Below are positions 1 to 64,000 of a stretch of 64,000 nt of DNA, one piece after another. Within the stretch, counting starts at the first letter, position 1, and every line of letters begins with the position of its first letter. The translations under genes were made by a program, and so were the position numbers. The stretch lies in assembly GCF_007990505.1 (NCBI RefSeq), contig NZ_AP019822.1:1426001-1490000 (forward strand). The letters are read 5' to 3'. The notes under the pieces were generated by a model that ran no database searches, was not told where the DNA came from, and saw only the letters and a list, made by a program, of their open reading frames with translations. Source of the DNA: Pseudoleptotrichia goodfellowii (GTDB taxonomy: Bacteria > Fusobacteriota > Fusobacteriia > Fusobacteriales > Leptotrichiaceae).

Positions 1-873
1 TATCCCGTTTACTTTTACCCAGTCATTCAAGCTAATTTTCAAAGTTTCATTATTTTTCGGGAAAATCACACATCTGATAGAATCCGTATAATCAGTAATT
101 AAAAATTCGTATTTAAGATTACCGTTTTTCGTTTCGGAAATGTTTATATCAAATATTTGCCCTTCGAGTGCTATTCCTTCGCCCGAATTTAAGTTTTCAA
201 GTATACTGAACTCACTTGCTTCTCTGTTTTCGACTTTTCTTCTGAAGCCGTTATATGCTGTCGTTACTTTATTTCCGTTCTGCTGATCTTTTGTTTCATC
301 TTTTTTAATCTCGATTTTAGGCACTTCTTCAGCTTTTACATCTCTTTCCAGATGTTTTTTCTTTTCTTTTATTTTTTCCTGAATTTCTTCAAAATCACCG
401 TTTGTAAATTCTATATTAAATTTCTTATTTGTTATATCAAAAATTCTGTCGGACAACTCTTTTAAAATCTCGATTTTTCTGCCTTCTTCTATCATATATT
501 CAGACGGAAGTTTTATAAATACTTCATTTTCAAAGCTTTCCACTTCATAATTGGCAAAAATGTACTGATGTCTTACACTTTCGGATTTATAATTTTCTAT
601 TATAAATCTTATAAACTCCGTAACATCTTTTTCAATAATTTCAGGCTTTACACCTATTTTTATTTTCAAGGTCAAATCATTTCCGAAATTTTTATGTATA
701 AGCTGTCTTAATTCTTTCAGCTCTTTATTTGCATCATAATGATTTATTATTACATGTATTTCCATTTCTTTTTTTTGGGAATACAGATTTATATATTCTA
801 TTTCAAAATTTTTCATATCATATTTTACCGTAAATTTATTATCCGGTTTTAATTTTAAATATCTGGCTGTCAT
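1..873 (-). CDS. polC: DNA polymerase III, PolC-type alpha subunit (5' part only)
   Basis: Open on the minus strand from ATG at 871-873 to the window edge (291 codons, no stop), so only the N-terminus is present. Residues 1 to about 150 look like the charged PolC N-terminal domain. The end reads EGQIFDINISETKNGNL followed by YEFLITDYTDSIRCVIF, which matches the OB-fold region just before the PolC polymerase/exonuclease core (family pattern EGxxFDxE...LxxFxITDYTDSI). PolC is the replicative polymerase of Firmicutes, also found in Fusobacteria. An AAAGGA ribosome site lies 7 nt before the ATG. The Fic gene ends 21 nt upstream on the same strand, so the two may share a transcript. The catalytic domains lie outside the window, so the assignment rests on the N-terminal pattern. 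Confidence 0.85.
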   Translation of the reverse strand, partial: MTARYLKLKPDNKFTVKYDMKNFEIEYINLYSQKKEMEIHVIINHYDANKELKELRQLIHKNFGNDLTLKIKIGVKPEIIEKDVTEFIRFIIENYKSESVRHQYIFANYEVESFENEVFIKLPSEYMIEEGRKIEILKELSDRIFDITNKKFNIEFTNGDFEEIQEKIKEKKKHLERDVKAEEVPKIEIKKDETKDQQNGNKVTTAYNGFRRKVENREASEFSILENLNSGEGIALEGQIFDINISETKNGNLKYEFLITDYTDSIRCVIFPKNNETLKISLNDWVKVNGI

Positions 874-894
874 TCTTCTATCCTTTATCAATTT

Positions 895-1641
895 TTATAA
901 GTTCAATCCGAAATATTTCAATTTATCTTTATAAATGTCCTGAAAATGAAGGCATGTATCTGTCAAATATTCTTTTTCTGCAGAATATTCGGAAAGTCCT
1001 CTTATATAGTATTCTTTTTCTTCTTTTAGAACAATAAAAGGAATTATATTATTAGCTAAACATTCTTTAAACATAATAAGTCTACCTACTCTACCGTTTC
1101 CGTCCTGAAAAGGATGTATCCTTTCAAACTTCACATGAAAATCAAGAATATTTTCCAATGTTTTCTTCTCAATATGATTGTATTCTCTCAACAATTCTTC
1201 CATTTCTTTTTGAACATTTTCAACTTCCGTTGTTTCGACTATATTTCCTATTGTATTCTTTAAATCCTTATAATCTCCTATTTTAAAATATTTCAGTTTT
1301 TCTTTTGATGTCCCTGTCCACATTATTTTATGAAGTTCTTTAATCATATCTTCGCTTAACTCTTTATTCACATTGTCAATAATATAGTCAAATGTTTTAA
1401 AATGATTTTTTGTTTCTATAATATCGTCTATCTCTATTATTTCGCCTTCAGTAATATGCAGTTTGCCGGTATCGTATATATCTGCAGTCTGTTTCAAACT
1501 AAGTTTACTGCCTTCAATAGCGTTTGTATGATACGACATTTGAGTTTGAGTATAATCATAAATCGAATTTCTGAGTCCGCTTTCTCTTTCTTCTCTGAAT
1601 CTGTCTATCAAAGGCAGATTTTTCAACTGTTCCGAAGTCAT
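895..1641 (-). CDS. Fic-domain protein (AMPylase type) with N-terminal inhibitory motif
   Basis: 248 residues. The Fic active-site motif HPFQDGNGR is complete at residues 176-184: His for catalysis, Asp for Mg, the GNGR loop for nucleotide. An inhibitory-helix signature [S/T]xxxE[G/N] is visible as TNAIEG at 39-44, which in class II Fic proteins places a Glu in the ATP pocket and keeps the enzyme off. Fic enzymes usually transfer AMP to a Tyr, Ser or Thr hydroxyl of a target protein; the target here is unknown. I chose ATG at 1641 because AAAAAGGAG lies just upstream. The longer frame would start at a TTG at 1686, right beside the TATAAT at 1678-1683 that is the probable -10 box. No antitoxin-like partner is adjacent, consistent with an intramolecular inhibitor. 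Confidence 0.9.
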   Translation of the reverse strand: MTSEQLKNLPLIDRFREERESGLRNSIYDYTQTQMSYHTNAIEGSKLSLKQTADIYDTGKLHITEGEIIEIDDIIETKNHFKTFDYIIDNVNKELSEDMIKELHKIMWTGTSKEKLKYFKIGDYKDLKNTIGNIVETTEVENVQKEMEELLREYNHIEKKTLENILDFHVKFERIHPFQDGNGRVGRLIMFKECLANNIIPFIVLKEEKEYYIRGLSEYSAEKEYLTDTCLHFQDIYKDKLKYFGLNL

Positions 1642-1677
1642 TTTTTCTCCTTTTTTAAAAACAACTTTATTTTTTAT

Positions 1678-1683
1678 ATTATA
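1678..1683 (-). promoter_or_regulatory. Possible -10 box for fic
   Basis: TATAAT on the minus strand, 37 nt before the chosen fic ATG. No convincing -35 lies at 16-18 nt; the hexamer there is TTTATA. This is the only good -10 in the fic-yebC divergent region reading toward fic. Confidence 0.4.
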
Positions 1684-1827
1684 CAATATTCCGGAAATTA
1701 TATAAAGAATAATTTTATAAAGAAAAAAGAAACTTATACCGACTTTACAAATAATTGTTAATGATTGAGTCTATTATTAAATTTAGATATCAATTTTTCA
1801 AAATTATTTTTTCTTTTTCAAAAAATA

Positions 1828-1836
1828 TGCTATAAT
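1828..1836 (+). promoter_or_regulatory. Extended -10 promoter for yebC
   Basis: TGC-TATAAT (an extended -10, TGnTATAAT) at 1828-1836, 28 nt before the yebC ATG. The -35 region is only T-rich, as is common for extended -10 promoters. Confidence 0.6.
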
Positions 1837-1864
1837 CTTTTATATATTTTGAATGGAGGATTTT

Positions 1865-2584
1865 ATGGGAAGACATGGTACAATAGCAGGACGTAAAGAG
1901 GCACAGGACAGAAAAAGAGCTGCTTCTTTCACTAAATTTGTAAGACTTATAACTGTTGCCGCAAGAAACGGTGCGGACCCTGAATATAACGTAGCATTAA
2001 AACATGCTATAGAAAAAGCCAAGGCTATAAATATGCCTAACGATAACATTATGAGAGCCGTAAAAAAAGGTTCGGGAGCTGACGGTTCTACAAACTACGA
2101 AGCATTAAGCTACGAAGGATATGGACCGGGAGGAGTTGCGATTATTGTAGAAGGACTGACAGACAATAAAAACAGAACTGCTTCTTCAGTAAAAACGGCA
2201 TTTGACAGAAACGGAGGAAATCTTGGAGTTTCAGGTTGTGTTTCATACATGTTTGAAAGAAAAGGTGTAATAGAAATAGAAAAAACAGATAAAACATCCG
2301 AAGACGAGATAATGGACATAGCCCTTGAAGCAGGAATGGAAGATATGCAGACTTATGACGACAGTTTTTATATCACTACTGCTACAGACAGTTTTGATTC
2401 GGTTTCTTCAGCCTTAAGAAACGCAGGATATGAGTTGTTGGAATCCGATATAGAATTTGTTCCTTCAATAGAAGTAGAAACTCTTTCTGAAGGAGATTCG
2501 GAAAAACTCAGAAAACTTATAGATATTCTTGAAAATGATGATGATGTGCAAAAAGTTCATCATAATTACGCAGGAGAGTTATAA
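1865..2584 (+). CDS. yebC: YebC/PmpR (TACO1) family protein
   Basis: 239 residues, the usual length. Family marks are the basic N-terminus (RKEAQDRKRAASFTKF), MPNDNI at 57-62, YEGYGPGG at 83-90 and TDNKNRT at 99-105, with the three-domain layout kept to the C-terminus. Members were first described as transcription regulators; later work on relatives points to a translation role at difficult (proline-rich) stretches, so the exact function here is open. ATG at 1865 is chosen over ATG 1853 because the GGAGGA at 1855-1860 serves the second ATG. The N-terminus (MGRHGTIAG) differs from the common form beginning AGHSKW. Monocistronic: own extended -10 promoter and a hairpin terminator at 2614. Confidence 0.92.
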   Translation: MGRHGTIAGRKEAQDRKRAASFTKFVRLITVAARNGADPEYNVALKHAIEKAKAINMPNDNIMRAVKKGSGADGSTNYEALSYEGYGPGGVAIIVEGLTDNKNRTASSVKTAFDRNGGNLGVSGCVSYMFERKGVIEIEKTDKTSEDEIMDIALEAGMEDMQTYDDSFYITTATDSFDSVSSALRNAGYELLESDIEFVPSIEVETLSEGDSEKLRKLIDILENDDDVQKVHHNYAGEL

Positions 2585-2613
2585 TTAAAACTGCTTTATA
2601 TTATAATTTTATA

Positions 2614-2668
2614 CCCGCTTGGTTATTTCAGTTTTTATACTGAATTTATGACAACGCGGGATTTTTTT
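2614..2668 (+). terminator. Rho-independent terminator of yebC
   Basis: Stem CCCGCTTG (2614-2621) pairs with CAACGCGGG (2652-2660) with one bulged base. The loop contains a smaller TTCAG/CTGAA stem. T7 follows at 2662-2668. It starts 30 nt after the yebC stop. Confidence 0.8.
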
Positions 2669-2725
2669 ATAGAAAATTTTATCGGAACTAACTGATTTCA
2701 TGCATTACAACAGAAAAATTATAAT

Positions 2726-2758
2726 AAAAAATCGCCTCTTTATTTCAAGACGATTTTT
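2726..2758 (-). terminator. Bidirectional terminator after tRNA-Gly
   Basis: AAAAATCG (2726-2733) pairs with CGATTTTT (2751-2758), with an inner TCTT/AAGA extension. The T-rich arm makes it usable from both sides. It lies 30 nt past the 3' end of tRNA-Gly and faces the yebC terminator. Confidence 0.7.
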
Positions 2759-2787
2759 CTATTTATCCGTTTAATTGAAATTTATTT

Positions 2788-2863
2788 TGGAGCGGAAAAC
2801 GAGTCTCGAACTCGCGACCTCAACCTTGGCAAGGTTGCGCTCTACCAACTGAGCTATTCCCGC
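2788..2863 (-). tRNA. tRNA-Gly (GCC)
   Basis: Full cloverleaf on the minus strand, 76 nt with encoded CCA. Acceptor GCGGGAA pairs with TTCCGC(T). The anticodon loop TTGCCAA gives GCC, flanked by stem CAACC/GGTTG, and the T arm is GCGAGTTCGAGACTCG(T). Stands alone with its own promoter. Confidence 0.97.
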
Positions 2864-2882
2864 AATTTTTGCTCATAAAGAA

Positions 2883-2911
2883 ATATTACATTATTTTATT
2901 GATAATGTCAA
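2883..2911 (-). promoter_or_regulatory. Promoter of tRNA-Gly
   Basis: TTGACA (2906-2911), 17-nt spacer, TAATAT (2883-2888), ending 19 nt before the tRNA 5' end. Upstream of the -35 are A tracts (A7, A6, A6) that also encode the lysine-rich end of the neighbouring membrane protein. Confidence 0.85.
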
Positions 2912-3456
2912 CTGTTTTTTTGATTTTTTCTTTTTTGAATCCCGCTATATATTACTACTATGATTGTTATGACTACTGCTCCTATCCAACCCCAATAAAT
3001 ATAACCTTTACTTACTTCTTCTTCAAAAACCCCTGTTAAAGAATAACGGAATATTTCGGACAACGGTATTTCTTTATTATCTTTCCAAATAAGATAAACC
3101 AAATTAAGCATTTCAGCAATATATATTCCGAAAAATCCCATTATAAAAGAAACGACATAACCTATTATCATTTCAGTTTGAGATAATACATCATTTGCTG
3201 TTTCATAATAAAATTTACTTTTTTCTCTTACTGTATTATAATTTTCATTGATATTTTTTTCTTTATTCTTGACTCTGCAGGCAACTGCAACATATCCTAC
3301 ATATCCTCCGAAATAAATCATTACCGTCATTATAGGATGATATGCATTCATTATCGCTGTGATTAATAGATATATGAGTATAGCTCCTATTAGTCCTGCT
3401 ACTGCTCCTAACATCCCTACCATAATTACTTTTTTACTTGTTTTATTTTTCTCCAT
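2908..3456 (-). CDS. Membrane protein of unknown function
   Basis: 182 residues with four predicted membrane segments, at about 10-32, 38-60, 98-122 and 155-172. The N-terminus and C-terminus (QKRKNQKNS) are basic. The loop between segments 2 and 3 is hydrophilic and rich in Asn/Lys/Glu. I recognise no family. It has a clear AGGAGG ribosome site and follows the DKNYY-repeat gene by 39 nt, so it is probably the last gene of that transcript. Its 3' end overlaps the -35 of the tRNA-Gly promoter. Confidence 0.75.
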   Translation of the reverse strand: MEKNKTSKKVIMVGMLGAVAGLIGAILIYLLITAIMNAYHPIMTVMIYFGGYVGYVAVACRVKNKEKNINENYNTVREKSKFYYETANDVLSQTEMIIGYVVSFIMGFFGIYIAEMLNLVYLIWKDNKEIPLSEIFRYSLTGVFEEEVSKGYIYWGWIGAVVITIIVVIYSGIQKRKNQKNS

Positions 3457-3495
3457 TTTTCCTCCTGATACCTTAGAATTAATATTTACCGAATA

Positions 3496-5295
3496 TTATT
3501 TCCCTTTAAAATATTTTCTGTTTTTATCTTCAGCATTGTCATTATCAATCACTTTAAAGCTTTCTGTGTCAACATTTTCGACTTTAATGAACTTATTTCC
3601 ATCTCTATAATATATATTATTTTTATCTTTATAATAATTTGTACTGAATATAGGTGTTGAAAGATTTTCAAAAGTTTTCAAATCAACATTTTTGCTCTCC
3701 ATAGGTACTATTTTTATATTTTCCGCTCCTGTTTCTTTAACATCTTCATCATTAATGAGATGAATTCCTTCAGCATTTTTAAATATATTTTCGATGTCTG
3801 AAATAATTTGAAAATTTTTAGAAGTTAATCCCAATTTTTTATTTTTATAATAGATATTACTTTTATCTTTACCGAAAAGAGATGTCGATTCAAAAGTTTT
3901 TCTATCAACTCCTTCCAGTTTTTTATCCTCATAATAAATATTATTTTTATCTTTATAAAATGTATATTCCTGTTGAAATCTTTCGAAAGTTTTAACATCT
4001 GCATCATTTAACACTCTCATTCCATTATCATCAACATAATATACGTTGTTTTTATCTCTGAAATAATTTTCAAATCTTTCAAAACTTTTTAAATCTACAT
4101 TTTTAATCTCAATCTTGATTATATCTGTTTTTTTATTTTTGTCATTTATAATATATAAACCGTTTTTATCTGCGAAAATCCCCTTATTGCCTTCAAATGT
4201 TTTAAAACTGTCGGCATCTATACCGCTTAATTTTTTCTCTTTATAGTAAACATTACTTTCATCTGTCGAAAATTTTTCGTCTAAGGCTTCAAATAATTCG
4301 GTATTTGCTCCGTTAATTCTTTTTATAACCCCGTATTCTCTATAATATATACTTTTTTTATCTCTATAGAAGTTTATATCATCATTAACAGTTCTACGTG
4401 GACCGTAAATAATCATATCAAAACTATCCAGATCCAAATCCTCAATTTTCAGAGGTTTAATTACTATATTATCATTTTCATTTTCAAAATTATATATCCC
4501 GTTTTTATCTTTTATAAAATCATAATCAAATTTCTTGAAACTTTTTCTGTCTATTCCTTTTATTTTTTGATCTTTATAATATATATTATTTTTATCTCCT
4601 GTAATCTCATTTCCAATGAGTGTAAAAGTTTCAGGGTCGGCATTGTCTATTTTTTTTAAATATATCATACTCTCATCGGAATCAATATAAGAGTAATAGA
4701 CATTATTTTTATCTTTATAATAAAGATTTTCGACTAAGTAATCTTTAATAACTCCCTCAAAAGTTTTTAAATCTATTCCTTTTAATTCCAATACGATCAC
4801 TTTTACATCATCGTTTTCATTGTTTTCCTGTATATAATAAAGATTTTTATTATCTTTTATTAAATTATATGCTATTATTTCAAAGCCTTCAGGACTTACG
4901 CCATCAAGTTTTTTTGTTAAATAATAAACACTGTTTTTGTCTCTTGAAAATAAATCAATCACCAAAGTTTCAGGATCTGCTCCTTCCCATTTTTTGAGCC
5001 CTTCATCTGAATGATAATAAACATTATTTTTATCTGCATAAAAAGTTACCATTTTATTTTTATATATATCGAAAGTATCTATATCAATATCGGAATTCTT
5101 TATAATCTCTATATTTGGATTAAAATCAAAATATTGATACGAGTTTTTGTCATCTTTTGCAAAATATTCATCTAAAATCTGAAACTTATCAGAACTTATA
5201 AAATCTATTTTTCTTCCTCGATAATAAACATTGTTTTTGTCTTTTGCGAAAGAGTTTTTCATAGAGCCGAAGGTTTTATTATCAGCACTTTTCAA
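3496..5295 (-). CDS. DKNYY-repeat protein, C-terminal part (out of frame with its N-terminal part)
   Basis: 599 residues built from about 16 copies of a repeat of roughly 30-45 residues centred on DKNNVYY, each followed by a GKKL/GVDxxSF-like stretch. Typical cores are KDKNNVYY, KDKNNIYY and DKSNIYY. This is the DKNYY repeat family of exported proteins; its function is unknown. The frame stays open upstream of the nominal TTG start (5295) to the A7 tract at 5383-5389, where the text reads VEYKYEDIYYVKDKNSVYY, another repeat. No ribosome site precedes the TTG. It is therefore almost certainly the rest of the protein that begins at 6218, displaced by one base. A restored protein would have about 907 residues and some 24 repeats. 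Confidence 0.85.
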   Translation of the reverse strand: MKSADNKTFGSMKNSFAKDKNNVYYRGRKIDFISSDKFQILDEYFAKDDKNSYQYFDFNPNIEIIKNSDIDIDTFDIYKNKMVTFYADKNNVYYHSDEGLKKWEGADPETLVIDLFSRDKNSVYYLTKKLDGVSPEGFEIIAYNLIKDNKNLYYIQENNENDDVKVIVLELKGIDLKTFEGVIKDYLVENLYYKDKNNVYYSYIDSDESMIYLKKIDNADPETFTLIGNEITGDKNNIYYKDQKIKGIDRKSFKKFDYDFIKDKNGIYNFENENDNIVIKPLKIEDLDLDSFDMIIYGPRRTVNDDINFYRDKKSIYYREYGVIKRINGANTELFEALDEKFSTDESNVYYKEKKLSGIDADSFKTFEGNKGIFADKNGLYIINDKNKKTDIIKIEIKNVDLKSFERFENYFRDKNNVYYVDDNGMRVLNDADVKTFERFQQEYTFYKDKNNIYYEDKKLEGVDRKTFESTSLFGKDKSNIYYKNKKLGLTSKNFQIISDIENIFKNAEGIHLINDEDVKETGAENIKIVPMESKNVDLKTFENLSTPIFSTNYYKDKNNIYYRDGNKFIKVENVDTESFKVIDNDNAEDKNRKYFKGK

Positions 5296-5348
5296 TTTTC
5301 TGATGTTTTTATTTTCATTATCTAAATAATAAACACTATTTTTATCTT

Positions 5349-6218
5349 TTACATAATAAATATCTTCGTATTTGTATTCAACTTTTTTTCAGCTGGCATC
5401 AAAGTTTCAATATCTGTTTTTATTTTTAATTTTTTTATATTTCCTGTTTCTTTATCAAAATAATAAACATTATTTTTATCTTTTACAAAGTTGGAAGTAT
5501 TTTCGTCTTTATTTTCTAATATTTTAAAATCTTCAGTATTAATTCCTGTTTTTACTTTTATTATATTATTATCATTCAAATAATAAAAATTGTTTTTATC
5601 CTTTAAAAATTTTCCTCCGATAAAATCATCCAAAGTAGCGAAATCAATCTTCAAATTATTTATATTTTTTAACTCTAACTTATCGTCTCGGAAACTTTCT
5701 CTTTTGAAAATATCTATAGCTAAATAATAATCATCCTTACTGTTTTGAATAATATAATTATCGAAAAATACTTTTATTATCTTAAAACTGTTCGATTTCA
5801 TATTATCTAATTTCTTCCCAAAATAATAGACATTATTTCTATCTTTTGCAAAATAATCTTTTATAACTTCAAACGTTTTATTATCCGCATTTTCTATTTT
5901 TTCAAAATTTTCTTCATATTGGAAATAAACATTGTTTTTATCTTTAAAATAATTATTATCAACTAATTCAAAACTGTTTACATCGACATTTTTTATTTTC
6001 CTTCTTGTATAAATATTAAATACGTTTTTTTTATCTTTAACCACATAATTATTTAATATTATAAAACCTTCGGGACTTAATCCTTCCACTTTTTCTCCGA
6101 AATAATAAACATTCTTACTGTCTTTCGTAAAATCATCTTTTATTGCAAAGTATTCAGCTTTTATTATATTTCCTGTCAAAATAAGTAGTACCATAATTTT
6201 TAATAATTTACTTTTCAT
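5349..6218 (-). CDS. DKNYY-repeat exported protein, N-terminal part (frame broken at A7 tract)
   Basis: 289 residues as read. A signal peptide is clear: a basic start (MKSKLLK), a hydrophobic core, and probable cleavage after IIKA, giving mature EYFAIKDD. Seven DKNYY-type repeats follow (KDSKNVYY, DKNNVYF, DRNNVYY, DKNNFYY, DKNNVYY and weaker copies). After AEKK (residue 279) the frame leaves the repeat pattern and ends within 10 residues, while the repeats continue in the -1 frame. ATG 6218 is supported by GAGGAT upstream. It follows purB by 42 nt and is probably cotranscribed with it. The product would be periplasmic or surface exposed; no function is known for the family. Confidence 0.85.
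   Translation of the reverse strand: MKSKLLKIMVLLILTGNIIKAEYFAIKDDFTKDSKNVYYFGEKVEGLSPEGFIILNNYVVKDKKNVFNIYTRRKIKNVDVNSFELVDNNYFKDKNNVYFQYEENFEKIENADNKTFEVIKDYFAKDRNNVYYFGKKLDNMKSNSFKIIKVFFDNYIIQNSKDDYYLAIDIFKRESFRDDKLELKNINNLKIDFATLDDFIGGKFLKDKNNFYYLNDNNIIKVKTGINTEDFKILENKDENTSNFVKDKNNVYYFDKETGNIKKLKIKTDIETLMPAEKKLNTNTKIFIM
5383..5390 (-). other. A-AAA-AAG slippery site in the DKNYY gene
   Basis: Minus strand GAA-AAA-AAG in the upstream frame, i.e. A-AAA-AAG in the phase used for -1 frameshifting in dnaX. A slip of -1 leads straight into GTT-GAA-TAC and the continuing repeats. I see no strong stem-loop just downstream and no AGGAGG just upstream, so plain loss of one A, phase variation or transcript slippage are also possible. 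Confidence 0.55.
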
Positions 6219-6255
6219 CTATATCCTCATCCTTTTTTTCAGTTGTTTCGGACAT
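6208..6255 (-). CDS. Possible 15-codon leader ORF between purB and the DKNYY gene
   Basis: ATG at 6255 is preceded by GTAGGAAAG and followed by 14 codons (MSETTEKKDEDIDEK) to TAA at 6208. It overlaps the DKNYY start, so a ribosome ending here would sit on that ATG. It could be a coupling peptide or chance; it is very acidic and short. Confidence 0.2.
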   Translation of the reverse strand: MSETTEKKDEDIDEK

Positions 6256-6260
6256 CTTTC

Positions 6261-7694
6261 CTACACCCTCAATTCCACTCTTTTTTCATCTATTTCATCT
6301 TTATATTTTTCAAGTACAGGATTTATCTCCTTATTTATAAAGTCTTCTGTTTGCTGCTCTGCAAATCCTGTATAATTTTTTGAAACAAGTATTCCTTCCA
6401 TATCTTCTGACTTAAGCCCGAGTCTTCCGTCTTTTATAATTCTATCAATCAGGTTATTCGGCTTTCCATTTATTTTTATTTCTTTAGTTTCTTCCATAGA
6501 AAGTTCTCTTATTATTTCATGTACTTCCTGTCTGTCCATTCCTTTTTTTACGGACTCCATTATGATATTTTCCGTAGCCATAAAAGGAAGCTCTTTTTGA
6601 ATATTCGCTTCTATAACTTTAGGATAAACTACTACTCCGTCCATTATATTAAGCCATATTATGAGTATGGCATCTACTGCAAGAAACGCTTGCGGCACTG
6701 ACAACCTTTTGTTTGCCGAGTCATCCAGAGTTCTTTCAAACCATTGTGTTGAGTAAACCAATGCCCCGTTCATTGCCGAAGACATTACAAATTTTGCAAG
6801 AGATGAGATTCTTTCACTTCTCATCGGATTTCTTTTGTATGCCATGGCACTGGATCCTATCTGATTTTTTTCAAAAGGTTCTTCCAGTTCTTTCAAATGC
6901 TGCAACAATCTGAAATCATTAGTAAATTTATGTGCAGATTGAGCTATATTTGACAACAAATTCAATATTTGAGCATCAGTTTTTCTATCGTAAGTCTGTC
7001 CCGACACTCCCTGCTTTATTTTAAATCCCGCTTTTTCAGTAACCAGTTTATCAAGTTTTTTGACTTTTTCAAAATCCCCGTCAAAAAGCTCTTTAAAACT
7101 TGCCTGTGTTCCGGTTGTTCCCTTCACTCCTCTATATCTCAGTTTTTCAAGCCTGAATTCCAGTTCCTCAAAGTCCATGAGCAATGAATGAAGCCATAAA
7201 GTTCCTCTTTTCCCTACTGTTGTGAGCTGTGCCGCCTGAAAGTGAGTAAATCCGAGAGTTGGAAGAGATTTATATTCAAGTGCAAATTCTTTCATTCTTT
7301 TTATTAAAGCCAACAATTTTTTTCTTATTATGATAAGTCCGTCTTTAATCTGTATTAAGTCCGTATTATCTCCTACATAAGCACTTGTGGCTCCCAGATG
7401 AATTATTTTCCGTGCATTTATTGCTTGCTCCCCATATGTATGAACATGAGCCATTACATCGTGTCTGAGTTTTTTCTCAAACTCTGCTGCCTTTTCAAAA
7501 TTAATATCGTCTTTAAATTTTTTAAGTTCTTCAATTTGCTCATTAGAAATAAAATCAAGTCCTAATTCTTTTTCCGCTTCAGCCAGTATAATCCAAAGTT
7601 TTCTCCATGTTCTGAATTTATTTTCAGGAGAAAAATTGTAAAGCATTTCTTCACTTGCATATCTTTCCTCTAACGGATTTGAATATTTGTCCAA
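6261..7694 (-). CDS. purB: Adenylosuccinate lyase
   Basis: 477 residues, normal for the family. The fumarase/aspartase superfamily signature SSAMAYKRNP is at 281-290 (the flexible loop with catalytic Ser). HLGATSAYVGDN is at 99-110 and GFTHFQ, with the catalytic-type His, at 148-153. It removes fumarate from adenylosuccinate to give AMP and from SAICAR to give AICAR in purine synthesis. The start appears to be TTG at 7694, with GGAGTG 8 nt upstream. It lies 16 nt after purA in an hpt-purA-purB operon, so all enzymes needed for IMP to AMP are produced together. Confidence 0.96.
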   Translation of the reverse strand: MDKYSNPLEERYASEEMLYNFSPENKFRTWRKLWIILAEAEKELGLDFISNEQIEELKKFKDDINFEKAAEFEKKLRHDVMAHVHTYGEQAINARKIIHLGATSAYVGDNTDLIQIKDGLIIIRKKLLALIKRMKEFALEYKSLPTLGFTHFQAAQLTTVGKRGTLWLHSLLMDFEELEFRLEKLRYRGVKGTTGTQASFKELFDGDFEKVKKLDKLVTEKAGFKIKQGVSGQTYDRKTDAQILNLLSNIAQSAHKFTNDFRLLQHLKELEEPFEKNQIGSSAMAYKRNPMRSERISSLAKFVMSSAMNGALVYSTQWFERTLDDSANKRLSVPQAFLAVDAILIIWLNIMDGVVVYPKVIEANIQKELPFMATENIIMESVKKGMDRQEVHEIIRELSMEETKEIKINGKPNNLIDRIIKDGRLGLKSEDMEGILVSKNYTGFAEQQTEDFINKEINPVLEKYKDEIDEKRVELRV

Positions 7695-7710
7695 TTAACT
7701 CACTCCTTTA

Positions 7711-9553
<1,843 letters not shown>

Positions 9554-9607
9554 AAATGCTCCTTTCAGAGATTATAATTTTGAAATGAATAATTTGTTTT
9601 ACTAATA

Positions 9608-9636
9608 ATTTTACTATATTTACATTAATTTTTCAA
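9608..9636 (-). promoter_or_regulatory. Promoter of hpt-purA-purB
   Basis: TTGAAA (9631-9636), exactly 17 nt, TAAAAT (9608-9613), with 54 nt of leader to the hpt ATG. I see no purine riboswitch fold in the short leader. Confidence 0.8.
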
Positions 9637-9712
9637 ATGCTTTTTTCGGAACAGGCTTCTCTACTTAACTGCTCCTCAATATTTCAAATAAAATTTTTCC
9701 ACTGCAAATCTC

Positions 9713-10852
9713 CTATCCGTTAATCAATTCGCTCATTTTCAGATCTTCAAATAAATTATAGACATTTTCAATTTCAAATAAAATATTCGACTGAATTATA
9801 AACAGATTCTGTTTTTCTCCCAAGTCATAAGATACTCTTTTCAATAAATAAGAATTTTTTTCGACTGCTTTTTCCAATAATTCTCGTGCTTTAATCCTGT
9901 CTTTATCTTTCAACAGATAAGCCAGATTCAGATAATCCGATGCAGTCGCATTACTATTTTTTATAATGTTTTCATAAAAATCTGCAGCTTTTTCTTTATC
10001 AAAATAATTGTAATAATTTCCTAAAACAGCATTATTTCTAAAAAGTAAAATGTTTTTATCTGTAATATATTTTTTAACTTTTTCGTATTTTTTTCGGTAC
10101 ATGTATAATTGACATAAGCATTCCAATGCAAAATTTCTATATTTAAAATCTTCTTCCACTGCATGTTCATAAATCTTTTCAGCCTTATCATATTCTCCGA
10201 CAGCAACATATTCCAATCCTAAGAAGCATTTATACATATTTTCTGTATCTTTATCCAAATTTCTGTTTTTATTACTTAAAATTTCTTCCAACATAGTTCT
10301 GTACCTTTTTCTTTTTGGAACGGGTCTTCCTTTAATCAAAATATCCAGATGGTGAATTGCAAAAAGAGAAGTGTCATTTATTTCAGCACCGTTTTCAAAT
10401 ATAGACGGTGCGACAGACGAATGGATAGGTGATTCGTTATAATGAATCATTTTATTATTTCTTATCAGTCTTAAAATATGTACTTCAGCCCATTTTCCAA
10501 GCCCTGAATGTTGGTACGACAAAATACCGTATCCCCAAATATTATCTTTTATTCGGGATAGAAATTCTTTCAGCGAAACCTCTCCTAATTTCCCGAATCT
10601 CTCATCTGCATCCAAAATGAGAATCCAGTCATATTTTGCTTTTTCCATGTAAAGTTTTCTCGCAGAATCCAATAACAGATTGCTACCGTCCAACACAATA
10701 CTTCCCAATGATTCGGCTATTTCTCCGGTATTATCCGTGCTGCCGTTATCCACAACGATTACTTCATCCACATAAGGCTTGACAGACCGTATACATTCAG
10801 CAATATTTTCTTCTTCATTCTTGGCTAAAATACATGCACTTATTTTAATCAT
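9713..10852 (-). CDS. Family 2 glycosyltransferase with C-terminal TPR-like repeats
   Basis: 379 residues. The GT-A fold starts at the N-terminus: SACILAKNEEENI, VVDNGSTDNTG at 34-43, and the metal-binding DAD at 81-83 in ILDADERF. From about 200 onward the sequence becomes helical with a TPR-like pattern (EYDKAEKIYEHAVEED, KAADFYENII, ELLEKAVEKN). The overall pattern is that of cytoplasmic GT2-plus-TPR proteins, which often modify proteins or glycans; donor and acceptor cannot be told. It stands alone between the purine operon and the toxin-antitoxin remnant. GGAGAAATAAA precedes the ATG. Confidence 0.85.
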   Translation of the reverse strand: MIKISACILAKNEEENIAECIRSVKPYVDEVIVVDNGSTDNTGEIAESLGSIVLDGSNLLLDSARKLYMEKAKYDWILILDADERFGKLGEVSLKEFLSRIKDNIWGYGILSYQHSGLGKWAEVHILRLIRNNKMIHYNESPIHSSVAPSIFENGAEINDTSLFAIHHLDILIKGRPVPKRKRYRTMLEEILSNKNRNLDKDTENMYKCFLGLEYVAVGEYDKAEKIYEHAVEEDFKYRNFALECLCQLYMYRKKYEKVKKYITDKNILLFRNNAVLGNYYNYFDKEKAADFYENIIKNSNATASDYLNLAYLLKDKDRIKARELLEKAVEKNSYLLKRVSYDLGEKQNLFIIQSNILFEIENVYNLFEDLKMSELING

Positions 10853-10950
10853 TTTATTTCTCCTGTTTTCTTAATTTCAAAGTGTTTATTATTAATTTTT
10901 CTAATATACTCTATTATAATTTTTTTATTCTTTAATAGTTGTTAATAATA

Positions 10951-10977
10951 AATCACAGCTAAATTATAACTGTGATT
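10951..10977 (-). terminator. Hairpin after the toxin gene
   Basis: Perfect 8-bp stem AATCACAG (10951-10958) / CTGTGATT (10970-10977), 11-nt loop, 7 nt after the toxin stop. Only TATTATT follows on the minus strand, so it is a modest terminator. Confidence 0.6.
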
Positions 10978-10984
10978 CAAATCT

Positions 10985-11259
10985 TTAAAATTCATAATGT
11001 ATCCACATGCCGACTATAATAATTATTTTTTCTTCTTCTAATATACGATATACAAGTCTGTGTTGCCTATTAATCCTTCTTGAATAAAGTCCTTTAAAAT
11101 TCCCGACTAAACTCTCATACGTCGGAGGAACTTCAAATGGATTCCTTTTGAGAATATCAAATAAATTATTCACATTTTTTTTAATGGAGAATGTTGTTTT
11201 ATTTTCTCTTTATCTTTTATAGCTTGTTTCATAATTTTTATCCTATATTTTTCTACCAT
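10985..11259 (-). pseudogene. YoeB/Txe-family toxin, frameshifted
   Basis: The intact downstream part (62 residues read from a GTG at 11173) has the family end: NPFEVPP, LVGNFKGLYSRRINRQHRLVY with the catalytic-type Arg/His set, and the terminal MWIHYEF. YoeB toxins are about 85-90 residues, so the N-terminus is missing from that frame. It is found upstream in another frame: ATG 11259, MVEKYRIKIMKQAIKDKEK to SPLKK, then ATG-TGA. Adding one A to the A8 tract (11175-11182) joins the parts into 91 residues. The ATG overlaps the antitoxin stop by 7 nt, as is usual for such pairs. YoeB is a ribosome-dependent mRNA interferase. As written the gene is off unless ribosome or polymerase slips at the A8. 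Confidence 0.8.
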
Positions 11260-11491
11260 TCAAAATTCTCATAATCTTTTTCAGTTCCAAATAACCCTTC
11301 TGCTAATCTTTCTTTCATTCCTATCACAGAAGTTAAATAAAGGGTTTCTAATAATCCGTTATATTCAGTTTCACTTATAATAATTGCATTCCCTTTTTTG
11401 TATTTACATTGATAATATCATTGTAGTCTATTGCTGCATCCAAAAAAGAAAACAAATTTTTTCTTAAATTAGTAGCATTTGTATTAGTCAT
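11253..11491 (-). pseudogene. YefM/Phd-family antitoxin, frameshifted
   Basis: From ATG 11491 the frame reads MTNTNATNLRKNLF... to VNTKKG and then stops early (38 residues). In the -1 frame it continues NAIIISETEYNGLLETLYL... and ends in FEW, the classic YefM C-terminus. One extra A in the A6 tract (11394-11399) restores 79 residues. In the present frame the site is ACA-AAA-AAG-GG, an A-AAA-AAG heptamer. YefM binds and neutralises YoeB and represses its own operon. The N-terminal DNA-binding part is intact even in the short form, so autoregulation could outlive neutralisation. Confidence 0.8.
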
Positions 11492-11508
11492 AACATCACT
11501 ACCCTCTA

Positions 11509-11542
11509 TGTACATAATAAAGTACACATGTAAAAAAATCAA
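11509..11542 (-). promoter_or_regulatory. Promoter with TGTACA operator of the toxin-antitoxin pair
   Basis: Promoter TTGATT (11537-11542), 17 nt, TATTAT (11514-11519). Overlapping it is the inverted repeat TGTAC-ATAATAAA-GTACA (11509-11526); its left arm is the full palindrome TGTACA (11509-11514). TGTACA is the core operator motif known for E. coli YefM-YoeB, so the control site of the broken pair seems preserved. Confidence 0.7.
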
Positions 11543-11645
11543 GTTTTTTTTAAATTTTTCACAATTATCTCAAAAGTTTTACAAAAAAAGCCCAATTCGA
11601 TATAATATCGTCTTGCACTTATATGTCAATTTTCTATTAGTTTGA

Positions 11646-11721
11646 TGGTGCCCAGACGCGGAATCGAACCACGGACACAGGGATTTTCAGTCCCTTGCTC
11701 TACCGACTGAGCTATCTGGGC
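11646..11721 (-). tRNA. tRNA-Phe (GAA)
   Basis: Cloverleaf on minus, acceptor GCCCAGA/TCTGGGC, anticodon loop CTGAAAA, CCA encoded. Last of the eight-tRNA transcript. Confidence 0.97.
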
Positions 11722-11734
11722 ATATTTTTATTAA

Positions 11735-11825
11735 TGGCGGGTGAACAGGGATTCGAACCCTGAGAGCTGTATAATAGCTTTATCGGTTTTCGAGACCGAC
11801 CCCTTAGCCGTTCGGACATTCACCC
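11735..11825 (-). tRNA. tRNA-Ser (CGA)
   Basis: 91 nt with long variable arm (GATAAAGC...GCTCTC region), acceptor GGGTGAA/TTCACCC, anticodon CGA in TCTCGAAAA, CCA encoded. Its body is nearly the same as tRNA-Ser(TGA) at 16591, suggesting duplication and anticodon change. Confidence 0.96.
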
Positions 11826-11895
11826 ATAAGGTGTTTCTTCCAAAAGATTTTTCTAAAAAAAATACCACAATTTTAGATTATGGTAACAAAATTAA

Positions 11896-11970
11896 TGGTA
11901 CGCCCTAGGAGAATCGAACTCCTGTTACCGGGATGAAAACCCGAGGTCCTGACCTCTAGACGAAGGGCGC
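11896..11970 (-). tRNA. tRNA-Glu (TTC)
   Basis: 75 nt, acceptor GCGCCCT paired with AGGGCGT (final G-T), anticodon loop TTTTCAT giving TTC, stem CGGG/CCCG, CCA encoded. Confidence 0.96.
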
Positions 11971-11975
11971 ATAAG

Positions 11976-12052
11976 TGGTGGATCCAGCTGGACTTGAACC
12001 AGCGACCACTCGGTTATGAGCCGAGTGCTCTAACCAGCTGAGCTATGGATCC
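11976..12052 (-). tRNA. tRNA with CAT anticodon, probably tRNA-Ile2
   Basis: 77 nt, acceptor GGATCCA/TGGATCC, loop CTCATAA, CCA encoded. A CAT anticodon can be elongator Met, initiator or lysidine-modified Ile2. Not initiator, since the acceptor is fully paired and no GGG/CCC anticodon stem is seen. The GGCTCATAACC loop context and the T arm GGTCGCTGGTTCAAGTCCAGC-like sequence look more like Ile2 of other bacteria than elongator Met. Confidence 0.9.
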
Positions 12053-12056
12053 GTAA

Positions 12057-12133
12057 TGGCGTGCCTGAAGAGATTCGAACTCCTGGCCCACGGCTTAGAA
12101 GGCCGTTGCTCTATCCAACTGAGCTACAGGCAC
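12057..12133 (-). tRNA. tRNA-Arg (TCT)
   Basis: 77 nt, acceptor GTGCCTG/CAGGCAC, anticodon loop CTTCTAA giving TCT for AGA/AGG, CCA encoded. Confidence 0.97.
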
Positions 12134-12151
12134 ACATTATGTATGTTTTAA

Positions 12152-12227
12152 TGGTGAGCCATACTGGAATCGAACCAGTGACACCATGATTAAAAGTCAT
12201 GTGCTCTACCGACTGAGCTAATGGCTC
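12152..12227 (-). tRNA. tRNA-Lys (TTT)
   Basis: 76 nt, acceptor GAGCCAT/ATGGCTC, anticodon loop CTTTTAA giving TTT, CCA encoded. Confidence 0.97.
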
Positions 12228-12231
12228 ATAA

Positions 12232-12307
12232 TGGAGCGGGAGACGAGGGTCGAACTCGCGACATTCAGCTTGGAAGGCTGACACTCTACCAACTGAGTTA
12301 CTCCCGC
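12232..12307 (-). tRNA. tRNA-Gly (TCC)
   Basis: 76 nt, acceptor GCGGGAG/CTCCCGC, anticodon loop CTTCCAA giving TCC, CCA encoded. Close in sequence to tRNA-Gly(GCC) at 2788. Confidence 0.97.
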
Positions 12308-12333
12308 ATAATTATGAAAGTTTTAAAATCTAG

Positions 12334-12421
12334 TGGTGCCTCGGGCCGGACTTGAACCGGCACGGTAATAATTACCACAGGATTTTAAGTCCTGTGCGTC
12401 TACCGATTTCGCCACCAAGGC
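12334..12421 (-). tRNA. tRNA-Leu (TAA)
   Basis: 88 nt with a long variable arm (TGGTAATTATTACC), acceptor GCCTTGG/CCGAGGC (one mismatch-type pair), anticodon loop CTTAAAA giving TAA, CCA encoded. First tRNA after the promoter. Confidence 0.96.
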
Positions 12422-12449
12422 ATAATCCTCAATCACACTGACAAGGTAG

Positions 12450-12509
12450 ATTATATATTTTTTCTACAAATTTGTCAAGGACTTTTTTTCATTTTTTTAA
12501 CTTTTTTTT
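12450..12509 (-). promoter_or_regulatory. Consensus promoter with phased A tracts for the eight-tRNA operon
   Basis: Perfect TTGACA (12473-12478), 17 nt, TATAAT (12450-12455), 28 nt before tRNA-Leu. Upstream on the minus strand lie A7 (12483-12489), A7 (12492-12498) and A8 (12502-12509), starting 9-10 nt apart, i.e. in helical phase. This is what an UP element or curved DNA at a strong stable-RNA promoter looks like. Confidence 0.93.
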
Positions 12510-12554
12510 GATTAGGTGCTTTTTATTATTTTCTTTTCTCTTAAGCACCTAATC
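12510..12554. repeat. Perfect 12-bp inverted repeat
   Basis: GATTAGGTGCTT (12510-12521) and AAGCACCTAATC (12543-12554), loop 21 nt. Lies between the end of the acyl-ligase gene and the tRNA promoter. Neither strand has a T run after the stem: on the minus strand A8 follows. It is therefore not a standard terminator, though it may still end or protect the upstream message. Confidence 0.75.
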
Positions 12555-12620
12555 ATTTTATAAAATTTCTCGAAAAATTTCAAGTTAATTTTTAATTAAT
12601 TTTTGTTTGTATGATGAACT

Positions 12621-15113
12621 TTAAACTTGTGTATTATTTCCTTCTACATATTCTCTTATAATATTTTCAGCTTTTCGGACTATTTCATCATATGTTCCTT
12701 CAGGCTTAAATCTTTCCAATGCAGCTACTTCAATCTTTTTAGGTTTAGGGAATTTCATAAATCTTGAATATGCTTCAAACCCTCCTTTTATACCTAAACA
12801 TTGTATATCCACATTCAATTCTTTCGCTATTATCGCAAATACTTTTTTAAATTTACCTACTTTTCCGTCTTTAGTTCTTGCTCCTTCAGGGAAAATAAGT
12901 ACATTTTTTCCTGCTTTTACATGAGCCGCTATTTCTTCGACACTTTTCTTTATATTTTTATTTATATCAATCAGAACAACATTTCCATTGGATACGAGCA
13001 ATTTCATAATTCCTTTTTTAAAATACCAGTCTATTGCTAAAAACATTGTGTTATAAAGTATTTTATGCGGCAAAAGACTTCCTAAAACTAACGAATCGAT
13101 AAAACTTTGGTGATTTGAAACAAATATCTGCTGTTCGGCACTTATTTTATCTCTATTAACTCTTTTCAATCGAAAATAAACTTTTAATGTTACATCCAGC
13201 AAAGGTCTGAGAACTTTAGTTACCCAACGATTTTTTTCTTCAACTGCAGGAGCTTCTTCTATTATTTTTTTCCAATCCACTTCAGAATCTTCTATTTTAG
13301 TTGCCTTTTCGTTTATATATTCGGATAATGCTTTTAAGTTTGACATTTCGGAAAATTGTTCTTCATTAAGTTTTATTCCGAAACTGTTTTCAATGTAAGC
13401 AAAAAGCTCTACTATATCAAGGGAATCCATTCCGATTTCCAATTCAAGATTTTCTTCAGGTAGAGGCTCTATCCCTTTAAGTTTTTTTATGTATTCTTTC
13501 AATATTTTATAAACTTCGCTATCAGGTTCTTCAACTTTTTTCTTTTCAGTTGTATTTTTTTCATACAAATTAGGAAGCATAAATCTTCTTACTTTTCCTA
13601 CCCTTGTTTTAGGTAGTTCTTCTTCATAAAGTTTATAATCCAATATTTTTTCATGATTATGAACAGTTAAATTATAATCTTCTATTACATTTTTAATATA
13701 CGCATTTATATTGGTAATTCCTTTTTTTCTAAATTCTACCAATTCCGGAACTATAATAGCGGCAATTTTGTCATTATGTCCGAATACTCCTATTTCTTTT
13801 ATTAAATAATTACTTTTTGCTATAACTTTATTTTCAATAGTTTCAGGATCAATATTCTTACCGTTTGATAATACAATCATACTGTTTTTTCTTCCACGTA
13901 TTGTAATGTATCCTTCATCATCAATCGTTGCCAAATCCCCTGTTTTGAACCATCCGTCTTCAGTCATTACTTCTGCTGTTTTCTCAGGTTTGTTATAATA
14001 ACCTTTCATAACAATAGGACCTTTTACCCACAGTTCTTCATCTACTACTTTTACTTCTATATTTTCAAGTTTTTTTCCTACTGTTCCGATTTTTCTTTCT
14101 TTTTGAGAATTTACTGCTATTACAGGCGAAGTTTCAGTCAGTCCGTAACCTTCAAGTGAGTATATCCCTAAAATTTCATAAAATTCAGCTATTTCAGCAT
14201 CCAGTTTTGCTCCTCCCGAAACAATAAAATCAAGATGTCCTCCAAACTTGTCATGAACTTTCTTAAATACTTTTCTTCTCAATTTCATTGATTTTATTTT
14301 GCTCATCGTTTTATAGATAAATCTCGTTATAAATTTAGCATCTATCTGCTGTTTTATACCGTCATAAAAAAGTTTAAAGACTCTCGGCACTCCTATAAGA
14401 GCAGTTACTCTGTTTCTGCTTAATGCTTCCAATATTTCTTTACTTGCTATTTTTTCTACAAATACTATTGATGTTTGATGTCTCAACATTAATAAAACAG
14501 TTGCAGTCAACGGCAATATATGATGAAACGGAAGCAGTGCCAATATCTGATCCTCGTGAGTAAAAATATTTTTAGCAAATATTCCGTCCATTTCCGTATT
14601 CAAATTTTTATATGTAAGCATTACCCCTTTGGGAAGTCCTGTAGTTCCCGAAGTATAAAGCATTACTGCCGTATCTTCATCTTCAGGATTATACAATTCA
14701 AATTCTTTATTTTTTATGATTTCCAATTTTTCTTTATCAATAGGATAATTATCAACATTGACAATTTTAACCTTATCTTTTAATCCATAAGATAATAAAG
14801 CCTCTTTTATATTTTTTTCAGTTTCGTTTGAACATATGATTACTTCGGGATGAGAATCTTCAAGAACATATAATATTTCTTTCGGATTACTTGCCGAATC
14901 TATTGTAATCGGTGCAGATTTTTTATCCCATACTGCAAAAAAGCTGTAAATCCACTCAACTCTGTTTTCCATTATGATTAATCCGAATTTATTTTTATCA
15001 AGTTCAATTACATTTTCGGAAAAATATTTTATTTTATTTACCACCTCAGTATAATTAATATGATTATTTTCAAAATCGACTAATGCCAATCTGTCAGTTT
15101 TTTGTAAAAACAT
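12621..15113 (-). CDS. Acyl ligase - acyl carrier - acyltransferase fusion
   Basis: 830 residues in three parts. (1) AMP-forming acyl-CoA/ACP synthetase, 1-515: P-loop YTSGTTGLPKG at 153-163, GYGLTETSP at 322-330, TGDLATIDDEGY at 391-402, and the C-terminal lysine region KTRVGKVRR at 502-510. (2) Carrier-protein domain, about 530-600, with phosphopantetheine Ser564 in GMDSLDIVE. (3) PlsC-type acyltransferase, about 630-830: NHQSFID (667-673, the NHx4D motif) and FPEGARTKDGK (741-751). It probably activates free fatty acid, holds it on its own carrier domain and passes it to a lysophospholipid. E. coli Aas combines the outer two activities in the opposite order. Start at ATG 15113 with AAAAGGAG upstream, not at the upstream in-frame codon at 15146. 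C-terminal region is basic, fitting a membrane-surface role. Confidence 0.9.
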   Translation of the reverse strand: MFLQKTDRLALVDFENNHINYTEVVNKIKYFSENVIELDKNKFGLIIMENRVEWIYSFFAVWDKKSAPITIDSASNPKEILYVLEDSHPEVIICSNETEKNIKEALLSYGLKDKVKIVNVDNYPIDKEKLEIIKNKEFELYNPEDEDTAVMLYTSGTTGLPKGVMLTYKNLNTEMDGIFAKNIFTHEDQILALLPFHHILPLTATVLLMLRHQTSIVFVEKIASKEILEALSRNRVTALIGVPRVFKLFYDGIKQQIDAKFITRFIYKTMSKIKSMKLRRKVFKKVHDKFGGHLDFIVSGGAKLDAEIAEFYEILGIYSLEGYGLTETSPVIAVNSQKERKIGTVGKKLENIEVKVVDEELWVKGPIVMKGYYNKPEKTAEVMTEDGWFKTGDLATIDDEGYITIRGRKNSMIVLSNGKNIDPETIENKVIAKSNYLIKEIGVFGHNDKIAAIIVPELVEFRKKGITNINAYIKNVIEDYNLTVHNHEKILDYKLYEEELPKTRVGKVRRFMLPNLYEKNTTEKKKVEEPDSEVYKILKEYIKKLKGIEPLPEENLELEIGMDSLDIVELFAYIENSFGIKLNEEQFSEMSNLKALSEYINEKATKIEDSEVDWKKIIEEAPAVEEKNRWVTKVLRPLLDVTLKVYFRLKRVNRDKISAEQQIFVSNHQSFIDSLVLGSLLPHKILYNTMFLAIDWYFKKGIMKLLVSNGNVVLIDINKNIKKSVEEIAAHVKAGKNVLIFPEGARTKDGKVGKFKKVFAIIAKELNVDIQCLGIKGGFEAYSRFMKFPKPKKIEVAALERFKPEGTYDEIVRKAENIIREYVEGNNTQV

Positions 15114-15219
15114 AATTTCTCCTTTTTCAAGCAAATACTCTTTCAAATCTGATTTTATTCTTTTAAATATTATTCATTTGAGGGGATTCCGGAAATATTC
15201 GCTTTCTGTTTTTTAATTA

Positions 15220-15228
15220 ATTATATCA
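15220..15228 (-). promoter_or_regulatory. Extended -10 promoter of the acyl-ligase gene
   Basis: TGA-TATAAT on minus, 107 nt before the ATG. The -35 region is weak (TTTTAT at 17 nt). No other good promoter is seen between asnA and this gene. Confidence 0.5.
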
Positions 15229-15249
15229 TAATTTTTCAAATAATAAAAC

Positions 15250-15341
15250 GGGGATGTTTGTAAGTGAGATCTGCAGTTAATCTCACACTCCCATTATCCT
15301 TAATCTCTCAGATTTTATGATACGAAAGTTTTAAACATCCC
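15250..15341 (-). terminator. Long branched hairpin terminator after asnA
   Basis: On minus, GGGATGTTT (15333-15341) pairs with AAACATCCCC (15250-15259), followed by GTTTTATTATTT. Inside the 73-nt loop is a second perfect stem, GTGAGAT/ATCTCAC (15280-15286 with 15264-15270), and a CTGAGAG stretch that could pair with it instead. It begins 7 nt after the asnA stop. Much longer than the other terminators here. Confidence 0.65.
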
Positions 15342-15347
15342 TATTTT

Positions 15348-16358
15348 TTATAATAAATTTATTCCGTTTTGTTCACAAATTTTTATAGTTTCTTCATCCC
15401 ATATAGAAGCCTGAACTTCTCCTATATGTGCTTTTTGTAATAAAAACATACATATTCTCGACTGTCCTATTCCTCCACCTATTGTAAGAGGTAATTCGCT
15501 GTTTAGAAGCATTTTATGATATTCCAGTCCTTTTCTTTCTTCAAGATTTAAAATCTCAAGTTGTTTCAAAAGAGATTTTTCATCTACTCTTATACCCATA
15601 GATGACAGTTCAAGTGCTCTGTCAAGAACAGGATCCCACATAATAAGATCTCCGTTTAATTCCCAATCATCATAATCCGGAGCTCTTCCGTCGTGTTTTT
15701 CTCCCGATTCAAGAATTTTTCCAATTTGCATTATAAATATTGCCCCTTTTTCTTTTGCAAATCTGTTTTCTCTTTCATCAGGAGTCAAATCCGGATACAT
15801 ATTTTCCAACTCCTGTGAAGTAATAAATGTAACTTCTTCAGGAAGAAATTTTTTATATTTCGGATATTTGTTTACCAACATGTCCTGAGTTTTCAAAAAT
15901 ACTTTATATATTTTTTTTACAGTTTCCTTCAAAAAATCCAAATTTCTCTCTTCTTTTGTTATAACTTTTTCCCAATCCCACTGATCTACATAAATCGAAT
16001 GTACGTTATCCAGTTCTTCATCACGTCTTATGGCATTCATATCGGTATAAATACCTTTCCCCGTATCTATTCCGTATCTTTTTAATGCCAATCTTTTCCA
16101 TTTCGCCAACGAATGAATAATTTCAATAATTTCCCCTTCGTAATCTTTCATCTCAAAACTTACAGGTCTTTCCACTCCGTTCAGGTTATCGTTTATACCT
16201 GTTGTTTTTCTTACGAATAACGGTGCTGAAATTCTTGTAAGATTTAATTCTTTGGAAAGTTCCGATTCAAAAAAATCTTTTATTAACTTTATAGCTATTT
16301 CAGTTTCCATTATTCCGTATTTTGCATCATAATTTTTAGGAACTATAACTTTTGCCAT
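15348..16358 (-). CDS. asnA: Aspartate--ammonia ligase (AsnA type)
   Basis: 336 residues (E. coli AsnA is about 330). Recognised by the class II synthetase-like core: TGINDNLNGVERPVSF, RRDEELDNVHSIYVDQWDWE, and GGGIGQSR near the C-terminus for ATP. Makes Asn from Asp and ammonia. The real start is ATG 16358 with AGGTGA upstream; the frame stays open through the tRNA genes above it, which is meaningless. It lies only 31 nt after tRNA-Arg and has no separate promoter that I can see, so it is probably read from the tRNA promoter at 16692. The terminator is at 15250. Confidence 0.95.
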   Translation of the reverse strand: MAKVIVPKNYDAKYGIMETEIAIKLIKDFFESELSKELNLTRISAPLFVRKTTGINDNLNGVERPVSFEMKDYEGEIIEIIHSLAKWKRLALKRYGIDTGKGIYTDMNAIRRDEELDNVHSIYVDQWDWEKVITKEERNLDFLKETVKKIYKVFLKTQDMLVNKYPKYKKFLPEEVTFITSQELENMYPDLTPDERENRFAKEKGAIFIMQIGKILESGEKHDGRAPDYDDWELNGDLIMWDPVLDRALELSSMGIRVDEKSLLKQLEILNLEERKGLEYHKMLLNSELPLTIGGGIGQSRICMFLLQKAHIGEVQASIWDEETIKICEQNGINLL

Positions 16359-16389
16359 ATATTCACCTACTAAATACCTTTCAAAAAAA

Positions 16390-16466
<77 letters not shown>

Positions 16467-16479
16467 ACTTATAAAAAAA

Positions 16480-16573
16480 TGGCGGAGAAGGAGGGATTTG
16501 AACCCTCGATCCAAGTTTTAGCTCGGATACTCCCTTAGCAGGGGAGCGCATTCGGCCTCTCTGCCACTTCTCC
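16480..16573 (-). tRNA. tRNA-Ser (GCT)
   Basis: 94 nt with long variable arm, acceptor GGAGAAG/CTTCTCC, anticodon loop CTGCTAA giving GCT, CCA encoded. Confidence 0.97.
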
Positions 16574-16590
16574 ACAATATTAAATTCAAA

Positions 16591-16676
16591 TGGCGGGTGA
16601 ACAGGGATTCGAACCCTGAGAGCTTTCGCCTTGCCGGTTTTCAAGACCGGTCCCTTAGCCGTTCGGACATCCACCC
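16591..16676 (-). tRNA. tRNA-Ser (TGA)
   Basis: 86 nt, acceptor GGGTGGA/TTCACCC (one G-T), anticodon loop CTTGAAA giving TGA, variable arm AAGGCGAAAGCTCT, CCA encoded. First gene of the tRNA-asnA transcript. Confidence 0.96.
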
Positions 16677-16691
16677 GCATATTACTTGCTT

Positions 16692-16751
16692 AGTTTATCA
16701 TATTTAATTATTTTTTGTCAAGAACAATTTTTATTTTTTTTGATTTTTTTT
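16692..16751 (-). promoter_or_regulatory. Promoter with phased A tracts for tRNA-Ser/Ser/Arg-asnA
   Basis: TTGACA (16716-16721), 18 nt, TAAACT (16692-16697), 15 nt before tRNA-Ser. Upstream on minus are A5 (16728-16732), A8 (16734-16741) and A8 (16744-16751), again near one helical turn apart for the two long tracts. Confidence 0.85.
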
Positions 16752-16862
16752 AAAGTTTGTAAGTAAAAACCAGCTTATTCCGCTGTAAAATATATAATTT
16801 CTATTGTATTCCAAAATATTATTATGTTTTCTTAATTTCATAAATGTTTTTGTTCTCTTAAT

Positions 16863-17600
16863 TTATTCATATAACTTTTTTATATATTCAGTTTTTTCGC
16901 CATTTTCTTTATACACATATATCGGCATTTCTATTTTCAGACCTTTATCGGCATCCTTTACAGCTTCGAGCATGCAGATTTTTGCATCCTGATTTCTTTT
17001 GGTATAACAATTTCTCATTCTTTTCGGCTCTAATTTATTTTCAGTCAATAATTTTATTATTTCTACAAGCCTGTCGCTTCTAAAGACTATCGAAAAATGT
17101 CCCGAATTTTTCAATAGCCATGCTGATATTTTTATAATCTGTTCCAAAGTCAAATCTATATTATGTCTTGCCAAACTCATTTTCGGAGAATTGTTTATCT
17201 GATTTATATCTCCTTTAAATTCAAAATAAGGAGGATTTGTAACTATACAATCAAACTCATCTTTTTTAAATATTTTCTGATAATTTTTAATATCATCATT
17301 TATTATGTTTATCCGATCTTCATAATTATTATTTTTTATGTTTCTCTCGGCAATATCCGCCATTTCCTTTTGCAACTCTATTCCTACAATTTCGGCTTTG
17401 GATTTTTCAGCCAGAAGAATCGGTATAATTCCGCAACCTGTTCCTATATCGAGTATTTTTTTTGTTTTTCTGTTTATTTTTGTAAAATCCGCAAGTAAAA
17501 CAGTATCCAAGGTAAAATTCTGAAAATCATTTCTTTGAATAATTTTCATTCTTTTAATTACTGTGGTTGTTTTTTCTCCGATTTTTTTTATTACATCCAT
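16863..17600 (-). CDS. tRNA1(Val) adenine-37 N6-methyltransferase-like protein
   Basis: 245 residues. The SAM-binding motif I DIGTGCG is at 51-57, the acidic end of strand 2 in VGIELQKEM (72-80), and the N6-adenine catalytic motif NPPYF at 122-126. The N-terminal QRNDFQNFTLDTVLLADF matches the TrmN6/YfiC group. It would methylate A37 of a tRNA; the substrate is inferred from family only. The start overlaps the end of the upstream 46-codon gene by 10 nt, so translation is likely coupled. Confidence 0.85.
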   Translation of the reverse strand: MDVIKKIGEKTTTVIKRMKIIQRNDFQNFTLDTVLLADFTKINRKTKKILDIGTGCGIIPILLAEKSKAEIVGIELQKEMADIAERNIKNNNYEDRINIINDDIKNYQKIFKKDEFDCIVTNPPYFEFKGDINQINNSPKMSLARHNIDLTLEQIIKISAWLLKNSGHFSIVFRSDRLVEIIKLLTENKLEPKRMRNCYTKRNQDAKICMLEAVKDADKGLKIEMPIYVYKENGEKTEYIKKLYE

Positions 17601-17731
17601 AAAATATTCCTAAATTTTATAAACAATATAACTAAAGCTGCCATTATCGCAACTTTAATCAATAGTTTTGCAGATTTGAAAAAAAATCTTAAAACCAGAA
17701 AAGCCACTACAAATATTATTATTTTGTTCAT
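17591..17731 (-). CDS. 46-residue membrane protein overlapping the methyltransferase
   Basis: ATG 17731 with a perfect GGGAGG 6 nt upstream; 46 codons, ends in TGG-ATG-TAA inside the start of the next gene. Two hydrophobic helices (about 3-17 and 24-38) flank a basic FFFKSAKLLIK linker. No family recognised. The ribosome site and the 10-nt overlap argue that it is real. It may serve mainly to couple translation, or be a small inner-membrane protein. Confidence 0.65.
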   Translation of the reverse strand: MNKIIIFVVAFLVLRFFFKSAKLLIKVAIMAALVILFIKFRNILWM

Positions 17732-17796
17732 ATTACCTCCCATTTTTATTATTATATACTATTTTTAAAAATTTATCGACTTATTTTTTCTGCCTC

Positions 17797-17825
17797 TTGA
17801 AATATATCCGAAACAATTATATAAT
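17797..17825 (+). promoter_or_regulatory. Promoter of the TtcA-like gene
   Basis: TTGAAA (17797-17802), 17 nt, TATAAT (17820-17825), 34 nt before the ATG. Confidence 0.85.
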
Positions 17826-17859
17826 AACTTTGACAAATTAAAGGAGAGAATTAAAATCA

Positions 17860-18747
17860 ATGAATAATTTAACAAACAACAATATAGATGACACAAAAAC
17901 GTCAAGTATAGGAAATACATCATGCGAGGCAATATTACCTACTGTCTCTTTAAAGTCTCTATCAGAAATTGAAAAGAGTATTCAGAAAAAATACCGTTCG
18001 GAACTTTGGTCGCCTTTTATACGAGGATTAAAAGAATTTGAAATGGTAAAAGACGGCGACAGAATTGCAGTTGCAATTTCAGGCGGTAAAGACAGTCTGT
18101 TATTATCCAAACTTTTTCAGGAACTTAAAAGAGCAAGTAAAACTAACTTTGAACTTGTTTTTATATCAATGAATCCCGGATTCAATGAAGTAAATCTGAC
18201 TAATTTGAGAAAGAATCTCGAACATCTTGAAATTCCTTGCGAAATATACAACGATAATATTTTTGAAGTTGCAGAGAAAATCGCAAAAGACTATCCATGT
18301 TATATGTGTGCCAAAATGCGAAGAGGAAGTCTTTATACCAAAGCTGCTTCTTACGGTTGCAATAAACTTGCTTTGGGACACCATCTGGATGATGTTATCG
18401 AAACGACTCTTATGAGCATATTTTATATGGGAAAATTTGAAACAATGCTTCCCAAATTGAAAGCCGATAATTTTGATATTGAACTGATAAGACCGCTATT
18501 TTATGTAGAAGAAAAGTCAATTATAAAATGGATCAGAAATAACGGTATTCTTGCAATGAACTGCGGATGTACCGTTGCTGCGGGAAAAACTTCCAGCAAA
18601 AGACGTGAAACGAAAGAACTTATTGCCGACCTTGTAAAAAATAATCCCGATATTAAAAAACGGATTATCCAGTCGGCACAAAACGTAAACTTGGAAAAAA
18701 TTTTAGGATGGAAAACTTCAGAAGGAAAATTTTCTTATTTGAAATAA
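17860..18747 (+). CDS. ttcA: TtcA-family tRNA 2-thiocytidine synthetase-like protein
   Basis: 295 residues. The PP-loop SGGKDS at 74-79 binds ATP and GHHLDD at 173-178 is the second family motif. Cysteines C147 and C150 (CYMC) with C235/C237 near the C-terminus (CGC) fit the iron-sulfur ligands of TtcA. It thiolates C32 of some tRNAs. The first 40 residues are low in motifs and longer than in E. coli. The ribosome site AAAGGAG is 13 nt from the ATG, farther than usual, and no better start is visible. Own promoter and terminator: a single-gene unit divergent from the tRNA methyltransferase, so both neighbours modify the anticodon loop. Confidence 0.88.
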   Translation: MNNLTNNNIDDTKTSSIGNTSCEAILPTVSLKSLSEIEKSIQKKYRSELWSPFIRGLKEFEMVKDGDRIAVAISGGKDSLLLSKLFQELKRASKTNFELVFISMNPGFNEVNLTNLRKNLEHLEIPCEIYNDNIFEVAEKIAKDYPCYMCAKMRRGSLYTKAASYGCNKLALGHHLDDVIETTLMSIFYMGKFETMLPKLKADNFDIELIRPLFYVEEKSIIKWIRNNGILAMNCGCTVAAGKTSSKRRETKELIADLVKNNPDIKKRIIQSAQNVNLEKILGWKTSEGKFSYLK

Positions 18748-18752
18748 TACAA

Positions 18753-18796
18753 AAAATATGTACCTTTAGATTTTTAAAACTTTCGGTACATATTTT
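18753..18796 (+). terminator. Terminator after the TtcA-like gene
   Basis: AAAATATGTACC (18753-18764) pairs perfectly with GGTACATATTTT (18785-18796); it starts 6 nt after the stop. Symmetric, so it may also end the minus-strand transcript that comes from 19822. Confidence 0.8.
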
Positions 18797-18815
18797 CTTT
18801 TGCAGTTTTTTCGGT

Positions 18816-19049
18816 TCATTTTTTTGTATTTACAGTATCTTTTTCCTTTTCAAAATAATACTCTGAAGGCAATACATCGGCATTGTAAAGCCACATGTTT
18901 CCTTTTTGATATTTATATTTGACTATCATTTTATCTTTCTGAATATCAAAGTCATCAACTACGTACATTCTCTTGCTTTTCCCTGTTACTGCCAGTCTGT
19001 TATTTCCTACTTTTAAAAGATTATATTTTTTTCTTAAAAATTCAAATAT
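18816..19049 (-). pseudogene. Unrecognised open frame without a clear start
   Basis: About 78 codons, beginning at the end of the nuclease-fold gene in a different frame, with a protein-like composition (FLRKKYNLL, VTGKSKRMYVVDDFDIQKDK, PSEYYFEKEKD) and stop TGA at 18816. There is no ATG/GTG/TTG with a ribosome site at its head; the first ATG gives 50 residues after a weak AAGAG. It may be the tail of a decayed gene or be reached by slippage from the upstream gene. Not recognised. Confidence 0.35.
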
Positions 19050-19822
19050 TATTTTATATCCACTATCGTCATATAAGGCAAATGATCACTTAATTTAGTC
19101 CATTCCTGTGTATTGTCATTTATGAAAAAACTTTCTTTCAATTTCCAGTTCGTTGAAAAATCTCCCAAAATATAATCTATTCTCGGATCTTCATTTTTTC
19201 TTACTCCTGCTCTATCTCCGCCTAAATAGGTATCTTTCCAGTTTTGAGTAATCTGATTATAGTATTCCGTCGTAGGAAGCATATTCAAATCCCCACCCAA
19301 AAATTTTATATCTCCTTCAGCTATTTCGGACATTATAAGAAGCGAATTAAGCTCATCATTTTTGGCTTCCTGTTTGTAATCCAAATGTGTATTTATAAAT
19401 AACACTGTCTTTCCGAATACTGACTTTTCGATTTTTGCAGCAATAACCTGTCTTTTCTCTATTCCTATAGAAGGGAGTTCGTAAGTCAGTATTTTTTCTA
19501 TCGGATATTTTGATACAAAAGCTATTCCGAATTCCCCCGAATCATAATCCCTCGATTTTTGAAAATAATAAAAATTATAACCCATTTCGTCAGCTATATC
19601 TTTTGTAATATCCCTTATATTACTTCTCTTTGTAAATTTGTCCACTTCCTGCAGTGCTATAAAATCAGGTTTGTATCTTTTTATACTTTGCCCTATTTTA
19701 GTCCCGTTTGCAAGTCTTCCTCCATATATATTGTAAGTCATCATTCTAAATTCTTTTGCGTTTACTGTCAATGCTATAACTGTAAATAACAATATCCTTA
19801 TTATATTTCCTGTTTTTATCAT
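19049..19822 (-). CDS. Secreted endonuclease/exonuclease/phosphatase-fold protein
   Basis: 257 residues with signal peptide 1-22 (cleavage after VNA). DNase I-like catalytic set visible: N31 in TYNIYGG, E59 in LQEVD, H146 in NTHLD, D178/N180 in GGDLN, D216 in RIDYIL, and D246/H247 in LSDHLPY. Members cleave nucleic acids, phosphoinositides or sphingomyelin; the substrate cannot be told. A periplasmic or secreted nuclease or phosphodiesterase is the safest reading. It follows the GT32 gene by 23 nt at the end of the polysaccharide operon but is probably not part of glycan synthesis. Confidence 0.87.
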   Translation of the reverse strand: MIKTGNIIRILLFTVIALTVNAKEFRMMTYNIYGGRLANGTKIGQSIKRYKPDFIALQEVDKFTKRSNIRDITKDIADEMGYNFYYFQKSRDYDSGEFGIAFVSKYPIEKILTYELPSIGIEKRQVIAAKIEKSVFGKTVLFINTHLDYKQEAKNDELNSLLIMSEIAEGDIKFLGGDLNMLPTTEYYNQITQNWKDTYLGGDRAGVRKNEDPRIDYILGDFSTNWKLKESFFINDNTQEWTKLSDHLPYMTIVDIK

Positions 19823-19845
19823 TATCTCTACCTCATAATTATCCG

Positions 19846-20601
19846 TTAAGATCCTATCCTTCTTTCTTTAATATAATATCTTGCGACTATTCTCATTTTT
19901 TTTACTATTTTTGAAAATCCCGTCAGATGTTTTGTTTCCAGAAACAGTCTTGCTTTTAAACTTGTCCAGCTGTCGTTCCACCAATGTATACCGTAAGTAT
20001 TTTCAGTTATACATTGGGGAGTATACTTTTCCTTAAATCCGTAAGGATAAAAATATTCTTTAGGATATATTGTTATTTCTCCTTTCTTCAATGTATTTTC
20101 TCTTTTATCTGTTAAGCCGTATTTTTTTTCAAATATATAAGTAAATATTTTAGGAATTGTCCATAAAGGCTTTTCCCATATTTCCTTTTCGTAAAATTCT
20201 GTCAAATCTTTTAAAACTTCATTATGTCTGTCTGTTCCGAATATTCCTACACTTATATGTTTTTCGTCTTCATAACCTATAAAAAACTTCATATTTTCTT
20301 TTGTTATTAGCGGAGTTATGTCCTTTATAATTTCCATATCAGTATCTACATATATTCCTGAATGTTCATACATATAATGAACTCTTATATAGTCTGAAAC
20401 ATAAGCCCAAAGTTTTCTTTCGTAACATTCTCTGAAAAATTTGTTTTTCTTCAGATGAGTTTCCATATCAAAGTTTTTTTCATTTATCTCCGTTATTTGA
20501 AAATCCGGAAGATTTTCCTGCCATGATTTCAGACATTTATAGAAAATATCAGGTTTCTTTGCATTCCCTATCCACACATAATAAATTTTTTTTTCTATCA
20601 T
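19846..20601 (-). CDS. Capsule/LPS glycosyltransferase with DXD motif (GT32-like)
   Basis: 251 residues. Starts KKIYYVWIGNAKKP, as in the Gly_transf_sug (GT32) group; SDYIRVHYMYEHSGIYVDTD at 69-88 carries the metal- and sugar-binding DTD (86-88). No membrane segment, so cytoplasmic. ATG 20601 has AGAGGAG upstream and lies inside the end of wzy (53-nt overlap in another frame). The shared stretch contains an A9 tract (20586-20594), where loss of one A would fuse wzy to this frame and remove this protein's own start frame. Donor sugar unknown. Confidence 0.85.
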   Translation of the reverse strand: MIEKKIYYVWIGNAKKPDIFYKCLKSWQENLPDFQITEINEKNFDMETHLKKNKFFRECYERKLWAYVSDYIRVHYMYEHSGIYVDTDMEIIKDITPLITKENMKFFIGYEDEKHISVGIFGTDRHNEVLKDLTEFYEKEIWEKPLWTIPKIFTYIFEKKYGLTDKRENTLKKGEITIYPKEYFYPYGFKEKYTPQCITENTYGIHWWNDSWTSLKARLFLETKHLTGFSKIVKKMRIVARYYIKERRIGS

Positions 20602-21985
20602 TGTATTTCTCCTCTATTTTTCGGTACATATAATCAAATCCGAATATTAAAACATAAACACTTATTAACATTATCATATTTTTTATCAGTGCTTCTCCGA
20701 AAAAAGAACCTCTCGGAATGTAAAATAAATTGGGTATAAAATAATAACTTGTCAGCAATAAAAATCTGTTTTTTACTACGTATTTCTCGTATTTTACTAT
20801 AAATATCCCTAACAGTACCGATATAATTATAATCCACAAGTATCCCAGATCATACATTTCCGCAATATAATTCGAGCCTATCCCCTCTCCTTTTAAATAA
20901 GCCGTCGGATTGAGCAGATAAGTCAGTTTGTCCGCAAGAGAATTTGTCGTAGTCAGAGTTTCCAAAGATTGCGGTTTAAAACCAAATATCCCCTGAAATA
21001 TATACGGATAAGGACCCTGTCCTACTATTCTTGATTTAAAGTCTATCGTATAGCCCAATACAAGATAGCTTACTCCCTGAGAAAACAGAAAATTATAAAC
21101 TGTATTTATCAAATCAAGGGAAAATACTTTTTTACTCCTCACAGAAACAAGTAATTGTGAAAATATGACAGTAAATCCGACAAGTTTTCCCATTGTTTTC
21201 ATTTTTATTTTTATTCCGTAAACTTTTGCGTAATACCACATTATAAATAACAGTTGAGTTAAAAATATGGCCCTTGCCCCTTTAAATGAATCAAGTAATT
21301 TTACCATAAGATACAAAGAAGATACCGTCAAAAATTTCTTTTTTGAAGGAACAGATATTAAAAATATTAAAAATCCTATTGTCATTATTGTTCCCGATCC
21401 TTTTGTAAAAAAAGGATAATCCACACCTTTCAATATACCCGTATAATAAGCTTCGTATCCCGCCTGAAGTATGATTCGCAACTGAATAAACATTTTGTAA
21501 GCCAACGCCGGTAATGCGATTATAAATAAAAACATTCCGAAATCGGTATAAATCTTTCTGTTTTTAAGAGTTACAAGACTTTTCATTTCACTTTCGGTTT
21601 CGTTTATTATTCCTATGAAAAATCCTAAATGTGTAAATAGCAGAACCAAAAGAAATACGTTTATTATCTCAATTCTTACATCATAAAAAAAGTAATAATT
21701 TGCAAATTTTGTAGCCCAGCCGAACTCTTTATAGTCTGCTATGTCTAAAAATACTCTTGTAAAATTAAATAAAAACAGTGTATAAAGAAAAATCATATAA
21801 GAATTAAGCCAGTCCGAATAAATTTTTGCAGTGAAAAAAGTATAAATATACACTCCCATCAGCAGATATTCAAGGAACTTCATTTCTCCGGCATCATTAG
21901 GAAACACAATAGCCGATTTCAAAAAGAAAACGAATACTATAATAAATATATGTATAACTGTCATTAATATTCCGTTTTTTCTCAT
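20549..21985 (-). CDS. wzy: O-antigen/capsule polymerase (Wzy-like)
   Basis: 478 residues, about 11-12 membrane segments beginning with a signal-anchor (VIHIFIIVFVFFL). A large loop, FSQGVSYLVLGYTIDF... to GQGPYPYIFQGIFGFKP... and EGIGSNYIAEMYDLGY, is typical of Wzy proteins of the O-antigen polysaccharide polymerase group, which link repeat units on the outer face of the inner membrane. The last 18 codons overlap the next gene. Wzx lies two genes upstream, as expected for a Wzx/Wzy pathway. Sequence identity among Wzy proteins is low, so the call rests on topology and context. Confidence 0.8.
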   Translation of the reverse strand: MRKNGILMTVIHIFIIVFVFFLKSAIVFPNDAGEMKFLEYLLMGVYIYTFFTAKIYSDWLNSYMIFLYTLFLFNFTRVFLDIADYKEFGWATKFANYYFFYDVRIEIINVFLLVLLFTHLGFFIGIINETESEMKSLVTLKNRKIYTDFGMFLFIIALPALAYKMFIQLRIILQAGYEAYYTGILKGVDYPFFTKGSGTIMTIGFLIFLISVPSKKKFLTVSSLYLMVKLLDSFKGARAIFLTQLLFIMWYYAKVYGIKIKMKTMGKLVGFTVIFSQLLVSVRSKKVFSLDLINTVYNFLFSQGVSYLVLGYTIDFKSRIVGQGPYPYIFQGIFGFKPQSLETLTTTNSLADKLTYLLNPTAYLKGEGIGSNYIAEMYDLGYLWIIIISVLLGIFIVKYEKYVVKNRFLLLTSYYFIPNLFYIPRGSFFGEALIKNMIMLISVYVLIFGFDYMYRKIEEKYNDRKKNLLCVDRECKET

Positions 21986-22011
21986 AATCGTTTTCCTTTC
22001 TTTTTTATTTT

Positions 22012-22905
22012 TTATCTTAATTCAGATTTTAACTTACTTTTCTCCTTACTCACCATATACATTCCTAACGGCAATCCTAAAAGCAGCATTCCCTTTGATT
22101 CACTTTCATTCCAAATTTTCCTGAAAGGATACCCCGCTATTTTGCAAAATTTATAATAAACTGCATTATTTAAAATTTTCTGTTTAAAGGACATTTTATG
22201 TCTGTTTCTTTCATTATGATAAAGTGCCTGTCCTTTAGGATTTCTAAGCAATAAATTATTATACTCGGCAGTAAGTCCGTCATCATGATACTGTTTTATT
22301 TCTATTTTTTTATTTATATACAGCATTTTATATTTTTCGGATATTCTATTATAAACAAGTGCTTCTGTTGTAAATTTTTCTCCCTCAAATACAGGAAAAG
22401 GATATTTTTTTATAATTTCTGTTCTGAACATCAAACCTTTATCACCTTTTATCCCATATTTATTATAAATATCAAATTGACTTTCAATCATTTCATTTTG
22501 GGGAAATTCAGTTCCGATGACTTTTCCATCAGGATAAATCGACAAATAACCCATACCAATTATTTTATCATTTTTTTCATATTTTTTCCAATATTTAAAT
22601 ATAGTTTCCAGTCCGTCGGAAATATATTCATCATCGGAATCAAGGCATATAAATAGCTCTCCTCGTGCTTTTTCCACAGCAAAATTATAGGCTCTCTGTT
22701 TTCCGCCGTTTTTCTTGTAATAATATTTTATATCCAGTTTATTTTCACTTATAAACTCTTTTACGATTTTTTCAGTATTGTCGTCAGAGCCGTCATCTAC
22801 AATAAGCCATTCAAAATCTTTATAAGTCTGATTTTTCAGTGATTCATACAACTTCCTTAACAATTCTTTTCTGTTATAAGTAGGTGTAAATACTGTGAAC
22901 TTCAT
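22012..22905 (-). CDS. Family 2 glycosyltransferase (polysaccharide locus)
   Basis: 297 residues. FTVFTPTYNR at the N-terminus, WLIVDDGSDDNT at 33-44 and the DxD-type CLDSDD at 88-92 mark a GT-A fold. ...KNGGKQRAYNFA... is the loop seen in GT2 enzymes that take UDP-sugars. Cytoplasmic with an amphipathic C-terminus. Lies between wzx and wzy and presumably adds one sugar of the repeat unit on its lipid carrier. Confidence 0.9.
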   Translation of the reverse strand: MKFTVFTPTYNRKELLRKLYESLKNQTYKDFEWLIVDDGSDDNTEKIVKEFISENKLDIKYYYKKNGGKQRAYNFAVEKARGELFICLDSDDEYISDGLETIFKYWKKYEKNDKIIGMGYLSIYPDGKVIGTEFPQNEMIESQFDIYNKYGIKGDKGLMFRTEIIKKYPFPVFEGEKFTTEALVYNRISEKYKMLYINKKIEIKQYHDDGLTAEYNNLLLRNPKGQALYHNERNRHKMSFKQKILNNAVYYKFCKIAGYPFRKIWNESESKGMLLLGLPLGMYMVSKEKSKLKSELR

Positions 22906-22947
22906 TTTCGCTCCTTTTTATTTATCCAAAACTGATTTCAAACAAAT

Positions 22948-24405
22948 TTATTTAACAATCTTATTTTTTAATTTAATAACAATATTCGCTATTTTAGCAT
23001 AAACTTCTTTGTTTACTATTAATTTTGTAACCACTGCCAGATACACTATCTTCAATCCGAATTTTGTCCATGAAATATTATCATTAGATAAATACAGGAT
23101 TACAGGATTTAAAACTATTATCATATAAAACAGAAATTTTTTATAATTGAAAGATATTCCGTATTTCTTTTTAATTACAACCATTTCAAGTATTGCTCTT
23201 ATTAAAAAAGCGAGTATAGTGGTCCATGCAGCTATATACGGTCCGTATTGAGGAAATACAGGTATAAATATAAGATTTCCTGCAAGGTTGAATACCATTG
23301 CAAACACCGAAAAATAAAATATATAAATACTGTTTTCGTGAAAATGGAAAAAATAATCAAGACAATACAGTGCCTGTATTACGATTCCCGCAAGAATAAG
23401 AGGCATGTAATTTATGGCTTTTAAATATCCTTTGGAAAATATCAGACTTATCCCTTCAGGAGCAAACAGCTGACACAATACGCAAAAAAAAGATATTATT
23501 GCAATAAAATTTTCAATACTTCCTGTTATTCTCGGATTATTTTTGTCTTTTTTCATAGCTTCGTAAAATTCAGGAGTCCAACTGTCGACAAAAGATCCTT
23601 TCAATACTGAAAAAGCTCTTCCTCCGTCTGCTGCAAGGTTATAACCTCCAACTATTCCGGGAGCTATAAATTTAAGAAGTACCAGTTTATCGCTCAGATT
23701 TACTATCTGGTCTGTCAATTCTATAAATATTAACGGTATCCCGTTTTTCAAAGAAAATTTTACATACTCCTTTTTTGCCTTGAATCTGAATTTTCCGAAA
23801 TAATCTTTAAAATAATACAGCAATAAAGCTACCGATGATGCTAAATTTGCTCCCTGAAATCCGATTATTCCTTTGCGAAGATTACCTATAAGAAATATCG
23901 CCAGAATATAGTTAGTCGTCATACTTATAAGGCTTCCCACAGCGACTTTCATATACATTCTCTTCATTCGTGAAAGAGTTACCCCCAAAGTATTCAGAGC
24001 ATTTACAAAAGCAATAACTACTGCAGTAGTTATTAAAGGATGATATGAAATTTCATTCAAATTTATTATATAAGAAAATAATTTTTTCGACAAAGGAGTA
24101 AACAAAAAACCGAATACTGTCAAATTAAAGATAAATAAAACGAGAAATGTCGAAAACATATAGCTTCCCATTTCATTTTCGTCATCTTTCAAATCAACAT
24201 ATTTTTTCATCTGTGCATTATACATTCCCAAGCCTAAAACAACTGTAAACATTGTAATCATTGATCCCAAAGTTCCTGCAACTCCATATTCGGCAGGTGT
24301 CAATAATCTTGTTATTATAGGCAAAAATATAAATGACCCCATTTTAATGGCTATTTGCATAAGGGAATAAACCATTGTCCCTTTTAATAAATTTTTATTA
24401 TCCAT
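22948..24405 (-). CDS. wzx: Polysaccharide flippase (Wzx-like)
   Basis: 485 residues, 12-14 hydrophobic helices throughout. The N-terminus KGTMVYSLMQIAIKMGSF, then LPIITRLLTPAEYGVAGTLGS, is the classic MATE/oligosaccharide-flippase opening. Moves undecaprenyl-linked repeat units across the inner membrane. Located after kdsD and before the glycosyltransferase and wzy genes in one operon. Confidence 0.9.
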   Translation of the reverse strand: MDNKNLLKGTMVYSLMQIAIKMGSFIFLPIITRLLTPAEYGVAGTLGSMITMFTVVLGLGMYNAQMKKYVDLKDDENEMGSYMFSTFLVLFIFNLTVFGFLFTPLSKKLFSYIINLNEISYHPLITTAVVIAFVNALNTLGVTLSRMKRMYMKVAVGSLISMTTNYILAIFLIGNLRKGIIGFQGANLASSVALLLYYFKDYFGKFRFKAKKEYVKFSLKNGIPLIFIELTDQIVNLSDKLVLLKFIAPGIVGGYNLAADGGRAFSVLKGSFVDSWTPEFYEAMKKDKNNPRITGSIENFIAIISFFCVLCQLFAPEGISLIFSKGYLKAINYMPLILAGIVIQALYCLDYFFHFHENSIYIFYFSVFAMVFNLAGNLIFIPVFPQYGPYIAAWTTILAFLIRAILEMVVIKKKYGISFNYKKFLFYMIIVLNPVILYLSNDNISWTKFGLKIVYLAVVTKLIVNKEVYAKIANIVIKLKNKIVK

Positions 24406-24432
24406 TCAAATATTGTTCCTTTTCTTTCATTT

Positions 24433-25410
24433 TTATTTCAATCCTATCAAGTCATGCACTCTTATTATTCCGACTACATTTCTGTTTTCCACAACAGGAA
24501 GCACATTTATCTGGCTTTTTCTGTTTTCCATAAGTTTCAAAGCTTCCATTGCCATAGCATTTCTACCTATAGACACAGGTGTAGAAATCATAATATCCTT
24601 AGCTTTATAAGAAAAAAATTCTTCTTTATGAACTAATGCCCGTCTTATATCTCCCTCGGTAATAATTCCGATAAGTTTGCCATTCTCTTTTCCCGTTTCG
24701 GAAATACAAACTGCTCCCATTTTTTTCTTGGTCAGAACAAGAAGAACATTTTCTATATTTTCATCAGCAGCCAATACAGGAAGTTCTTCCCCTGAATGCA
24801 TTAAATCCGACACTGTTAAAAGAAGTCTTTTCCCCAAACTGCCTCCCGGATGATATTTTGCAAAATCATTTTCAGTAAAGTTTCTCATCTTCATAAGTAC
24901 CGATGCCAAAGCATCTCCCATTACAAGAGTTGCAGTAGTGGAGCTCATAGGAGCCGTTCCCAAATTACTTGCTTCTTTTTCGACTCCTATATTTATAACA
25001 ACTTTCGCATGTTTTGCCAAAGGAGAAGTTTCATTTCCTGTAAAAGCGACTATTTCAGCTCCGATTTTTTTTATCGGTGTCATTATACTCAATATTTCAT
25101 CGGAATTTCCGCTATTGGAAATAGCAATAACTATATCTCCCTCACTTATCATTCCTAAATCTCCGTGAAGAGCTTCGGCTGCATTTATAAATATAGCACT
25201 TGTCCCTGTAGAAGCAAGTGTAGCTGCTATTTTCTTTCCTATAATCCCCGATTTTCCTATGCCTGTAACGACTACTTTTCTATGTTCCAATCCATTTATC
25301 ATATAGACAAGTTTTTCAAAGTTTTCATTTATTCTGTTTTTCACCCTTTCCAGTTCGGAAATTTCAATATTAAAAGTTTTTTGGACCTCTTTTATAATAT
25401 CAAATTCCAA
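24433..25410 (-). CDS. kdsD: Arabinose-5-phosphate isomerase (KdsD/GutQ/KpsF family)
   Basis: 325 residues. SIS domain 35-175 with GIGKSGIIGKK at 50-60, the family LHGD at 81-84 and ISNSGNSDE at 98-105. Two CBS domains fill about 205-325 (DLMHSGEELPVL, MISTPVSIGRNA, VVGIIRVHDL). Converts ribulose-5-phosphate to arabinose-5-phosphate, first step to Kdo, implying LPS or a Kdo-containing capsule. Start is TTG 25410 after AAGGAGG. Second gene of the polysaccharide operon. Confidence 0.93.
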   Translation of the reverse strand: MEFDIIKEVQKTFNIEISELERVKNRINENFEKLVYMINGLEHRKVVVTGIGKSGIIGKKIAATLASTGTSAIFINAAEALHGDLGMISEGDIVIAISNSGNSDEILSIMTPIKKIGAEIVAFTGNETSPLAKHAKVVINIGVEKEASNLGTAPMSSTTATLVMGDALASVLMKMRNFTENDFAKYHPGGSLGKRLLLTVSDLMHSGEELPVLAADENIENVLLVLTKKKMGAVCISETGKENGKLIGIITEGDIRRALVHKEEFFSYKAKDIMISTPVSIGRNAMAMEALKLMENRKSQINVLPVVENRNVVGIIRVHDLIGLK

Positions 25411-25446
25411 TTTTATTTCCTCCTTTTCAAAGTCGTGATATAAATT

Positions 25447-26556
25447 TTATTTTTTATATTTTTTTATTTTTGTCAATATTTTTTTTATTTCCTGACTTTT
25501 TTCCTTATGGCACACAAGCAGAGCATCTTTCGTATTTACGATTACAATGTCTTCCAAGCCTATGGTTGCTATAATTTTATCATTTTCCTTATTTATAATG
25601 ATGTTTCCTTCTGACTCTATTTCCTCGTATTTTTCTGCCTTAACAATATTATTATCCTTGTCCTTAGGGAAAACATCTTCGAGGGATTTAAAACTTCCCA
25701 CATCATTCCATTCTATATCTACCGGAATTACAAGTACAGCTCTTGTATGCTCCATCACTCCGAAATCTATGGATATTTTCTCAAATTTTTCAAATTCTTC
25801 ACTTACATAACTACTCAGTTTTTTCCCGTAAAATTCATTTAGATCAATATTACTAAGCATTTCTTCTATCTTATCCGTAACAGGTTTATGTGAATCCATA
25901 TATTTTCTTATTTCATTTAAGATAAAGTCTGTTTTCCAAACGAACATTCCGCTATTCCAGAGATAATTTCCTTTTTCAATATATTTTTCAGCTATTTCTT
26001 TGTTAGGTTTTTCTCTGAAACTTTTCACTTTATATATTTCAAATTTTTCTTTCGACTGTTCTTTTGCCAAGTTTTTATTTTTAATGTACTCAATATATCC
26101 ATAGCCTGTTTCAGGGTAAGAAGGCTTTATTCCCAAAGTTACAATCACATCATTTTTGGCTTTTTCAAAAGCAAACTCAAGACTTTCCAAAAATTCTTTT
26201 TCTTTTTTTATAAGATGATCCGATGGCAACACTGCCATTATACTGTTTTCATATAATTTTTTTATTATCAATGCTGCATAACCTATACATGCCGCAGTAT
26301 CTCTCGCCATAGGCTCAAAAATTATATTTCTTTCGGGTATTTCAGGCAATTCCTTTTTCACAATATCCAAATAATCAATATTTGTAGAAATGAAAATCTT
26401 TTCCGCAGGAATGAGTTTAGTCACTCTGTTAACGGTTTCCCTTATCATTGTCTTATCCGACACCAAATCCAGAAACTGTTTCGGTCTTTCGTTTGTCGAC
26501 AAGGGCCAAAATCTCGTTCCGCTTCCTCCTGCCATTATCAGTACAACTTTATCCAT
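25447..26556 (-). CDS. manC: Mannose-1-phosphate guanylyltransferase
   Basis: 369 residues, nucleotidyltransferase domain only, without the C-terminal isomerase cupin of long ManC enzymes. The motif MAGGSGTRFWPLSTNERPKQ is at 8-27; GYGYIEY and SFREKPNKE follow, and NYLWNSGMFVW is the sugar-binding region. Makes GDP-mannose from mannose-1-phosphate and GTP. First gene of the operon, with an extended -10 promoter 48 nt upstream. GDP-mannose suggests mannose, fucose or a related sugar in the glycan. Confidence 0.92.
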   Translation of the reverse strand: MDKVVLIMAGGSGTRFWPLSTNERPKQFLDLVSDKTMIRETVNRVTKLIPAEKIFISTNIDYLDIVKKELPEIPERNIIFEPMARDTAACIGYAALIIKKLYENSIMAVLPSDHLIKKEKEFLESLEFAFEKAKNDVIVTLGIKPSYPETGYGYIEYIKNKNLAKEQSKEKFEIYKVKSFREKPNKEIAEKYIEKGNYLWNSGMFVWKTDFILNEIRKYMDSHKPVTDKIEEMLSNIDLNEFYGKKLSSYVSEEFEKFEKISIDFGVMEHTRAVLVIPVDIEWNDVGSFKSLEDVFPKDKDNNIVKAEKYEEIESEGNIIINKENDKIIATIGLEDIVIVNTKDALLVCHKEKSQEIKKILTKIKKYKK

Positions 26557-26603
26557 AATTAATCTCCTGTTATTTTCTTATAATTTTCAATACTTTTTAA
26601 AAT

Positions 26604-26612
26604 ATTATAGCA
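26604..26612 (-). promoter_or_regulatory. Extended -10 promoter of the manC operon
   Basis: TGC-TATAAT on minus, 47 nt before the manC ATG. The -35 is weak. Same extended form as at yebC. Confidence 0.55.
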
Positions 26613-26636
26613 TTTTTGGGAGTATTATTCTACAAA

Positions 26637-26662
26637 AAAAGAGCCATTTTCACAGCTCTTTT
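26637..26662 (-). terminator. Terminator of the alcohol dehydrogenase gene
   Basis: AAAAGAGC/GCTCTTTT 8-bp stem, 10-nt loop, followed on minus by TTT, 19 nt after the stop. Confidence 0.88.
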
Positions 26663-26680
26663 AAAAATTTCTAAATATTA

Positions 26681-27730
26681 TTAATGTTTATGACCGCATC
26701 CACATCCTGAACCTTTCATATCAAGTACCATACGTCCCTGAATTTTTCCTTCTTCCATTTCTTTGAATATTTCAGGCGCATCTGTCAATGCTCTTTTTTG
26801 AACTACAGGAACTACTTTTCCTTCGGCACCAAATTGGAATGCTTCTTCCAAGTCTTTTCTCGTTCCTACAAGTGATCCTATAACTTCTATTCCGTCAAGA
26901 ACAGTTTTAACAATAGGTAAATCCATTGTTTCAGAAGGAAGTCCTACTGCAACTACTTTCCCGGCAGCACGTACAGAATCAATAGCCTGATTGAATGCTA
27001 CTTTAGATACTGCCGTTACAACTGCCGCATGTGCTCCTCCATTTGTTATTTTTTTGATTTCTGCAGCAGGATCTGCTACATTTTTACCGTTAATTATATA
27101 ATCTGCCCCTACTTCTTTTGCCAATTCCAATTTATCCTGATTAATATCTACTGCTATTACGTGAGCATTGAATACGTGTTTTGCATATTGAATAGCCAAA
27201 TTTCCCAATCCTCCGCATCCGTATATTGCGATCCATTGTCCAGGCTCGATTTTGGATACTTTAATAGCTTTATAACAAGTAACACCTGCACATGTAATGC
27301 TGCTCGCCTGAGCAGGATCCAATCCTTCAGGCACTTTCACTGCGTAATCGGCAGTTACAAGACAGTATTCAGCCATTCCTCCGTCAACTGAATATCCTGC
27401 ATTTTTTACGTTTCTGCAAAGAGTTTCTCTTCCTGTAGTACAGTATTCACAAACTCCGCATCCTTCAAAAAACCAAGCGATACTTACTCTGTCTCCTACT
27501 TTCAATGTTTTTACATCAGGAGCCACTTCTTTTACTATCCCTATACCTTCATGCCCTAAAATTCTTCCCGGAACTTTTCCGAAATCACCGTTTGCTACGT
27601 GCAAATCAGTATGGCATACTCCACAATATTCCACTTCTACCAATGCTTCTCCCGGTCCTACTTTCGGTACTTCTTTTTCAACGATTTGAACTTCTCCTGT
27701 TCCTTTTTCATTTACAACTACAGCTTTCAT
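26681..27730 (-). CDS. adhP: Zinc-dependent alcohol dehydrogenase with Cys/His tail
   Basis: 349 residues. Catalytic zinc ligands C39 (YCGVCHTD) and H60 (GHEG), and the structural zinc cysteines C91, C94, C97 and C105. The nucleotide fold carries GCGGLGNLA. Closest in pattern to AdhP/AdhA, which interconvert ethanol and acetaldehyde with NAD. The C-terminus ends in [10 protein letters not shown], a metal-binding-looking tail not needed for the family fold. Monocistronic with its own promoter and terminator. High-quality GGAGGA ribosome site. The symbol is by family resemblance. Confidence 0.92.
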
Positions 27731-27777
27731 ATTTATTCCTCCTATAAATTATTATTTGAATATCTTTTCACACAATC

Positions 27778-27806
27778 ATTTTACTCCTATTTTTTGAAAA
27801 GGTCAA
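27778..27806 (-). promoter_or_regulatory. Promoter of the alcohol dehydrogenase gene
   Basis: TTGACC (27801-27806), 17 nt, TAAAAT (27778-27783), 47 nt before the ATG. Confidence 0.8.
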
Positions 27807-27863
27807 GTTATTTTTTTCTTTTACGTACAAATAACATTGAAAATACAAGTGTTTTCACTAAAA

Positions 27864-27899
27864 AATCCTGCCTATTGACCAAATTCCAACAGCAGGATT
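27864..27899 (-). terminator. Terminator of the lipoprotein gene
   Basis: AATCCTGC/GCAGGATT 8-bp stem (27864-27871, 27892-27899), followed on minus by TTTT. It lies 17 nt after the stop. Confidence 0.8.
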
Positions 27900-27915
27900 A
27901 TTTTATAATTAATTA

Positions 27916-28458
27916 TTATGTCTGTACATAAAATTTACCGTTTTTTATATACATATTTTTTATTTTGATTTGCTTTTTCTTTCCTTCTTTTTCTTTCTTT
28001 TCTCTTTCTTCGCCGTATTTGTATACAGGCGACATTTCTACATAATTTGTTATTAGAGAAATCAGTGTATTTTCAGCTTTGGAGTTTGCTCTCACTTTTC
28101 CGTTTTCATCGGTAATCTTATCCACCGACAAATCTACCAGATACAGTTCTTCCTTATCTTTATCATAGCGTATTCCGCTACTCAAATACATTTTCCCTTT
28201 GCTTCTGTCATCCAGTAAAGATATATCATAATCAGTTTCTATGAGAATCTTCTCATCTTTAAAATCCACTTTAGGATTTTTCAATGTTACTTTTGATACC
28301 AAAAAGTTTTTTGTTACAGGAAATTTTTTATCAGTTTTTTCCTGTATTGTTTTCTTCGGAACATGTATCGTTTTGTTTTCAAGAAAATCACACGATATTA
28401 TTCCGAAAAGAACTGCCATTATAATGAGTATTCTTTTTATTATTACATTCTTTTTCAT
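27916..28458 (-). CDS. Lipoprotein of unknown function (YceB/DUF1439-like pattern)
   Basis: 180 residues from ATG 28458, which has CAGGAGGG upstream; the longer frame to 28488 lacks one. A lipoprotein signal: basic start, hydrophobic core, lipobox IISC with C23. The mature part has alternating beta-type strands (VSKVTLKNPKVDFKDEKI, GKMYLSSGIRYDKDKEELYLVDL, VRANSKAENTLISLITNY) and a Lys-rich loop (EEREKKEKEGKKKQ). The order reminds me of the YceB/DUF1439 lipoproteins, but this is by eye. No transcription partner is evident. Function unknown. Confidence 0.75.
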   Translation of the reverse strand: MKKNVIIKRILIIMAVLFGIISCDFLENKTIHVPKKTIQEKTDKKFPVTKNFLVSKVTLKNPKVDFKDEKILIETDYDISLLDDRSKGKMYLSSGIRYDKDKEELYLVDLSVDKITDENGKVRANSKAENTLISLITNYVEMSPVYKYGEEREKKEKEGKKKQIKIKNMYIKNGKFYVQT

Positions 28459-28579
28459 TTTCCCTCCTGAATAAATCAAATCTTTCAAAAATTCTATACC
28501 CTCAATTTAAGGTGCTCATATTTTATATTTCTTTTCTTTGTTTATTTTTTTATTTGACTCATTATTGGCTTAACATTAT

Positions 28580-28690
28580 CTCAACATTCAAATTTTACAA
28601 CGCTAAAAATGTGCTAGTGAGCGTTATGAAAACATCCTTTTTGTTTTCATAGCGAACGGGCATTTTTGAGTATGTAAAATTTGAGTTGAG
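28580..28690. repeat. Long imperfect palindrome in the lipoprotein-uvrA spacer
   Basis: CTCAACATTCAAATTTTACA (28580-28599) is complementary, with two extra bases, to TGTAAAATTTGAGTTGAG (28673-28690). Between them AAAAATGTGC (28605-28614) and GGCATTTTT (28659-28667) continue the stem, and TATGAAAACA/TGTTTTCATA (28625-28634, 28642-28651) closes it. The whole 111 nt folds into one hairpin on either strand. It looks like a miniature repeat element or MITE, although no copy occurs elsewhere in this window. Confidence 0.7.
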
Positions 28691-28700
28691 TAATTTTTTG

Positions 28701-28803
28701 CTACTTTTTTCTAAAAAAGTAGGTAAAAATTTTGTTGATGTTTTTTCGCTTCCTTTTTTAAAAAGGAAGAAGAAGTTTTTTGCTTTTTTTCTAAAAAAGT
28801 AGA
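28701..28803. repeat. Run of short palindromes before the uvrA stop
   Basis: CTACTTTTTT-CT-AAAAAAGTAG (28701-28722) is a perfect hairpin. A second, CTTCCTTTTT/AAAAAGGAAG, sits at 28749-28769. The motif CTTTTTTTCTAAAAAAGTAG returns at about 28783-28802 and touches the uvrA stop. They may act together as the uvrA terminator. The rest of the spacer (28459-28580) shows nothing clear. Confidence 0.6.
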
Positions 28804-31626
28804 TTACAAATATTTTTTCAAAAATTTCCCTGTATGAGATTTCTTTGATTTTACTATTTGTTCAGGAGTTCCCTTTGCTATAATCTGTCCGCCTCTATGC
28901 CCACCTTCAGGCCCTACATCTATTATATAATCGGCAAATTTGATTACATCAAGATTATGCTCAATTACGAGCACTGTATTTCCCTTTTCTACAAGTCTGT
29001 CAAGTACGATAAGAAGTTTTCTTATATCTTCAAAATGCAATCCTGTTGTAGGCTCATCAAGAATATAAATTGTGTCTCCTCTTGATATTTTAGAGAGTTC
29101 AGTCGCAAGTTTTATCCTTTGAGCTTCCCCTCCTGAAAGAGTTGTCGCAGGCTGTCCCAGTTTAATATAATTCATTCCCACATCTATAAGTGTCTGAAGT
29201 TTTCTTTCCAAACTCGGAACAGCTTTAAAAAACTCATAAGCTTCTTCTACAGACATATCAAGGATATCAGATATACTTTTTCCTTTATAATGTACTTCAA
29301 GAGTTTCCCTATTATATCTTTTTCCTTTGCAGACCTCACATTCTACATATACGTCAGGCAAAAAATTCATCTCAATTTTATTAATTCCGGCTCCGCCGCA
29401 CGCTTCACATCTTCCGCCTTTTACATTGAAGGAAAATCGCCCTTTATTGTATCCTCTCACTTGGGCATCTTTCGTCTGTGCAAATAAATCCCTTATATCA
29501 TCGAATATTTTAGTGTAAGTCGCAGTATTTGATCTCGGTGTTCTTCCTATCGGCGACTGATCTATATCTATTACCTTTTCCAAATGTTCCAGACCTTCTA
29601 TTCCACCGTTTTCAAGAGGATAGAGTTTACCTTTGTTCAGTCTGTTATGAAGTTCCGGAAATAATGTCTGATTAATGAGAGTCGACTTTCCGCTTCCCGA
29701 TACTCCCGTTACTACTGTAAATACTTCAAGAGGGATATTCACAGTTACATTTTTCAAGTTATTCCCTTTGGCATTTTTCAAAATTATTTCTTTTGTAAAT
29801 TTTCTTCTCTTTTTGGGCACTTCTATCCCTATTTCCCCATTCAGATATTTTGCCGTCAAAGATTTCTTATTTTTCAGCACTTGCTTCGGTGTCCCCTCGG
29901 CAACGACCTCTCCGCCGTATATTCCGGCTCCGGGACCCATGTCTATAAGATAATCTGCTTCTCTCATCGTATCTTCATCATGCTCTACAACAATAAGCGT
30001 ATTTCCTATATCTTTCAAGTCCTTTAAAGCGGCAAGGAGTTTTTCATTGTCCCTCTGATGAAGTCCTATACTCGGCTCGTCAAGTACATAAATAACTCCT
30101 GTCAGCCTACTTCCTATCTGTGTTGCAAGCCTTATCCTTTGGGACTCCCCTCCTGAAAGTGTTTTCGTCATTCTCGCCAAAGTCAGATAATCCAATCCTA
30201 CATTTATCATAAAAGACAATCTTTCCTTTATTTCTTTCAGGATTTCATTGGCTATCTGCTTCTGCTTTTCAGTAAGTTCTATATTTTCATAAAATTTAAG
30301 TGCTTCCGTCACACTCACTTCAGTTAAATCGATTATGTTTTTACCGTTTACAGTAATTGCAAGAACTACATCTTTCAGTCTCTTTCCGTGACATGTTTTA
30401 CATGTTTTTTCAGTCATATATTTTGCTTCGATTTCTTCTTTTGTAGACTCTGATGCCGTTTCTCTGTAACGTCTTTCAATGTTTCTGACAATACCGTCAA
30501 ACTCTTTTTTCCCGTTATAACTGAAGCTGTCCCCTGACCATGAAAACTTAAACTGTTTATCACTTCCGTAAAATATGATTTTTCTTTCTTCTTCTGTCAG
30601 TTCGGAAACTTTTTTATCCAAGTCAATTTTATGAGCTTTTGCCATTGCCTCAAAAAGCTCCCAATTCCAGCCTTTCTGATTTGTCGAACCGGGAAACAAT
30701 ATCCCTCCTTCTCTCAAAGAAAGATTTTCATCAACTATCAGCTTATTTTCATCAACTTCCAATGTCGATCCCAATCCGTTACATGCTTCACACGCTCCGT
30801 AAGGGGCATTGAAAGAAAACAGTCTCGGAACTACATCGGGAAATACTACTTCCGGATGATCCGAACATGCAAAATTTTCACTGTATTTACTGTCTTTTCC
30901 GTTTATATTCGTAATAATTTTTCCGTCTGAAAGCCCTCCGGCCGTTTCCACAGCTTCAGTCAATCTGCTTAAAAAATCTTTATCGTCTTTTTTTATAACA
31001 AGTCTATCCACTACGACTTCTATATGATGTCTTTTATTTTTATCCAAATCTATAGTATCATTCAAATCAAGTATATCTCCGTTTACTCTTACCCTTTGAA
31101 ATCCTCTTTTCTGCAAATTCAAAAAGAGATTTTTATGTGTTCCTTTTTTGTCAATTATCACAGGGGCCAATACTATCAATTTATCTTTTTCCTGAGTAGT
31201 GGTGATTACATTATCGACTATTTCCTGTAGCGACTGCTTTTCTACTTTCTGTCCGCATATAGGACAGTGAGCCTCTCCTATATGTGCCCATAAAAGTCTC
31301 ATATAATCATATATTTCAGTCATTGTTCCGACTGTCGATCTCGGATTTTTAGAAACACTTTTCTGCTCGATAGAAATTGCAGGAGAAAGCCCTTCTATGC
31401 TGTCGAGTTCAGGCTTCTGCATTTGTCCGATAAACTGTCTGGCATAAGCAGATAAACTCTCTACGTACCTTCTCTGCCCTTCGGAATATATCGTATCAAA
31501 AGCAAGAGAAGACTTTCCGCTTCCTGAAACTCCTGTTATTACTACAAATTCATTTTTCGGAATTTCTATATCCACATTTTTCAGATTATGTTCCCTTGCC
31601 CCTGTTATTTTAATTTTATCATTCAT
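28804..31626 (-). CDS. uvrA: Excinuclease ABC subunit A
   Basis: 940 residues, full length. Two ABC modules: Walker A GVSGSGKSSLAFDT near 33-46 and GVSGSGKSTLINQT near 640, signatures LSGGESQRI and LSGGEAQRI, and Walker B VLDEPSIGLH and ILDEPTTGLH. Zinc-binding cysteine pairs are CPICG, CEACNG, CKTCHG and CEACGG...CEVCKG. It recognises DNA damage and loads UvrB in nucleotide excision repair. uvrB is not in the window. Own promoter at 31653. No anomalies. Confidence 0.98.
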   Translation of the reverse strand: MNDKIKITGAREHNLKNVDIEIPKNEFVVITGVSGSGKSSLAFDTIYSEGQRRYVESLSAYARQFIGQMQKPELDSIEGLSPAISIEQKSVSKNPRSTVGTMTEIYDYMRLLWAHIGEAHCPICGQKVEKQSLQEIVDNVITTTQEKDKLIVLAPVIIDKKGTHKNLFLNLQKRGFQRVRVNGDILDLNDTIDLDKNKRHHIEVVVDRLVIKKDDKDFLSRLTEAVETAGGLSDGKIITNINGKDSKYSENFACSDHPEVVFPDVVPRLFSFNAPYGACEACNGLGSTLEVDENKLIVDENLSLREGGILFPGSTNQKGWNWELFEAMAKAHKIDLDKKVSELTEEERKIIFYGSDKQFKFSWSGDSFSYNGKKEFDGIVRNIERRYRETASESTKEEIEAKYMTEKTCKTCHGKRLKDVVLAITVNGKNIIDLTEVSVTEALKFYENIELTEKQKQIANEILKEIKERLSFMINVGLDYLTLARMTKTLSGGESQRIRLATQIGSRLTGVIYVLDEPSIGLHQRDNEKLLAALKDLKDIGNTLIVVEHDEDTMREADYLIDMGPGAGIYGGEVVAEGTPKQVLKNKKSLTAKYLNGEIGIEVPKKRRKFTKEIILKNAKGNNLKNVTVNIPLEVFTVVTGVSGSGKSTLINQTLFPELHNRLNKGKLYPLENGGIEGLEHLEKVIDIDQSPIGRTPRSNTATYTKIFDDIRDLFAQTKDAQVRGYNKGRFSFNVKGGRCEACGGAGINKIEMNFLPDVYVECEVCKGKRYNRETLEVHYKGKSISDILDMSVEEAYEFFKAVPSLERKLQTLIDVGMNYIKLGQPATTLSGGEAQRIKLATELSKISRGDTIYILDEPTTGLHFEDIRKLLIVLDRLVEKGNTVLVIEHNLDVIKFADYIIDVGPEGGHRGGQIIAKGTPEQIVKSKKSHTGKFLKKYL

Positions 31627-31652
31627 TTTATTTTCCTTTACTTTATTTAATA

Positions 31653-31680
31653 ATTATACTGCTTTATTTAACTCTTTCAA
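31653..31680 (-). promoter_or_regulatory. Promoter of uvrA
   Basis: TTGAAA (31675-31680), 16 nt, TATAAT (31653-31658), 26 nt before the uvrA ATG. No LexA/SOS box recognised. Confidence 0.75.
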
Positions 31681-31747
31681 TAATTTTTCTTTCAATTTTT
31701 TCGTTTTTTTCATTCGGTTTGTTGCTATTACCATATATCCGACACAT
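31664..31747 (-). CDS. Possible 27-codon ORF after ltrA
   Basis: ATG 31747 has GAGGAG 7 nt upstream, formed by the end of ltrA. It encodes MCRIYGNSNKPNEKNEKIER and seven more residues. It would run over the uvrA promoter. Charged, no helix for membrane, unknown. The ribosome site is its only support; composition alone could be chance. Confidence 0.3.
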   Translation of the reverse strand: MCRIYGNSNKPNEKNEKIERKIIERVK

Positions 31748-31749
31748 AT

Positions 31750-32859
31750 TTATCTCCTCTTTCTCACAACATTGAACATATATCCGAATATCATAAATGT
31801 CATAACAAACATACCGAAGTTAAACAAAAATATATTTTCTTTATTTGAGAATCCTGTTATTAGACTTCCTATGATGAAGAATATTAAATAAGCAACAACA
31901 TCTTTTATTTTTAATCTATAATTTTCTTTGTTATAAACGGATATACTGAACATTGATACAAAATATACCAGTAATCCGAATAATCTGAAAATTATAAGAA
32001 ATTTCCAGTCAACTTCAGGATTCAGTGCAAATCCGAACGATGTTGTAATTGTGCTTAACCCCATAAAAATTCCTATATGAGAATATACAAGTACAAATCC
32101 TCTTTTTTTCTGATGATGTTCAATCATTTTTTCTATTTGCAGCACATAAGTTCCGAATAACAGAACTGCTGCGACAAATGAAACTAAAGGCAATATATCT
32201 GACGGTTTTCCCAGAGCAAATACTCCCGCCAATCCCACTACCATTTCTCCGAAAATAATAATCGTAATAAGGCTTACTCTTTCTACAAGATGAGGAAAAT
32301 TAAGCGTTACTTCTTCATCATTTCTCGGCATAACATACATCGGAAAAAACATCGCTGCTAAATAAGCTGTAGCTGCCAATATCATTCTATATTTAGGTCC
32401 TGTAACAAAAGCTAATAATAATGCCGCTATTTCCAGTGATAAAATTAAGATCTGGCTTTTTATTTCATAAGGTATTTTTTCATATTCTCTACTCTTTAAA
32501 TAATATTCCGCTATTATAACTAAAGACATTAAAATAGCCGTCACATTAAAGGGAACAAATACTTCTTTCCAGTCTAAAGAAATATTGTTTGAAATGTACA
32601 CTGCTCCGAACATATGGAGAAACATACCTATAATATCGTAATAAGAGTTTGTTCCGTATTTATTAATGTAAATTGTCTGATTAAACCATAATAGCAGTAT
32701 TACCAGGCAAGCAAAAGCAAATTTCAAATAAGTATCGATCGAAATCTGTCCATGATGTAAATGATGAATTACTCCTGTTACTTTCTGCACTTCCAATACA
32801 TATATCAAATCATAAAACAGTTCCGCCATTGAAACTTTTTTCGGTAATATTTTCGACAT
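31750..32859 (-). CDS. Low-temperature-requirement A (LtrA) family membrane protein
   Basis: 369 residues with about 11 membrane segments. Family marks: VSMAELFYDLIYVLEVQKV near the N-terminus, LLLWFNQTIYINKYG, HLVERVSLITIIIFGEMVVGL in the middle, and EHHQKKRGFVLVYSHIGIF. Inner-membrane protein of unknown biochemical role; named from a Listeria gene needed for growth in the cold. It lies 18 nt after the DUF4298 gene. The frame is complete. Confidence 0.9.
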   Translation of the reverse strand: MSKILPKKVSMAELFYDLIYVLEVQKVTGVIHHLHHGQISIDTYLKFAFACLVILLLWFNQTIYINKYGTNSYYDIIGMFLHMFGAVYISNNISLDWKEVFVPFNVTAILMSLVIIAEYYLKSREYEKIPYEIKSQILILSLEIAALLLAFVTGPKYRMILAATAYLAAMFFPMYVMPRNDEEVTLNFPHLVERVSLITIIIFGEMVVGLAGVFALGKPSDILPLVSFVAAVLLFGTYVLQIEKMIEHHQKKRGFVLVYSHIGIFMGLSTITTSFGFALNPEVDWKFLIIFRLFGLLVYFVSMFSISVYNKENYRLKIKDVVAYLIFFIIGSLITGFSNKENIFLFNFGMFVMTFMIFGYMFNVVRKRR

Positions 32860-32877
32860 TTATTCTCCTTTTTATAT

Positions 32878-33183
32878 CTAATCCCTTTTTATCATTTCAG
32901 TCGCTATCTCCAACATTTTCACAGCCAACTCATGATTATCACTAATCATATTATAAACGGCATCTTCACTTAAAACTCCGCATTTCAAGTCTTTCGGTAA
33001 AAGATTATTATTAGAATCTTCTACATCGGAAAACCATTCTTCGCTGCCGTAATATGTAATTAATTTTTTATAATCCTTTTGATTTTTTTCAAGTTTATCC
33101 AATACTGCTTGAAATTCCTTGAATATATTCTCTGTATTATTCAGAATTTTTTCCATATTTTCTATATTTTTTATTTTATCCAT
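32878..33183 (-). CDS. DUF4298 family protein
   Basis: 101 residues, mostly helical. The YYGSEEWFSDVEDSN...LPKDLKCGVLSEDAVY...LAVKMLEIATEMI pattern is that of DUF4298 proteins, small cytosolic proteins of unknown function that often sit beside methyltransferase or ligase genes. Here it follows a methyltransferase by 12 nt. No ribosome-site problem. Confidence 0.85.
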   Translation of the reverse strand: MDKIKNIENMEKILNNTENIFKEFQAVLDKLEKNQKDYKKLITYYGSEEWFSDVEDSNNNLLPKDLKCGVLSEDAVYNMISDNHELAVKMLEIATEMIKRD

Positions 33184-33195
33184 TAAATTTTCTCC

Positions 33196-33903
33196 TTAAT
33201 CTTTCAGTGCTTTAAAAGCTATAAAATCAGGTCTATGAACATTATCAACTCCAATAGATTCAACGATTTTTTCCATTTTAAATCCTGTTTCAATCAAAAC
33301 ATTAATCAAATCCGAAAAATTTCTATGGTATATTGTAACATTATCTATAAACCATACACTTTCCCTTTTTCCTGAAATTGTGTAATTTGATATATTTGCA
33401 TACATTTTATTATCCTCTTCATCTTTTGTCCAACGTTCACCTGTACTATGGCAAGTCACTAACGGATGTTCCTGTGTAAAAACAAGATAACCGCCATTAT
33501 TCATCAAATTGTAAATATCACTAACTAATTTTTCATAATTTTCAACATAATGAAATGCCAATGAACTTACAATAATATCAAATTTTTCATTAATTTGGGA
33601 TATATCTTCCATTGCCAAATTCAAATATACAACTTTTTCATCAGAATTTTCTTTTTGTGCAATATCAAGCATTTTTTCCGAAATATCAATTCCGACAACT
33701 TTTTCTGCTCCCATTTTAATAAATTTTACACAGTTTTCTCCGTATCCGCAACCTAAATCCAGAACTTTTTTATTTTTCAAATCGGGAAGCAATGAAAATA
33801 ACATAGGTTTTTCTACAGTATCGTTCATATTATTTTCTTTTTCCCTTATTTTCTTATATCCCTGAAAAAATATATCATTATCATATATATTTTGCCTTGA
33901 CAT
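33196..33903 (-). CDS. Class I SAM-dependent methyltransferase
   Basis: 235 residues from ATG 33903; AAAGGTG is spaced correctly for it rather than for the upstream GTG/ATG codons. Motif I VLDLGCGYGENCVKF; the second-strand acid in VVGIDISEKMLDIA; SSLAFHYVENYEKL as post-motif II; and GGYLVFTQEHPLV. This is the UbiE/SmtA-like group acting on small molecules. The substrate is unknown. Shares a transcript with mlaA above and DUF4298 below. Confidence 0.9.
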   Translation of the reverse strand: MSRQNIYDNDIFFQGYKKIREKENNMNDTVEKPMLFSLLPDLKNKKVLDLGCGYGENCVKFIKMGAEKVVGIDISEKMLDIAQKENSDEKVVYLNLAMEDISQINEKFDIIVSSLAFHYVENYEKLVSDIYNLMNNGGYLVFTQEHPLVTCHSTGERWTKDEEDNKMYANISNYTISGKRESVWFIDNVTIYHRNFSDLINVLIETGFKMEKIVESIGVDNVHRPDFIAFKALKD

Positions 33904-33922
33904 TTCCATCACCTTTATAAAT

Positions 33923-34924
33923 CTACTTAATAACCTGCAATTTTCTATAATTATAATATATAGCTTTTACCAAATCATATTCAAAAGGGGAGTTCAAATC
34001 ACCGTATCTGAAATCTACTAGAGATCTTGCATTAAGTCCTGTTACTACAGGTCTTGTAAATCCGTAAATATTTTTATCAAAGATTTTCGTGTCGAAAAAC
34101 AGTTCCTTTTCAGCCACTCTTCTTACAACTCCCTCCATTGCTGCGTCAGGCAGACTCCCGATGGCATCTCTTATAGTGCTCGGTCCCAATACAGGCAGCA
34201 CAAGATACGATCCTGTCGGCACTCCGTAGTGACCCAGTGTATCTCCCATTGTTTCGATATTCTTTTTCAATCCGATTTTTGTAGCCACATCATTTGTTCC
34301 CAATATACCTACAGTTGAGTTTATTGCAAATCTTCCCAATGCATTAACCGCTTTTTTCGGGTTTAACTGCAACAACGAATTTATTGCAGTAGGTATTTCT
34401 TTAAAGTTATTATAAAAATTTGCTATTCCTTTTCTTATAGGCTGAGGAACAACTGCACTGTACACTTTCGATACAGGATAAGCCACTTTTTTATCAAATT
34501 GAGTATTGAAAGCATACATTCTTCTATTAAAAGGCTCCCATGAATCATCAATATTCATTAAATCGAACACTTTGTCGGAAATAATATACTGTTCATCCAA
34601 AACATCTATATTACTTGCTATTATTCCGTACTCATCTTTATCCGACAAAAAATAATTTACAGCATATTCTTTATTTTTGAATTTTTTATTTGTACTTAAA
34701 TTATTTTTTTCAACTTTATCTACGCTTTTTCCCGGTTCTTCTATAACTTCTCCGTCTACAAACTGAACAAAAGTATCGTCATTTACTTCTTCTTCAACCA
34801 TTTGAGTCAAAGTATTATTTTCTTCTGTGTAAGGCTTTAAAACTTCAGATTTTGCAGCTTCGGCACTTGTCGCCAAAATTAATAATGCCGCCACTGTCAA
34901 TAACTTATTCTTTTTATTTTTCAT
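33923..34924 (-). CDS. mlaA: MlaA (VacJ) family outer-membrane protein with no lipobox
   Basis: 333 residues. The C-terminal 200 carry the MlaA hallmarks: SWEPFNRRMYAFN, the NF-x-NN segment NFYNNFKEIPTAIN, FAINSTVGILG, and GHYGVPTGSYLVLPVLGPSTIRD. E. coli MlaA is an outer-membrane ring that removes misplaced phospholipids from the outer leaflet. Unlike that lipoprotein this one has a signal peptide ending TSAEAA with no cysteine, then about 100 residues of acidic linker before the domain, so it would be a soluble or differently anchored protein. Follows a secreted hydrolase by one base. No mlaBCDEF here. Confidence 0.9.
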   Translation of the reverse strand: MKNKKNKLLTVAALLILATSAEAAKSEVLKPYTEENNTLTQMVEEEVNDDTFVQFVDGEVIEEPGKSVDKVEKNNLSTNKKFKNKEYAVNYFLSDKDEYGIIASNIDVLDEQYIISDKVFDLMNIDDSWEPFNRRMYAFNTQFDKKVAYPVSKVYSAVVPQPIRKGIANFYNNFKEIPTAINSLLQLNPKKAVNALGRFAINSTVGILGTNDVATKIGLKKNIETMGDTLGHYGVPTGSYLVLPVLGPSTIRDAIGSLPDAAMEGVVRRVAEKELFFDTKIFDKNIYGFTRPVVTGLNARSLVDFRYGDLNSPFEYDLVKAIYYNYRKLQVIK

Positions 34925-34925
34925 A

Positions 34926-36224
34926 TTAATTTTCCTCCATTTTATCTACCATTAATTTAGCTACATCTCTGTGCCACAACACTCCTGTATGTCCTCCGAA
35001 AGGTATAATTACTCTGTTTGTAAAGTATTTATTTATATATGCCAGTTCATCTTCGTTAATTAATATATCGTTTTCTGAAGTTATAAATACTATTTTATCA
35101 CTGTTTCTTTCTATAAATTCACGGCTGTTATCCAAGCTGAAATCTTTTATAAACTGCTCCATCGTCAAGTCAGGGTATTTATACTTTTTAAGATAAGGAT
35201 AAAGTATTTCTTTAGAATATTCGTCAAATGATACCGACAGCCCTTCGTGAAACTCTTTAGTTACAGAATCAAATCTTTGATAAGATTTCTTATTAGACAG
35301 TCTTCCTATAGCATTTCTTCCACTGAATACTTCTCCCGCAAAGGTCATATTAGCCGAATAAAATCTGAATAGAAGTCCTGTCAACGCTTCAAAATCACTG
35401 TCTGTAAGCTGTAATTTCCCTAAAGTTGTATTCAGACTTGTAAAATCTATGTCGCTCAGTTCCAAAGTTTTGTCATTAATTATTCTTGAAAATATTCTGT
35501 CCAAAAATTTTTCCAATCCTGCAGCATTGTAAATACCGTTTTTTATTAAATATTTATCAAGCTGTTTTGTCGCTGTAAGAATACTCACCGGAGTATTAAG
35601 CAACAAAGATTTGTCTATTCCTATTTTTTTACTTTTACTGTCCAGTTCATGAATCAGTAGAGACTGAAATCCTCCTAAACTGTATCCTCCCACATAAATT
35701 TTTCCTATTTTCATTCCGAAACTTTTCTCTGTGGAAATTGCTTTTGCCATTAATTCATATAAATGAGGCACTTCATCTTTTACATATCCCGCATAATTGT
35801 TTTTACTCTGACTTACTATATAAGGCATTGTACTTGTAGAGCTGAAAGCTATTACATTATATCCTCTTTCATAAAAAACATTGGCAAGAAACATTGACAA
35901 TCCGCTGTTATACAATGATCCCGTTCCTGAAATAAGTATCATCAAAGGAGCCTCTTTTTTCTGTTTCCATACACCATATTCATAATCGCTCCATTGTCTT
36001 AATATTGCAGGAATAGCCTTATTAGCTTTAAATCTTTTCACAGTAGGTCCTTTAGCCTTTTTAAATTTATACCATTGATCGCTCGGCGTCCCCAAAACCG
36101 TCGATAATATAGCATTTTCCTTGTAAGGATAATCTTCGGCTATTTTTGAAATATCTGTTACTTCACCTTTCCCTATAATCGTCAATAAGGCAAAAGCCAT
36201 AATTAATAATACTTTTCTTAACAT
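34926..36224 (-). CDS. Secreted alpha/beta-hydrolase-like protein
   Basis: 432 residues with signal peptide (about 1-20). ISGTGSLYN at 98-106 looks like the oxyanion region, GGYSLGGFQS at 179-188 the nucleophile elbow (Ser182), ITSENDILI near 385 the acid, and GGHTGVLWH near 415 the His. The family is not clear beyond the hydrolase fold; large insert 200-330. Being translated just before MlaA (1-nt gap), it may act on outer-membrane lipids or envelope esters, which is inference from position only. Confidence 0.75.
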   Translation of the reverse strand: MLRKVLLIMAFALLTIIGKGEVTDISKIAEDYPYKENAILSTVLGTPSDQWYKFKKAKGPTVKRFKANKAIPAILRQWSDYEYGVWKQKKEAPLMILISGTGSLYNSGLSMFLANVFYERGYNVIAFSSTSTMPYIVSQSKNNYAGYVKDEVPHLYELMAKAISTEKSFGMKIGKIYVGGYSLGGFQSLLIHELDSKSKKIGIDKSLLLNTPVSILTATKQLDKYLIKNGIYNAAGLEKFLDRIFSRIINDKTLELSDIDFTSLNTTLGKLQLTDSDFEALTGLLFRFYSANMTFAGEVFSGRNAIGRLSNKKSYQRFDSVTKEFHEGLSVSFDEYSKEILYPYLKKYKYPDLTMEQFIKDFSLDNSREFIERNSDKIVFITSENDILINEDELAYINKYFTNRVIIPFGGHTGVLWHRDVAKLMVDKMEEN

Positions 36225-36242
36225 ATTTTCTCCTTTCGTTTT

Positions 36243-39200
36243 TTAAACGTCTACAGAAATCAATCTCGATTCCCCGATTTCTTTGTTCATCGTTACTCCG
36301 TAAAGTCTATGAGAACCTTTCATTGTTTCTTTGTTATGAGTTATTAATATAAATTGTGATTTCTCAATAAATCTGTTCAACAGTTTTACTATTTTTTTCG
36401 TATTTTCCTCGTCCAGTGCTGCCTCTATCTCATCAAAAAATGTGAAAGGACTCGGCTTAAACATAAATATTGCCATGATAAACGAAACTGCCAACATGGA
36501 TTTTTCTCCTCCTGACAGTAAAAGCAAAGTCTGTTCAGGTTTATTTTTGTATTTTACACTTAGTTCCAATCCCGTTTCCAGTATATTTTCCGAGTTAAGT
36601 AATCTTATTACTCCTCTGGCTCCGTTTAATATAGTTCTACACATGTATTCAAAATTTTTGTTAATTTCTTCAAATGCTACGGAAAATTTTTCGATTATTT
36701 CATTTTCAATATCTCTTATAAGTGTCAGCAGTGATTCTCTGCTTTCAGATAAATCCCTTTTCTGATCGACCAGCTCATTATATCTTGTATTTTCTCTTTC
36801 GTATTCTTCTATCGCTGCAAGATTCACACTTCCCATTTCCATTCTGCTTTTTTCATTCATAGAAAGTTTTCTTTTTATATTTTGAAGTTCCGTTTCATTT
36901 TCAATCATTTTATATTCGGGATTTTCTTTAACCGAAAGATTTTCAATATTTTCAAGTTCCCCTGTAAAATATTCCAAATCTTTTTCAGCTTTTATAAGGT
37001 TTTCCGAAACTTTTTCATGCTTATTCTTTTCTCCGAATATTTTCATCTCTATATCATTTACTTCCTTAATAAGTTCTCTTTCTTCATTTTCATATTTTTT
37101 TATATCTTTTTCGAGAACTTTTATCATTTGATTCAGATTCTCATTTTCAACATTCTTTTTCTGAATCTCTTCTTTTTTTTCGGAAATTTTTCTTTGAAAT
37201 TCTTCACTTAAACTATCTCTTTTTTTCTCAAATTCTGTCAACTCATTTTGCTCATTAATAAGTTTCTGATAATCTTTTTCGATTTCTTTATATCTGAGCT
37301 GATTATTTTCGGTTTTAACTTTGAGTATTTTATATTCCGTGTCAATTTTATTCAGTTCATTCAAATACTCTGTTAAATCTTCAAATTTTTCCAGTTCATT
37401 TTGTAATTCTTTGATTATTATGCTGTTTTTTATAATATTTTCTTCAGCATTTTTTACAATCTCTTTATTCTCAACTATTTTTTCTTTTCTTTCTTTTACG
37501 GTTTTTTCATTTTCGGCTATTTCATAATTCAAAGTCTCTATTTCTCTCTGTTTCTTATTAAAATCAGCAGTAAAACTGTTGTATTCTTCCAAAAACGCTT
37601 TATATTCATCTGATATTACTTTATATTCAGAGCTTTTTTCTTCTTTTTTCAGCTCTCCCTGTTTCAATCTTTCACTTATTTTAAGTGCTTCTTCATCCTT
37701 TTCCTTTAATTCTTTTTCTATTACGGCCATGCTACCGATAATTGTATTAAGTTCTTTTTTTCTTTCCAGAAACTCATTTTTACCTTTGTTTGAGTATCCC
37801 CCTGTCATTCTTCCTCTTGCAGTTATTATATCTCCTTCAAGAGTAACAATCCTGTCATTATAGCCTTCTTTTAAAAGTTTCGTTCCTGTTTCGATATTTT
37901 TTACAACTAAAGAATTTCCATAAACAAAATGTACTATTTTCTCAATACTTTTATCATATTTCACGATATTTCTCGCAAAATCTATTACGCCTTCATTTTT
38001 AGGAAGCTCATCCGTTATCCTGAACACTTTCACTCCGTCAATCGGTAAAAATGACGCTCTTCCTATTTTCTTTTCTTTCAGTATATCAATACATTTTTTC
38101 CCAATATCCGTATTTTTTACTACTATATCCTGAAAAGAGCCTCCCGACAAAGTTTGTACAGCTTCTTCGTAACCGTCGGGAATATTTATCAGATTTACAA
38201 AAACCCCGATTACTCCTTCATAATTTTCATTCAATATATATTTTATACTTTTCGCAAAAGTTTCATTACTTTCTATAACATTCTCATTCGCTCTTTTTTT
38301 TGCATTTAAAGTTTCATATTTATAATTCAGTTCATTTTTTTCTTTATTTAATCCTTCATATCTTTTCTGTAAAATTTCAATTCCGTTGTTTATATTATCG
38401 ATTTCTTTTTCCAGTTCATTTTTTTCTTTTTCTTTTTCATTTCTTTTGAGTTCAAATTCCTGCTTTTTAACATTAATGCTGTTAAATTCTTTTTCTGCAC
38501 TTTCTTTATCGCCGATAAGCCTTTTATTTGTATGTTCTGCAGTGCTTATTCTTTTTTCCAGATCTTCATTATCTGCAGTCGCTCTAAATTTCTCTATTTC
38601 AAAATCCTGATTTTCCTGATTTTTCTCTTTTAAATCGGCTGTTATTCTATCTTTCTTATCTTTCAGATCCTGTACTTTTTTATCGACTTCGTTTTTTTCC
38701 TTTTCTTTTTCGGTTAATTCCTTTGTTATACTTTCCAACTCTATTTTTGAACTGTCCAGCATCTCTTTTTTTTCATCTATATCTTTTTCCAAAACAGCTT
38801 TTCTTTTCTGTTTTTCGTTAGCTTCGGTTTCCAGATTGGAATATCCGTTTTTTAATTCTGAATATTCATTTTTAAGAGTTTCTATCTCTTTGAACATATC
38901 AAAATTTTTATTTTTTTCTATTTCAACTTTTTCATATGCCTTTTCTCTTTTTTCGTTGAGTTTTCCCAGATTTTCTTTTTTCACTTCAAGATTTTCCTGT
39001 ATTCCGTCAATTATACTTTTCAGTTCTTCTTTTTCCGAAGTATATTTTTTCCTTGCAATTTCTTTTTCATTTATATTGTATTCCAAAATCATGAGTCTAT
39101 GAACATCGATTTTTTCAGTATAAGTCTTATAAAGTCTTGCTTTCATTCCCTCATCTTTTAAATATTTAACTCTTGTTTCCAAATCTTTTTCCACATAAGT

Positions 39201-39773
39201 TATTTTTTCTATTTCACTTTTCACTTCTTTTAATTTCTTTTCGGATTCTTCTTTTTCAACTTTGGCTCTTTTTACTCCGGCAGCTTCTTCTATAATTTCT
39301 TTCAATTCTCTCGGATTGGAGCCTATAATTCTTTCCACTCTACCCTGTCCGATTATGGAATAAGCCTGTTTTCCTATACCGGTATCCATAAAAAGATTAT
39401 TTATGTCTTTCAGCCTTGCTTTTCTGTTATTTATAAAATACTCGTTTTCGCCACTTTTATATATCCTTCTCGTAATTTTTATTTCCGAAAAATCTATGTC
39501 CAGATAACCGTCCTCATTTTCAATAATAAGACTGACTTCAGCCATTGATTTTGCCTTTTTATTTTTCCCTCCGGAAAATATAACGTCGGAACTTTCTTTT
39601 GCTCTTATGTTTTTATAGCTCTGTTCTCCCAAAACCCACAAAATAGCGTCCAAAATATTACTCTTTCCGCTTCCGTTAGGTCCCACAATCGAAGTTATCC
39701 CTCTGTTAAATTCAACTACCGTTTTATCTGCAAACGACTTAAATCCTGCAAGTTCTAATGCTTTTAAATGCAT
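36243..39773 (-). CDS. smc: Chromosome segregation protein SMC
   Basis: 1176 residues. N-terminal head with Walker A GPNGSGKSNI (about 32-41). Coiled coil 165-500 and 660-1000, very rich in Lys/Glu. The hinge, about 515-640, contains GVIGVFVNLI...AVQTLSGGSFQDIVV...RGRMTGG. The C-terminal head has LSGGEKSMLAVSF and Walker B FFDEIEAALDE. Forms the bacterial condensin with ScpA/ScpB. ATG 39773 follows GGAGG. It lies in the middle of an envelope gene string, between the epimerase and hydrolase genes; the gaps are short (18-28 nt), so it may be cotranscribed. Confidence 0.97.
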   Translation of the reverse strand: MHLKALELAGFKSFADKTVVEFNRGITSIVGPNGSGKSNILDAILWVLGEQSYKNIRAKESSDVIFSGGKNKKAKSMAEVSLIIENEDGYLDIDFSEIKITRRIYKSGENEYFINNRKARLKDINNLFMDTGIGKQAYSIIGQGRVERIIGSNPRELKEIIEEAAGVKRAKVEKEESEKKLKEVKSEIEKITYVEKDLETRVKYLKDEGMKARLYKTYTEKIDVHRLMILEYNINEKEIARKKYTSEKEELKSIIDGIQENLEVKKENLGKLNEKREKAYEKVEIEKNKNFDMFKEIETLKNEYSELKNGYSNLETEANEKQKRKAVLEKDIDEKKEMLDSSKIELESITKELTEKEKEKNEVDKKVQDLKDKKDRITADLKEKNQENQDFEIEKFRATADNEDLEKRISTAEHTNKRLIGDKESAEKEFNSINVKKQEFELKRNEKEKEKNELEKEIDNINNGIEILQKRYEGLNKEKNELNYKYETLNAKKRANENVIESNETFAKSIKYILNENYEGVIGVFVNLINIPDGYEEAVQTLSGGSFQDIVVKNTDIGKKCIDILKEKKIGRASFLPIDGVKVFRITDELPKNEGVIDFARNIVKYDKSIEKIVHFVYGNSLVVKNIETGTKLLKEGYNDRIVTLEGDIITARGRMTGGYSNKGKNEFLERKKELNTIIGSMAVIEKELKEKDEEALKISERLKQGELKKEEKSSEYKVISDEYKAFLEEYNSFTADFNKKQREIETLNYEIAENEKTVKERKEKIVENKEIVKNAEENIIKNSIIIKELQNELEKFEDLTEYLNELNKIDTEYKILKVKTENNQLRYKEIEKDYQKLINEQNELTEFEKKRDSLSEEFQRKISEKKEEIQKKNVENENLNQMIKVLEKDIKKYENEERELIKEVNDIEMKIFGEKNKHEKVSENLIKAEKDLEYFTGELENIENLSVKENPEYKMIENETELQNIKRKLSMNEKSRMEMGSVNLAAIEEYERENTRYNELVDQKRDLSESRESLLTLIRDIENEIIEKFSVAFEEINKNFEYMCRTILNGARGVIRLLNSENILETGLELSVKYKNKPEQTLLLLSGGEKSMLAVSFIMAIFMFKPSPFTFFDEIEAALDEENTKKIVKLLNRFIEKSQFILITHNKETMKGSHRLYGVTMNKEIGESRLISVDV

Positions 39774-39800
39774 TTTTCCTCCATTTTTCTTTGTTACTTT

Positions 39801-40733
39801 TTATTTCTTTTCATATTCGGCATATTCTTTCAAGCCTTTTTCCAAAGAATATTTGTAATTCCATGAAGTATTCGATTTAAGTTTTGTATTGTCAAGTCTG
39901 GAATCTCTTATGTCTCCTTTTCTCGGCTCTCTGTAATTTGCTTCTTTTTTATATCCCGAATATTTTTTCATATAATTAAACAGTTCATTTATAGATGTTT
40001 TCGCATTTGTTGAAACATTCAAAGTTTTATTTATTACACTTTCCACAGCACAAACATAATTAGCTTCAGCAATATCTCTCACATATATAAAATCTCTTGT
40101 CTGTTCTCCGTCACCGTCTATAAATATTTCCTGTTCGACCTTCATTCTGTCGTTAAATATGGAAACTACTCCTGCTTCTCCGTGAGCACTTTGTCTCGGT
40201 CCGTAAACATTGGCATATCTGAATATAACATAATTAAGCCCGAATAAATCGTGATACATTCTAATATAATGTTCGCCGAAAACCTTTGTCAATCCATAAG
40301 GAGCGAGAGGTGCTATTTTAGAGTCCTCAGCAGATACACTTGTTTCAGGAATACCGTATGCAGCAGCCGTACTTGCAAAAAGAACTTTTTCGACACTGTA
40401 CTTTCTGCACATATCAAGGACATTTATAAGTCCTAACACGTTCTCATCGGCATCATAATGAGGATTTTCCACAGACACCGATACACTTACCTGTGCTGCC
40501 TCATGAAATACATAATTTATTTCTTTATTTTTCTCGAAAACTTTTTCCAAACTTTCTCTATCCCTAACATCAACTTCATAAAATCTTATATTTTTCAAAT
40601 GAGAAATATTTTCCTTTTTTCCGCCGACAAGATTATCAACTATTATTATTTCATAATTTTCTTTGTCAAATCTTTCAGCTATATGAGAGCCTATAAATCC
40701 TGCTCCCCCTGTTATAAGTATTTTTTTTGCCAT
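39801..40733 (-). CDS. NAD-dependent sugar epimerase (GalE/WbpP-like)
   Basis: 310 residues. Rossmann GGAGFIGSH at 9-17, catalytic Ser in FASTAAAYG (119-127), and YGLTK (Y146, K150). IDGDGEQTRDFIYVRDIA is the shared extended-SDR motif. Probably a UDP-hexose or UDP-HexNAc 4-epimerase supplying galactose-type sugars to the adjacent polysaccharide genes. 2 nt after the initiating sugar transferase. Specificity cannot be read with confidence, so no symbol is given. Confidence 0.9.
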   Translation of the reverse strand: MAKKILITGGAGFIGSHIAERFDKENYEIIIVDNLVGGKKENISHLKNIRFYEVDVRDRESLEKVFEKNKEINYVFHEAAQVSVSVSVENPHYDADENVLGLINVLDMCRKYSVEKVLFASTAAAYGIPETSVSAEDSKIAPLAPYGLTKVFGEHYIRMYHDLFGLNYVIFRYANVYGPRQSAHGEAGVVSIFNDRMKVEQEIFIDGDGEQTRDFIYVRDIAEANYVCAVESVINKTLNVSTNAKTSINELFNYMKKYSGYKKEANYREPRKGDIRDSRLDNTKLKSNTSWNYKYSLEKGLKEYAEYEKK

Positions 40734-40735
40734 GA

Positions 40736-42016
40736 CTATCTTCCCTTTCCGAAAATAACTATCGTTACTGTTTTTAGCAATACTTTCATGTCAAACAGTA
40801 TATCATGATGTTTTATATAGTATAAATCATATTGCAATTTTCTGTAAGCATCTTCCACACTGGCTCCGTAAGGATACATTACCTGAGCCCAACCTGTAAG
40901 TCCCGGTTTTACAGTATGTCGTAAATTATAATAAGGTATTTCTTTTTCCAATTGTTGTATAAAATATTCTCTTTCAGGCCTCGGACCGACAAAGCTCATT
41001 TCCCCTCTAAATACATTCCACAGTTGAGGAAGTTCGTCTATCCTAGTAAGTCGCATTATTTTCCCGAATTTTGTAACTCTGTTGTCATTTTTTGTCGCCC
41101 ATTTGGGACCATCTTTTTCCGCATCGGTAGTCATCGAACGAAACTTCACAATATTAAATTTTTTATTTCCTTCACCGATTCTCTCCTGAATAAAAAATAC
41201 GGGACCTTTTGACTCAAGTTTTACTATAATTGCAGCTATTAACATTATCGGTGCTACACATACTCCTATTAAAAAAGCAAAAAATAAATCAAGCAGTCTT
41301 TTAGCCTTCAAATTAAAGTTATTGTGGTATATTTCAAAACCGCTGTTTTCCAAAAACCATTTAGGACTTAAATGAGAAATCGGCAATTTATTTTCATAAG
41401 TTTCATAAAATTCGCGATAATTGTAATATTGCAGCCCGTTCAGTTTATATTGAAGAAGTTTATCCACAAATTTAGGTTCTATAAGCAGATTTTCAGTAAA
41501 ATCAACTATTATATCCGGTTTATTGACTTTGTAAATTTTCAATATAGTTTCTCTTAATTTAGGATCGTCTTCTTTAAGAAGTCCTAAAAATCTATACTGA
41601 CCGTCATTTTTTATACTGTCCGACAAATCTTTCGTATAGTCATTTTCTCCGACAAATATTATTTTCTGTTTTTCTACTACTCCCATTATTACTACATATC
41701 TAAACACAATCTGAAATATACTGATAATCCCGAACAGTATAATTCCTTCATTTAAGCTGAATATTTTAACAAAAGTAGTGATACACATGAGTATAAAGTT
41801 TATTACTATTACTGTAGCCATATCTCTCAATCTGTATTTCCCTACGGCTACATTATAGACATTTGCTATATAATAGGCTATCAGAGCCATAACTATTATA
41901 AGAGCATTTTTAAAACTCAATCCTCTGTTTATAATAAATAGTCCTAAAAAATACATTGCTACAGTTAAAAATCCGAATAAATAAGAAAAATTTCTTCTAA
42001 CGCCGCTTGCTGCCAT
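40736..42016 (-). CDS. Initiating polyprenyl-phosphate sugar transferase (WbaP/WcaJ-like)
   Basis: 426 residues from ATG 42016 (AAAGAGGAAG upstream; the ATG at 42034 has none). Four N-terminal membrane helices, a CoA-binding-like middle (KIIFVGENDYTKDL), another helix near 250 (FAFLIGVCVAPIMLI), then the catalytic domain: GPVFFIQERIG, FNIVKFRSM, RLTRIDELPQLWNV and GEMSFVGPRPERE. Transfers the first sugar-1-phosphate to undecaprenyl phosphate, so a second glycan is initiated here independently of the 19-26 kb locus. Confidence 0.93.
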   Translation of the reverse strand: MAASGVRRNFSYLFGFLTVAMYFLGLFIINRGLSFKNALIIVMALIAYYIANVYNVAVGKYRLRDMATVIVINFILMCITTFVKIFSLNEGIILFGIISIFQIVFRYVVIMGVVEKQKIIFVGENDYTKDLSDSIKNDGQYRFLGLLKEDDPKLRETILKIYKVNKPDIIVDFTENLLIEPKFVDKLLQYKLNGLQYYNYREFYETYENKLPISHLSPKWFLENSGFEIYHNNFNLKAKRLLDLFFAFLIGVCVAPIMLIAAIIVKLESKGPVFFIQERIGEGNKKFNIVKFRSMTTDAEKDGPKWATKNDNRVTKFGKIMRLTRIDELPQLWNVFRGEMSFVGPRPEREYFIQQLEKEIPYYNLRHTVKPGLTGWAQVMYPYGASVEDAYRKLQYDLYYIKHHDILFDMKVLLKTVTIVIFGKGR

Positions 42017-42071
42017 TTTTTCTTCCTCTTTCATTTAATTATTTATTTTTAAAATTTTTTCTTTGTTTAGT

Positions 42072-42821
42072 TTATTTTGTTTTCTTTAAAGCAATAATTG
42101 CATAATTTATAAAATAATATAACGACTTCAAAAACGATAGTTTTTCTTCTTTTCTGTATATTTCCCATCTTACTTTTGCTGCTCCTGCTTTGTTGCTCGA
42201 TCGGGAATTATTCAAAACACGGTAAAAAGCCAAATCTTCTTTTAATCCGTATATTTCTCCGGTTTCTTTTATAACTTCAAGCCACAAAACATAGTCTTCG
42301 TTTTTATTTCTTTCCTTAAAGTACCTTTTTCCCAGTTTTTCGTTATCAAGCATTACTGTCAAACAGCCTAAATAATTATTTTTCAGCAAATCCGTATAAG
42401 TAATTTTTTCTTTTATTATTATTCTGTTTATGGGTTTTCCTTCTTCGGTAACTCTTGTATACTCTGTACAGCTTATAGCCGCATTTTTTTCTTTCATAAA
42501 GGCTATTTGTCTTTCAAGCTTATTTTCAGCCCAATAATCATCGGCATCCAAAAAAGCAATATACTGCCCTTCAGCCATATCAATAAGTTTATTTCTTCCT
42601 TTTACCACACCTATATTTTTTTCGACAGTTATGACTTTTATCCTGTCGTCTTTTTCAGAATATTTTTTTACAATTTCATAACTTTTATCTCCGGAATTAT
42701 CGTTTATTATAAGTAATTCCCAATTTTTATAAGTCTGATTTATTACCGATTCCACTGTCCGACTTATAAACTTTTCGGCGTTATACATAGGTATTATCAC
42801 GGAAACTTTATCTTTTATCAT
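42072..42821 (-). CDS. Family 2 glycosyltransferase
   Basis: 249 residues, VSVIIPMYNAEKFI at the start, LLIINDNSGDKS and IAFLDADDYW with the DAD metal site. Basic C-terminus (IIALKKTK). Its start overlaps the end of the CDP-glycerol transferase gene by 14 nt. Part of the second polysaccharide locus. Confidence 0.92.
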   Translation of the reverse strand: MIKDKVSVIIPMYNAEKFISRTVESVINQTYKNWELLIINDNSGDKSYEIVKKYSEKDDRIKVITVEKNIGVVKGRNKLIDMAEGQYIAFLDADDYWAENKLERQIAFMKEKNAAISCTEYTRVTEEGKPINRIIIKEKITYTDLLKNNYLGCLTVMLDNEKLGKRYFKERNKNEDYVLWLEVIKETGEIYGLKEDLAFYRVLNNSRSSNKAGAAKVRWEIYRKEEKLSFLKSLYYFINYAIIALKKTK

Positions 42822-44010
42822 TTTTTTCTCCGATTTTTGATAAAATTAACTCATACACTCTTTTACAGTTATCTTTATCATTGTATTTTAGAAACTTATC
42901 TTTTAATTTTTCTGATTTTTCTTCGATTACTCCATCATATTTAAAGTTATTTTCGGAAATCTCAATTATATCCTTTACGCACTCCTCTATCGTGTAAGCT
43001 TCCTTTCCGAAAAGTTCGTTATCAAGATCCACATAAGAACCGACTTTTTCAGTATATTCTTTTTTATCAAACTGAAAAAATATAATCGGCTTATCAAGAT
43101 AATAAAAATCATAAGCAACACTTGAATAATCAGTTATTAAAATCCTTGCTTTCATCAGTTCTTTAGTTATTTCCGCTTCTTTAGGCAAAAGTCTTATATT
43201 TTTCCCCAACTTTATACTTCCGAAATTTCCCAAATAGTCGTGCATCAGCTGATGAATATATAAATTAAGAAGAATTCCTTTTCTTTCAAGGTACTCATTT
43301 AATTTCCCGTCTGTTACAAGTCCTGTTATATTTTTAAAATATTTGGTATCTTCTATTTTCAAATTTTCGGATTTTATCCAGTTTCTCCATGTCGGCATAA
43401 AAAGTATTTCATTTTCTTTAATTTCGGCATTATAAAGTTTATCATATCTCGGATAACCTGTTACAAATATTTTCTCTCCTTCAATATTCCACCATGCATC
43501 TCTTTTTATAACACTTTCATATTCCGAGTCACATATATTTATATCATAAGAACGTACAAGCTCTTCGGCTATTTTCTCAGTTTTTTTGTTCATTGCCATT
43601 CTCACTTTAAATCCTACCGTTCCGTGATTCAAAAATACTTTTATCGGCTTATAATGAAACCCCTTTATAAACGGCACGGCAAAAAGATAAGGCACTATAT
43701 CCGCCGAAATTGAATGAGAAAACAATACAACTTCCGAATTCATAAAATACAGATAATCTTTTACACTTCCTCTGATCAGCTTATTTCCCGGAATCTGCTC
43801 AAAAACGGGAGAATCTTTATTTATTACCCAATATGTTTCAACTTCTTTTTTTGTTCTTAAATATTCGTACATTGCTCTGCCGTTGTCCACATACAGTTCT
43901 CCTGCATTTCCGCCTATAAGCCATATTCTTTTATTTTTAAATTTACTTTTTGTAAAAGGGTACAATATACAAGCAAAAATCATATTTACAAGACATTTTA
44001 TTTTATCCAT
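42808..44010 (-). CDS. CDP-glycerol glycerophosphotransferase family protein
   Basis: 400 residues. TagB/TagF-type marks: FLNHGTVGFKVRMAM, VTGYPRYDKLYN, EILFMPTWRNW, LITDYSSVAYDFYYLDKPIIFFQFD. Enzymes of this family add glycerol- or ribitol-phosphate units in teichoic acids and in phosphopolyol-containing capsules or O antigens. In a Gram-negative the latter is expected. The ATG 44010 has no good ribosome site. A hydrophobic stretch (CLVNMIFACILYPF) at 6-19 suggests membrane association. Confidence 0.9.
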   Translation of the reverse strand: MDKIKCLVNMIFACILYPFTKSKFKNKRIWLIGGNAGELYVDNGRAMYEYLRTKKEVETYWVINKDSPVFEQIPGNKLIRGSVKDYLYFMNSEVVLFSHSISADIVPYLFAVPFIKGFHYKPIKVFLNHGTVGFKVRMAMNKKTEKIAEELVRSYDINICDSEYESVIKRDAWWNIEGEKIFVTGYPRYDKLYNAEIKENEILFMPTWRNWIKSENLKIEDTKYFKNITGLVTDGKLNEYLERKGILLNLYIHQLMHDYLGNFGSIKLGKNIRLLPKEAEITKELMKARILITDYSSVAYDFYYLDKPIIFFQFDKKEYTEKVGSYVDLDNELFGKEAYTIEECVKDIIEISENNFKYDGVIEEKSEKLKDKFLKYNDKDNCKRVYELILSKIGEKNDKR

Positions 44011-44150
44011 TGTTTTTTAAAGAAATCTATCAAATAAGATCTTTATTTCTGCTAATCTCAATTTTTCCGCAAAGCCCTTATTTTAAGATATCTTCTTTCC
44101 CTCCTTGAATTTTATTTATTCAAATCTATTCAATACACATTCTGATATTT

Positions 44151-44990
44151 TTATCCCTGACATTTATATCTGAAATATCCTCTCAACCTTCCTTTTAATA
44201 CGAACCAATGATATTTCCGATTTTTTGTAACTATCATTCCGCCTATATTTCTAAACAGTTTTTTCCAATATTTGAAAATATAGAAAAGATTTTTTCTGCA
44301 TTTAACTTCTTTTTTTACTAATGCTCCGTATCCCAAAGCGTATTTATAGGCTCTTTCCAAATCGTCATAATTTCCTTTTTTGGCAGGATGATAAATAATA
44401 TCGTCAGCAAAATAGTTTCCTTTAAATCCTTTATGTAAAAGCGTCAGTACATAGTCAGTTTCTTCTCCGCTCCCGAAATATGCTCCTACACCTAAATTTT
44501 CATCAAATAAAGTAATATCTTCGAGAGAATAATTTACAAAAAAAGTAATAGATTTCACAGTCATATCAATATTGTCAACTTTGAGTTCATCATTATTTTC
44601 AAGCATTATTCCCGTTCCATAGTCTTTTCCCCTTTCGAGAGTTCTGCACGAATAAATTCTTTTATCCTTATTTTCTTTAAAGAATGCTACAACTTTTTCG
44701 AGAGTATCTTTTTCATATTCACAGTCATCATCGGGAAATCCGACAATATCTCCATCCATCATTATAAGTCCCTTGTTTCTGTTTAAACTTAGTCCCGACT
44801 GATTACTTTTCATATACTTTATTTCAAAGTCATCTTCATATTTTCTTATAATTTCAAAAGCTTCATTCCCCGTATTCTGGTCAATCGCTATTAATTCAAA
44901 ATCTTTATAAGTCTGTTCCGACAAACTTTTTAAAAACAAATCAAGCTCCTCAGTAACATTTATCGTCGGCATTATTAAAGAAACTTTCAC
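44151..44990 (-). CDS. Family 2 glycosyltransferase, first gene of the second glycan locus
   Basis: 279 residues from GTG 44990, which lies 8 nt after GGAG; an earlier GTG at 44999 would be too close to it. VSLIMPTINVTEELDLF, LIAIDQNTGNE, GFPDDDCEYEKDTL with DDD metal site; the C-terminal half carries Asp/Glu-rich GSGEETDYVLTLL. The gap to the next gene is 140 nt, with no feature that I can see in it. Own promoter at 45050. Confidence 0.88.
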   Translation of the reverse strand: MKVSLIMPTINVTEELDLFLKSLSEQTYKDFELIAIDQNTGNEAFEIIRKYEDDFEIKYMKSNQSGLSLNRNKGLIMMDGDIVGFPDDDCEYEKDTLEKVVAFFKENKDKRIYSCRTLERGKDYGTGIMLENNDELKVDNIDMTVKSITFFVNYSLEDITLFDENLGVGAYFGSGEETDYVLTLLHKGFKGNYFADDIIYHPAKKGNYDDLERAYKYALGYGALVKKEVKCRKNLFYIFKYWKKLFRNIGGMIVTKNRKYHWFVLKGRLRGYFRYKCQG

Positions 44991-45049
44991 TTCAATCACT
45001 CCTATTTACTATCTTTCAGAATTATTTTTCACACCAAATGTTATTTTGT

Positions 45050-45078
45050 ATTATACCACAAAATAGTCTTATTTTCTA
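45050..45078 (-). promoter_or_regulatory. Promoter of the second glycan locus
   Basis: TAGAAA (45073-45078), 17 nt, TATAAT (45050-45055), with GTGG just before the -10. 60 nt to the GTG start. Confidence 0.65.
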
Positions 45079-45171
45079 TATATTCTGATTTCCCAACAGA
45101 ATAAAGGTAAAAGACTTAAATAAATAATTTTAAGAGGCTGATTCTTTACATATCTGCTTTTTCAAATCTCT

Positions 45172-45212
45172 AAAAAAGAGAGCCCCATTTCTATTTATCG
45201 GGCTCTCTTTTT
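45172..45212. terminator. Strong bidirectional terminator
   Basis: AAAAAGAGAGCCC pairs with GGGCTCTCTTTTT (45200-45212), 13 bp. Lies 3 nt after the stop of the 137-residue gene on the minus strand. Confidence 0.93.
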
Positions 45213-45215
45213 GAT

Positions 45216-45629
45216 TTATAATTCTCTATACATATCTATTTTTTCAATGATATGTTCCATCAGTTCTTCAAATATAAAATTAAATTTTTTCTCTGATGAA
45301 TAATAAATAGCGAAAAATAAATCTGATTTAAACTTCTTTGCCTTGTCATTTATTTTAATTTCACCGTATTCCACTTTTTTATCGCTTTTTATGACTTTGG
45401 CTTTTATATCACTATTTTTAATTTTTACAGGACAAACTACAAATTTTAATTGTCCCAGATCAACACTTATCTCCTTTCCCTCAATTTCGGAATCCCCGTT
45501 TTCAGTATTGTGATTTTCGTTCTCACAAGAAAACTTTTTTATTTCTTCCTGTACTTCTACAGGAGTTTCAATATTCTTTAGAAAATAGACCTTTTCATCT
45601 ATTTTCAAATTTCCTGTTTTTATTGTCAT
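45216..45629 (-). CDS. Hypothetical protein, 137 residues
   Basis: No signal peptide or membrane segment. Looks cytosolic, beta-rich in the middle (ISVDLGQLKFVVCPVKI, KVEYGEIKINDKAKKF) with a helical C-terminus (FNFIFEELMEHIIEKIDMY). Asn/Glu-rich insert at 38-50. ATG with GGAGGGGG upstream. It follows the putative regulator by 88 nt and ends in a strong terminator, so the two may form one transcript. I do not recognise a family. Confidence 0.7.
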   Translation of the reverse strand: MTIKTGNLKIDEKVYFLKNIETPVEVQEEIKKFSCENENHNTENGDSEIEGKEISVDLGQLKFVVCPVKIKNSDIKAKVIKSDKKVEYGEIKINDKAKKFKSDLFFAIYYSSEKKFNFIFEELMEHIIEKIDMYREL

Positions 45630-45717
45630 TTCCCCCTCCTATTTTATTTTTTTCGTAGTTGATCTCTCCCTTCTCTCACTTACTATATATTACTATAGTT
45701 TACAAGCCTCTTAATGT

Positions 45718-47121
45718 CTATTTTATTCTATTATATTCCGTTATAGTTTCACGAATTTCAGTTAATTGTTTTTCAGAGTCTGTTCTTCTTTTTAATTTTC
45801 CTGTTTTTCTGCCGAATCTGTCTTTATCATTAATTTTGAAAAAATAAATCGGAATATCAGAATAATTTTTTATCATATTCTGAATTTCACTTTTTGATAT
45901 CAGAAATACCTGTTCAAAATTTTTTTCATTCTTTCCGTTCAATTTTTCCGATAATTCTCCCAAATCAGTTACTTCGATTATATTTGAAAGTTGCATCAAA
46001 TCTTTTAAATATTTTTGATTTTTTATTATTTCATTATATTCTAAATCAAGTACAAAAAGCGTTTTCAGTCTTTCAAAATTTTCATAATATTCAATTTTCG
46101 AATTTTCTTCTGCAATCTGATAGACATATTCTTCAGCAATCTTTATATTTAAAGATTCTGTATTATTATAAAATATTTCTTTGGATTTTTTCGGCGTTAT
46201 ATCAAAATTCATTTTTTCTTTTTTCAGCAAAAGTCTGTACAGTTTTAATTTAAAGTAAGAATATATCCTCCTGTTTTCATTTTCAGAAATTTTATCCAAT
46301 ATTTCTTCCAACAGTTTGTAATCATTATCCTCTTTCATTTTAACATTTTTTGAAGTTATTCTTTTTCTTGTATTTTCTTTTTCATTATACAAATTCGAAA
46401 TAAAATAAATAAAAATCTCATATTTTTCTTTTACTGAAAATAGTTTATTATACTTGACATAAAATTCCCGAAAAGCATGAAAAATAAATTTCAAGTCCTT
46501 TATTTTCAATTCTTCTTTTATAATTTCAAATATCAATTTTGAAGGATAATTCAATTCTTTTCCGTCTTTGTCTTTTTCTTCTTTATAGTAAACATAACTT
46601 TTTTCAAATCTTTTTATAAACAGATTTATCAAATATTCTTTTCTTGTTTTTTCAAAATTCGGAATTTTTCTTTTTATAATTTCCAAGGAATTTTTACTTT
46701 CTCTGTATTCAGCATAATCTATATCAAGTTCTTTTAGAACTGCCTTTAAATCTGTTCTCACATATTTTTTGGAACTTTCTCCCAATCCGAATCTTAAAGT
46801 AAATTTTGTCAGATTAAAATGCTTCTCACTCAATATCAAAAATAAATATATTATTTCTCTTCTTATTTTATTTGTAAATTTTATAATGCTTTCAAGTTTA
46901 AATCTTCTTTCACTTAACTCATTATTGAACAGTATATAACCCCTTTTATCAAGCAGATAATTCATTTTCTCCCAATTAAGTAAATTATTTATCTTTTTTA
47001 ATGTATCGGACAATTCTGTTTTACTGATATTATAATTTTTCATTATCATATTTTTATCAGCAATTTTAAAATTCGCAATTTCCCACAATATATCAACTTC
47101 TTTATATCCGATACTATACAA
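45718..47121 (-). CDS. Putative HTH transcription regulator (Mga/BglG-like architecture)
   Basis: 467 residues. The N-terminal 60 (EVDILWEIANFKIADKNMIM, NISKTELSDTLKKIN) and 105-138 (FNLTKFTLRFGLGESSKKYV, RTDLKAVLKEL) look like two winged helix-turn-helix units. The middle is helical, PRD-like but without conserved histidines that I can see. The C-terminus (LFVLDLEYNEIIK, IIEVTDLGELSEKL) resembles an EIIB-type alpha/beta domain. This order is that of Mga/LicR regulators. Start seems to be TTG 47121 after GAGGTG. Target unknown; the 137-residue gene downstream is the nearest candidate partner. Confidence 0.55.
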   Translation of the reverse strand: MYSIGYKEVDILWEIANFKIADKNMIMKNYNISKTELSDTLKKINNLLNWEKMNYLLDKRGYILFNNELSERRFKLESIIKFTNKIRREIIYLFLILSEKHFNLTKFTLRFGLGESSKKYVRTDLKAVLKELDIDYAEYRESKNSLEIIKRKIPNFEKTRKEYLINLFIKRFEKSYVYYKEEKDKDGKELNYPSKLIFEIIKEELKIKDLKFIFHAFREFYVKYNKLFSVKEKYEIFIYFISNLYNEKENTRKRITSKNVKMKEDNDYKLLEEILDKISENENRRIYSYFKLKLYRLLLKKEKMNFDITPKKSKEIFYNNTESLNIKIAEEYVYQIAEENSKIEYYENFERLKTLFVLDLEYNEIIKNQKYLKDLMQLSNIIEVTDLGELSEKLNGKNEKNFEQVFLISKSEIQNMIKNYSDIPIYFFKINDKDRFGRKTGKLKRRTDSEKQLTEIRETITEYNRIK

Positions 47122-47376
47122 AAAAATTCACCTCATAAATCTGTCTTATTTTCAATTAAATAATAACAGTTATAAGGCGTCATTTTCAGTTACCTGCTTT
47201 TTTATATTTTAATTTTTTGTATTCCTTTTATTTTCTTATCTTACTTTATTTATATAATTTAAAAAATATTAAAATATACATTTTTAAAATTTCAGAAACT
47301 ATTTTACTGACGATTTTAAAAAATATCTATTTTGAATTTTCTTATATTATTAATCAAAAAATCTTTTACTGCTAAA

Positions 47377-47422
47377 AACAGGTCATTTCAAAACCGAGAA
47401 ACCGATTTCAAAACAACCTGTT
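47377..47422 (-). terminator. Terminator of gltX
   Basis: AACAGGT (47377-47383) / ACCTGTT (47416-47422), with a 32-nt loop holding two ATTTCAAAAC copies. TTT follows on minus. The remaining spacer, 47142-47376, is AT-rich with nothing I can name. Confidence 0.7.
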
Positions 47423-47425
47423 ATT

Positions 47426-48928
47426 TTATTTCAATATATTTTTTATTCTGTTAAGTGTTCGCTCTTTACCTATTATCGCAATAACAGTATATAAATCTGC
47501 ACCTCTGGCTTTTCCTGTAATCACTGCTCTTAAAGGCATTATTACAGCTGCAGGACCTTCTCCCAATTCTTCCTGAAGTTCATGAAGAAGCTGTTTTGCT
47601 TCTTCTTCTGAAATATTTTCATTCAATTTACTCAATTTTTCCTGGAATAATTCAACAGACTTTTTACCTGTTTCAGTTTCCAACGAAGAACGAAGTTTTT
47701 CAACTGATTTTCTTTCTTTTTTATTCATTCCTTCTTCAACTACAGGCAGTTCAAACTTATCTTCAAAGTAAATAGAAGCTATTTCCGGCAACTCTTTTAA
47801 TGTATGAGCTCCTTCTCTTGAAATTTCCACTATTCTTCTCAGTTTTCCATATTCTTCTTCCGACAGGTCCTCATCTTTATAATATCCCGCTTTTACGAAA
47901 TAAGGAATCGCAAATTTTGTCAATTCATCCAGATCTTTTAATCTCATATGCTGATTATTGACCCATCCTAATTTTACCAAGTCAAATACAGGTCCTCCCA
48001 ACGAGATTTTATCAAATGAGAAGTTTTCTATCATTTCATCAATAGTAAATATTTCCTTATCTCCTCCGAAACTCCATCCCATTAACGCAAGGAAATTAAG
48101 CAGTCCTTCTTTTAAATAACCTTCTTCCATGTAGTAATTCATTGATACAGGATTTTTTCTTTTGGATATTTTTGTTTTATCGGCATTTCTAAGTAACGGC
48201 ATATGATACCATTTCGGCTCATCCCAACCGAATGCTTTATAAAGTTGAATATGCTTAGGAGTAGATGCTATCCATTCTTCTGCTCTTATTACATGAGTTA
48301 TTCCCATCAAATGGTCATCTACGATATTTGCCAAATGGTACGTAGGAAATCCGTCCGATTTTAATAATACCTGATCGTCTATTTTACTGTTTTCAAATAC
48401 TATATCTCCTCTTAATCCGTCACGAACTATCGTTTCTCCTTCATAAGGCATTTTAAGTCTTATTACATAAGGCTCTCCCGCTGCAAGTTTTGCTTCCACT
48501 TCTTCTTTGGAAAGGTTTCTGCAATGTCCGTCATATCCCGGTGCCTGTTTCATCGCTATTTGTCTTTCTCTCAACTTCTGAAGTCTTTCAGGTGTACAGA
48601 AACAGTAATAAGCTTCTCCTTTTTCCACAAGCTTTTCAGCATATTCCTTGTATATGGAAAATCTTTCAGACTGTCTGTAAGGTCCGCTGTTTCCTCCTAT
48701 ATCGGGACCTTCGTCATAGTTCAATCCCAACCATTTCATCATATTAAATATTTGCTGCTCCGACGTTTCAGAGAATCTTGTTCTGTCAGTATCTTCTATT
48801 CTTAACAGAAAATCTCCTCCATTGTGTTTTGCAAAAACATAATTAAATAACCCTATATATGCAGTACCTACATGAGGATCTCCTGTAGGAGAAGGGGCTA
48901 TTCTGACTCTAACTCTTTTTTCCGACAT
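47426..48928 (-). CDS. gltX: Glutamyl-tRNA synthetase
   Basis: 500 residues from ATG 48928; GGAG lies 7 nt before it, and the ATG at 48940 has none. Class I motifs: [10 protein letters not shown] (HIGH equivalent) at 11-20 and [10 protein letters not shown] (KMSKS equivalent) near 250. RIEDTDRTR at 42-50 and the FCTPERL region follow. Charges tRNA-Glu (the gene at 11896 in this window). Glutaminyl-tRNA may be made through GatCAB, not seen here. Own promoter and terminator. Confidence 0.97.
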
Positions 48929-48965
48929 TTTTTTCTCCATTCATTTATTACTTTTTCCTTTATAC

Positions 48966-48994
48966 ATTATATAATACTTTTTTCATTCCCGCAA
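48966..48994 (-). promoter_or_regulatory. Promoter of gltX
   Basis: TTGCGG (48989-48994), 17 nt, TATAAT (48966-48971), 37 nt before the ATG. Confidence 0.75.
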
Positions 48995-49089
48995 CTGTAT
49001 GGCGGACAAACTTATTTCATTTTTTAATTTACAGCCGACTAAACTCCGACTACTAAACATTTACAGATAATCATTATTCAAAATCTTCC

Positions 49090-50185
49090 CTAATTTTTGT
49101 AAAACTTAAGATATTCATTAATAAAACTGTCTATATCTCCATCCATGACTTTATCCACGTTTCCTTCTTCGGCTTTAGTTCTATGATCCTTAACCATTTT
49201 ATAAGGCTGAAATACATAAGAACGGATTTGACTTCCCCATTCTATTTTGGATTCAGTACCTTTTATATTTTCCATTTCTTTTTCTCTTTTTTCAAGCTCT
49301 ATTTCAAAAAGCCTTGATTTAAGAATTTTCATGGCAGTTTCTTTGTTTTTCAGCTGAGATCTCTCTTTTTGACAGGTTACAACCGTATTTGTAGGAATAT
49401 GTGTTATCCTTACTGCTGAATCGGTTGTATTTACGTGCTGTCCTCCTGCTCCGCTCGCTCTGTAAGTATCGACTTTCAAATCTTCCGGTCTAATATTTAC
49501 TTCCACATCGTCATCTATTTCAGGGACTACATTTACAGCGGTAAAAGAAGTATGTCTTTTCCCATTGGAGTCAAAGGGCGAAATTCTTACAAGTCTGTGA
49601 ACTCCTTTTTCTCCTTTCAGATACCCGTAGGCATAGCTTCCTTTTATATTCAAAGTTATACTTTTTATTCCCGCTTCTTCGCCTGAAAGTGAATCAAGAA
49701 CTTCAACTTTAAAATCTTTCCGATTTGACCATCTGTCGTACATTCTGTAAAGCATTTCCGTCCAGTCACAGGCTTCCGTTCCTCCCGCTCCGGCATTTAT
49801 TGTTAAAATAGCGTTATTGGAATCATATTTTTCATCCAGTAACAGTTTTGTTTTAAAATTTTGAATTTCTTCTGTAACTGTATCTATTTTGTCATCAAGT
49901 TCTTTTTCAAATGAATCGTCTCCCGCTTCGATAAACTCTATCATTACCGAAACATCTTCATTCATTCCGCTTATTTTTTCATATTCTTCTATCAGTTTTT
50001 TTAAAATATTCAATTCTTTCAATGTTTCCTGGCTGTTTTCACGATTCCAGAAATCAGGCTCGGCAGTTTTTTTCTCGATTCTTTCTATTTTCAGATTCAG
50101 ACTATCGAGGTCAAAGATGCCTCCTGATTTCCTCAATTTCTGTACTATTCTGCTCGTTTACTTTTTTTGCTTCAAATAATTCCAT
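49090..50185 (-). CDS. prfB: Peptide chain release factor 2 with programmed +1 frameshift
   Basis: The gene starts at ATG 50185 (AGAGGT upstream) and runs 24 codons to AGG-AGG-CAT-CTT-TGA-C. The in-frame TGA is at 50111-50113, the slippery CTT at 50114-50116, and the internal Shine-Dalgarno AGGAGG at 50120-50125, three bases before CTT. A +1 slip gives LDLDSLNLKIE and the rest, 364 residues. The GGQ motif lies in ASGAGGQHVNTTDS. Recognises UGA and UAA; low RF2 lets the ribosome slip and make more RF2. All three canonical signals are present, so this is a functional control site rather than damage. Confidence 0.97.
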
Positions 50186-50244
50186 TTTTTATTACCTCTG
50201 CTTTAAAAATCTCCCGTATTTTTATAACAAGAGTATATCTTTAT

Positions 50245-51282
50245 TTATTTTTTTCTTGGTCCTTCAACGATTTTATCATTTTCCTCATCATACCATACTT
50301 CATTTTGAAGAACTTCTTTTTTTGCGAATTTTAATATATTGTCAAATGTAGTTTCCACGATATTATTTAATGCCTCGTCCGTTAAAAATGCCTGATGCGA
50401 TGTTACAATAACATTATTGAATGTAAGCAATCTCGCCAAAATATCGTCTTCCAATACATTCGCTGACTTATCATCAAAGAAATAATCTCTTTCTCCTTCA
50501 TACACGTCAAGTCCCGCTCCACCTATCTTTTTGTCTTTTAATGCTTCAACCAGTATACTTGTATCAACTAAGGCTCCTCTTGCAGTGTTTATGATTATAA
50601 CTCCTTTTTTCATCTTATCTATATTTTCACCGTTTATAATGTGTCTTGTTTCAGGCGTTAAAGGGCAGTGCAACGAAATAACATCGGATTTTGCAAACAA
50701 TTCATCCAACTCGACATATTTAAAATTTTCATCTTTTGAAGCCTGTTCATTAGGAAATTTATCATAAGCAATAACATTCATACCCAAACCGTTCAATATT
50801 TTTATAAATATTCTGGCTATTTTTCCTGTACCTATTATTCCTGCAGTTTTTCCGTTCAAATCCATTCCTGTGAGTCCTACCAGACTAAAATTTCCGTCTC
50901 TTGTTCTGTTATATGCTTTATGTATTTTTCTGTTTACAGTCATTAATAATGCCAAAGCATGTTCCGCCACAGCGTAAGGTGAATATGCCGGTACTCTGAA
51001 AACAGTTACTCTGTTATCATTTGCCGCTTTCATATCGACATTATTATATCCTGCAGCTCTTATTGCTATTGCTCTTATTCCGTTCTTGGAGAGAATATTT
51101 ATTACTTTTTCATTGAGATCGTCATTTACAAATGTGCAGACAACATCCTGATATTTTGTCAACATCACATTTTTCAGACTCAATTTTTCCTCAAAATAAG
51201 TAATCTTTGCCCCGTACTTTTCGTTCCATTTCTCAAAAAACTCGATATCATAAGGTTTTGTGTCGAACACTACTATTTTCAT
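50245..51282 (-). CDS. ldhA: D-lactate dehydrogenase / 2-hydroxyacid dehydrogenase
   Basis: 345 residues. The N-terminal FDTKPYDIEFF and FEEKLSLKN resemble fermentative D-LDH. Rossmann GIIGTGKIARIF near 150; Arg in INTARGALVDT; acidic partner in GAGLDVYEGERDYFF; and His in TSHQAFLTDEAL near 298. Reduces pyruvate to D-lactate with NADH, fitting a fermentative anaerobe. Own promoter whose -35 and -10 lie in an inverted repeat. Confidence 0.93.
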   Translation of the reverse strand: MKIVVFDTKPYDIEFFEKWNEKYGAKITYFEEKLSLKNVMLTKYQDVVCTFVNDDLNEKVINILSKNGIRAIAIRAAGYNNVDMKAANDNRVTVFRVPAYSPYAVAEHALALLMTVNRKIHKAYNRTRDGNFSLVGLTGMDLNGKTAGIIGTGKIARIFIKILNGLGMNVIAYDKFPNEQASKDENFKYVELDELFAKSDVISLHCPLTPETRHIINGENIDKMKKGVIIINTARGALVDTSILVEALKDKKIGGAGLDVYEGERDYFFDDKSANVLEDDILARLLTFNNVIVTSHQAFLTDEALNNIVETTFDNILKFAKKEVLQNEVWYDEENDKIVEGPRKK

Positions 51283-51315
51283 TTCAACTTCCTCCTACAC
51301 TTTTATTTTCATTTG

Positions 51316-51344
51316 ATTATAACAAAAAAACAGATGATAATCAA
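51316..51344 (-). promoter_or_regulatory. Promoter of ldhA inside an inverted repeat
   Basis: TTGATT (51339-51344), 17 nt, TATAAT (51316-51321). The arms TTGATTAT (51313-51320) and ATAATCAA (51337-51344) are perfectly complementary and cover both boxes, so a dimeric regulator could bind here. It does not match the Rex operator. Confidence 0.7.
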
Positions 51345-51480
51345 TTTTTTTTCACAATTTAGGGATTTAATTTTTTAAAAATCTATTTTCCCCGAGTATT
51401 TTTCATATATAATTTTAGTTATTAAAAAATATTATAACTTACAACCTTTATATTTATTCTAAAAACTCTTTCACGAATAA

Positions 51481-51526
51481 AAAAGTTGCAGAAAACAGAA
51501 ATTTTCCGTTTAAAGCAACTTTTTTT
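51481..51526 (-). terminator. Terminator of sodA
   Basis: AAAAGTTGC (51481-51489) / GCAACTTTTTTT (51515-51526), 9-bp stem with T run on both strands, about 20 nt after the sodA stop. Confidence 0.85.
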
Positions 51527-51546
51527 GATTATATTCGATTTTAAAA

Positions 51547-52179
51547 CTATTTTGCTTCTTCGTATCTTTTTGCTACTGCATTCCAGTCTATTACATTAAA
51601 GAATGCATTGATATAATCAGGTCTTCTGTTTTGGTAATTCAAGTAATATGCGTGTTCCCAAACATCTATTCCTAAAATAGGAGTTCCGTGAGAACATTCG
51701 CAAGTAGCTCCCGGTATTAAAGGATTATCCTGATTTGCAGTAGATCTTACTTTTAATTCACCTTTTTTGTTTACTATAAGCCATGCCCACCCTGAACCGA
51801 ATCTTGTTGCGGCTGCTTTAGAAAATTCATCTTTAAATCCTTGGAAACTTCCGAAAGCTTCATTTATTTTTTGAGCTAATTCTCCTGTAGGCTCTCCTCC
51901 GCCGTTAGGCCCTATTACAGTAAAGTATAAATTGTGATTATAGAATCCTCCACCGTTATTTCTTACTCCGGCTCTTATTTCTTCAGGTAAAGCATCCAAA
52001 TTACCCAAAATTTCCTCGATTGATTTATTTAAAAACTCGGGTGCATTATTTTTCAAAGCATCATTTAAGTTATTTGTATAAGCTGCATGATGTTTTGTAT
52101 AATGAATTTCCATTGTTTTTGCATCTATATTAGGCTCCAATGCATCATAAGCATATGGTAATTTTACTTGTTCAAACAT
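51547..52179 (-). CDS. sodA: Superoxide dismutase (Fe/Mn)
   Basis: 210 residues from ATG 52179 (GAGGAG upstream; the frame above it is not used). Metal ligands: His in IHYTKHH, His in GFYNHNLYF, then [18 protein letters not shown] with Asp and His. The Gly/Gln pattern suggests Mn or cambialistic use, but this cannot be fixed by eye. Removes superoxide; useful to an anaerobe of mucosal sites. Own promoter. Confidence 0.96.
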
Positions 52180-52215
52180 TTTAATCACTCCTCATAATAT
52201 ATTCTTTGTTTATTT

Positions 52216-52244
52216 ATTTTAACATACAAATTTCATAAAATCAA
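52216..52244 (-). promoter_or_regulatory. Promoter of sodA
   Basis: TTGATT (52239-52244), 17 nt, TAAAAT (52216-52221), with TG just before the -10 (TGTTAAAAT). No Fur or PerR box recognised. Confidence 0.75.
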
Positions 52245-52272
52245 TACATTACAGAGAATTTATTTTAAAAGT

Positions 52273-52950
52273 TTATTCCTTTACAATATATCCTACACTT
52301 CTTACAGTCTTAATTATTTTTTTATCAAAGCCTTTGTCCACTTTTGCTCTTAAGAAATTAATATAAACATCGACTATGTTACTTTCTGTTATAAAGTCTA
52401 TATCCCAAATTTTTTCCGAAATCATAGTTCTTGTCAATACTCTGTTTTTATTTCTCAAGAAATATTCCAGAAGAAGAAATTCTTTGTTTGTAAGCACAAT
52501 TTCTTTTCCGTCTCTTATAACTTCTCTGTTAATAGGATTTAAAGTTAAATCATATATTGACAATACTTCAGAATCGTCATTATTTATTTTTTTAGTCAAT
52601 ATTCTTACAATTGATTTAAGTTTAGCCGAAAGTTCTTCCAGTCTGAAATCATTATAAATATAATCATCCGCACCGTTCAGCAATGCTTCTGTTTTTGAAT
52701 ATCTGTCATCACTGTCAATGGAAAGAAGAATATAACTGTCTTTTTTGTTTTTTATAATTTTTTCCAATATTTTAGGAAAATTTGAGAATGAAGCTATATC
52801 AAGAAATACTATGTCCAATGAATCCGACTTCATTTCCTCCACTACTTTTTCTTCAGAGTCTACCAATAAAACGCTGAAGCTCATTTCCTTAAGCAACTGT
52901 CCTACTACCAATCTTGATTTTTCATTTTTGTTACACACTAATATTTTCAT
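52273..52950 (-). CDS. OmpR-family response regulator with degenerate receiver
   Basis: 225 residues. Receiver 1-115: phospho-acceptor-like D51 (FLDIA) and S77 are kept. The usual acidic pair near residue 8 is replaced (CNKNE, 6-10), and the conserved Lys of DDYxxKPF is Asn (DDYIYNDF, 95-102). Winged-helix effector domain 128-225 is intact (VLTNKEFLLLEYFLRNKNRVLTR, IVDVYINFLRAKVDKGF, RSVGYIV). No histidine kinase is nearby. So it is an orphan DNA-binding regulator that probably does not depend on normal phosphorylation. Next to mrp and sodA; target unknown. Confidence 0.88.
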   Translation of the reverse strand: MKILVCNKNEKSRLVVGQLLKEMSFSVLLVDSEEKVVEEMKSDSLDIVFLDIASFSNFPKILEKIIKNKKDSYILLSIDSDDRYSKTEALLNGADDYIYNDFRLEELSAKLKSIVRILTKKINNDDSEVLSIYDLTLNPINREVIRDGKEIVLTNKEFLLLEYFLRNKNRVLTRTMISEKIWDIDFITESNIVDVYINFLRAKVDKGFDKKIIKTVRSVGYIVKE

Positions 52951-52991
52951 TTTGTTCCTCCAAATTATTTTATTTGCTGTTTATTACTAAC

Positions 52992-53792
52992 CTACATATT
53001 TAACTGTTCAAGTACTTTATTTATTATATCATTCATTTTCCTTGAAGCTGTTGAATCATTTGATATATAAGGAAGTCCGTTATCTCCCGATTCAACAATA
53101 TTTGCTTCCATAGGTATCGAACCTAAAAAAGTCTGCTTTGTTTCAGCTGCCATTTTTTCGGCACCGCCTTTTTTAAATATATTTACTTCCTTACCGCAGT
53201 CAGGACATATAAAACCGCTCATATTTTCTATAATTCCCAACAATTTAAGATTTATAAGCCTTGAGAATTTAACTGTCCTTTTAGAATCAAGAAGCGAAAC
53301 ATCCTGAGGAGTAGTTACAACTATCGATCTCGCATCAGGTCCTATATTTTGTGCAATACTCAGTGTTTCATCTCCTGTTCCCGGCGGCAAATCAACAATC
53401 AGAAAGTCCATTTCTCCCCATTCAATTCCTTCCAGCATTTCCATTATCGCTCCCATTTTTTGAGGTCCCCGCCAAATAATAGGGTCATTATCCGGCACGA
53501 AAAAACTCAAAGAAGAAATTGATAAATTTTCAGCTATTTTCAAAGGAGTTGAAAGAGCAGGCAACTTTACTCCTTCTTTTCCGAGCATTAACGGGACATT
53601 GGGACCGTGTAAATCCGCATCAAGGATTCCCACTTTATAATCTCTTAAATATAAACCGTAAGCTAAATTTACAGATACGGTAGATTTTCCTACTCCTCCT
53701 TTCCCACTCATCACGACAATTTTGTTTTTTATCCCTGACAATCTTTCGTTAATTTTTTTCTTTCTTTCGTCCATATTGGGGTTACCGTGCAT
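52992..53792 (-). CDS. mrp: Mrp/NBP35 (ApbC) family iron-sulfur carrier ATPase
   Basis: 266 residues. Deviant Walker A MSGKGGVGKST at 33-43, switch region GILDADLHGPNVP, LPPGTGDE, and the CxxC pair in GFICPDCG that bridges a 4Fe-4S cluster in a dimer. Lacks the N-terminal DUF59 domain. Loads clusters onto client proteins. GGAGG upstream of ATG 53792; 41 nt before the response regulator, so the two are likely cotranscribed. Confidence 0.93.
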   Translation of the reverse strand: MHGNPNMDERKKKINERLSGIKNKIVVMSGKGGVGKSTVSVNLAYGLYLRDYKVGILDADLHGPNVPLMLGKEGVKLPALSTPLKIAENLSISSLSFFVPDNDPIIWRGPQKMGAIMEMLEGIEWGEMDFLIVDLPPGTGDETLSIAQNIGPDARSIVVTTPQDVSLLDSKRTVKFSRLINLKLLGIIENMSGFICPDCGKEVNIFKKGGAEKMAAETKQTFLGSIPMEANIVESGDNGLPYISNDSTASRKMNDIINKVLEQLNM

Positions 53793-53926
53793 TCTGTATT
53801 TTCCTCCTGTATATCGTTATATTAAAATTAAATCACATAACCGATTAAAATACAAGTCTTTTTTTACAATTTATTTTAACCAATGAACAATAACATAAAA
53901 ATCTTTTTTGTTTTTTCAATTTTAAT

Positions 53927-53984
53927 ATAAAAAATCCAAAGTTCGATGATATTTCATACAACACGACCGCCCCTCGGATTTTAT
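53927..53984 (-). terminator. Probable terminator of ligA
   Basis: ATAAAATCC on minus (53976-53984) pairs with GGATTTTTTAT (53927-53937), with a 38-nt loop containing a GC-rich GAGGGGCGG stretch unusual for this region. T6 follows inside the arm. It is 100 nt past the ligA stop. Confidence 0.55.
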
Positions 53985-54085
53985 AAAATAATACCAAATT
54001 AATATTCTTTTTCTCTTAATATTTTCGTATAATTACATTTGAAGAATTTCTTATTCCTGATTAAAATGTTTTTAAAGGGGGAAAT

Positions 54086-56188
<2,103 letters not shown>

Positions 56189-56259
56189 TTAGTTTAATAA
56201 TAATTTATTTTTTTATTATACTACATTGTGGAGAAAAATAAAATAAAAAGAATTTCCGA

Positions 56260-56300
56260 AAAAAGGAGCAGATTACTTTGTTATTTCATCACTCCTTTTT
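56260..56300 (-). terminator. Terminator of yjjG
   Basis: AAAAAGGAG (56260-56268) / CTCCTTTTT (56292-56300), 9-bp stem, T run on minus, 9 nt after the stop. Confidence 0.85.
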
Positions 56301-56309
56301 ATATTCAGC

Positions 56310-57017
56310 TTATAGAAAGTTATAAAGTTCCTTATAACTTTTTACTGTGTACTTTGCTTTTATATCTTCATTTTCCTGTTGATTTTTTAAATTTACCCAG
56401 CATGTATCAATACCGAAGTTTATCCCACCCTGTATATCTGCAATTTGAGAATCCCCTATCATTATTATTTCTTGTTTTGTTACTTTATTTTTTTTATTTG
56501 CTAAATCCAAAGCATATTGAAAAATCCCGATATTGGGCTTACTTATTCCAACATCTTCTGAAACTACTGTTTCTTCTATGTATTTATTTATTTTGGAGTT
56601 TTCAATTCTCGGAATCTGTACCTTTTTTATTCCGTTTGTAATAATTATTATTCTATATTTTTCACTCAAGTATTTACACAATTCTTCCGCTCCTTCAAGT
56701 AAAAAGCTTCCTTCACTCAATCTTTCCAAATATTTTTCACTAAAAATTTTGGTATTATATTTTAAAGAGTTCTTTTCAAACAGCCTTTCAAACCTCAAAA
56801 TTTTAAGTTCCTCTTCTTTGATTTCTCCTTTTTCCAATTCTCGCCATAATTTGCTGTTTATAATTTTATAATCTTCTTTTATTTTGCCAAACTCTTCTTC
56901 ATTACCTTCTTTTTCAAAATAATCAAAATCTTCAAATGTCTTTTTCATGGCATTTTCCTGAGCTTCCCGAAAATCAAAAAGTGTATTGTCCGCGTCTATA
57001 AATATTAATTTATACAT
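56310..57017 (-). CDS. yjjG: HAD phosphatase, YjjG family
   Basis: 235 residues. HAD motif I FIDADNTLFDF (nucleophile D8, D10), motif II IIITNG, Lys in SEDVGISKPNIGIF, motif IV IMIGDSQIADIQGG. The C2-type helical cap and the KPNIGIF context fit YjjG/YfnB nucleotidases, which hydrolyse pyrimidine nucleoside monophosphates including non-canonical ones. Stands alone between ligA and the aldolase, with its own terminator. Confidence 0.88.
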   Translation of the reverse strand: MYKLIFIDADNTLFDFREAQENAMKKTFEDFDYFEKEGNEEEFGKIKEDYKIINSKLWRELEKGEIKEEELKILRFERLFEKNSLKYNTKIFSEKYLERLSEGSFLLEGAEELCKYLSEKYRIIIITNGIKKVQIPRIENSKINKYIEETVVSEDVGISKPNIGIFQYALDLANKKNKVTKQEIIMIGDSQIADIQGGINFGIDTCWVNLKNQQENEDIKAKYTVKSYKELYNFL

Positions 57018-57052
57018 CTTTATTCTCCTCTTTCACAAATTACAAAAGAAAC

Positions 57053-57095
57053 AAAAGAGGTTATTTCAAATTTTCTTTTGAAACTTCCTCTTTTT
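57053..57095 (-). terminator. Terminator of the aldolase gene
   Basis: AAAAGAGG (57053-57060) / CCTCTTTTT (57087-57095), with a second inner stem TTTCAAA/TTTGAAA. 60 nt after the stop. Confidence 0.8.
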
Positions 57096-57155
57096 AATTA
57101 TTTCATTATATCAAACTTTCACTTTAAATTCAATGCAAAATCCAATTTATATTTT

Positions 57156-57776
57156 TTATTCCTTTATTTTTGCCAAATATTCTTTTGCAGCTTTTATTAT
57201 ATCCTCTTTTGATCCTTTTACAATATTTCCTCCTACACCGACAGCATCAGCTCCCGCTTGCAGCCACTCAGCAATATTATCAACATTTACTCCTCCTGTC
57301 ACCATAAATTTTACTTTCGGTACAGGAGCCTTCACTGCTTTCATATAACTGTAGTCAAAATTACTTCCCGGAAACAATTTTATCAAATCACATCCGGCTT
57401 CTAATGCTGTCAATATTTCCGTTACAGTCTGACATCCCGGAACATAAGGGATCTGATATCTGTTACATAATGTTGCCACTTCTTTACTGAACGTAGGTGC
57501 TACAATAAATTTTGCTCCTGAAAGTATCGCCATTCTTGCAGTTTCAGCATCTAAAACAGTTCCTGCTCCGACTATTGTATTTTTATTTTCGGCAAAATGT
57601 GAAATTATTTCCGAAGCCGTTCTTATTGTATAAGTCACTTCTATTGCTTTTATTCCTCCTTCAACACACGCTTCTACTGTTTCTATCGCTTCTTTTGAGG
57701 AATTTCCTCTTATTACAGCTACTATTTTAGTGTCTGTCAATGTTTTTAAAACTTCATATTTTTCAAAACTGCTCAT
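57156..57776 (-). CDS. eda: KDPG/KHG-type 2-keto-3-deoxy-phosphosugar aldolase
   Basis: 206 residues, TIM barrel. AVIRGNSSKEAIE near the start, GAGTVLDAETA, Schiff-base Lys in LIKLFPGSN, and TGGVNVDNIAEWLQAGADAVGVGG for the phosphate site. Splits 2-keto-3-deoxy-6-phosphogluconate (or the galacto form) to pyruvate and glyceraldehyde-3-phosphate. Divergent from iclR, whose relatives often control sugar-acid use, so the galactonate/gluconate side is the natural guess; no dehydratase or kinase is in the window. Confidence 0.9.
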   Translation of the reverse strand: MSSFEKYEVLKTLTDTKIVAVIRGNSSKEAIETVEACVEGGIKAIEVTYTIRTASEIISHFAENKNTIVGAGTVLDAETARMAILSGAKFIVAPTFSKEVATLCNRYQIPYVPGCQTVTEILTALEAGCDLIKLFPGSNFDYSYMKAVKAPVPKVKFMVTGGVNVDNIAEWLQAGADAVGVGGNIVKGSKEDIIKAAKEYLAKIKE

Positions 57777-57816
57777 ATTTTCTCCTTATCTTATTGATTA
57801 TAATTTTTTTAATTAA

Positions 57817-57852
57817 TTCCACATTATTTTCTGAAAATTTCATAATATGGAA
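57817..57852. promoter_or_regulatory. Candidate IclR operator (inverted repeat)
   Basis: TTCCACATTAT (57817-57827) and ATAATATGGAA (57842-57852) are complementary in 10 of 11 positions with a 14-nt gap. Lies between the eda promoter and the eda start, where a bound protein would block transcription. Confidence 0.55.
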
Positions 57853-57875
57853 TCTAATTTCATTTTTCTATCATT

Positions 57876-57903
57876 ATTATACCCCTTTTTCAAAAAAATG
57901 CAA
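57876..57903 (-). promoter_or_regulatory. Promoter of eda
   Basis: TTGCAT (57898-57903), 16 nt, TATAAT (57876-57881). About 100 nt of leader, containing the inverted repeat at 57817-57852. Confidence 0.6.
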
Positions 57904-57913
57904 ATTTTATATT

Positions 57914-57941
57914 TTGACAATTTTGATTTTTATATTATAAT
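57914..57941 (+). promoter_or_regulatory. Promoter of iclR-type gene
   Basis: TTGACA (57914-57919), 16 nt, TATAAT (57936-57941), 43 nt before the ATG. Ten bp from the -35 of the opposite promoter. Confidence 0.85.
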
Positions 57942-57984
57942 TAGTGTATATAATAAATTTATATATAAAGGAGATAATATATCT

Positions 57985-58737
57985 ATGAACCCTCAAACAA
58001 ACAATGTTCAGTCATTAGACAGGGCACTAGCTATTTTGGAAATTCTTTCCGAAAGCGAAATTTTAACTTTATCTGAAATTACCTTACAGATAGGTTTAAC
58101 AAAATCCACTGTTCATCGACTGCTTTCAGCTCTGATTCAAAACGGATATGTAGAAAAAATAAATACCGGAGAATACAGGATCACATTAAAACTTTTTAAA
58201 TTAGGAAATCAACGTATTCAAAAAATTGATTTTATCAATATTGCGAAAAATTTTGCTGGACAGCTTTCATCTGAAACAAATGAAACTGTTCACCTTGTAA
58301 TACCTGATAATAATGAAATATTATATATTGATAAATTTGAGTCCGAAAATATTTTATTTAAAACTGCTTCAAAAATAGGAAAAACAGCTCCTATCTATTC
58401 TACAGCGGTCGGCAAAGCACTTGTTGCTTCATATAGCAATCAGGATATTGTCAATATGTGGAATAATTTTGATTTAAAAAAATTTACGGATAATACTATT
58501 ACAGACTTGGACGAATTTATTAAGGAAATTGAAAAAGTCAGAAAAAACGGGTATGCTTTCGATAATGAAGAAAATGAATACGGAACTTTCTGCATCGGGG
58601 CAGCTTTTTATAATTATCTGAGAAAACCTGTAGGAGCTGTAAGCCTTTCGACTTCCGCCGAAAATCCCGACAAAGAAAAATATATAAATAAAGTCTTAAT
58701 ATGTGCAAACAGAATATCGGGAATGTTAGGATATTAA
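57985..58737 (+). CDS. IclR-family transcription regulator
   Basis: 250 residues from ATG 57985 (AAAGGAGAT upstream; the longer frame above runs through the promoter). Winged HTH 8-70: SLDRALAILEILSES, LTLSEITLQIGLTKSTVHRLLSALIQNGYV. IclR effector domain about 80-250: SSETNETVHLVI, TAPIYSTAVGKALVAS, GYAFDNEENEYGTFCIGAAF, GAVSLST. Probably represses eda and perhaps the GH112 operon, responding to a sugar or sugar acid; the ligand cannot be inferred. Confidence 0.93.
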   Translation: MNPQTNNVQSLDRALAILEILSESEILTLSEITLQIGLTKSTVHRLLSALIQNGYVEKINTGEYRITLKLFKLGNQRIQKIDFINIAKNFAGQLSSETNETVHLVIPDNNEILYIDKFESENILFKTASKIGKTAPIYSTAVGKALVASYSNQDIVNMWNNFDLKKFTDNTITDLDEFIKEIEKVRKNGYAFDNEENEYGTFCIGAAFYNYLRKPVGAVSLSTSAENPDKEKYINKVLICANRISGMLGY

Positions 58738-58767
58738 TATTCATCATTTATTTTGATGATATTTTTA
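58737..58767 (+). terminator. Terminator after the IclR gene
   Basis: TCATCA pairs with TGATGA, extended by ATAT arms with one bulge, then ATTTTTAT. Directly at the stop codon. Confidence 0.6.
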
Positions 58768-58797
58768 TCCCATTCCCGAATTTTTCAGTTAAAATAT

Positions 58798-58965
58798 TTA
58801 CTTATGACTTCTGTTATATACCCATAATAATCCTATCAATCCTGATAATCCTATTATCATTCTTAACAAATGCTCTGTATCCGCCTGTTTTGCTCCTGTT
58901 ATAATCAATCCGTTAAAAACAAAAAATAAAAGTAAATAAATACAAATTTTTATTGTCGTATTCAA
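58798..58965 (-). CDS. Small two-helix membrane protein after the GH112 gene
   Basis: 55 residues from TTG 58965, which follows GGGAGG by 7 nt and overlaps the stop of the phosphorylase gene as TTGA. (An ATG at 58980 would give 60 residues but has no ribosome site.) Helices at about 6-25 and 36-50, ending YNRSHK. No family recognised with certainty. The 4-nt overlap suggests tight coupling to the phosphorylase. Confidence 0.7.
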   Translation of the reverse strand: MNTTIKICIYLLLFFVFNGLIITGAKQADTEHLLRMIIGLSGLIGLLWVYNRSHK

Positions 58966-61130
58966 TTTAATTCCTCCCATATTATCTCGTCAGCTTTCAA
59001 AACAATCGTTTTTGCTTCTCCTTTTTCATTGTAAACAATCGTAGTCTGCTCCGACATTGAATTATTAACATAAGCTATTTTATTTTTTGAAGGATATACA
59101 TGAACTTCACAGTGAATATTTGAGCAGTTCCATTTTTTAAACTCATTTTCTTTGTGAGCCGCATAATACAATGCTCTCATTAACAATCTTGCATTTTGGG
59201 CATTGTAAGGCAATCCCGCTATATATATTCCTCTTCCTTTCCCGAAATCATGGGAAGAAAGGTGTATTTCTCCGTCAGAATATTCAAGTATTTCCGTATC
59301 TTCGTATAAAGAATATATATTTTTCATGCTTTCTCCGAAATCAAAAGACTCTCCCGATTTTAAATCTTCTTTTATAAAATGATTTTCTTGCATTTCAGTA
59401 AAATATTTATCGGTAGAAAGGCTGAATCCTAATTCCTTATCCACCCCCAATATTTGTCCAAGCTGGAAAAATCTTCCTCCGTATTCGTATGCCGAAGGTT
59501 CGCCTATCCCTATAAATCCTCCTCCGTTATAAACCCATTCACGAATTTTTGAAACAAGTTTGTCATTTTTCCATACTTCTCCTCCTGAAAATGCAGTTTC
59601 TGCATCTCCGGCATTTATAACGACATCTATTTCATTGAGAATATCCGTATTTAAAACATCGTCAAAACTGATAAAAGATACATCTACAGCCATTCCTGAC
59701 AATGCTTCCAACACTCCCAAATACGAATATATCTGTTTATAATGCAGAGCATGAGCGACCATATGTGTCTGCCATGTACGAAGTTTACCCCATGAATTGA
59801 GTATTGCGACTTTTATTGCACAATAAGGCTTTCCGTTTTTTGCTATATCGTATATATTTCTAAATTCTTCGGCTATTTTTTCTACACAGTCGACAAATTT
59901 CGGAAATTTATAAGCTAAACTCAAATATCCTCCGTAACCTATACGGTCTACAGGATTTCTCATAACAGCTCTTCTTGCATTTATCCAGTTCTGAATCGTT
60001 TCAGGTACGGGATCATTTCCTTCATAAAAAGTATCAGGGAAAAAATAAGGTAAAAATCTTCCTTCGGTATATTTTACATGAGGAATATCCGCTATCATTC
60101 TAAGAGTAGCTCCTCCGCCCACAGATCCTACTACCGCATCAAGTCCCGTTTTCTCAAAATATTTTCCGTAAGGCTCTGTTCCTATCCAGTTGTCTCCCAA
60201 AAACATCATCGCTTCTTTTCCCGAATCATGCACTATGTCGACTAATTTCTTCACTTCCGAAGCTACAAATTCCTGAATAAAATCAATATAGTCCAAATAC
60301 TGTTTTGTAGGAACTCTGAACGTTGTATTGTAATAACCTTTGTCTACAATATCTTCGGCTCTCAGCCTGTAACCTTTAGCTTCGGCAAAAGCTTCAAGTG
60401 CAGCTACTGAAACACTTGCTCCGTAACCGAACCATTCTACAAACTTTTCCTTTCCCAAGTTATTAAATACTAGAGTAAAATGGTAAAAGAACGTTGTAAA
60501 TCTTACTACATCCGTATCAGGATTGTTTTTTAGCCATTCTTTCAGGTATTCGCTCATATAAGTATTTGATGCAGGCTGTCTTACATCAAAAGGTATATCG
60601 TGAGGCTTATCTCCCCAGTTATTTGTAATATGATTGTACATCTGTGTAGGATCCCAAATCATATAAGCGAGGAAAGATACAGTATATTCATGAAAAGGCT
60701 TTGCTTTTTTTATATTTACACAATTATTTTCTTTATCCAGACTCCAGTCTGAAACAGACACAATTTCATCAGATGTTCTGTCAATTACTTCCCAATATAT
60801 TTTTTCATCATGGATATAATCGGGTTTTATCTGTTCGGTAAAATATCCGTTAATAAAGTCTATTGAAAGCTCTTCAGATAATGCCATATTAAATTTCGAC
60901 ATCAGATAAAGCTGCTGACATTCTTCGATATGTTTTTCAGCAAATTCATTATGTGCCCTTGCAACAAAATAAGTTGTATATATTTTAGTATCCAGTTTTT
61001 TTATTTCTTCATCCAGTTTGGTTCCGTCACTGTCACGAACGGCATCAGCTCCCCATCGTTCCATTAGTTCTTTAGTTTCTTTTAAAAAATTACTTTCTGC
61101 AGGTAACGTAAATCTTCCCTTTTTTTTCAT
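58962..61130 (-). CDS. 1,3-beta-galactosyl-N-acetylhexosamine phosphorylase (GH112)
   Basis: 722 residues. GRFTLPAESNF and GADAVRDSDGTKLD open the TIM barrel. MMFLGDNWIGTEP at 308-320 carries the general acid Asp313. VRFTTFFYHFTLVF, KYTEGRFLPYFFPDTFYEGNDP and MGYGGYL-like IGYGGYLSL are also diagnostic; the C-terminal half has glutaminase-like and beta domains. Uses phosphate to split Gal-beta-1,3-GlcNAc/GalNAc into galactose-1-phosphate and HexNAc. GH112 also contains galactosyl-rhamnose phosphorylases, so the exact disaccharide is open. Downstream of two sugar permeases in one operon. Confidence 0.94.
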   Translation of the reverse strand: MKKKGRFTLPAESNFLKETKELMERWGADAVRDSDGTKLDEEIKKLDTKIYTTYFVARAHNEFAEKHIEECQQLYLMSKFNMALSEELSIDFINGYFTEQIKPDYIHDEKIYWEVIDRTSDEIVSVSDWSLDKENNCVNIKKAKPFHEYTVSFLAYMIWDPTQMYNHITNNWGDKPHDIPFDVRQPASNTYMSEYLKEWLKNNPDTDVVRFTTFFYHFTLVFNNLGKEKFVEWFGYGASVSVAALEAFAEAKGYRLRAEDIVDKGYYNTTFRVPTKQYLDYIDFIQEFVASEVKKLVDIVHDSGKEAMMFLGDNWIGTEPYGKYFEKTGLDAVVGSVGGGATLRMIADIPHVKYTEGRFLPYFFPDTFYEGNDPVPETIQNWINARRAVMRNPVDRIGYGGYLSLAYKFPKFVDCVEKIAEEFRNIYDIAKNGKPYCAIKVAILNSWGKLRTWQTHMVAHALHYKQIYSYLGVLEALSGMAVDVSFISFDDVLNTDILNEIDVVINAGDAETAFSGGEVWKNDKLVSKIREWVYNGGGFIGIGEPSAYEYGGRFFQLGQILGVDKELGFSLSTDKYFTEMQENHFIKEDLKSGESFDFGESMKNIYSLYEDTEILEYSDGEIHLSSHDFGKGRGIYIAGLPYNAQNARLLMRALYYAAHKENEFKKWNCSNIHCEVHVYPSKNKIAYVNNSMSEQTTIVYNEKGEAKTIVLKADEIIWEELN

Positions 61131-61150
61131 TTTTTCCTCCCAAATTTTTC

Positions 61151-62035
61151 CTATTCTTTTGATCCGCCTAAAGTCATTCCCTGTGTCAGTTTCTGCTGAA
61201 CAAGAATATATAAAATCAGCGTAGGTAGCATAACAATTACCATTCCCGAATAAAGTATTCCATAATGGGCAGCTCCCTTACTCGCAGCCATAAGGCTCAT
61301 AAGCCCTACAGGCAAAGTTTTTTTAGGCCCCGGCAACAAAGTCAGAGCTATAATATATTCATTCCAAAATGCCAAAAAATTAAACAGAATAACCGTTATT
61401 ATACTGGGTCTTGCCATAGGCACCATTACTTTTATCATTGTTGTAAAATATCCTGCTCCGTCTATTGCTGCCGCTTCCTCAAAAGTTGTAGGAAGAGATT
61501 GAAAAAAATTGGACAGCAGATAAATCGTGAAAGGCAAAGCCGTAGTCATATAAATAACTGCCAAAACAAACAGATTGTCAAGGAAAAAACTTCCTTTTAC
61601 AATTTCTGTCTGACGCAAAATTTTATCTCCCTTTAACAACATCAGAAAAATCGGTATTACTATATAATTTACATTTATAAATAATCCCGCTTTCATAAAC
61701 GTATTCCAAAATTTTCTTCCTTTAAATTCAAATCTTGCCAATACATATGATGCCGGCAATGCTATTACAATAAGCAATATTAATGCTACAGCCGTTACAA
61801 AAACCGAGTTCCACAAACTTTCTCCCATTTTAGCTTTCTGAAAAGCATCTATAAAGTTTTGAATATAAATCCCTTTAGGCAATGTCCACGGACTTCCCGT
61901 AAACTCCGAATCCTGTTTGAAAGAAGCAATAAAAACCCATGAGACAGGTACTATGATCGATATTGCAAAACTTACCAATGCAGTATAAATAAATATTTTA
62001 TATAATCTGCCAATACTTTTATTTTCTTTTTTCAT
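61151..62035 (-). CDS. Sugar ABC transporter permease (MalG type)
   Basis: 294 residues, six membrane helices starting at 15-35. The EAA loop EEAAAIDGAGYFTTMIKVMVPMARPS contacts the ATPase. FNFLAFWNEYIIAL and the C-terminal QQKLTQGMTLGG are typical of CUT1 permeases. Inner-membrane half of an importer for the disaccharide used by the GH112 enzyme. 9 nt after the MalF-type gene. No ATPase gene is in the window; a shared MsmK/MalK-like ATPase is probable. Confidence 0.93.
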   Translation of the reverse strand: MKKENKSIGRLYKIFIYTALVSFAISIIVPVSWVFIASFKQDSEFTGSPWTLPKGIYIQNFIDAFQKAKMGESLWNSVFVTAVALILLIVIALPASYVLARFEFKGRKFWNTFMKAGLFINVNYIVIPIFLMLLKGDKILRQTEIVKGSFFLDNLFVLAVIYMTTALPFTIYLLSNFFQSLPTTFEEAAAIDGAGYFTTMIKVMVPMARPSIITVILFNFLAFWNEYIIALTLLPGPKKTLPVGLMSLMAASKGAAHYGILYSGMVIVMLPTLILYILVQQKLTQGMTLGGSKE

Positions 62036-62044
62036 TAGAGCCCC

Positions 62045-62938
62045 CTAATATTCCAAAATTTCACGATTGGTTACAGCACTTATAATACCCGACAATGCGA
62101 AAGAAAAAATAAAGACTGCAACTCCGATAGCCATTCCATATCCGTAGCTTTGATTTGTATATGCCTGTTTATACATATAACTTAAAAATACTTCTGTTGC
62201 TCCGTCAGGACCTCCTCCTGTCAAGGGTATTACAAGAAGAAAGCTCAAATTTATCGTACTTATTATAAAGAATGACAATGTAGCTCTTATATTTAGCCAT
62301 ACCAAAGGAAGAGTTACATTGAAAAATCTGCTTATTTTCCCCGCTCCGTCCAGTTCCGCAGCTTCATAAAGACTTTCGGGAATATTTGCCATCCCTGCCA
62401 TATACATTACCATATAATATCCTACAGCCTGCCATATCAATGCCATCGTAATACTGTAAATTACTATTTTCTGATCCCCCAACCAACCGGCTTTAGGTCC
62501 TTTCAGCCCTATCATCTGAAGAATACTGTCTATAAGTCCTTGACCTGGATCATAAATTGCTGAAAAAATTCCTGAAACTACCACTATTGAAAGTATATTT
62601 GGAATATAGAAAATTATTCTGAAAAAATTACTTCCTTTTATTTTTTCCGTAGTTAAAATTGCTGCAAAAAATACAGCTACTACAAGAGTTACTATTGTAA
62701 CTACCACTATTAATAAAATCGTATTTTGAAAGGATCTTATAAAAGCTTTATCCTGCAAAAGACTTATAAAATTATTAAATCCTACAAATTTTTCTTTTTT
62801 TGACAAGGCACTCGTTTTAAAAAACGACATTCTGAACACCTGAAAAGTAGGGATAATCCTGAAGATTATATACAGTATCATAGCCGGTGCCAAAGAAAAA
62901 AATATGAATAAATTTTTGGAATATCTGTTTGTTTTCAT
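62045..62938 (-). CDS. Sugar ABC transporter permease (MalF type)
   Basis: 297 residues, six helices (the first at 11-30). EAA loop YEAAELDGAGKISRFFNVTLPLVW at about 193-216. PLTGGGPDGATEVFLSYMYKQAY and ...MAIGVAVFIFSFALSGI close the protein, as in CUT1 family members. Pairs with the next gene. Separated from the binding-protein gene upstream by 196 nt that hold a long hairpin. Confidence 0.93.
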   Translation of the reverse strand: MKTNRYSKNLFIFFSLAPAMILYIIFRIIPTFQVFRMSFFKTSALSKKEKFVGFNNFISLLQDKAFIRSFQNTILLIVVVTIVTLVVAVFFAAILTTEKIKGSNFFRIIFYIPNILSIVVVSGIFSAIYDPGQGLIDSILQMIGLKGPKAGWLGDQKIVIYSITMALIWQAVGYYMVMYMAGMANIPESLYEAAELDGAGKISRFFNVTLPLVWLNIRATLSFFIISTINLSFLLVIPLTGGGPDGATEVFLSYMYKQAYTNQSYGYGMAIGVAVFIFSFALSGIISAVTNREILEY

Positions 62939-62974
62939 AATATCTCCTAAATCAATATTATTAAATATTTAAAA

Positions 62975-63104
62975 TTAGAGATTACCTCAAAACAGAATTG
63001 TTAAATAATAATATCTTTAAAAAAACTATTTTATATACTGTTGAATAAAGCTGCTAATAGTATTCAAGACAAAACTTAAAACAATTATTCAGGATAATCT
63101 CTAA
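62975..63104. repeat. Nested long hairpin between binding-protein and permease genes
   Basis: Three perfect arm pairs lie one inside the other: TTAGAGATTA/TAATCTCTAA (62975-62984, 63095-63104), AATTGTT/AACAATT (62996-63002, 63080-63086) and TTGAATA/TATTCAA (63041-63047, 63061-63067). A 130-nt RNA hairpin would form in the operon message. No T run follows, so it is more likely a processing or stability element than a full terminator. Confidence 0.7.
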
Positions 63105-63134
63105 TAAATAATTTTTAAATTTATAATTACCGAA

Positions 63135-64000
63135 CTAATTTATAAGGTTATTTCTCAATTTTTCCATCATTTCATTTACTTCTTTCTGCCATTCTTCAGG
63201 TGTTTTAGTTCCGTTTACAACTGAATTGAAAGAATCATATAAAGTTCCTCTGAAATCTATACCTTCTACAGGTTTTGTAGTAGCATATCCGCCTACAAGT
63301 GCTTTTGCTCCGTTTTTATAAACATCATAGAATACTTTGTTTTCTTCGCTTAATTTATCATAAGGATACGAATTTATAGGCTGTACTGCATTATATTTCA
63401 CAAAAATTTCAGCTGCTTTGTCGGAATAAAGGAATGCAATAAATTTTTGTGCTTCTTCTATATTTTTTGCGGCTTTAGGCACCCATATCTGTTCAAAGAA
63501 ACTCCATGCATATTGTGCTCCGTCTTTTGTAAATGAAGGATACGCAGTCATTCCCCATTTAAAGTCTTTCGGAGTAGTTGCTGCCATTTCTCCTACTATC
63601 CACGAACCGTTAGGCATAAATACTGCTTTATCATCCAATACCAACTGCTGATTTTTCTTAAATCCTTCATCGGTAGCATTGGCAACTGTTGTAGGTTCCA
63701 CATATTTAGCAAGTTTTCCCAATGTTTTAAATATATCGTTCATTTCAGGAGAAGTCCATATTCCCTGTTTGTAATTCATCACATCGTTGAAAAACTGTTC
63801 TCCGCCTCTTCCTGCTAAAATCGGAGGCAAGAAAGAATCCAAATATCCTGTTGTAGGATAAGTCAATAAAGCTATTTTCTTTTCTTTTGCTTTATCTCCT
63901 AAAGCAAACATTTCATCCCAAGTTTTAGGTACTTGCCAACCGTTTTTTTCAAATAAAGTTTTATTATAAAATAGTCCTGTAGGACTGTAAAACATAGGCA
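63135..64000 (-). CDS. Sugar ABC transporter substrate-binding protein (3' part)
   Basis: The frame is open to the window edge, so the N-terminus and signal peptide lie outside; about 288 residues are visible. SPTGLFYNKTLFEKNGWQVPKTWDEM, KQGIWTSPEMNDIFK, MPNGSWIVGEM, KWGMTAYPSF and EEAQKFIAFLYSDKAAEIFVKYNAVQP are typical of CUT1 family 1 binding proteins. Captures the disaccharide or oligosaccharide in the periplasm. First visible gene of the transporter-GH112 operon. Confidence 0.93.
   Translation of the reverse strand, partial: PMFYSPTGLFYNKTLFEKNGWQVPKTWDEMFALGDKAKEKKIALLTYPTTGYLDSFLPPILAGRGGEQFFNDVMNYKQGIWTSPEMNDIFKTLGKLAKYVEPTTVANATDEGFKKNQQLVLDDKAVFMPNGSWIVGEMAATTPKDFKWGMTAYPSFTKDGAQYAWSFFEQIWVPKAAKNIEEAQKFIAFLYSDKAAEIFVKYNAVQPINSYPYDKLSEENKVFYDVYKNGAKALVGGYATTKPVEGIDFRGTLYDSFNSVVNGTKTPEEWQKEVNEMMEKLRNNLIN

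What the first reader, a model, noticed from the sequence alone, without database searches (positions are those of the whole stretch)
3496..6218. DKNYY-repeat gene split at an A7 tract, with a -1 slippery heptamer in the right phase
The N-terminal half (signal peptide, seven repeats) leaves the repeat pattern right after GAA-AAA-AAG. The repeats continue without interruption in the -1 frame, and the downstream half has no start with a ribosome site. The site is A-AAA-AAG, so ribosomal -1 slippage or RNA-polymerase slippage would give the full protein of about 907 residues. With 8 instead of 7 A the gene would simply be intact, so phase variation of a surface or periplasmic repeat protein is equally plausible. 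No stimulator stem-loop is seen.
Basis: partly seen in the sequence, partly recalled or inferred. Interest (0 to 1): 0.6.

Follow-up and report, generated by a model that had tools for sequence, protein, structure and literature searches.

The report
Repeat-protein gene with a homopolymer frameshift
One ordinary secreted-repeat gene of an oral bacterium is read here as two pieces because a run of A's is one base off, most probably an uncorrected nanopore sequencing error or a recent mutation rather than a programmed ribosome slip.

Summary
In 12 Leptotrichia genomes the two halves align collinearly with one uninterrupted ORF of 1068-1216 aa, so this is one broken gene.

Programmed slippage is poorly supported. 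No relative has the A-tract or heptamer at the junction. In-phase A-AAA-AAG occurs 58 times in 53 of 287 sampled ORFs. No stem-loop or upstream Shine-Dalgarno sits at the right distance.

The genome length matches Pseudoleptotrichia goodfellowii JCM16774 (AP019822), a MinION/Canu assembly polished with nanopolish, then Pilon and MiSeq reads. A duplicated malK copy nearby differs from its intact twin by five homopolymer-length changes and only two substitutions, a nanopore residue. Another gene in the sample is split at an A8 tract. The A7 site lies in the lowest 1% for GC, where short reads may be thin.

Best explanation: an assembly error (about 0.6), then a genuine recent frameshift (0.25), phase variation (0.08) and recoding (0.05). 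Raw reads or the DSM 19756 assembly would decide. Interest low.

The parts
5349..6218 (-). N-terminal ORF, 289 aa: signal peptide and seven DKNYY repeats; the last 10 residues are out of pattern
5383..5389 (-). A7 tract (T7 on the + strand), site of the frame break; in-phase A-AAA-AAG heptamer
3496..5388 (-). C-terminal part in the -1 frame, 630 codons open (628 beyond the shared KK), DKNYY repeats to the end; no usable start
6261..7694 (-). purB (adenylosuccinate lyase), 43 bp upstream on the same strand, downstream of hpt-purA
2908..3456 (-). small protein of unknown family (182 aa) downstream; like the DKNYY gene, not found between purB and the tRNA-Gly region in the same-genus genome G001

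Best explanation
This is one DKNYY-repeat gene encoding an exported protein (Sec-type signal peptide) of about 907 residues. It appears in two frames because the assembled A tract is one base short. The most likely cause is a residual homopolymer deletion of the nanopore assembly that short-read polishing failed to correct in this very AT-rich stretch. On this reading the living strain has an uninterrupted gene and no recoding occurs. Shown: the split, the single-gene ancestry, and the presence of uncorrected homopolymer errors elsewhere in the same assembly. Inferred: that this particular tract is such an error.
For: Genome length 2,290,729 bp equals that of L. goodfellowii JCM16774, AP019822 (PMC7029190). 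That genome was made with MinION, Canu and nanopolish, then polished by Pilon with MiSeq reads (PMC6914741). Residual homopolymer-length errors after Pilon are a described problem (PMC8812927). In this assembly two malK copies differ over 1.1 kb by five homopolymer-length changes (four contractions, one expansion) and only two substitutions; one copy is intact (371 aa) and the other is split into three frames. A second gene in the 324-kb sample, homologous to a 410-aa single ORF in G012, is split at an A8 tract, again in the one-base-short direction. The A7 site lies in the lowest 0.9% of 200-bp windows for GC (18% against a mean of 31.5%). The 907-codon frame has no other lesion. In two other genomes whose lengths match the same study (G021 = JMUB5056, G024 = JMUB3936), the homologous gene is also broken, mostly by one-base homopolymer contractions.
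Against: No raw reads and no second assembly of the strain could be examined. MiSeq reads should not be ambiguous here: no 24-mer is repeated within the gene, so the mechanism that explains malK does not apply directly, and thin short-read coverage at low GC is inferred, not shown. Apart from malK and the nuclease-like gene, the sampled 324 kb shows few broken genes, so errors in unique sequence are rare. DKNYY genes also carry lesions that are not homopolymer contractions: a nonsense codon in G032 and one in G021, and an inserted base in G025. Real decay therefore happens in this family.
Confidence: 0.6

Rival explanations
1. The strain really carries a recent one-base frameshift in a dispensable repeat gene. 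The cell makes only the truncated 289-aa exported protein, and the gene is at the start of decay.
For: The gene is absent from the two other genomes of the genus and from the purB locus of G001, so it is dispensable on that scale. DKNYY genes are broken in several Leptotrichia genomes, including by nonsense and insertion.
Against: 630 open codons downstream with no second lesion mean that any real mutation must be very recent. The assembly demonstrably contains artefacts of the same type.
Confidence: 0.25
2. Phase variation: slipped-strand mispairing at the A tract switches the full-length protein on and off between cells; the assembled strain is in the off state.
For: Homopolymer tract inside the gene for an exported repeat protein; everything downstream intact.
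Against: The tract is short and ordinary: seven- and eight-A runs are common in the coding sequence (388 and 115 in the sample), and this gene alone has two A8 and four other A7 runs. No relative has a tract at this place. No allelic variation was seen, because only one strain could be examined.
Confidence: 0.08
3. Recoding: a fixed fraction of ribosomes (or RNA polymerases) slips -1 on A-AAA-AAG and makes the 907-aa protein from the split gene.
For: A-AAA-AAG is a known -1 site (dnaX, from general knowledge) and is in the right phase.
Against: No relative has the site (12 of 12 have one plain ORF). A site with this phase arises whenever an A8 run ending at a codon boundary before G loses one A; 32 of 115 coding A8 runs end at a codon boundary. 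The heptamer occurs in 53 of 287 ORFs. There is no stem-loop at the usual 5-9 nt spacing and no Shine-Dalgarno upstream. Seven A is short for RNA-polymerase slippage (general knowledge).
Confidence: 0.05
4. Two separate genes: the downstream ORF is translated on its own.
For: None beyond the ORF itself.
Against: No start in the first 31 codons and no ribosome site near a start; no signal peptide; relatives have one ORF.
Confidence: 0.02

Closest known systems
Leptotrichia DKNYY-family proteins of 1068-1216 aa (PF13644), e.g. in the genome with the length of L. buccalis C-1013-b (G018)
   Same: Same repeat family; N half 31-273 aligns to 185-430 and C half 3-630 to 436-1068 of one protein; similar signal peptide
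   Different: Relatives are one ORF with about 155 more N-terminal residues, lie in a different gene neighbourhood, and have no A-tract at the junction; identity is only about 30-40%
dnaX-type -1 programmed frameshift (A-AAA-AAG)
   Same: Heptamer and phase
   Different: No spaced stem-loop, no upstream Shine-Dalgarno, no conservation; the shift would join two halves of one protein rather than make a regulated shorter form
Homopolymer-length residue of nanopore assemblies after short-read polishing (PMC8812927)
   Same: One-base homopolymer difference inside an otherwise intact frame; the assembly was made this way and shows it at malK
   Different: At malK the cause is duplication; here the sequence is unique and the cause would have to be thin coverage at 18% GC, which is inferred

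Membership tests
DKNYY family (PF13644) | Pfam profile match above the curated cut-off of 25 bits | tested here: met
   84.2 and 213.2 bits for the two halves
Programmed -1 ribosomal frameshift | Slippery heptamer X-XXY-YYZ in the 0 frame | tested here: met
   A-AAA-AAG at the tract, but common in this genome
Programmed -1 ribosomal frameshift | Stimulator: stem-loop or pseudoknot 5-9 nt downstream, or an upstream Shine-Dalgarno | tested here: not met
   No structure in the first 40 nt; hairpin at 21 nt ordinary for the gene; no purine-rich SD upstream; pseudoknots were not modelled
Programmed -1 ribosomal frameshift | Conservation of site and frame switch among relatives | tested here: not met
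   12 of 12 intact relatives have one ORF and no heptamer at the junction
Phase-variable (contingency) gene | Unusually long or variable simple-sequence tract | tested here: inconclusive
   A7 is ordinary; variation between cells or strains could not be tested
Nanopore homopolymer assembly error | Same assembly shows homopolymer-length errors elsewhere | tested here: met
   malK twin comparison: 5 homopolymer-length changes against 2 substitutions
Nanopore homopolymer assembly error | Raw reads or an independent assembly disagree with the tract length | not testable with these tools
   Reads and the DSM 19756 and F0264 assemblies are not held

The most novel reading that the evidence does not exclude
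The A7 tract is real, and the strain makes the 907-aa repeat protein by unstimulated -1 slippage or by on/off switching at the tract, giving a mix of a short and a long exported DKNYY protein.
Probability: 0.1. Interest if true: 0.4.

Novelty: not a real feature. Interest (0 to 1): 0.12.

Why it matters
Mainly as a caution. A textbook slippery heptamer in the right phase appears automatically when an A8 run ending at a codon boundary before G is one base short, so in AT-rich nanopore assemblies it is not evidence for recoding. The malK twin gives a measured example of such errors in a published complete genome. If the tract proved real, the locus would be a small test case for frameshift tolerance in repeat proteins of Fusobacteriota.

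Tried and rejected
Searches for close DNA relatives in plasmids and phages and in viral contigs found nothing. The genome collection gave only remote DKNYY proteins, with no second P. goodfellowii strain. The two other genomes of the genus lack the gene. A folding z-score of -2.8 for 106 nt looked like a stimulator but is largely a property of the repeat motif: the hairpin starts 21 nt downstream and is ordinary for the gene. Ambiguous short-read mapping inside the repeats as the cause of an uncorrected error was tested and not supported (no repeated 24-mer). The other suspected split genes in the sample whose Pfam domains could be read were adjacent complete genes. The structure prediction of the N-terminal ORF (pLDDT 81) shows a chain of short beta strands with no significant match in the PDB; no solved relative by sequence.

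Full report
What is there. The gene lies on the minus strand. ORF1 (6218..5349, 289 aa) begins with ATG behind an AGGA ribosome site, 43 bp after purB, and carries a signal peptide and seven DKNYY repeats. At the A7 tract 5383-5389 the 0 frame reads GCT GAA AAA AAG TTG and leaves the repeat pattern, stopping after ten more residues. The -1 frame continues the repeats for 628 codons to 3496 without another stop. Both halves match PF13644 well above the cut-off. The downstream half has no start in its first 31 codons and no ribosome site near one.

One gene, not two. Twelve Leptotrichia genomes hold an uninterrupted DKNYY ORF of 1068-1216 aa. In each, the N half aligns to roughly residues 185-430 and the C half to roughly 436-1068, collinearly and to near the C-terminal end, at about 30-40% identity. 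At the junction the relatives have neither an A-tract nor a slippery heptamer. The two other genomes of the same genus lack the gene, and in G001 purB is followed directly by the tRNA-Gly region.

Is the heptamer informative? No. In a 324-kb sample of this genome A-AAA-AAG occurs in phase 58 times in 53 of 287 ORFs. When an A8 run that ends at a codon boundary before G is one base short, this heptamer in this phase follows automatically, and -1 slippage always compensates a missing base. No structure forms within 40 nt downstream; a hairpin at 21 nt is ordinary for the gene. Recoding is thus an unnecessary hypothesis.

Where the sequence comes from. The genome length, 2,290,729 bp, is exactly that printed for L. 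goodfellowii JCM16774, AP019822 (PMC7029190). The same study describes MinION reads, Canu assembly, nanopolish and a Pilon polish with MiSeq reads (PMC6914741). Homopolymer-length errors are the common residue of such assemblies and often survive short-read polishing in repeats (PMC8812927).

Control in the same assembly. About 66 kb from the finding (G000:C1:1497658-1498758) a malK-type ABC ATPase gene is split into three frames. A near-identical copy elsewhere is intact, 371 aa. Over 1.1 kb the two differ by five homopolymer-length changes (four shorter, one longer) and only two substitutions. Natural divergence would show mostly substitutions, so this is best read as a sequencing residue. 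A second gene, similar to a 410-aa single ORF in G012, is split at an A8 tract, again one base short. The DKNYY site itself has 18% GC over 200 bp, in the lowest 0.9% of the sample, where short-read coverage may be thin; this last step is inference. The gene holds no repeated 24-mer, so ambiguous mapping is not the reason here.

Related breaks. In two genomes whose lengths match other strains of the same study, G021 (JMUB5056) and G024 (JMUB3936), the large DKNYY gene is broken, mostly by one-base homopolymer contractions. However, a nonsense codon in G032, another in G021, and an inserted base in G025 show that DKNYY genes also decay for real. This keeps a genuine recent frameshift alive as the main rival.

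Verdict. Assembly error 0.6, genuine recent frameshift 0.25, phase variation 0.08, recoding 0.05, two genes 0.02. The category 'not a real feature' refers to the recoding or switching element, not to the gene, which is an ordinary DKNYY member. The reads of JCM16774 or the independent DSM 19756 assembly would settle it at once.

Noticed in passing
L059:7658-8758 (G000:C1:1497658-1498758), about 7.7 kb beyond the end of the window: malK-type ABC ATPase split into three frames; its near-identical twin at C1:1698788-1699903 is intact. Five homopolymer-length differences against two substitutions: uncorrected errors in a published complete genome.
   Followed up: yes
L058:11374-13214 (G000:C1:1417374-1419214): ORF pair split at an A8 tract. 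The C-terminal part and the end of the upstream ORF match one 410-aa ORF in G012; the upstream ORF begins as a WYL/HTH regulator, so two genes may also have fused.
   Followed up: partly
L041:4101-7449 (G021) and L042:6616-9857 (G024): Homologous large DKNYY genes broken by one-base indels, mostly homopolymer contractions (about five lesions in G021, one in G024), with intact neighbours; the genome lengths match strains JMUB5056 and JMUB3936 of the same sequencing study.
   Followed up: partly
L055:4438-5661 (G000:C1:2160437-2161660): Second DKNYY gene of this genome (407 aa); the family match runs on past its stop codon, so it may once have been longer.
   Followed up: no
G000:C1:1529564-1531101 (L060/L100): Two adjoining ORFs that both look like histidine-type phosphatases (RHG and VGHD motifs), overlapping by 39 bp, the second without a start near its beginning: a fused or frameshifted tandem pair.
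   Followed up: no
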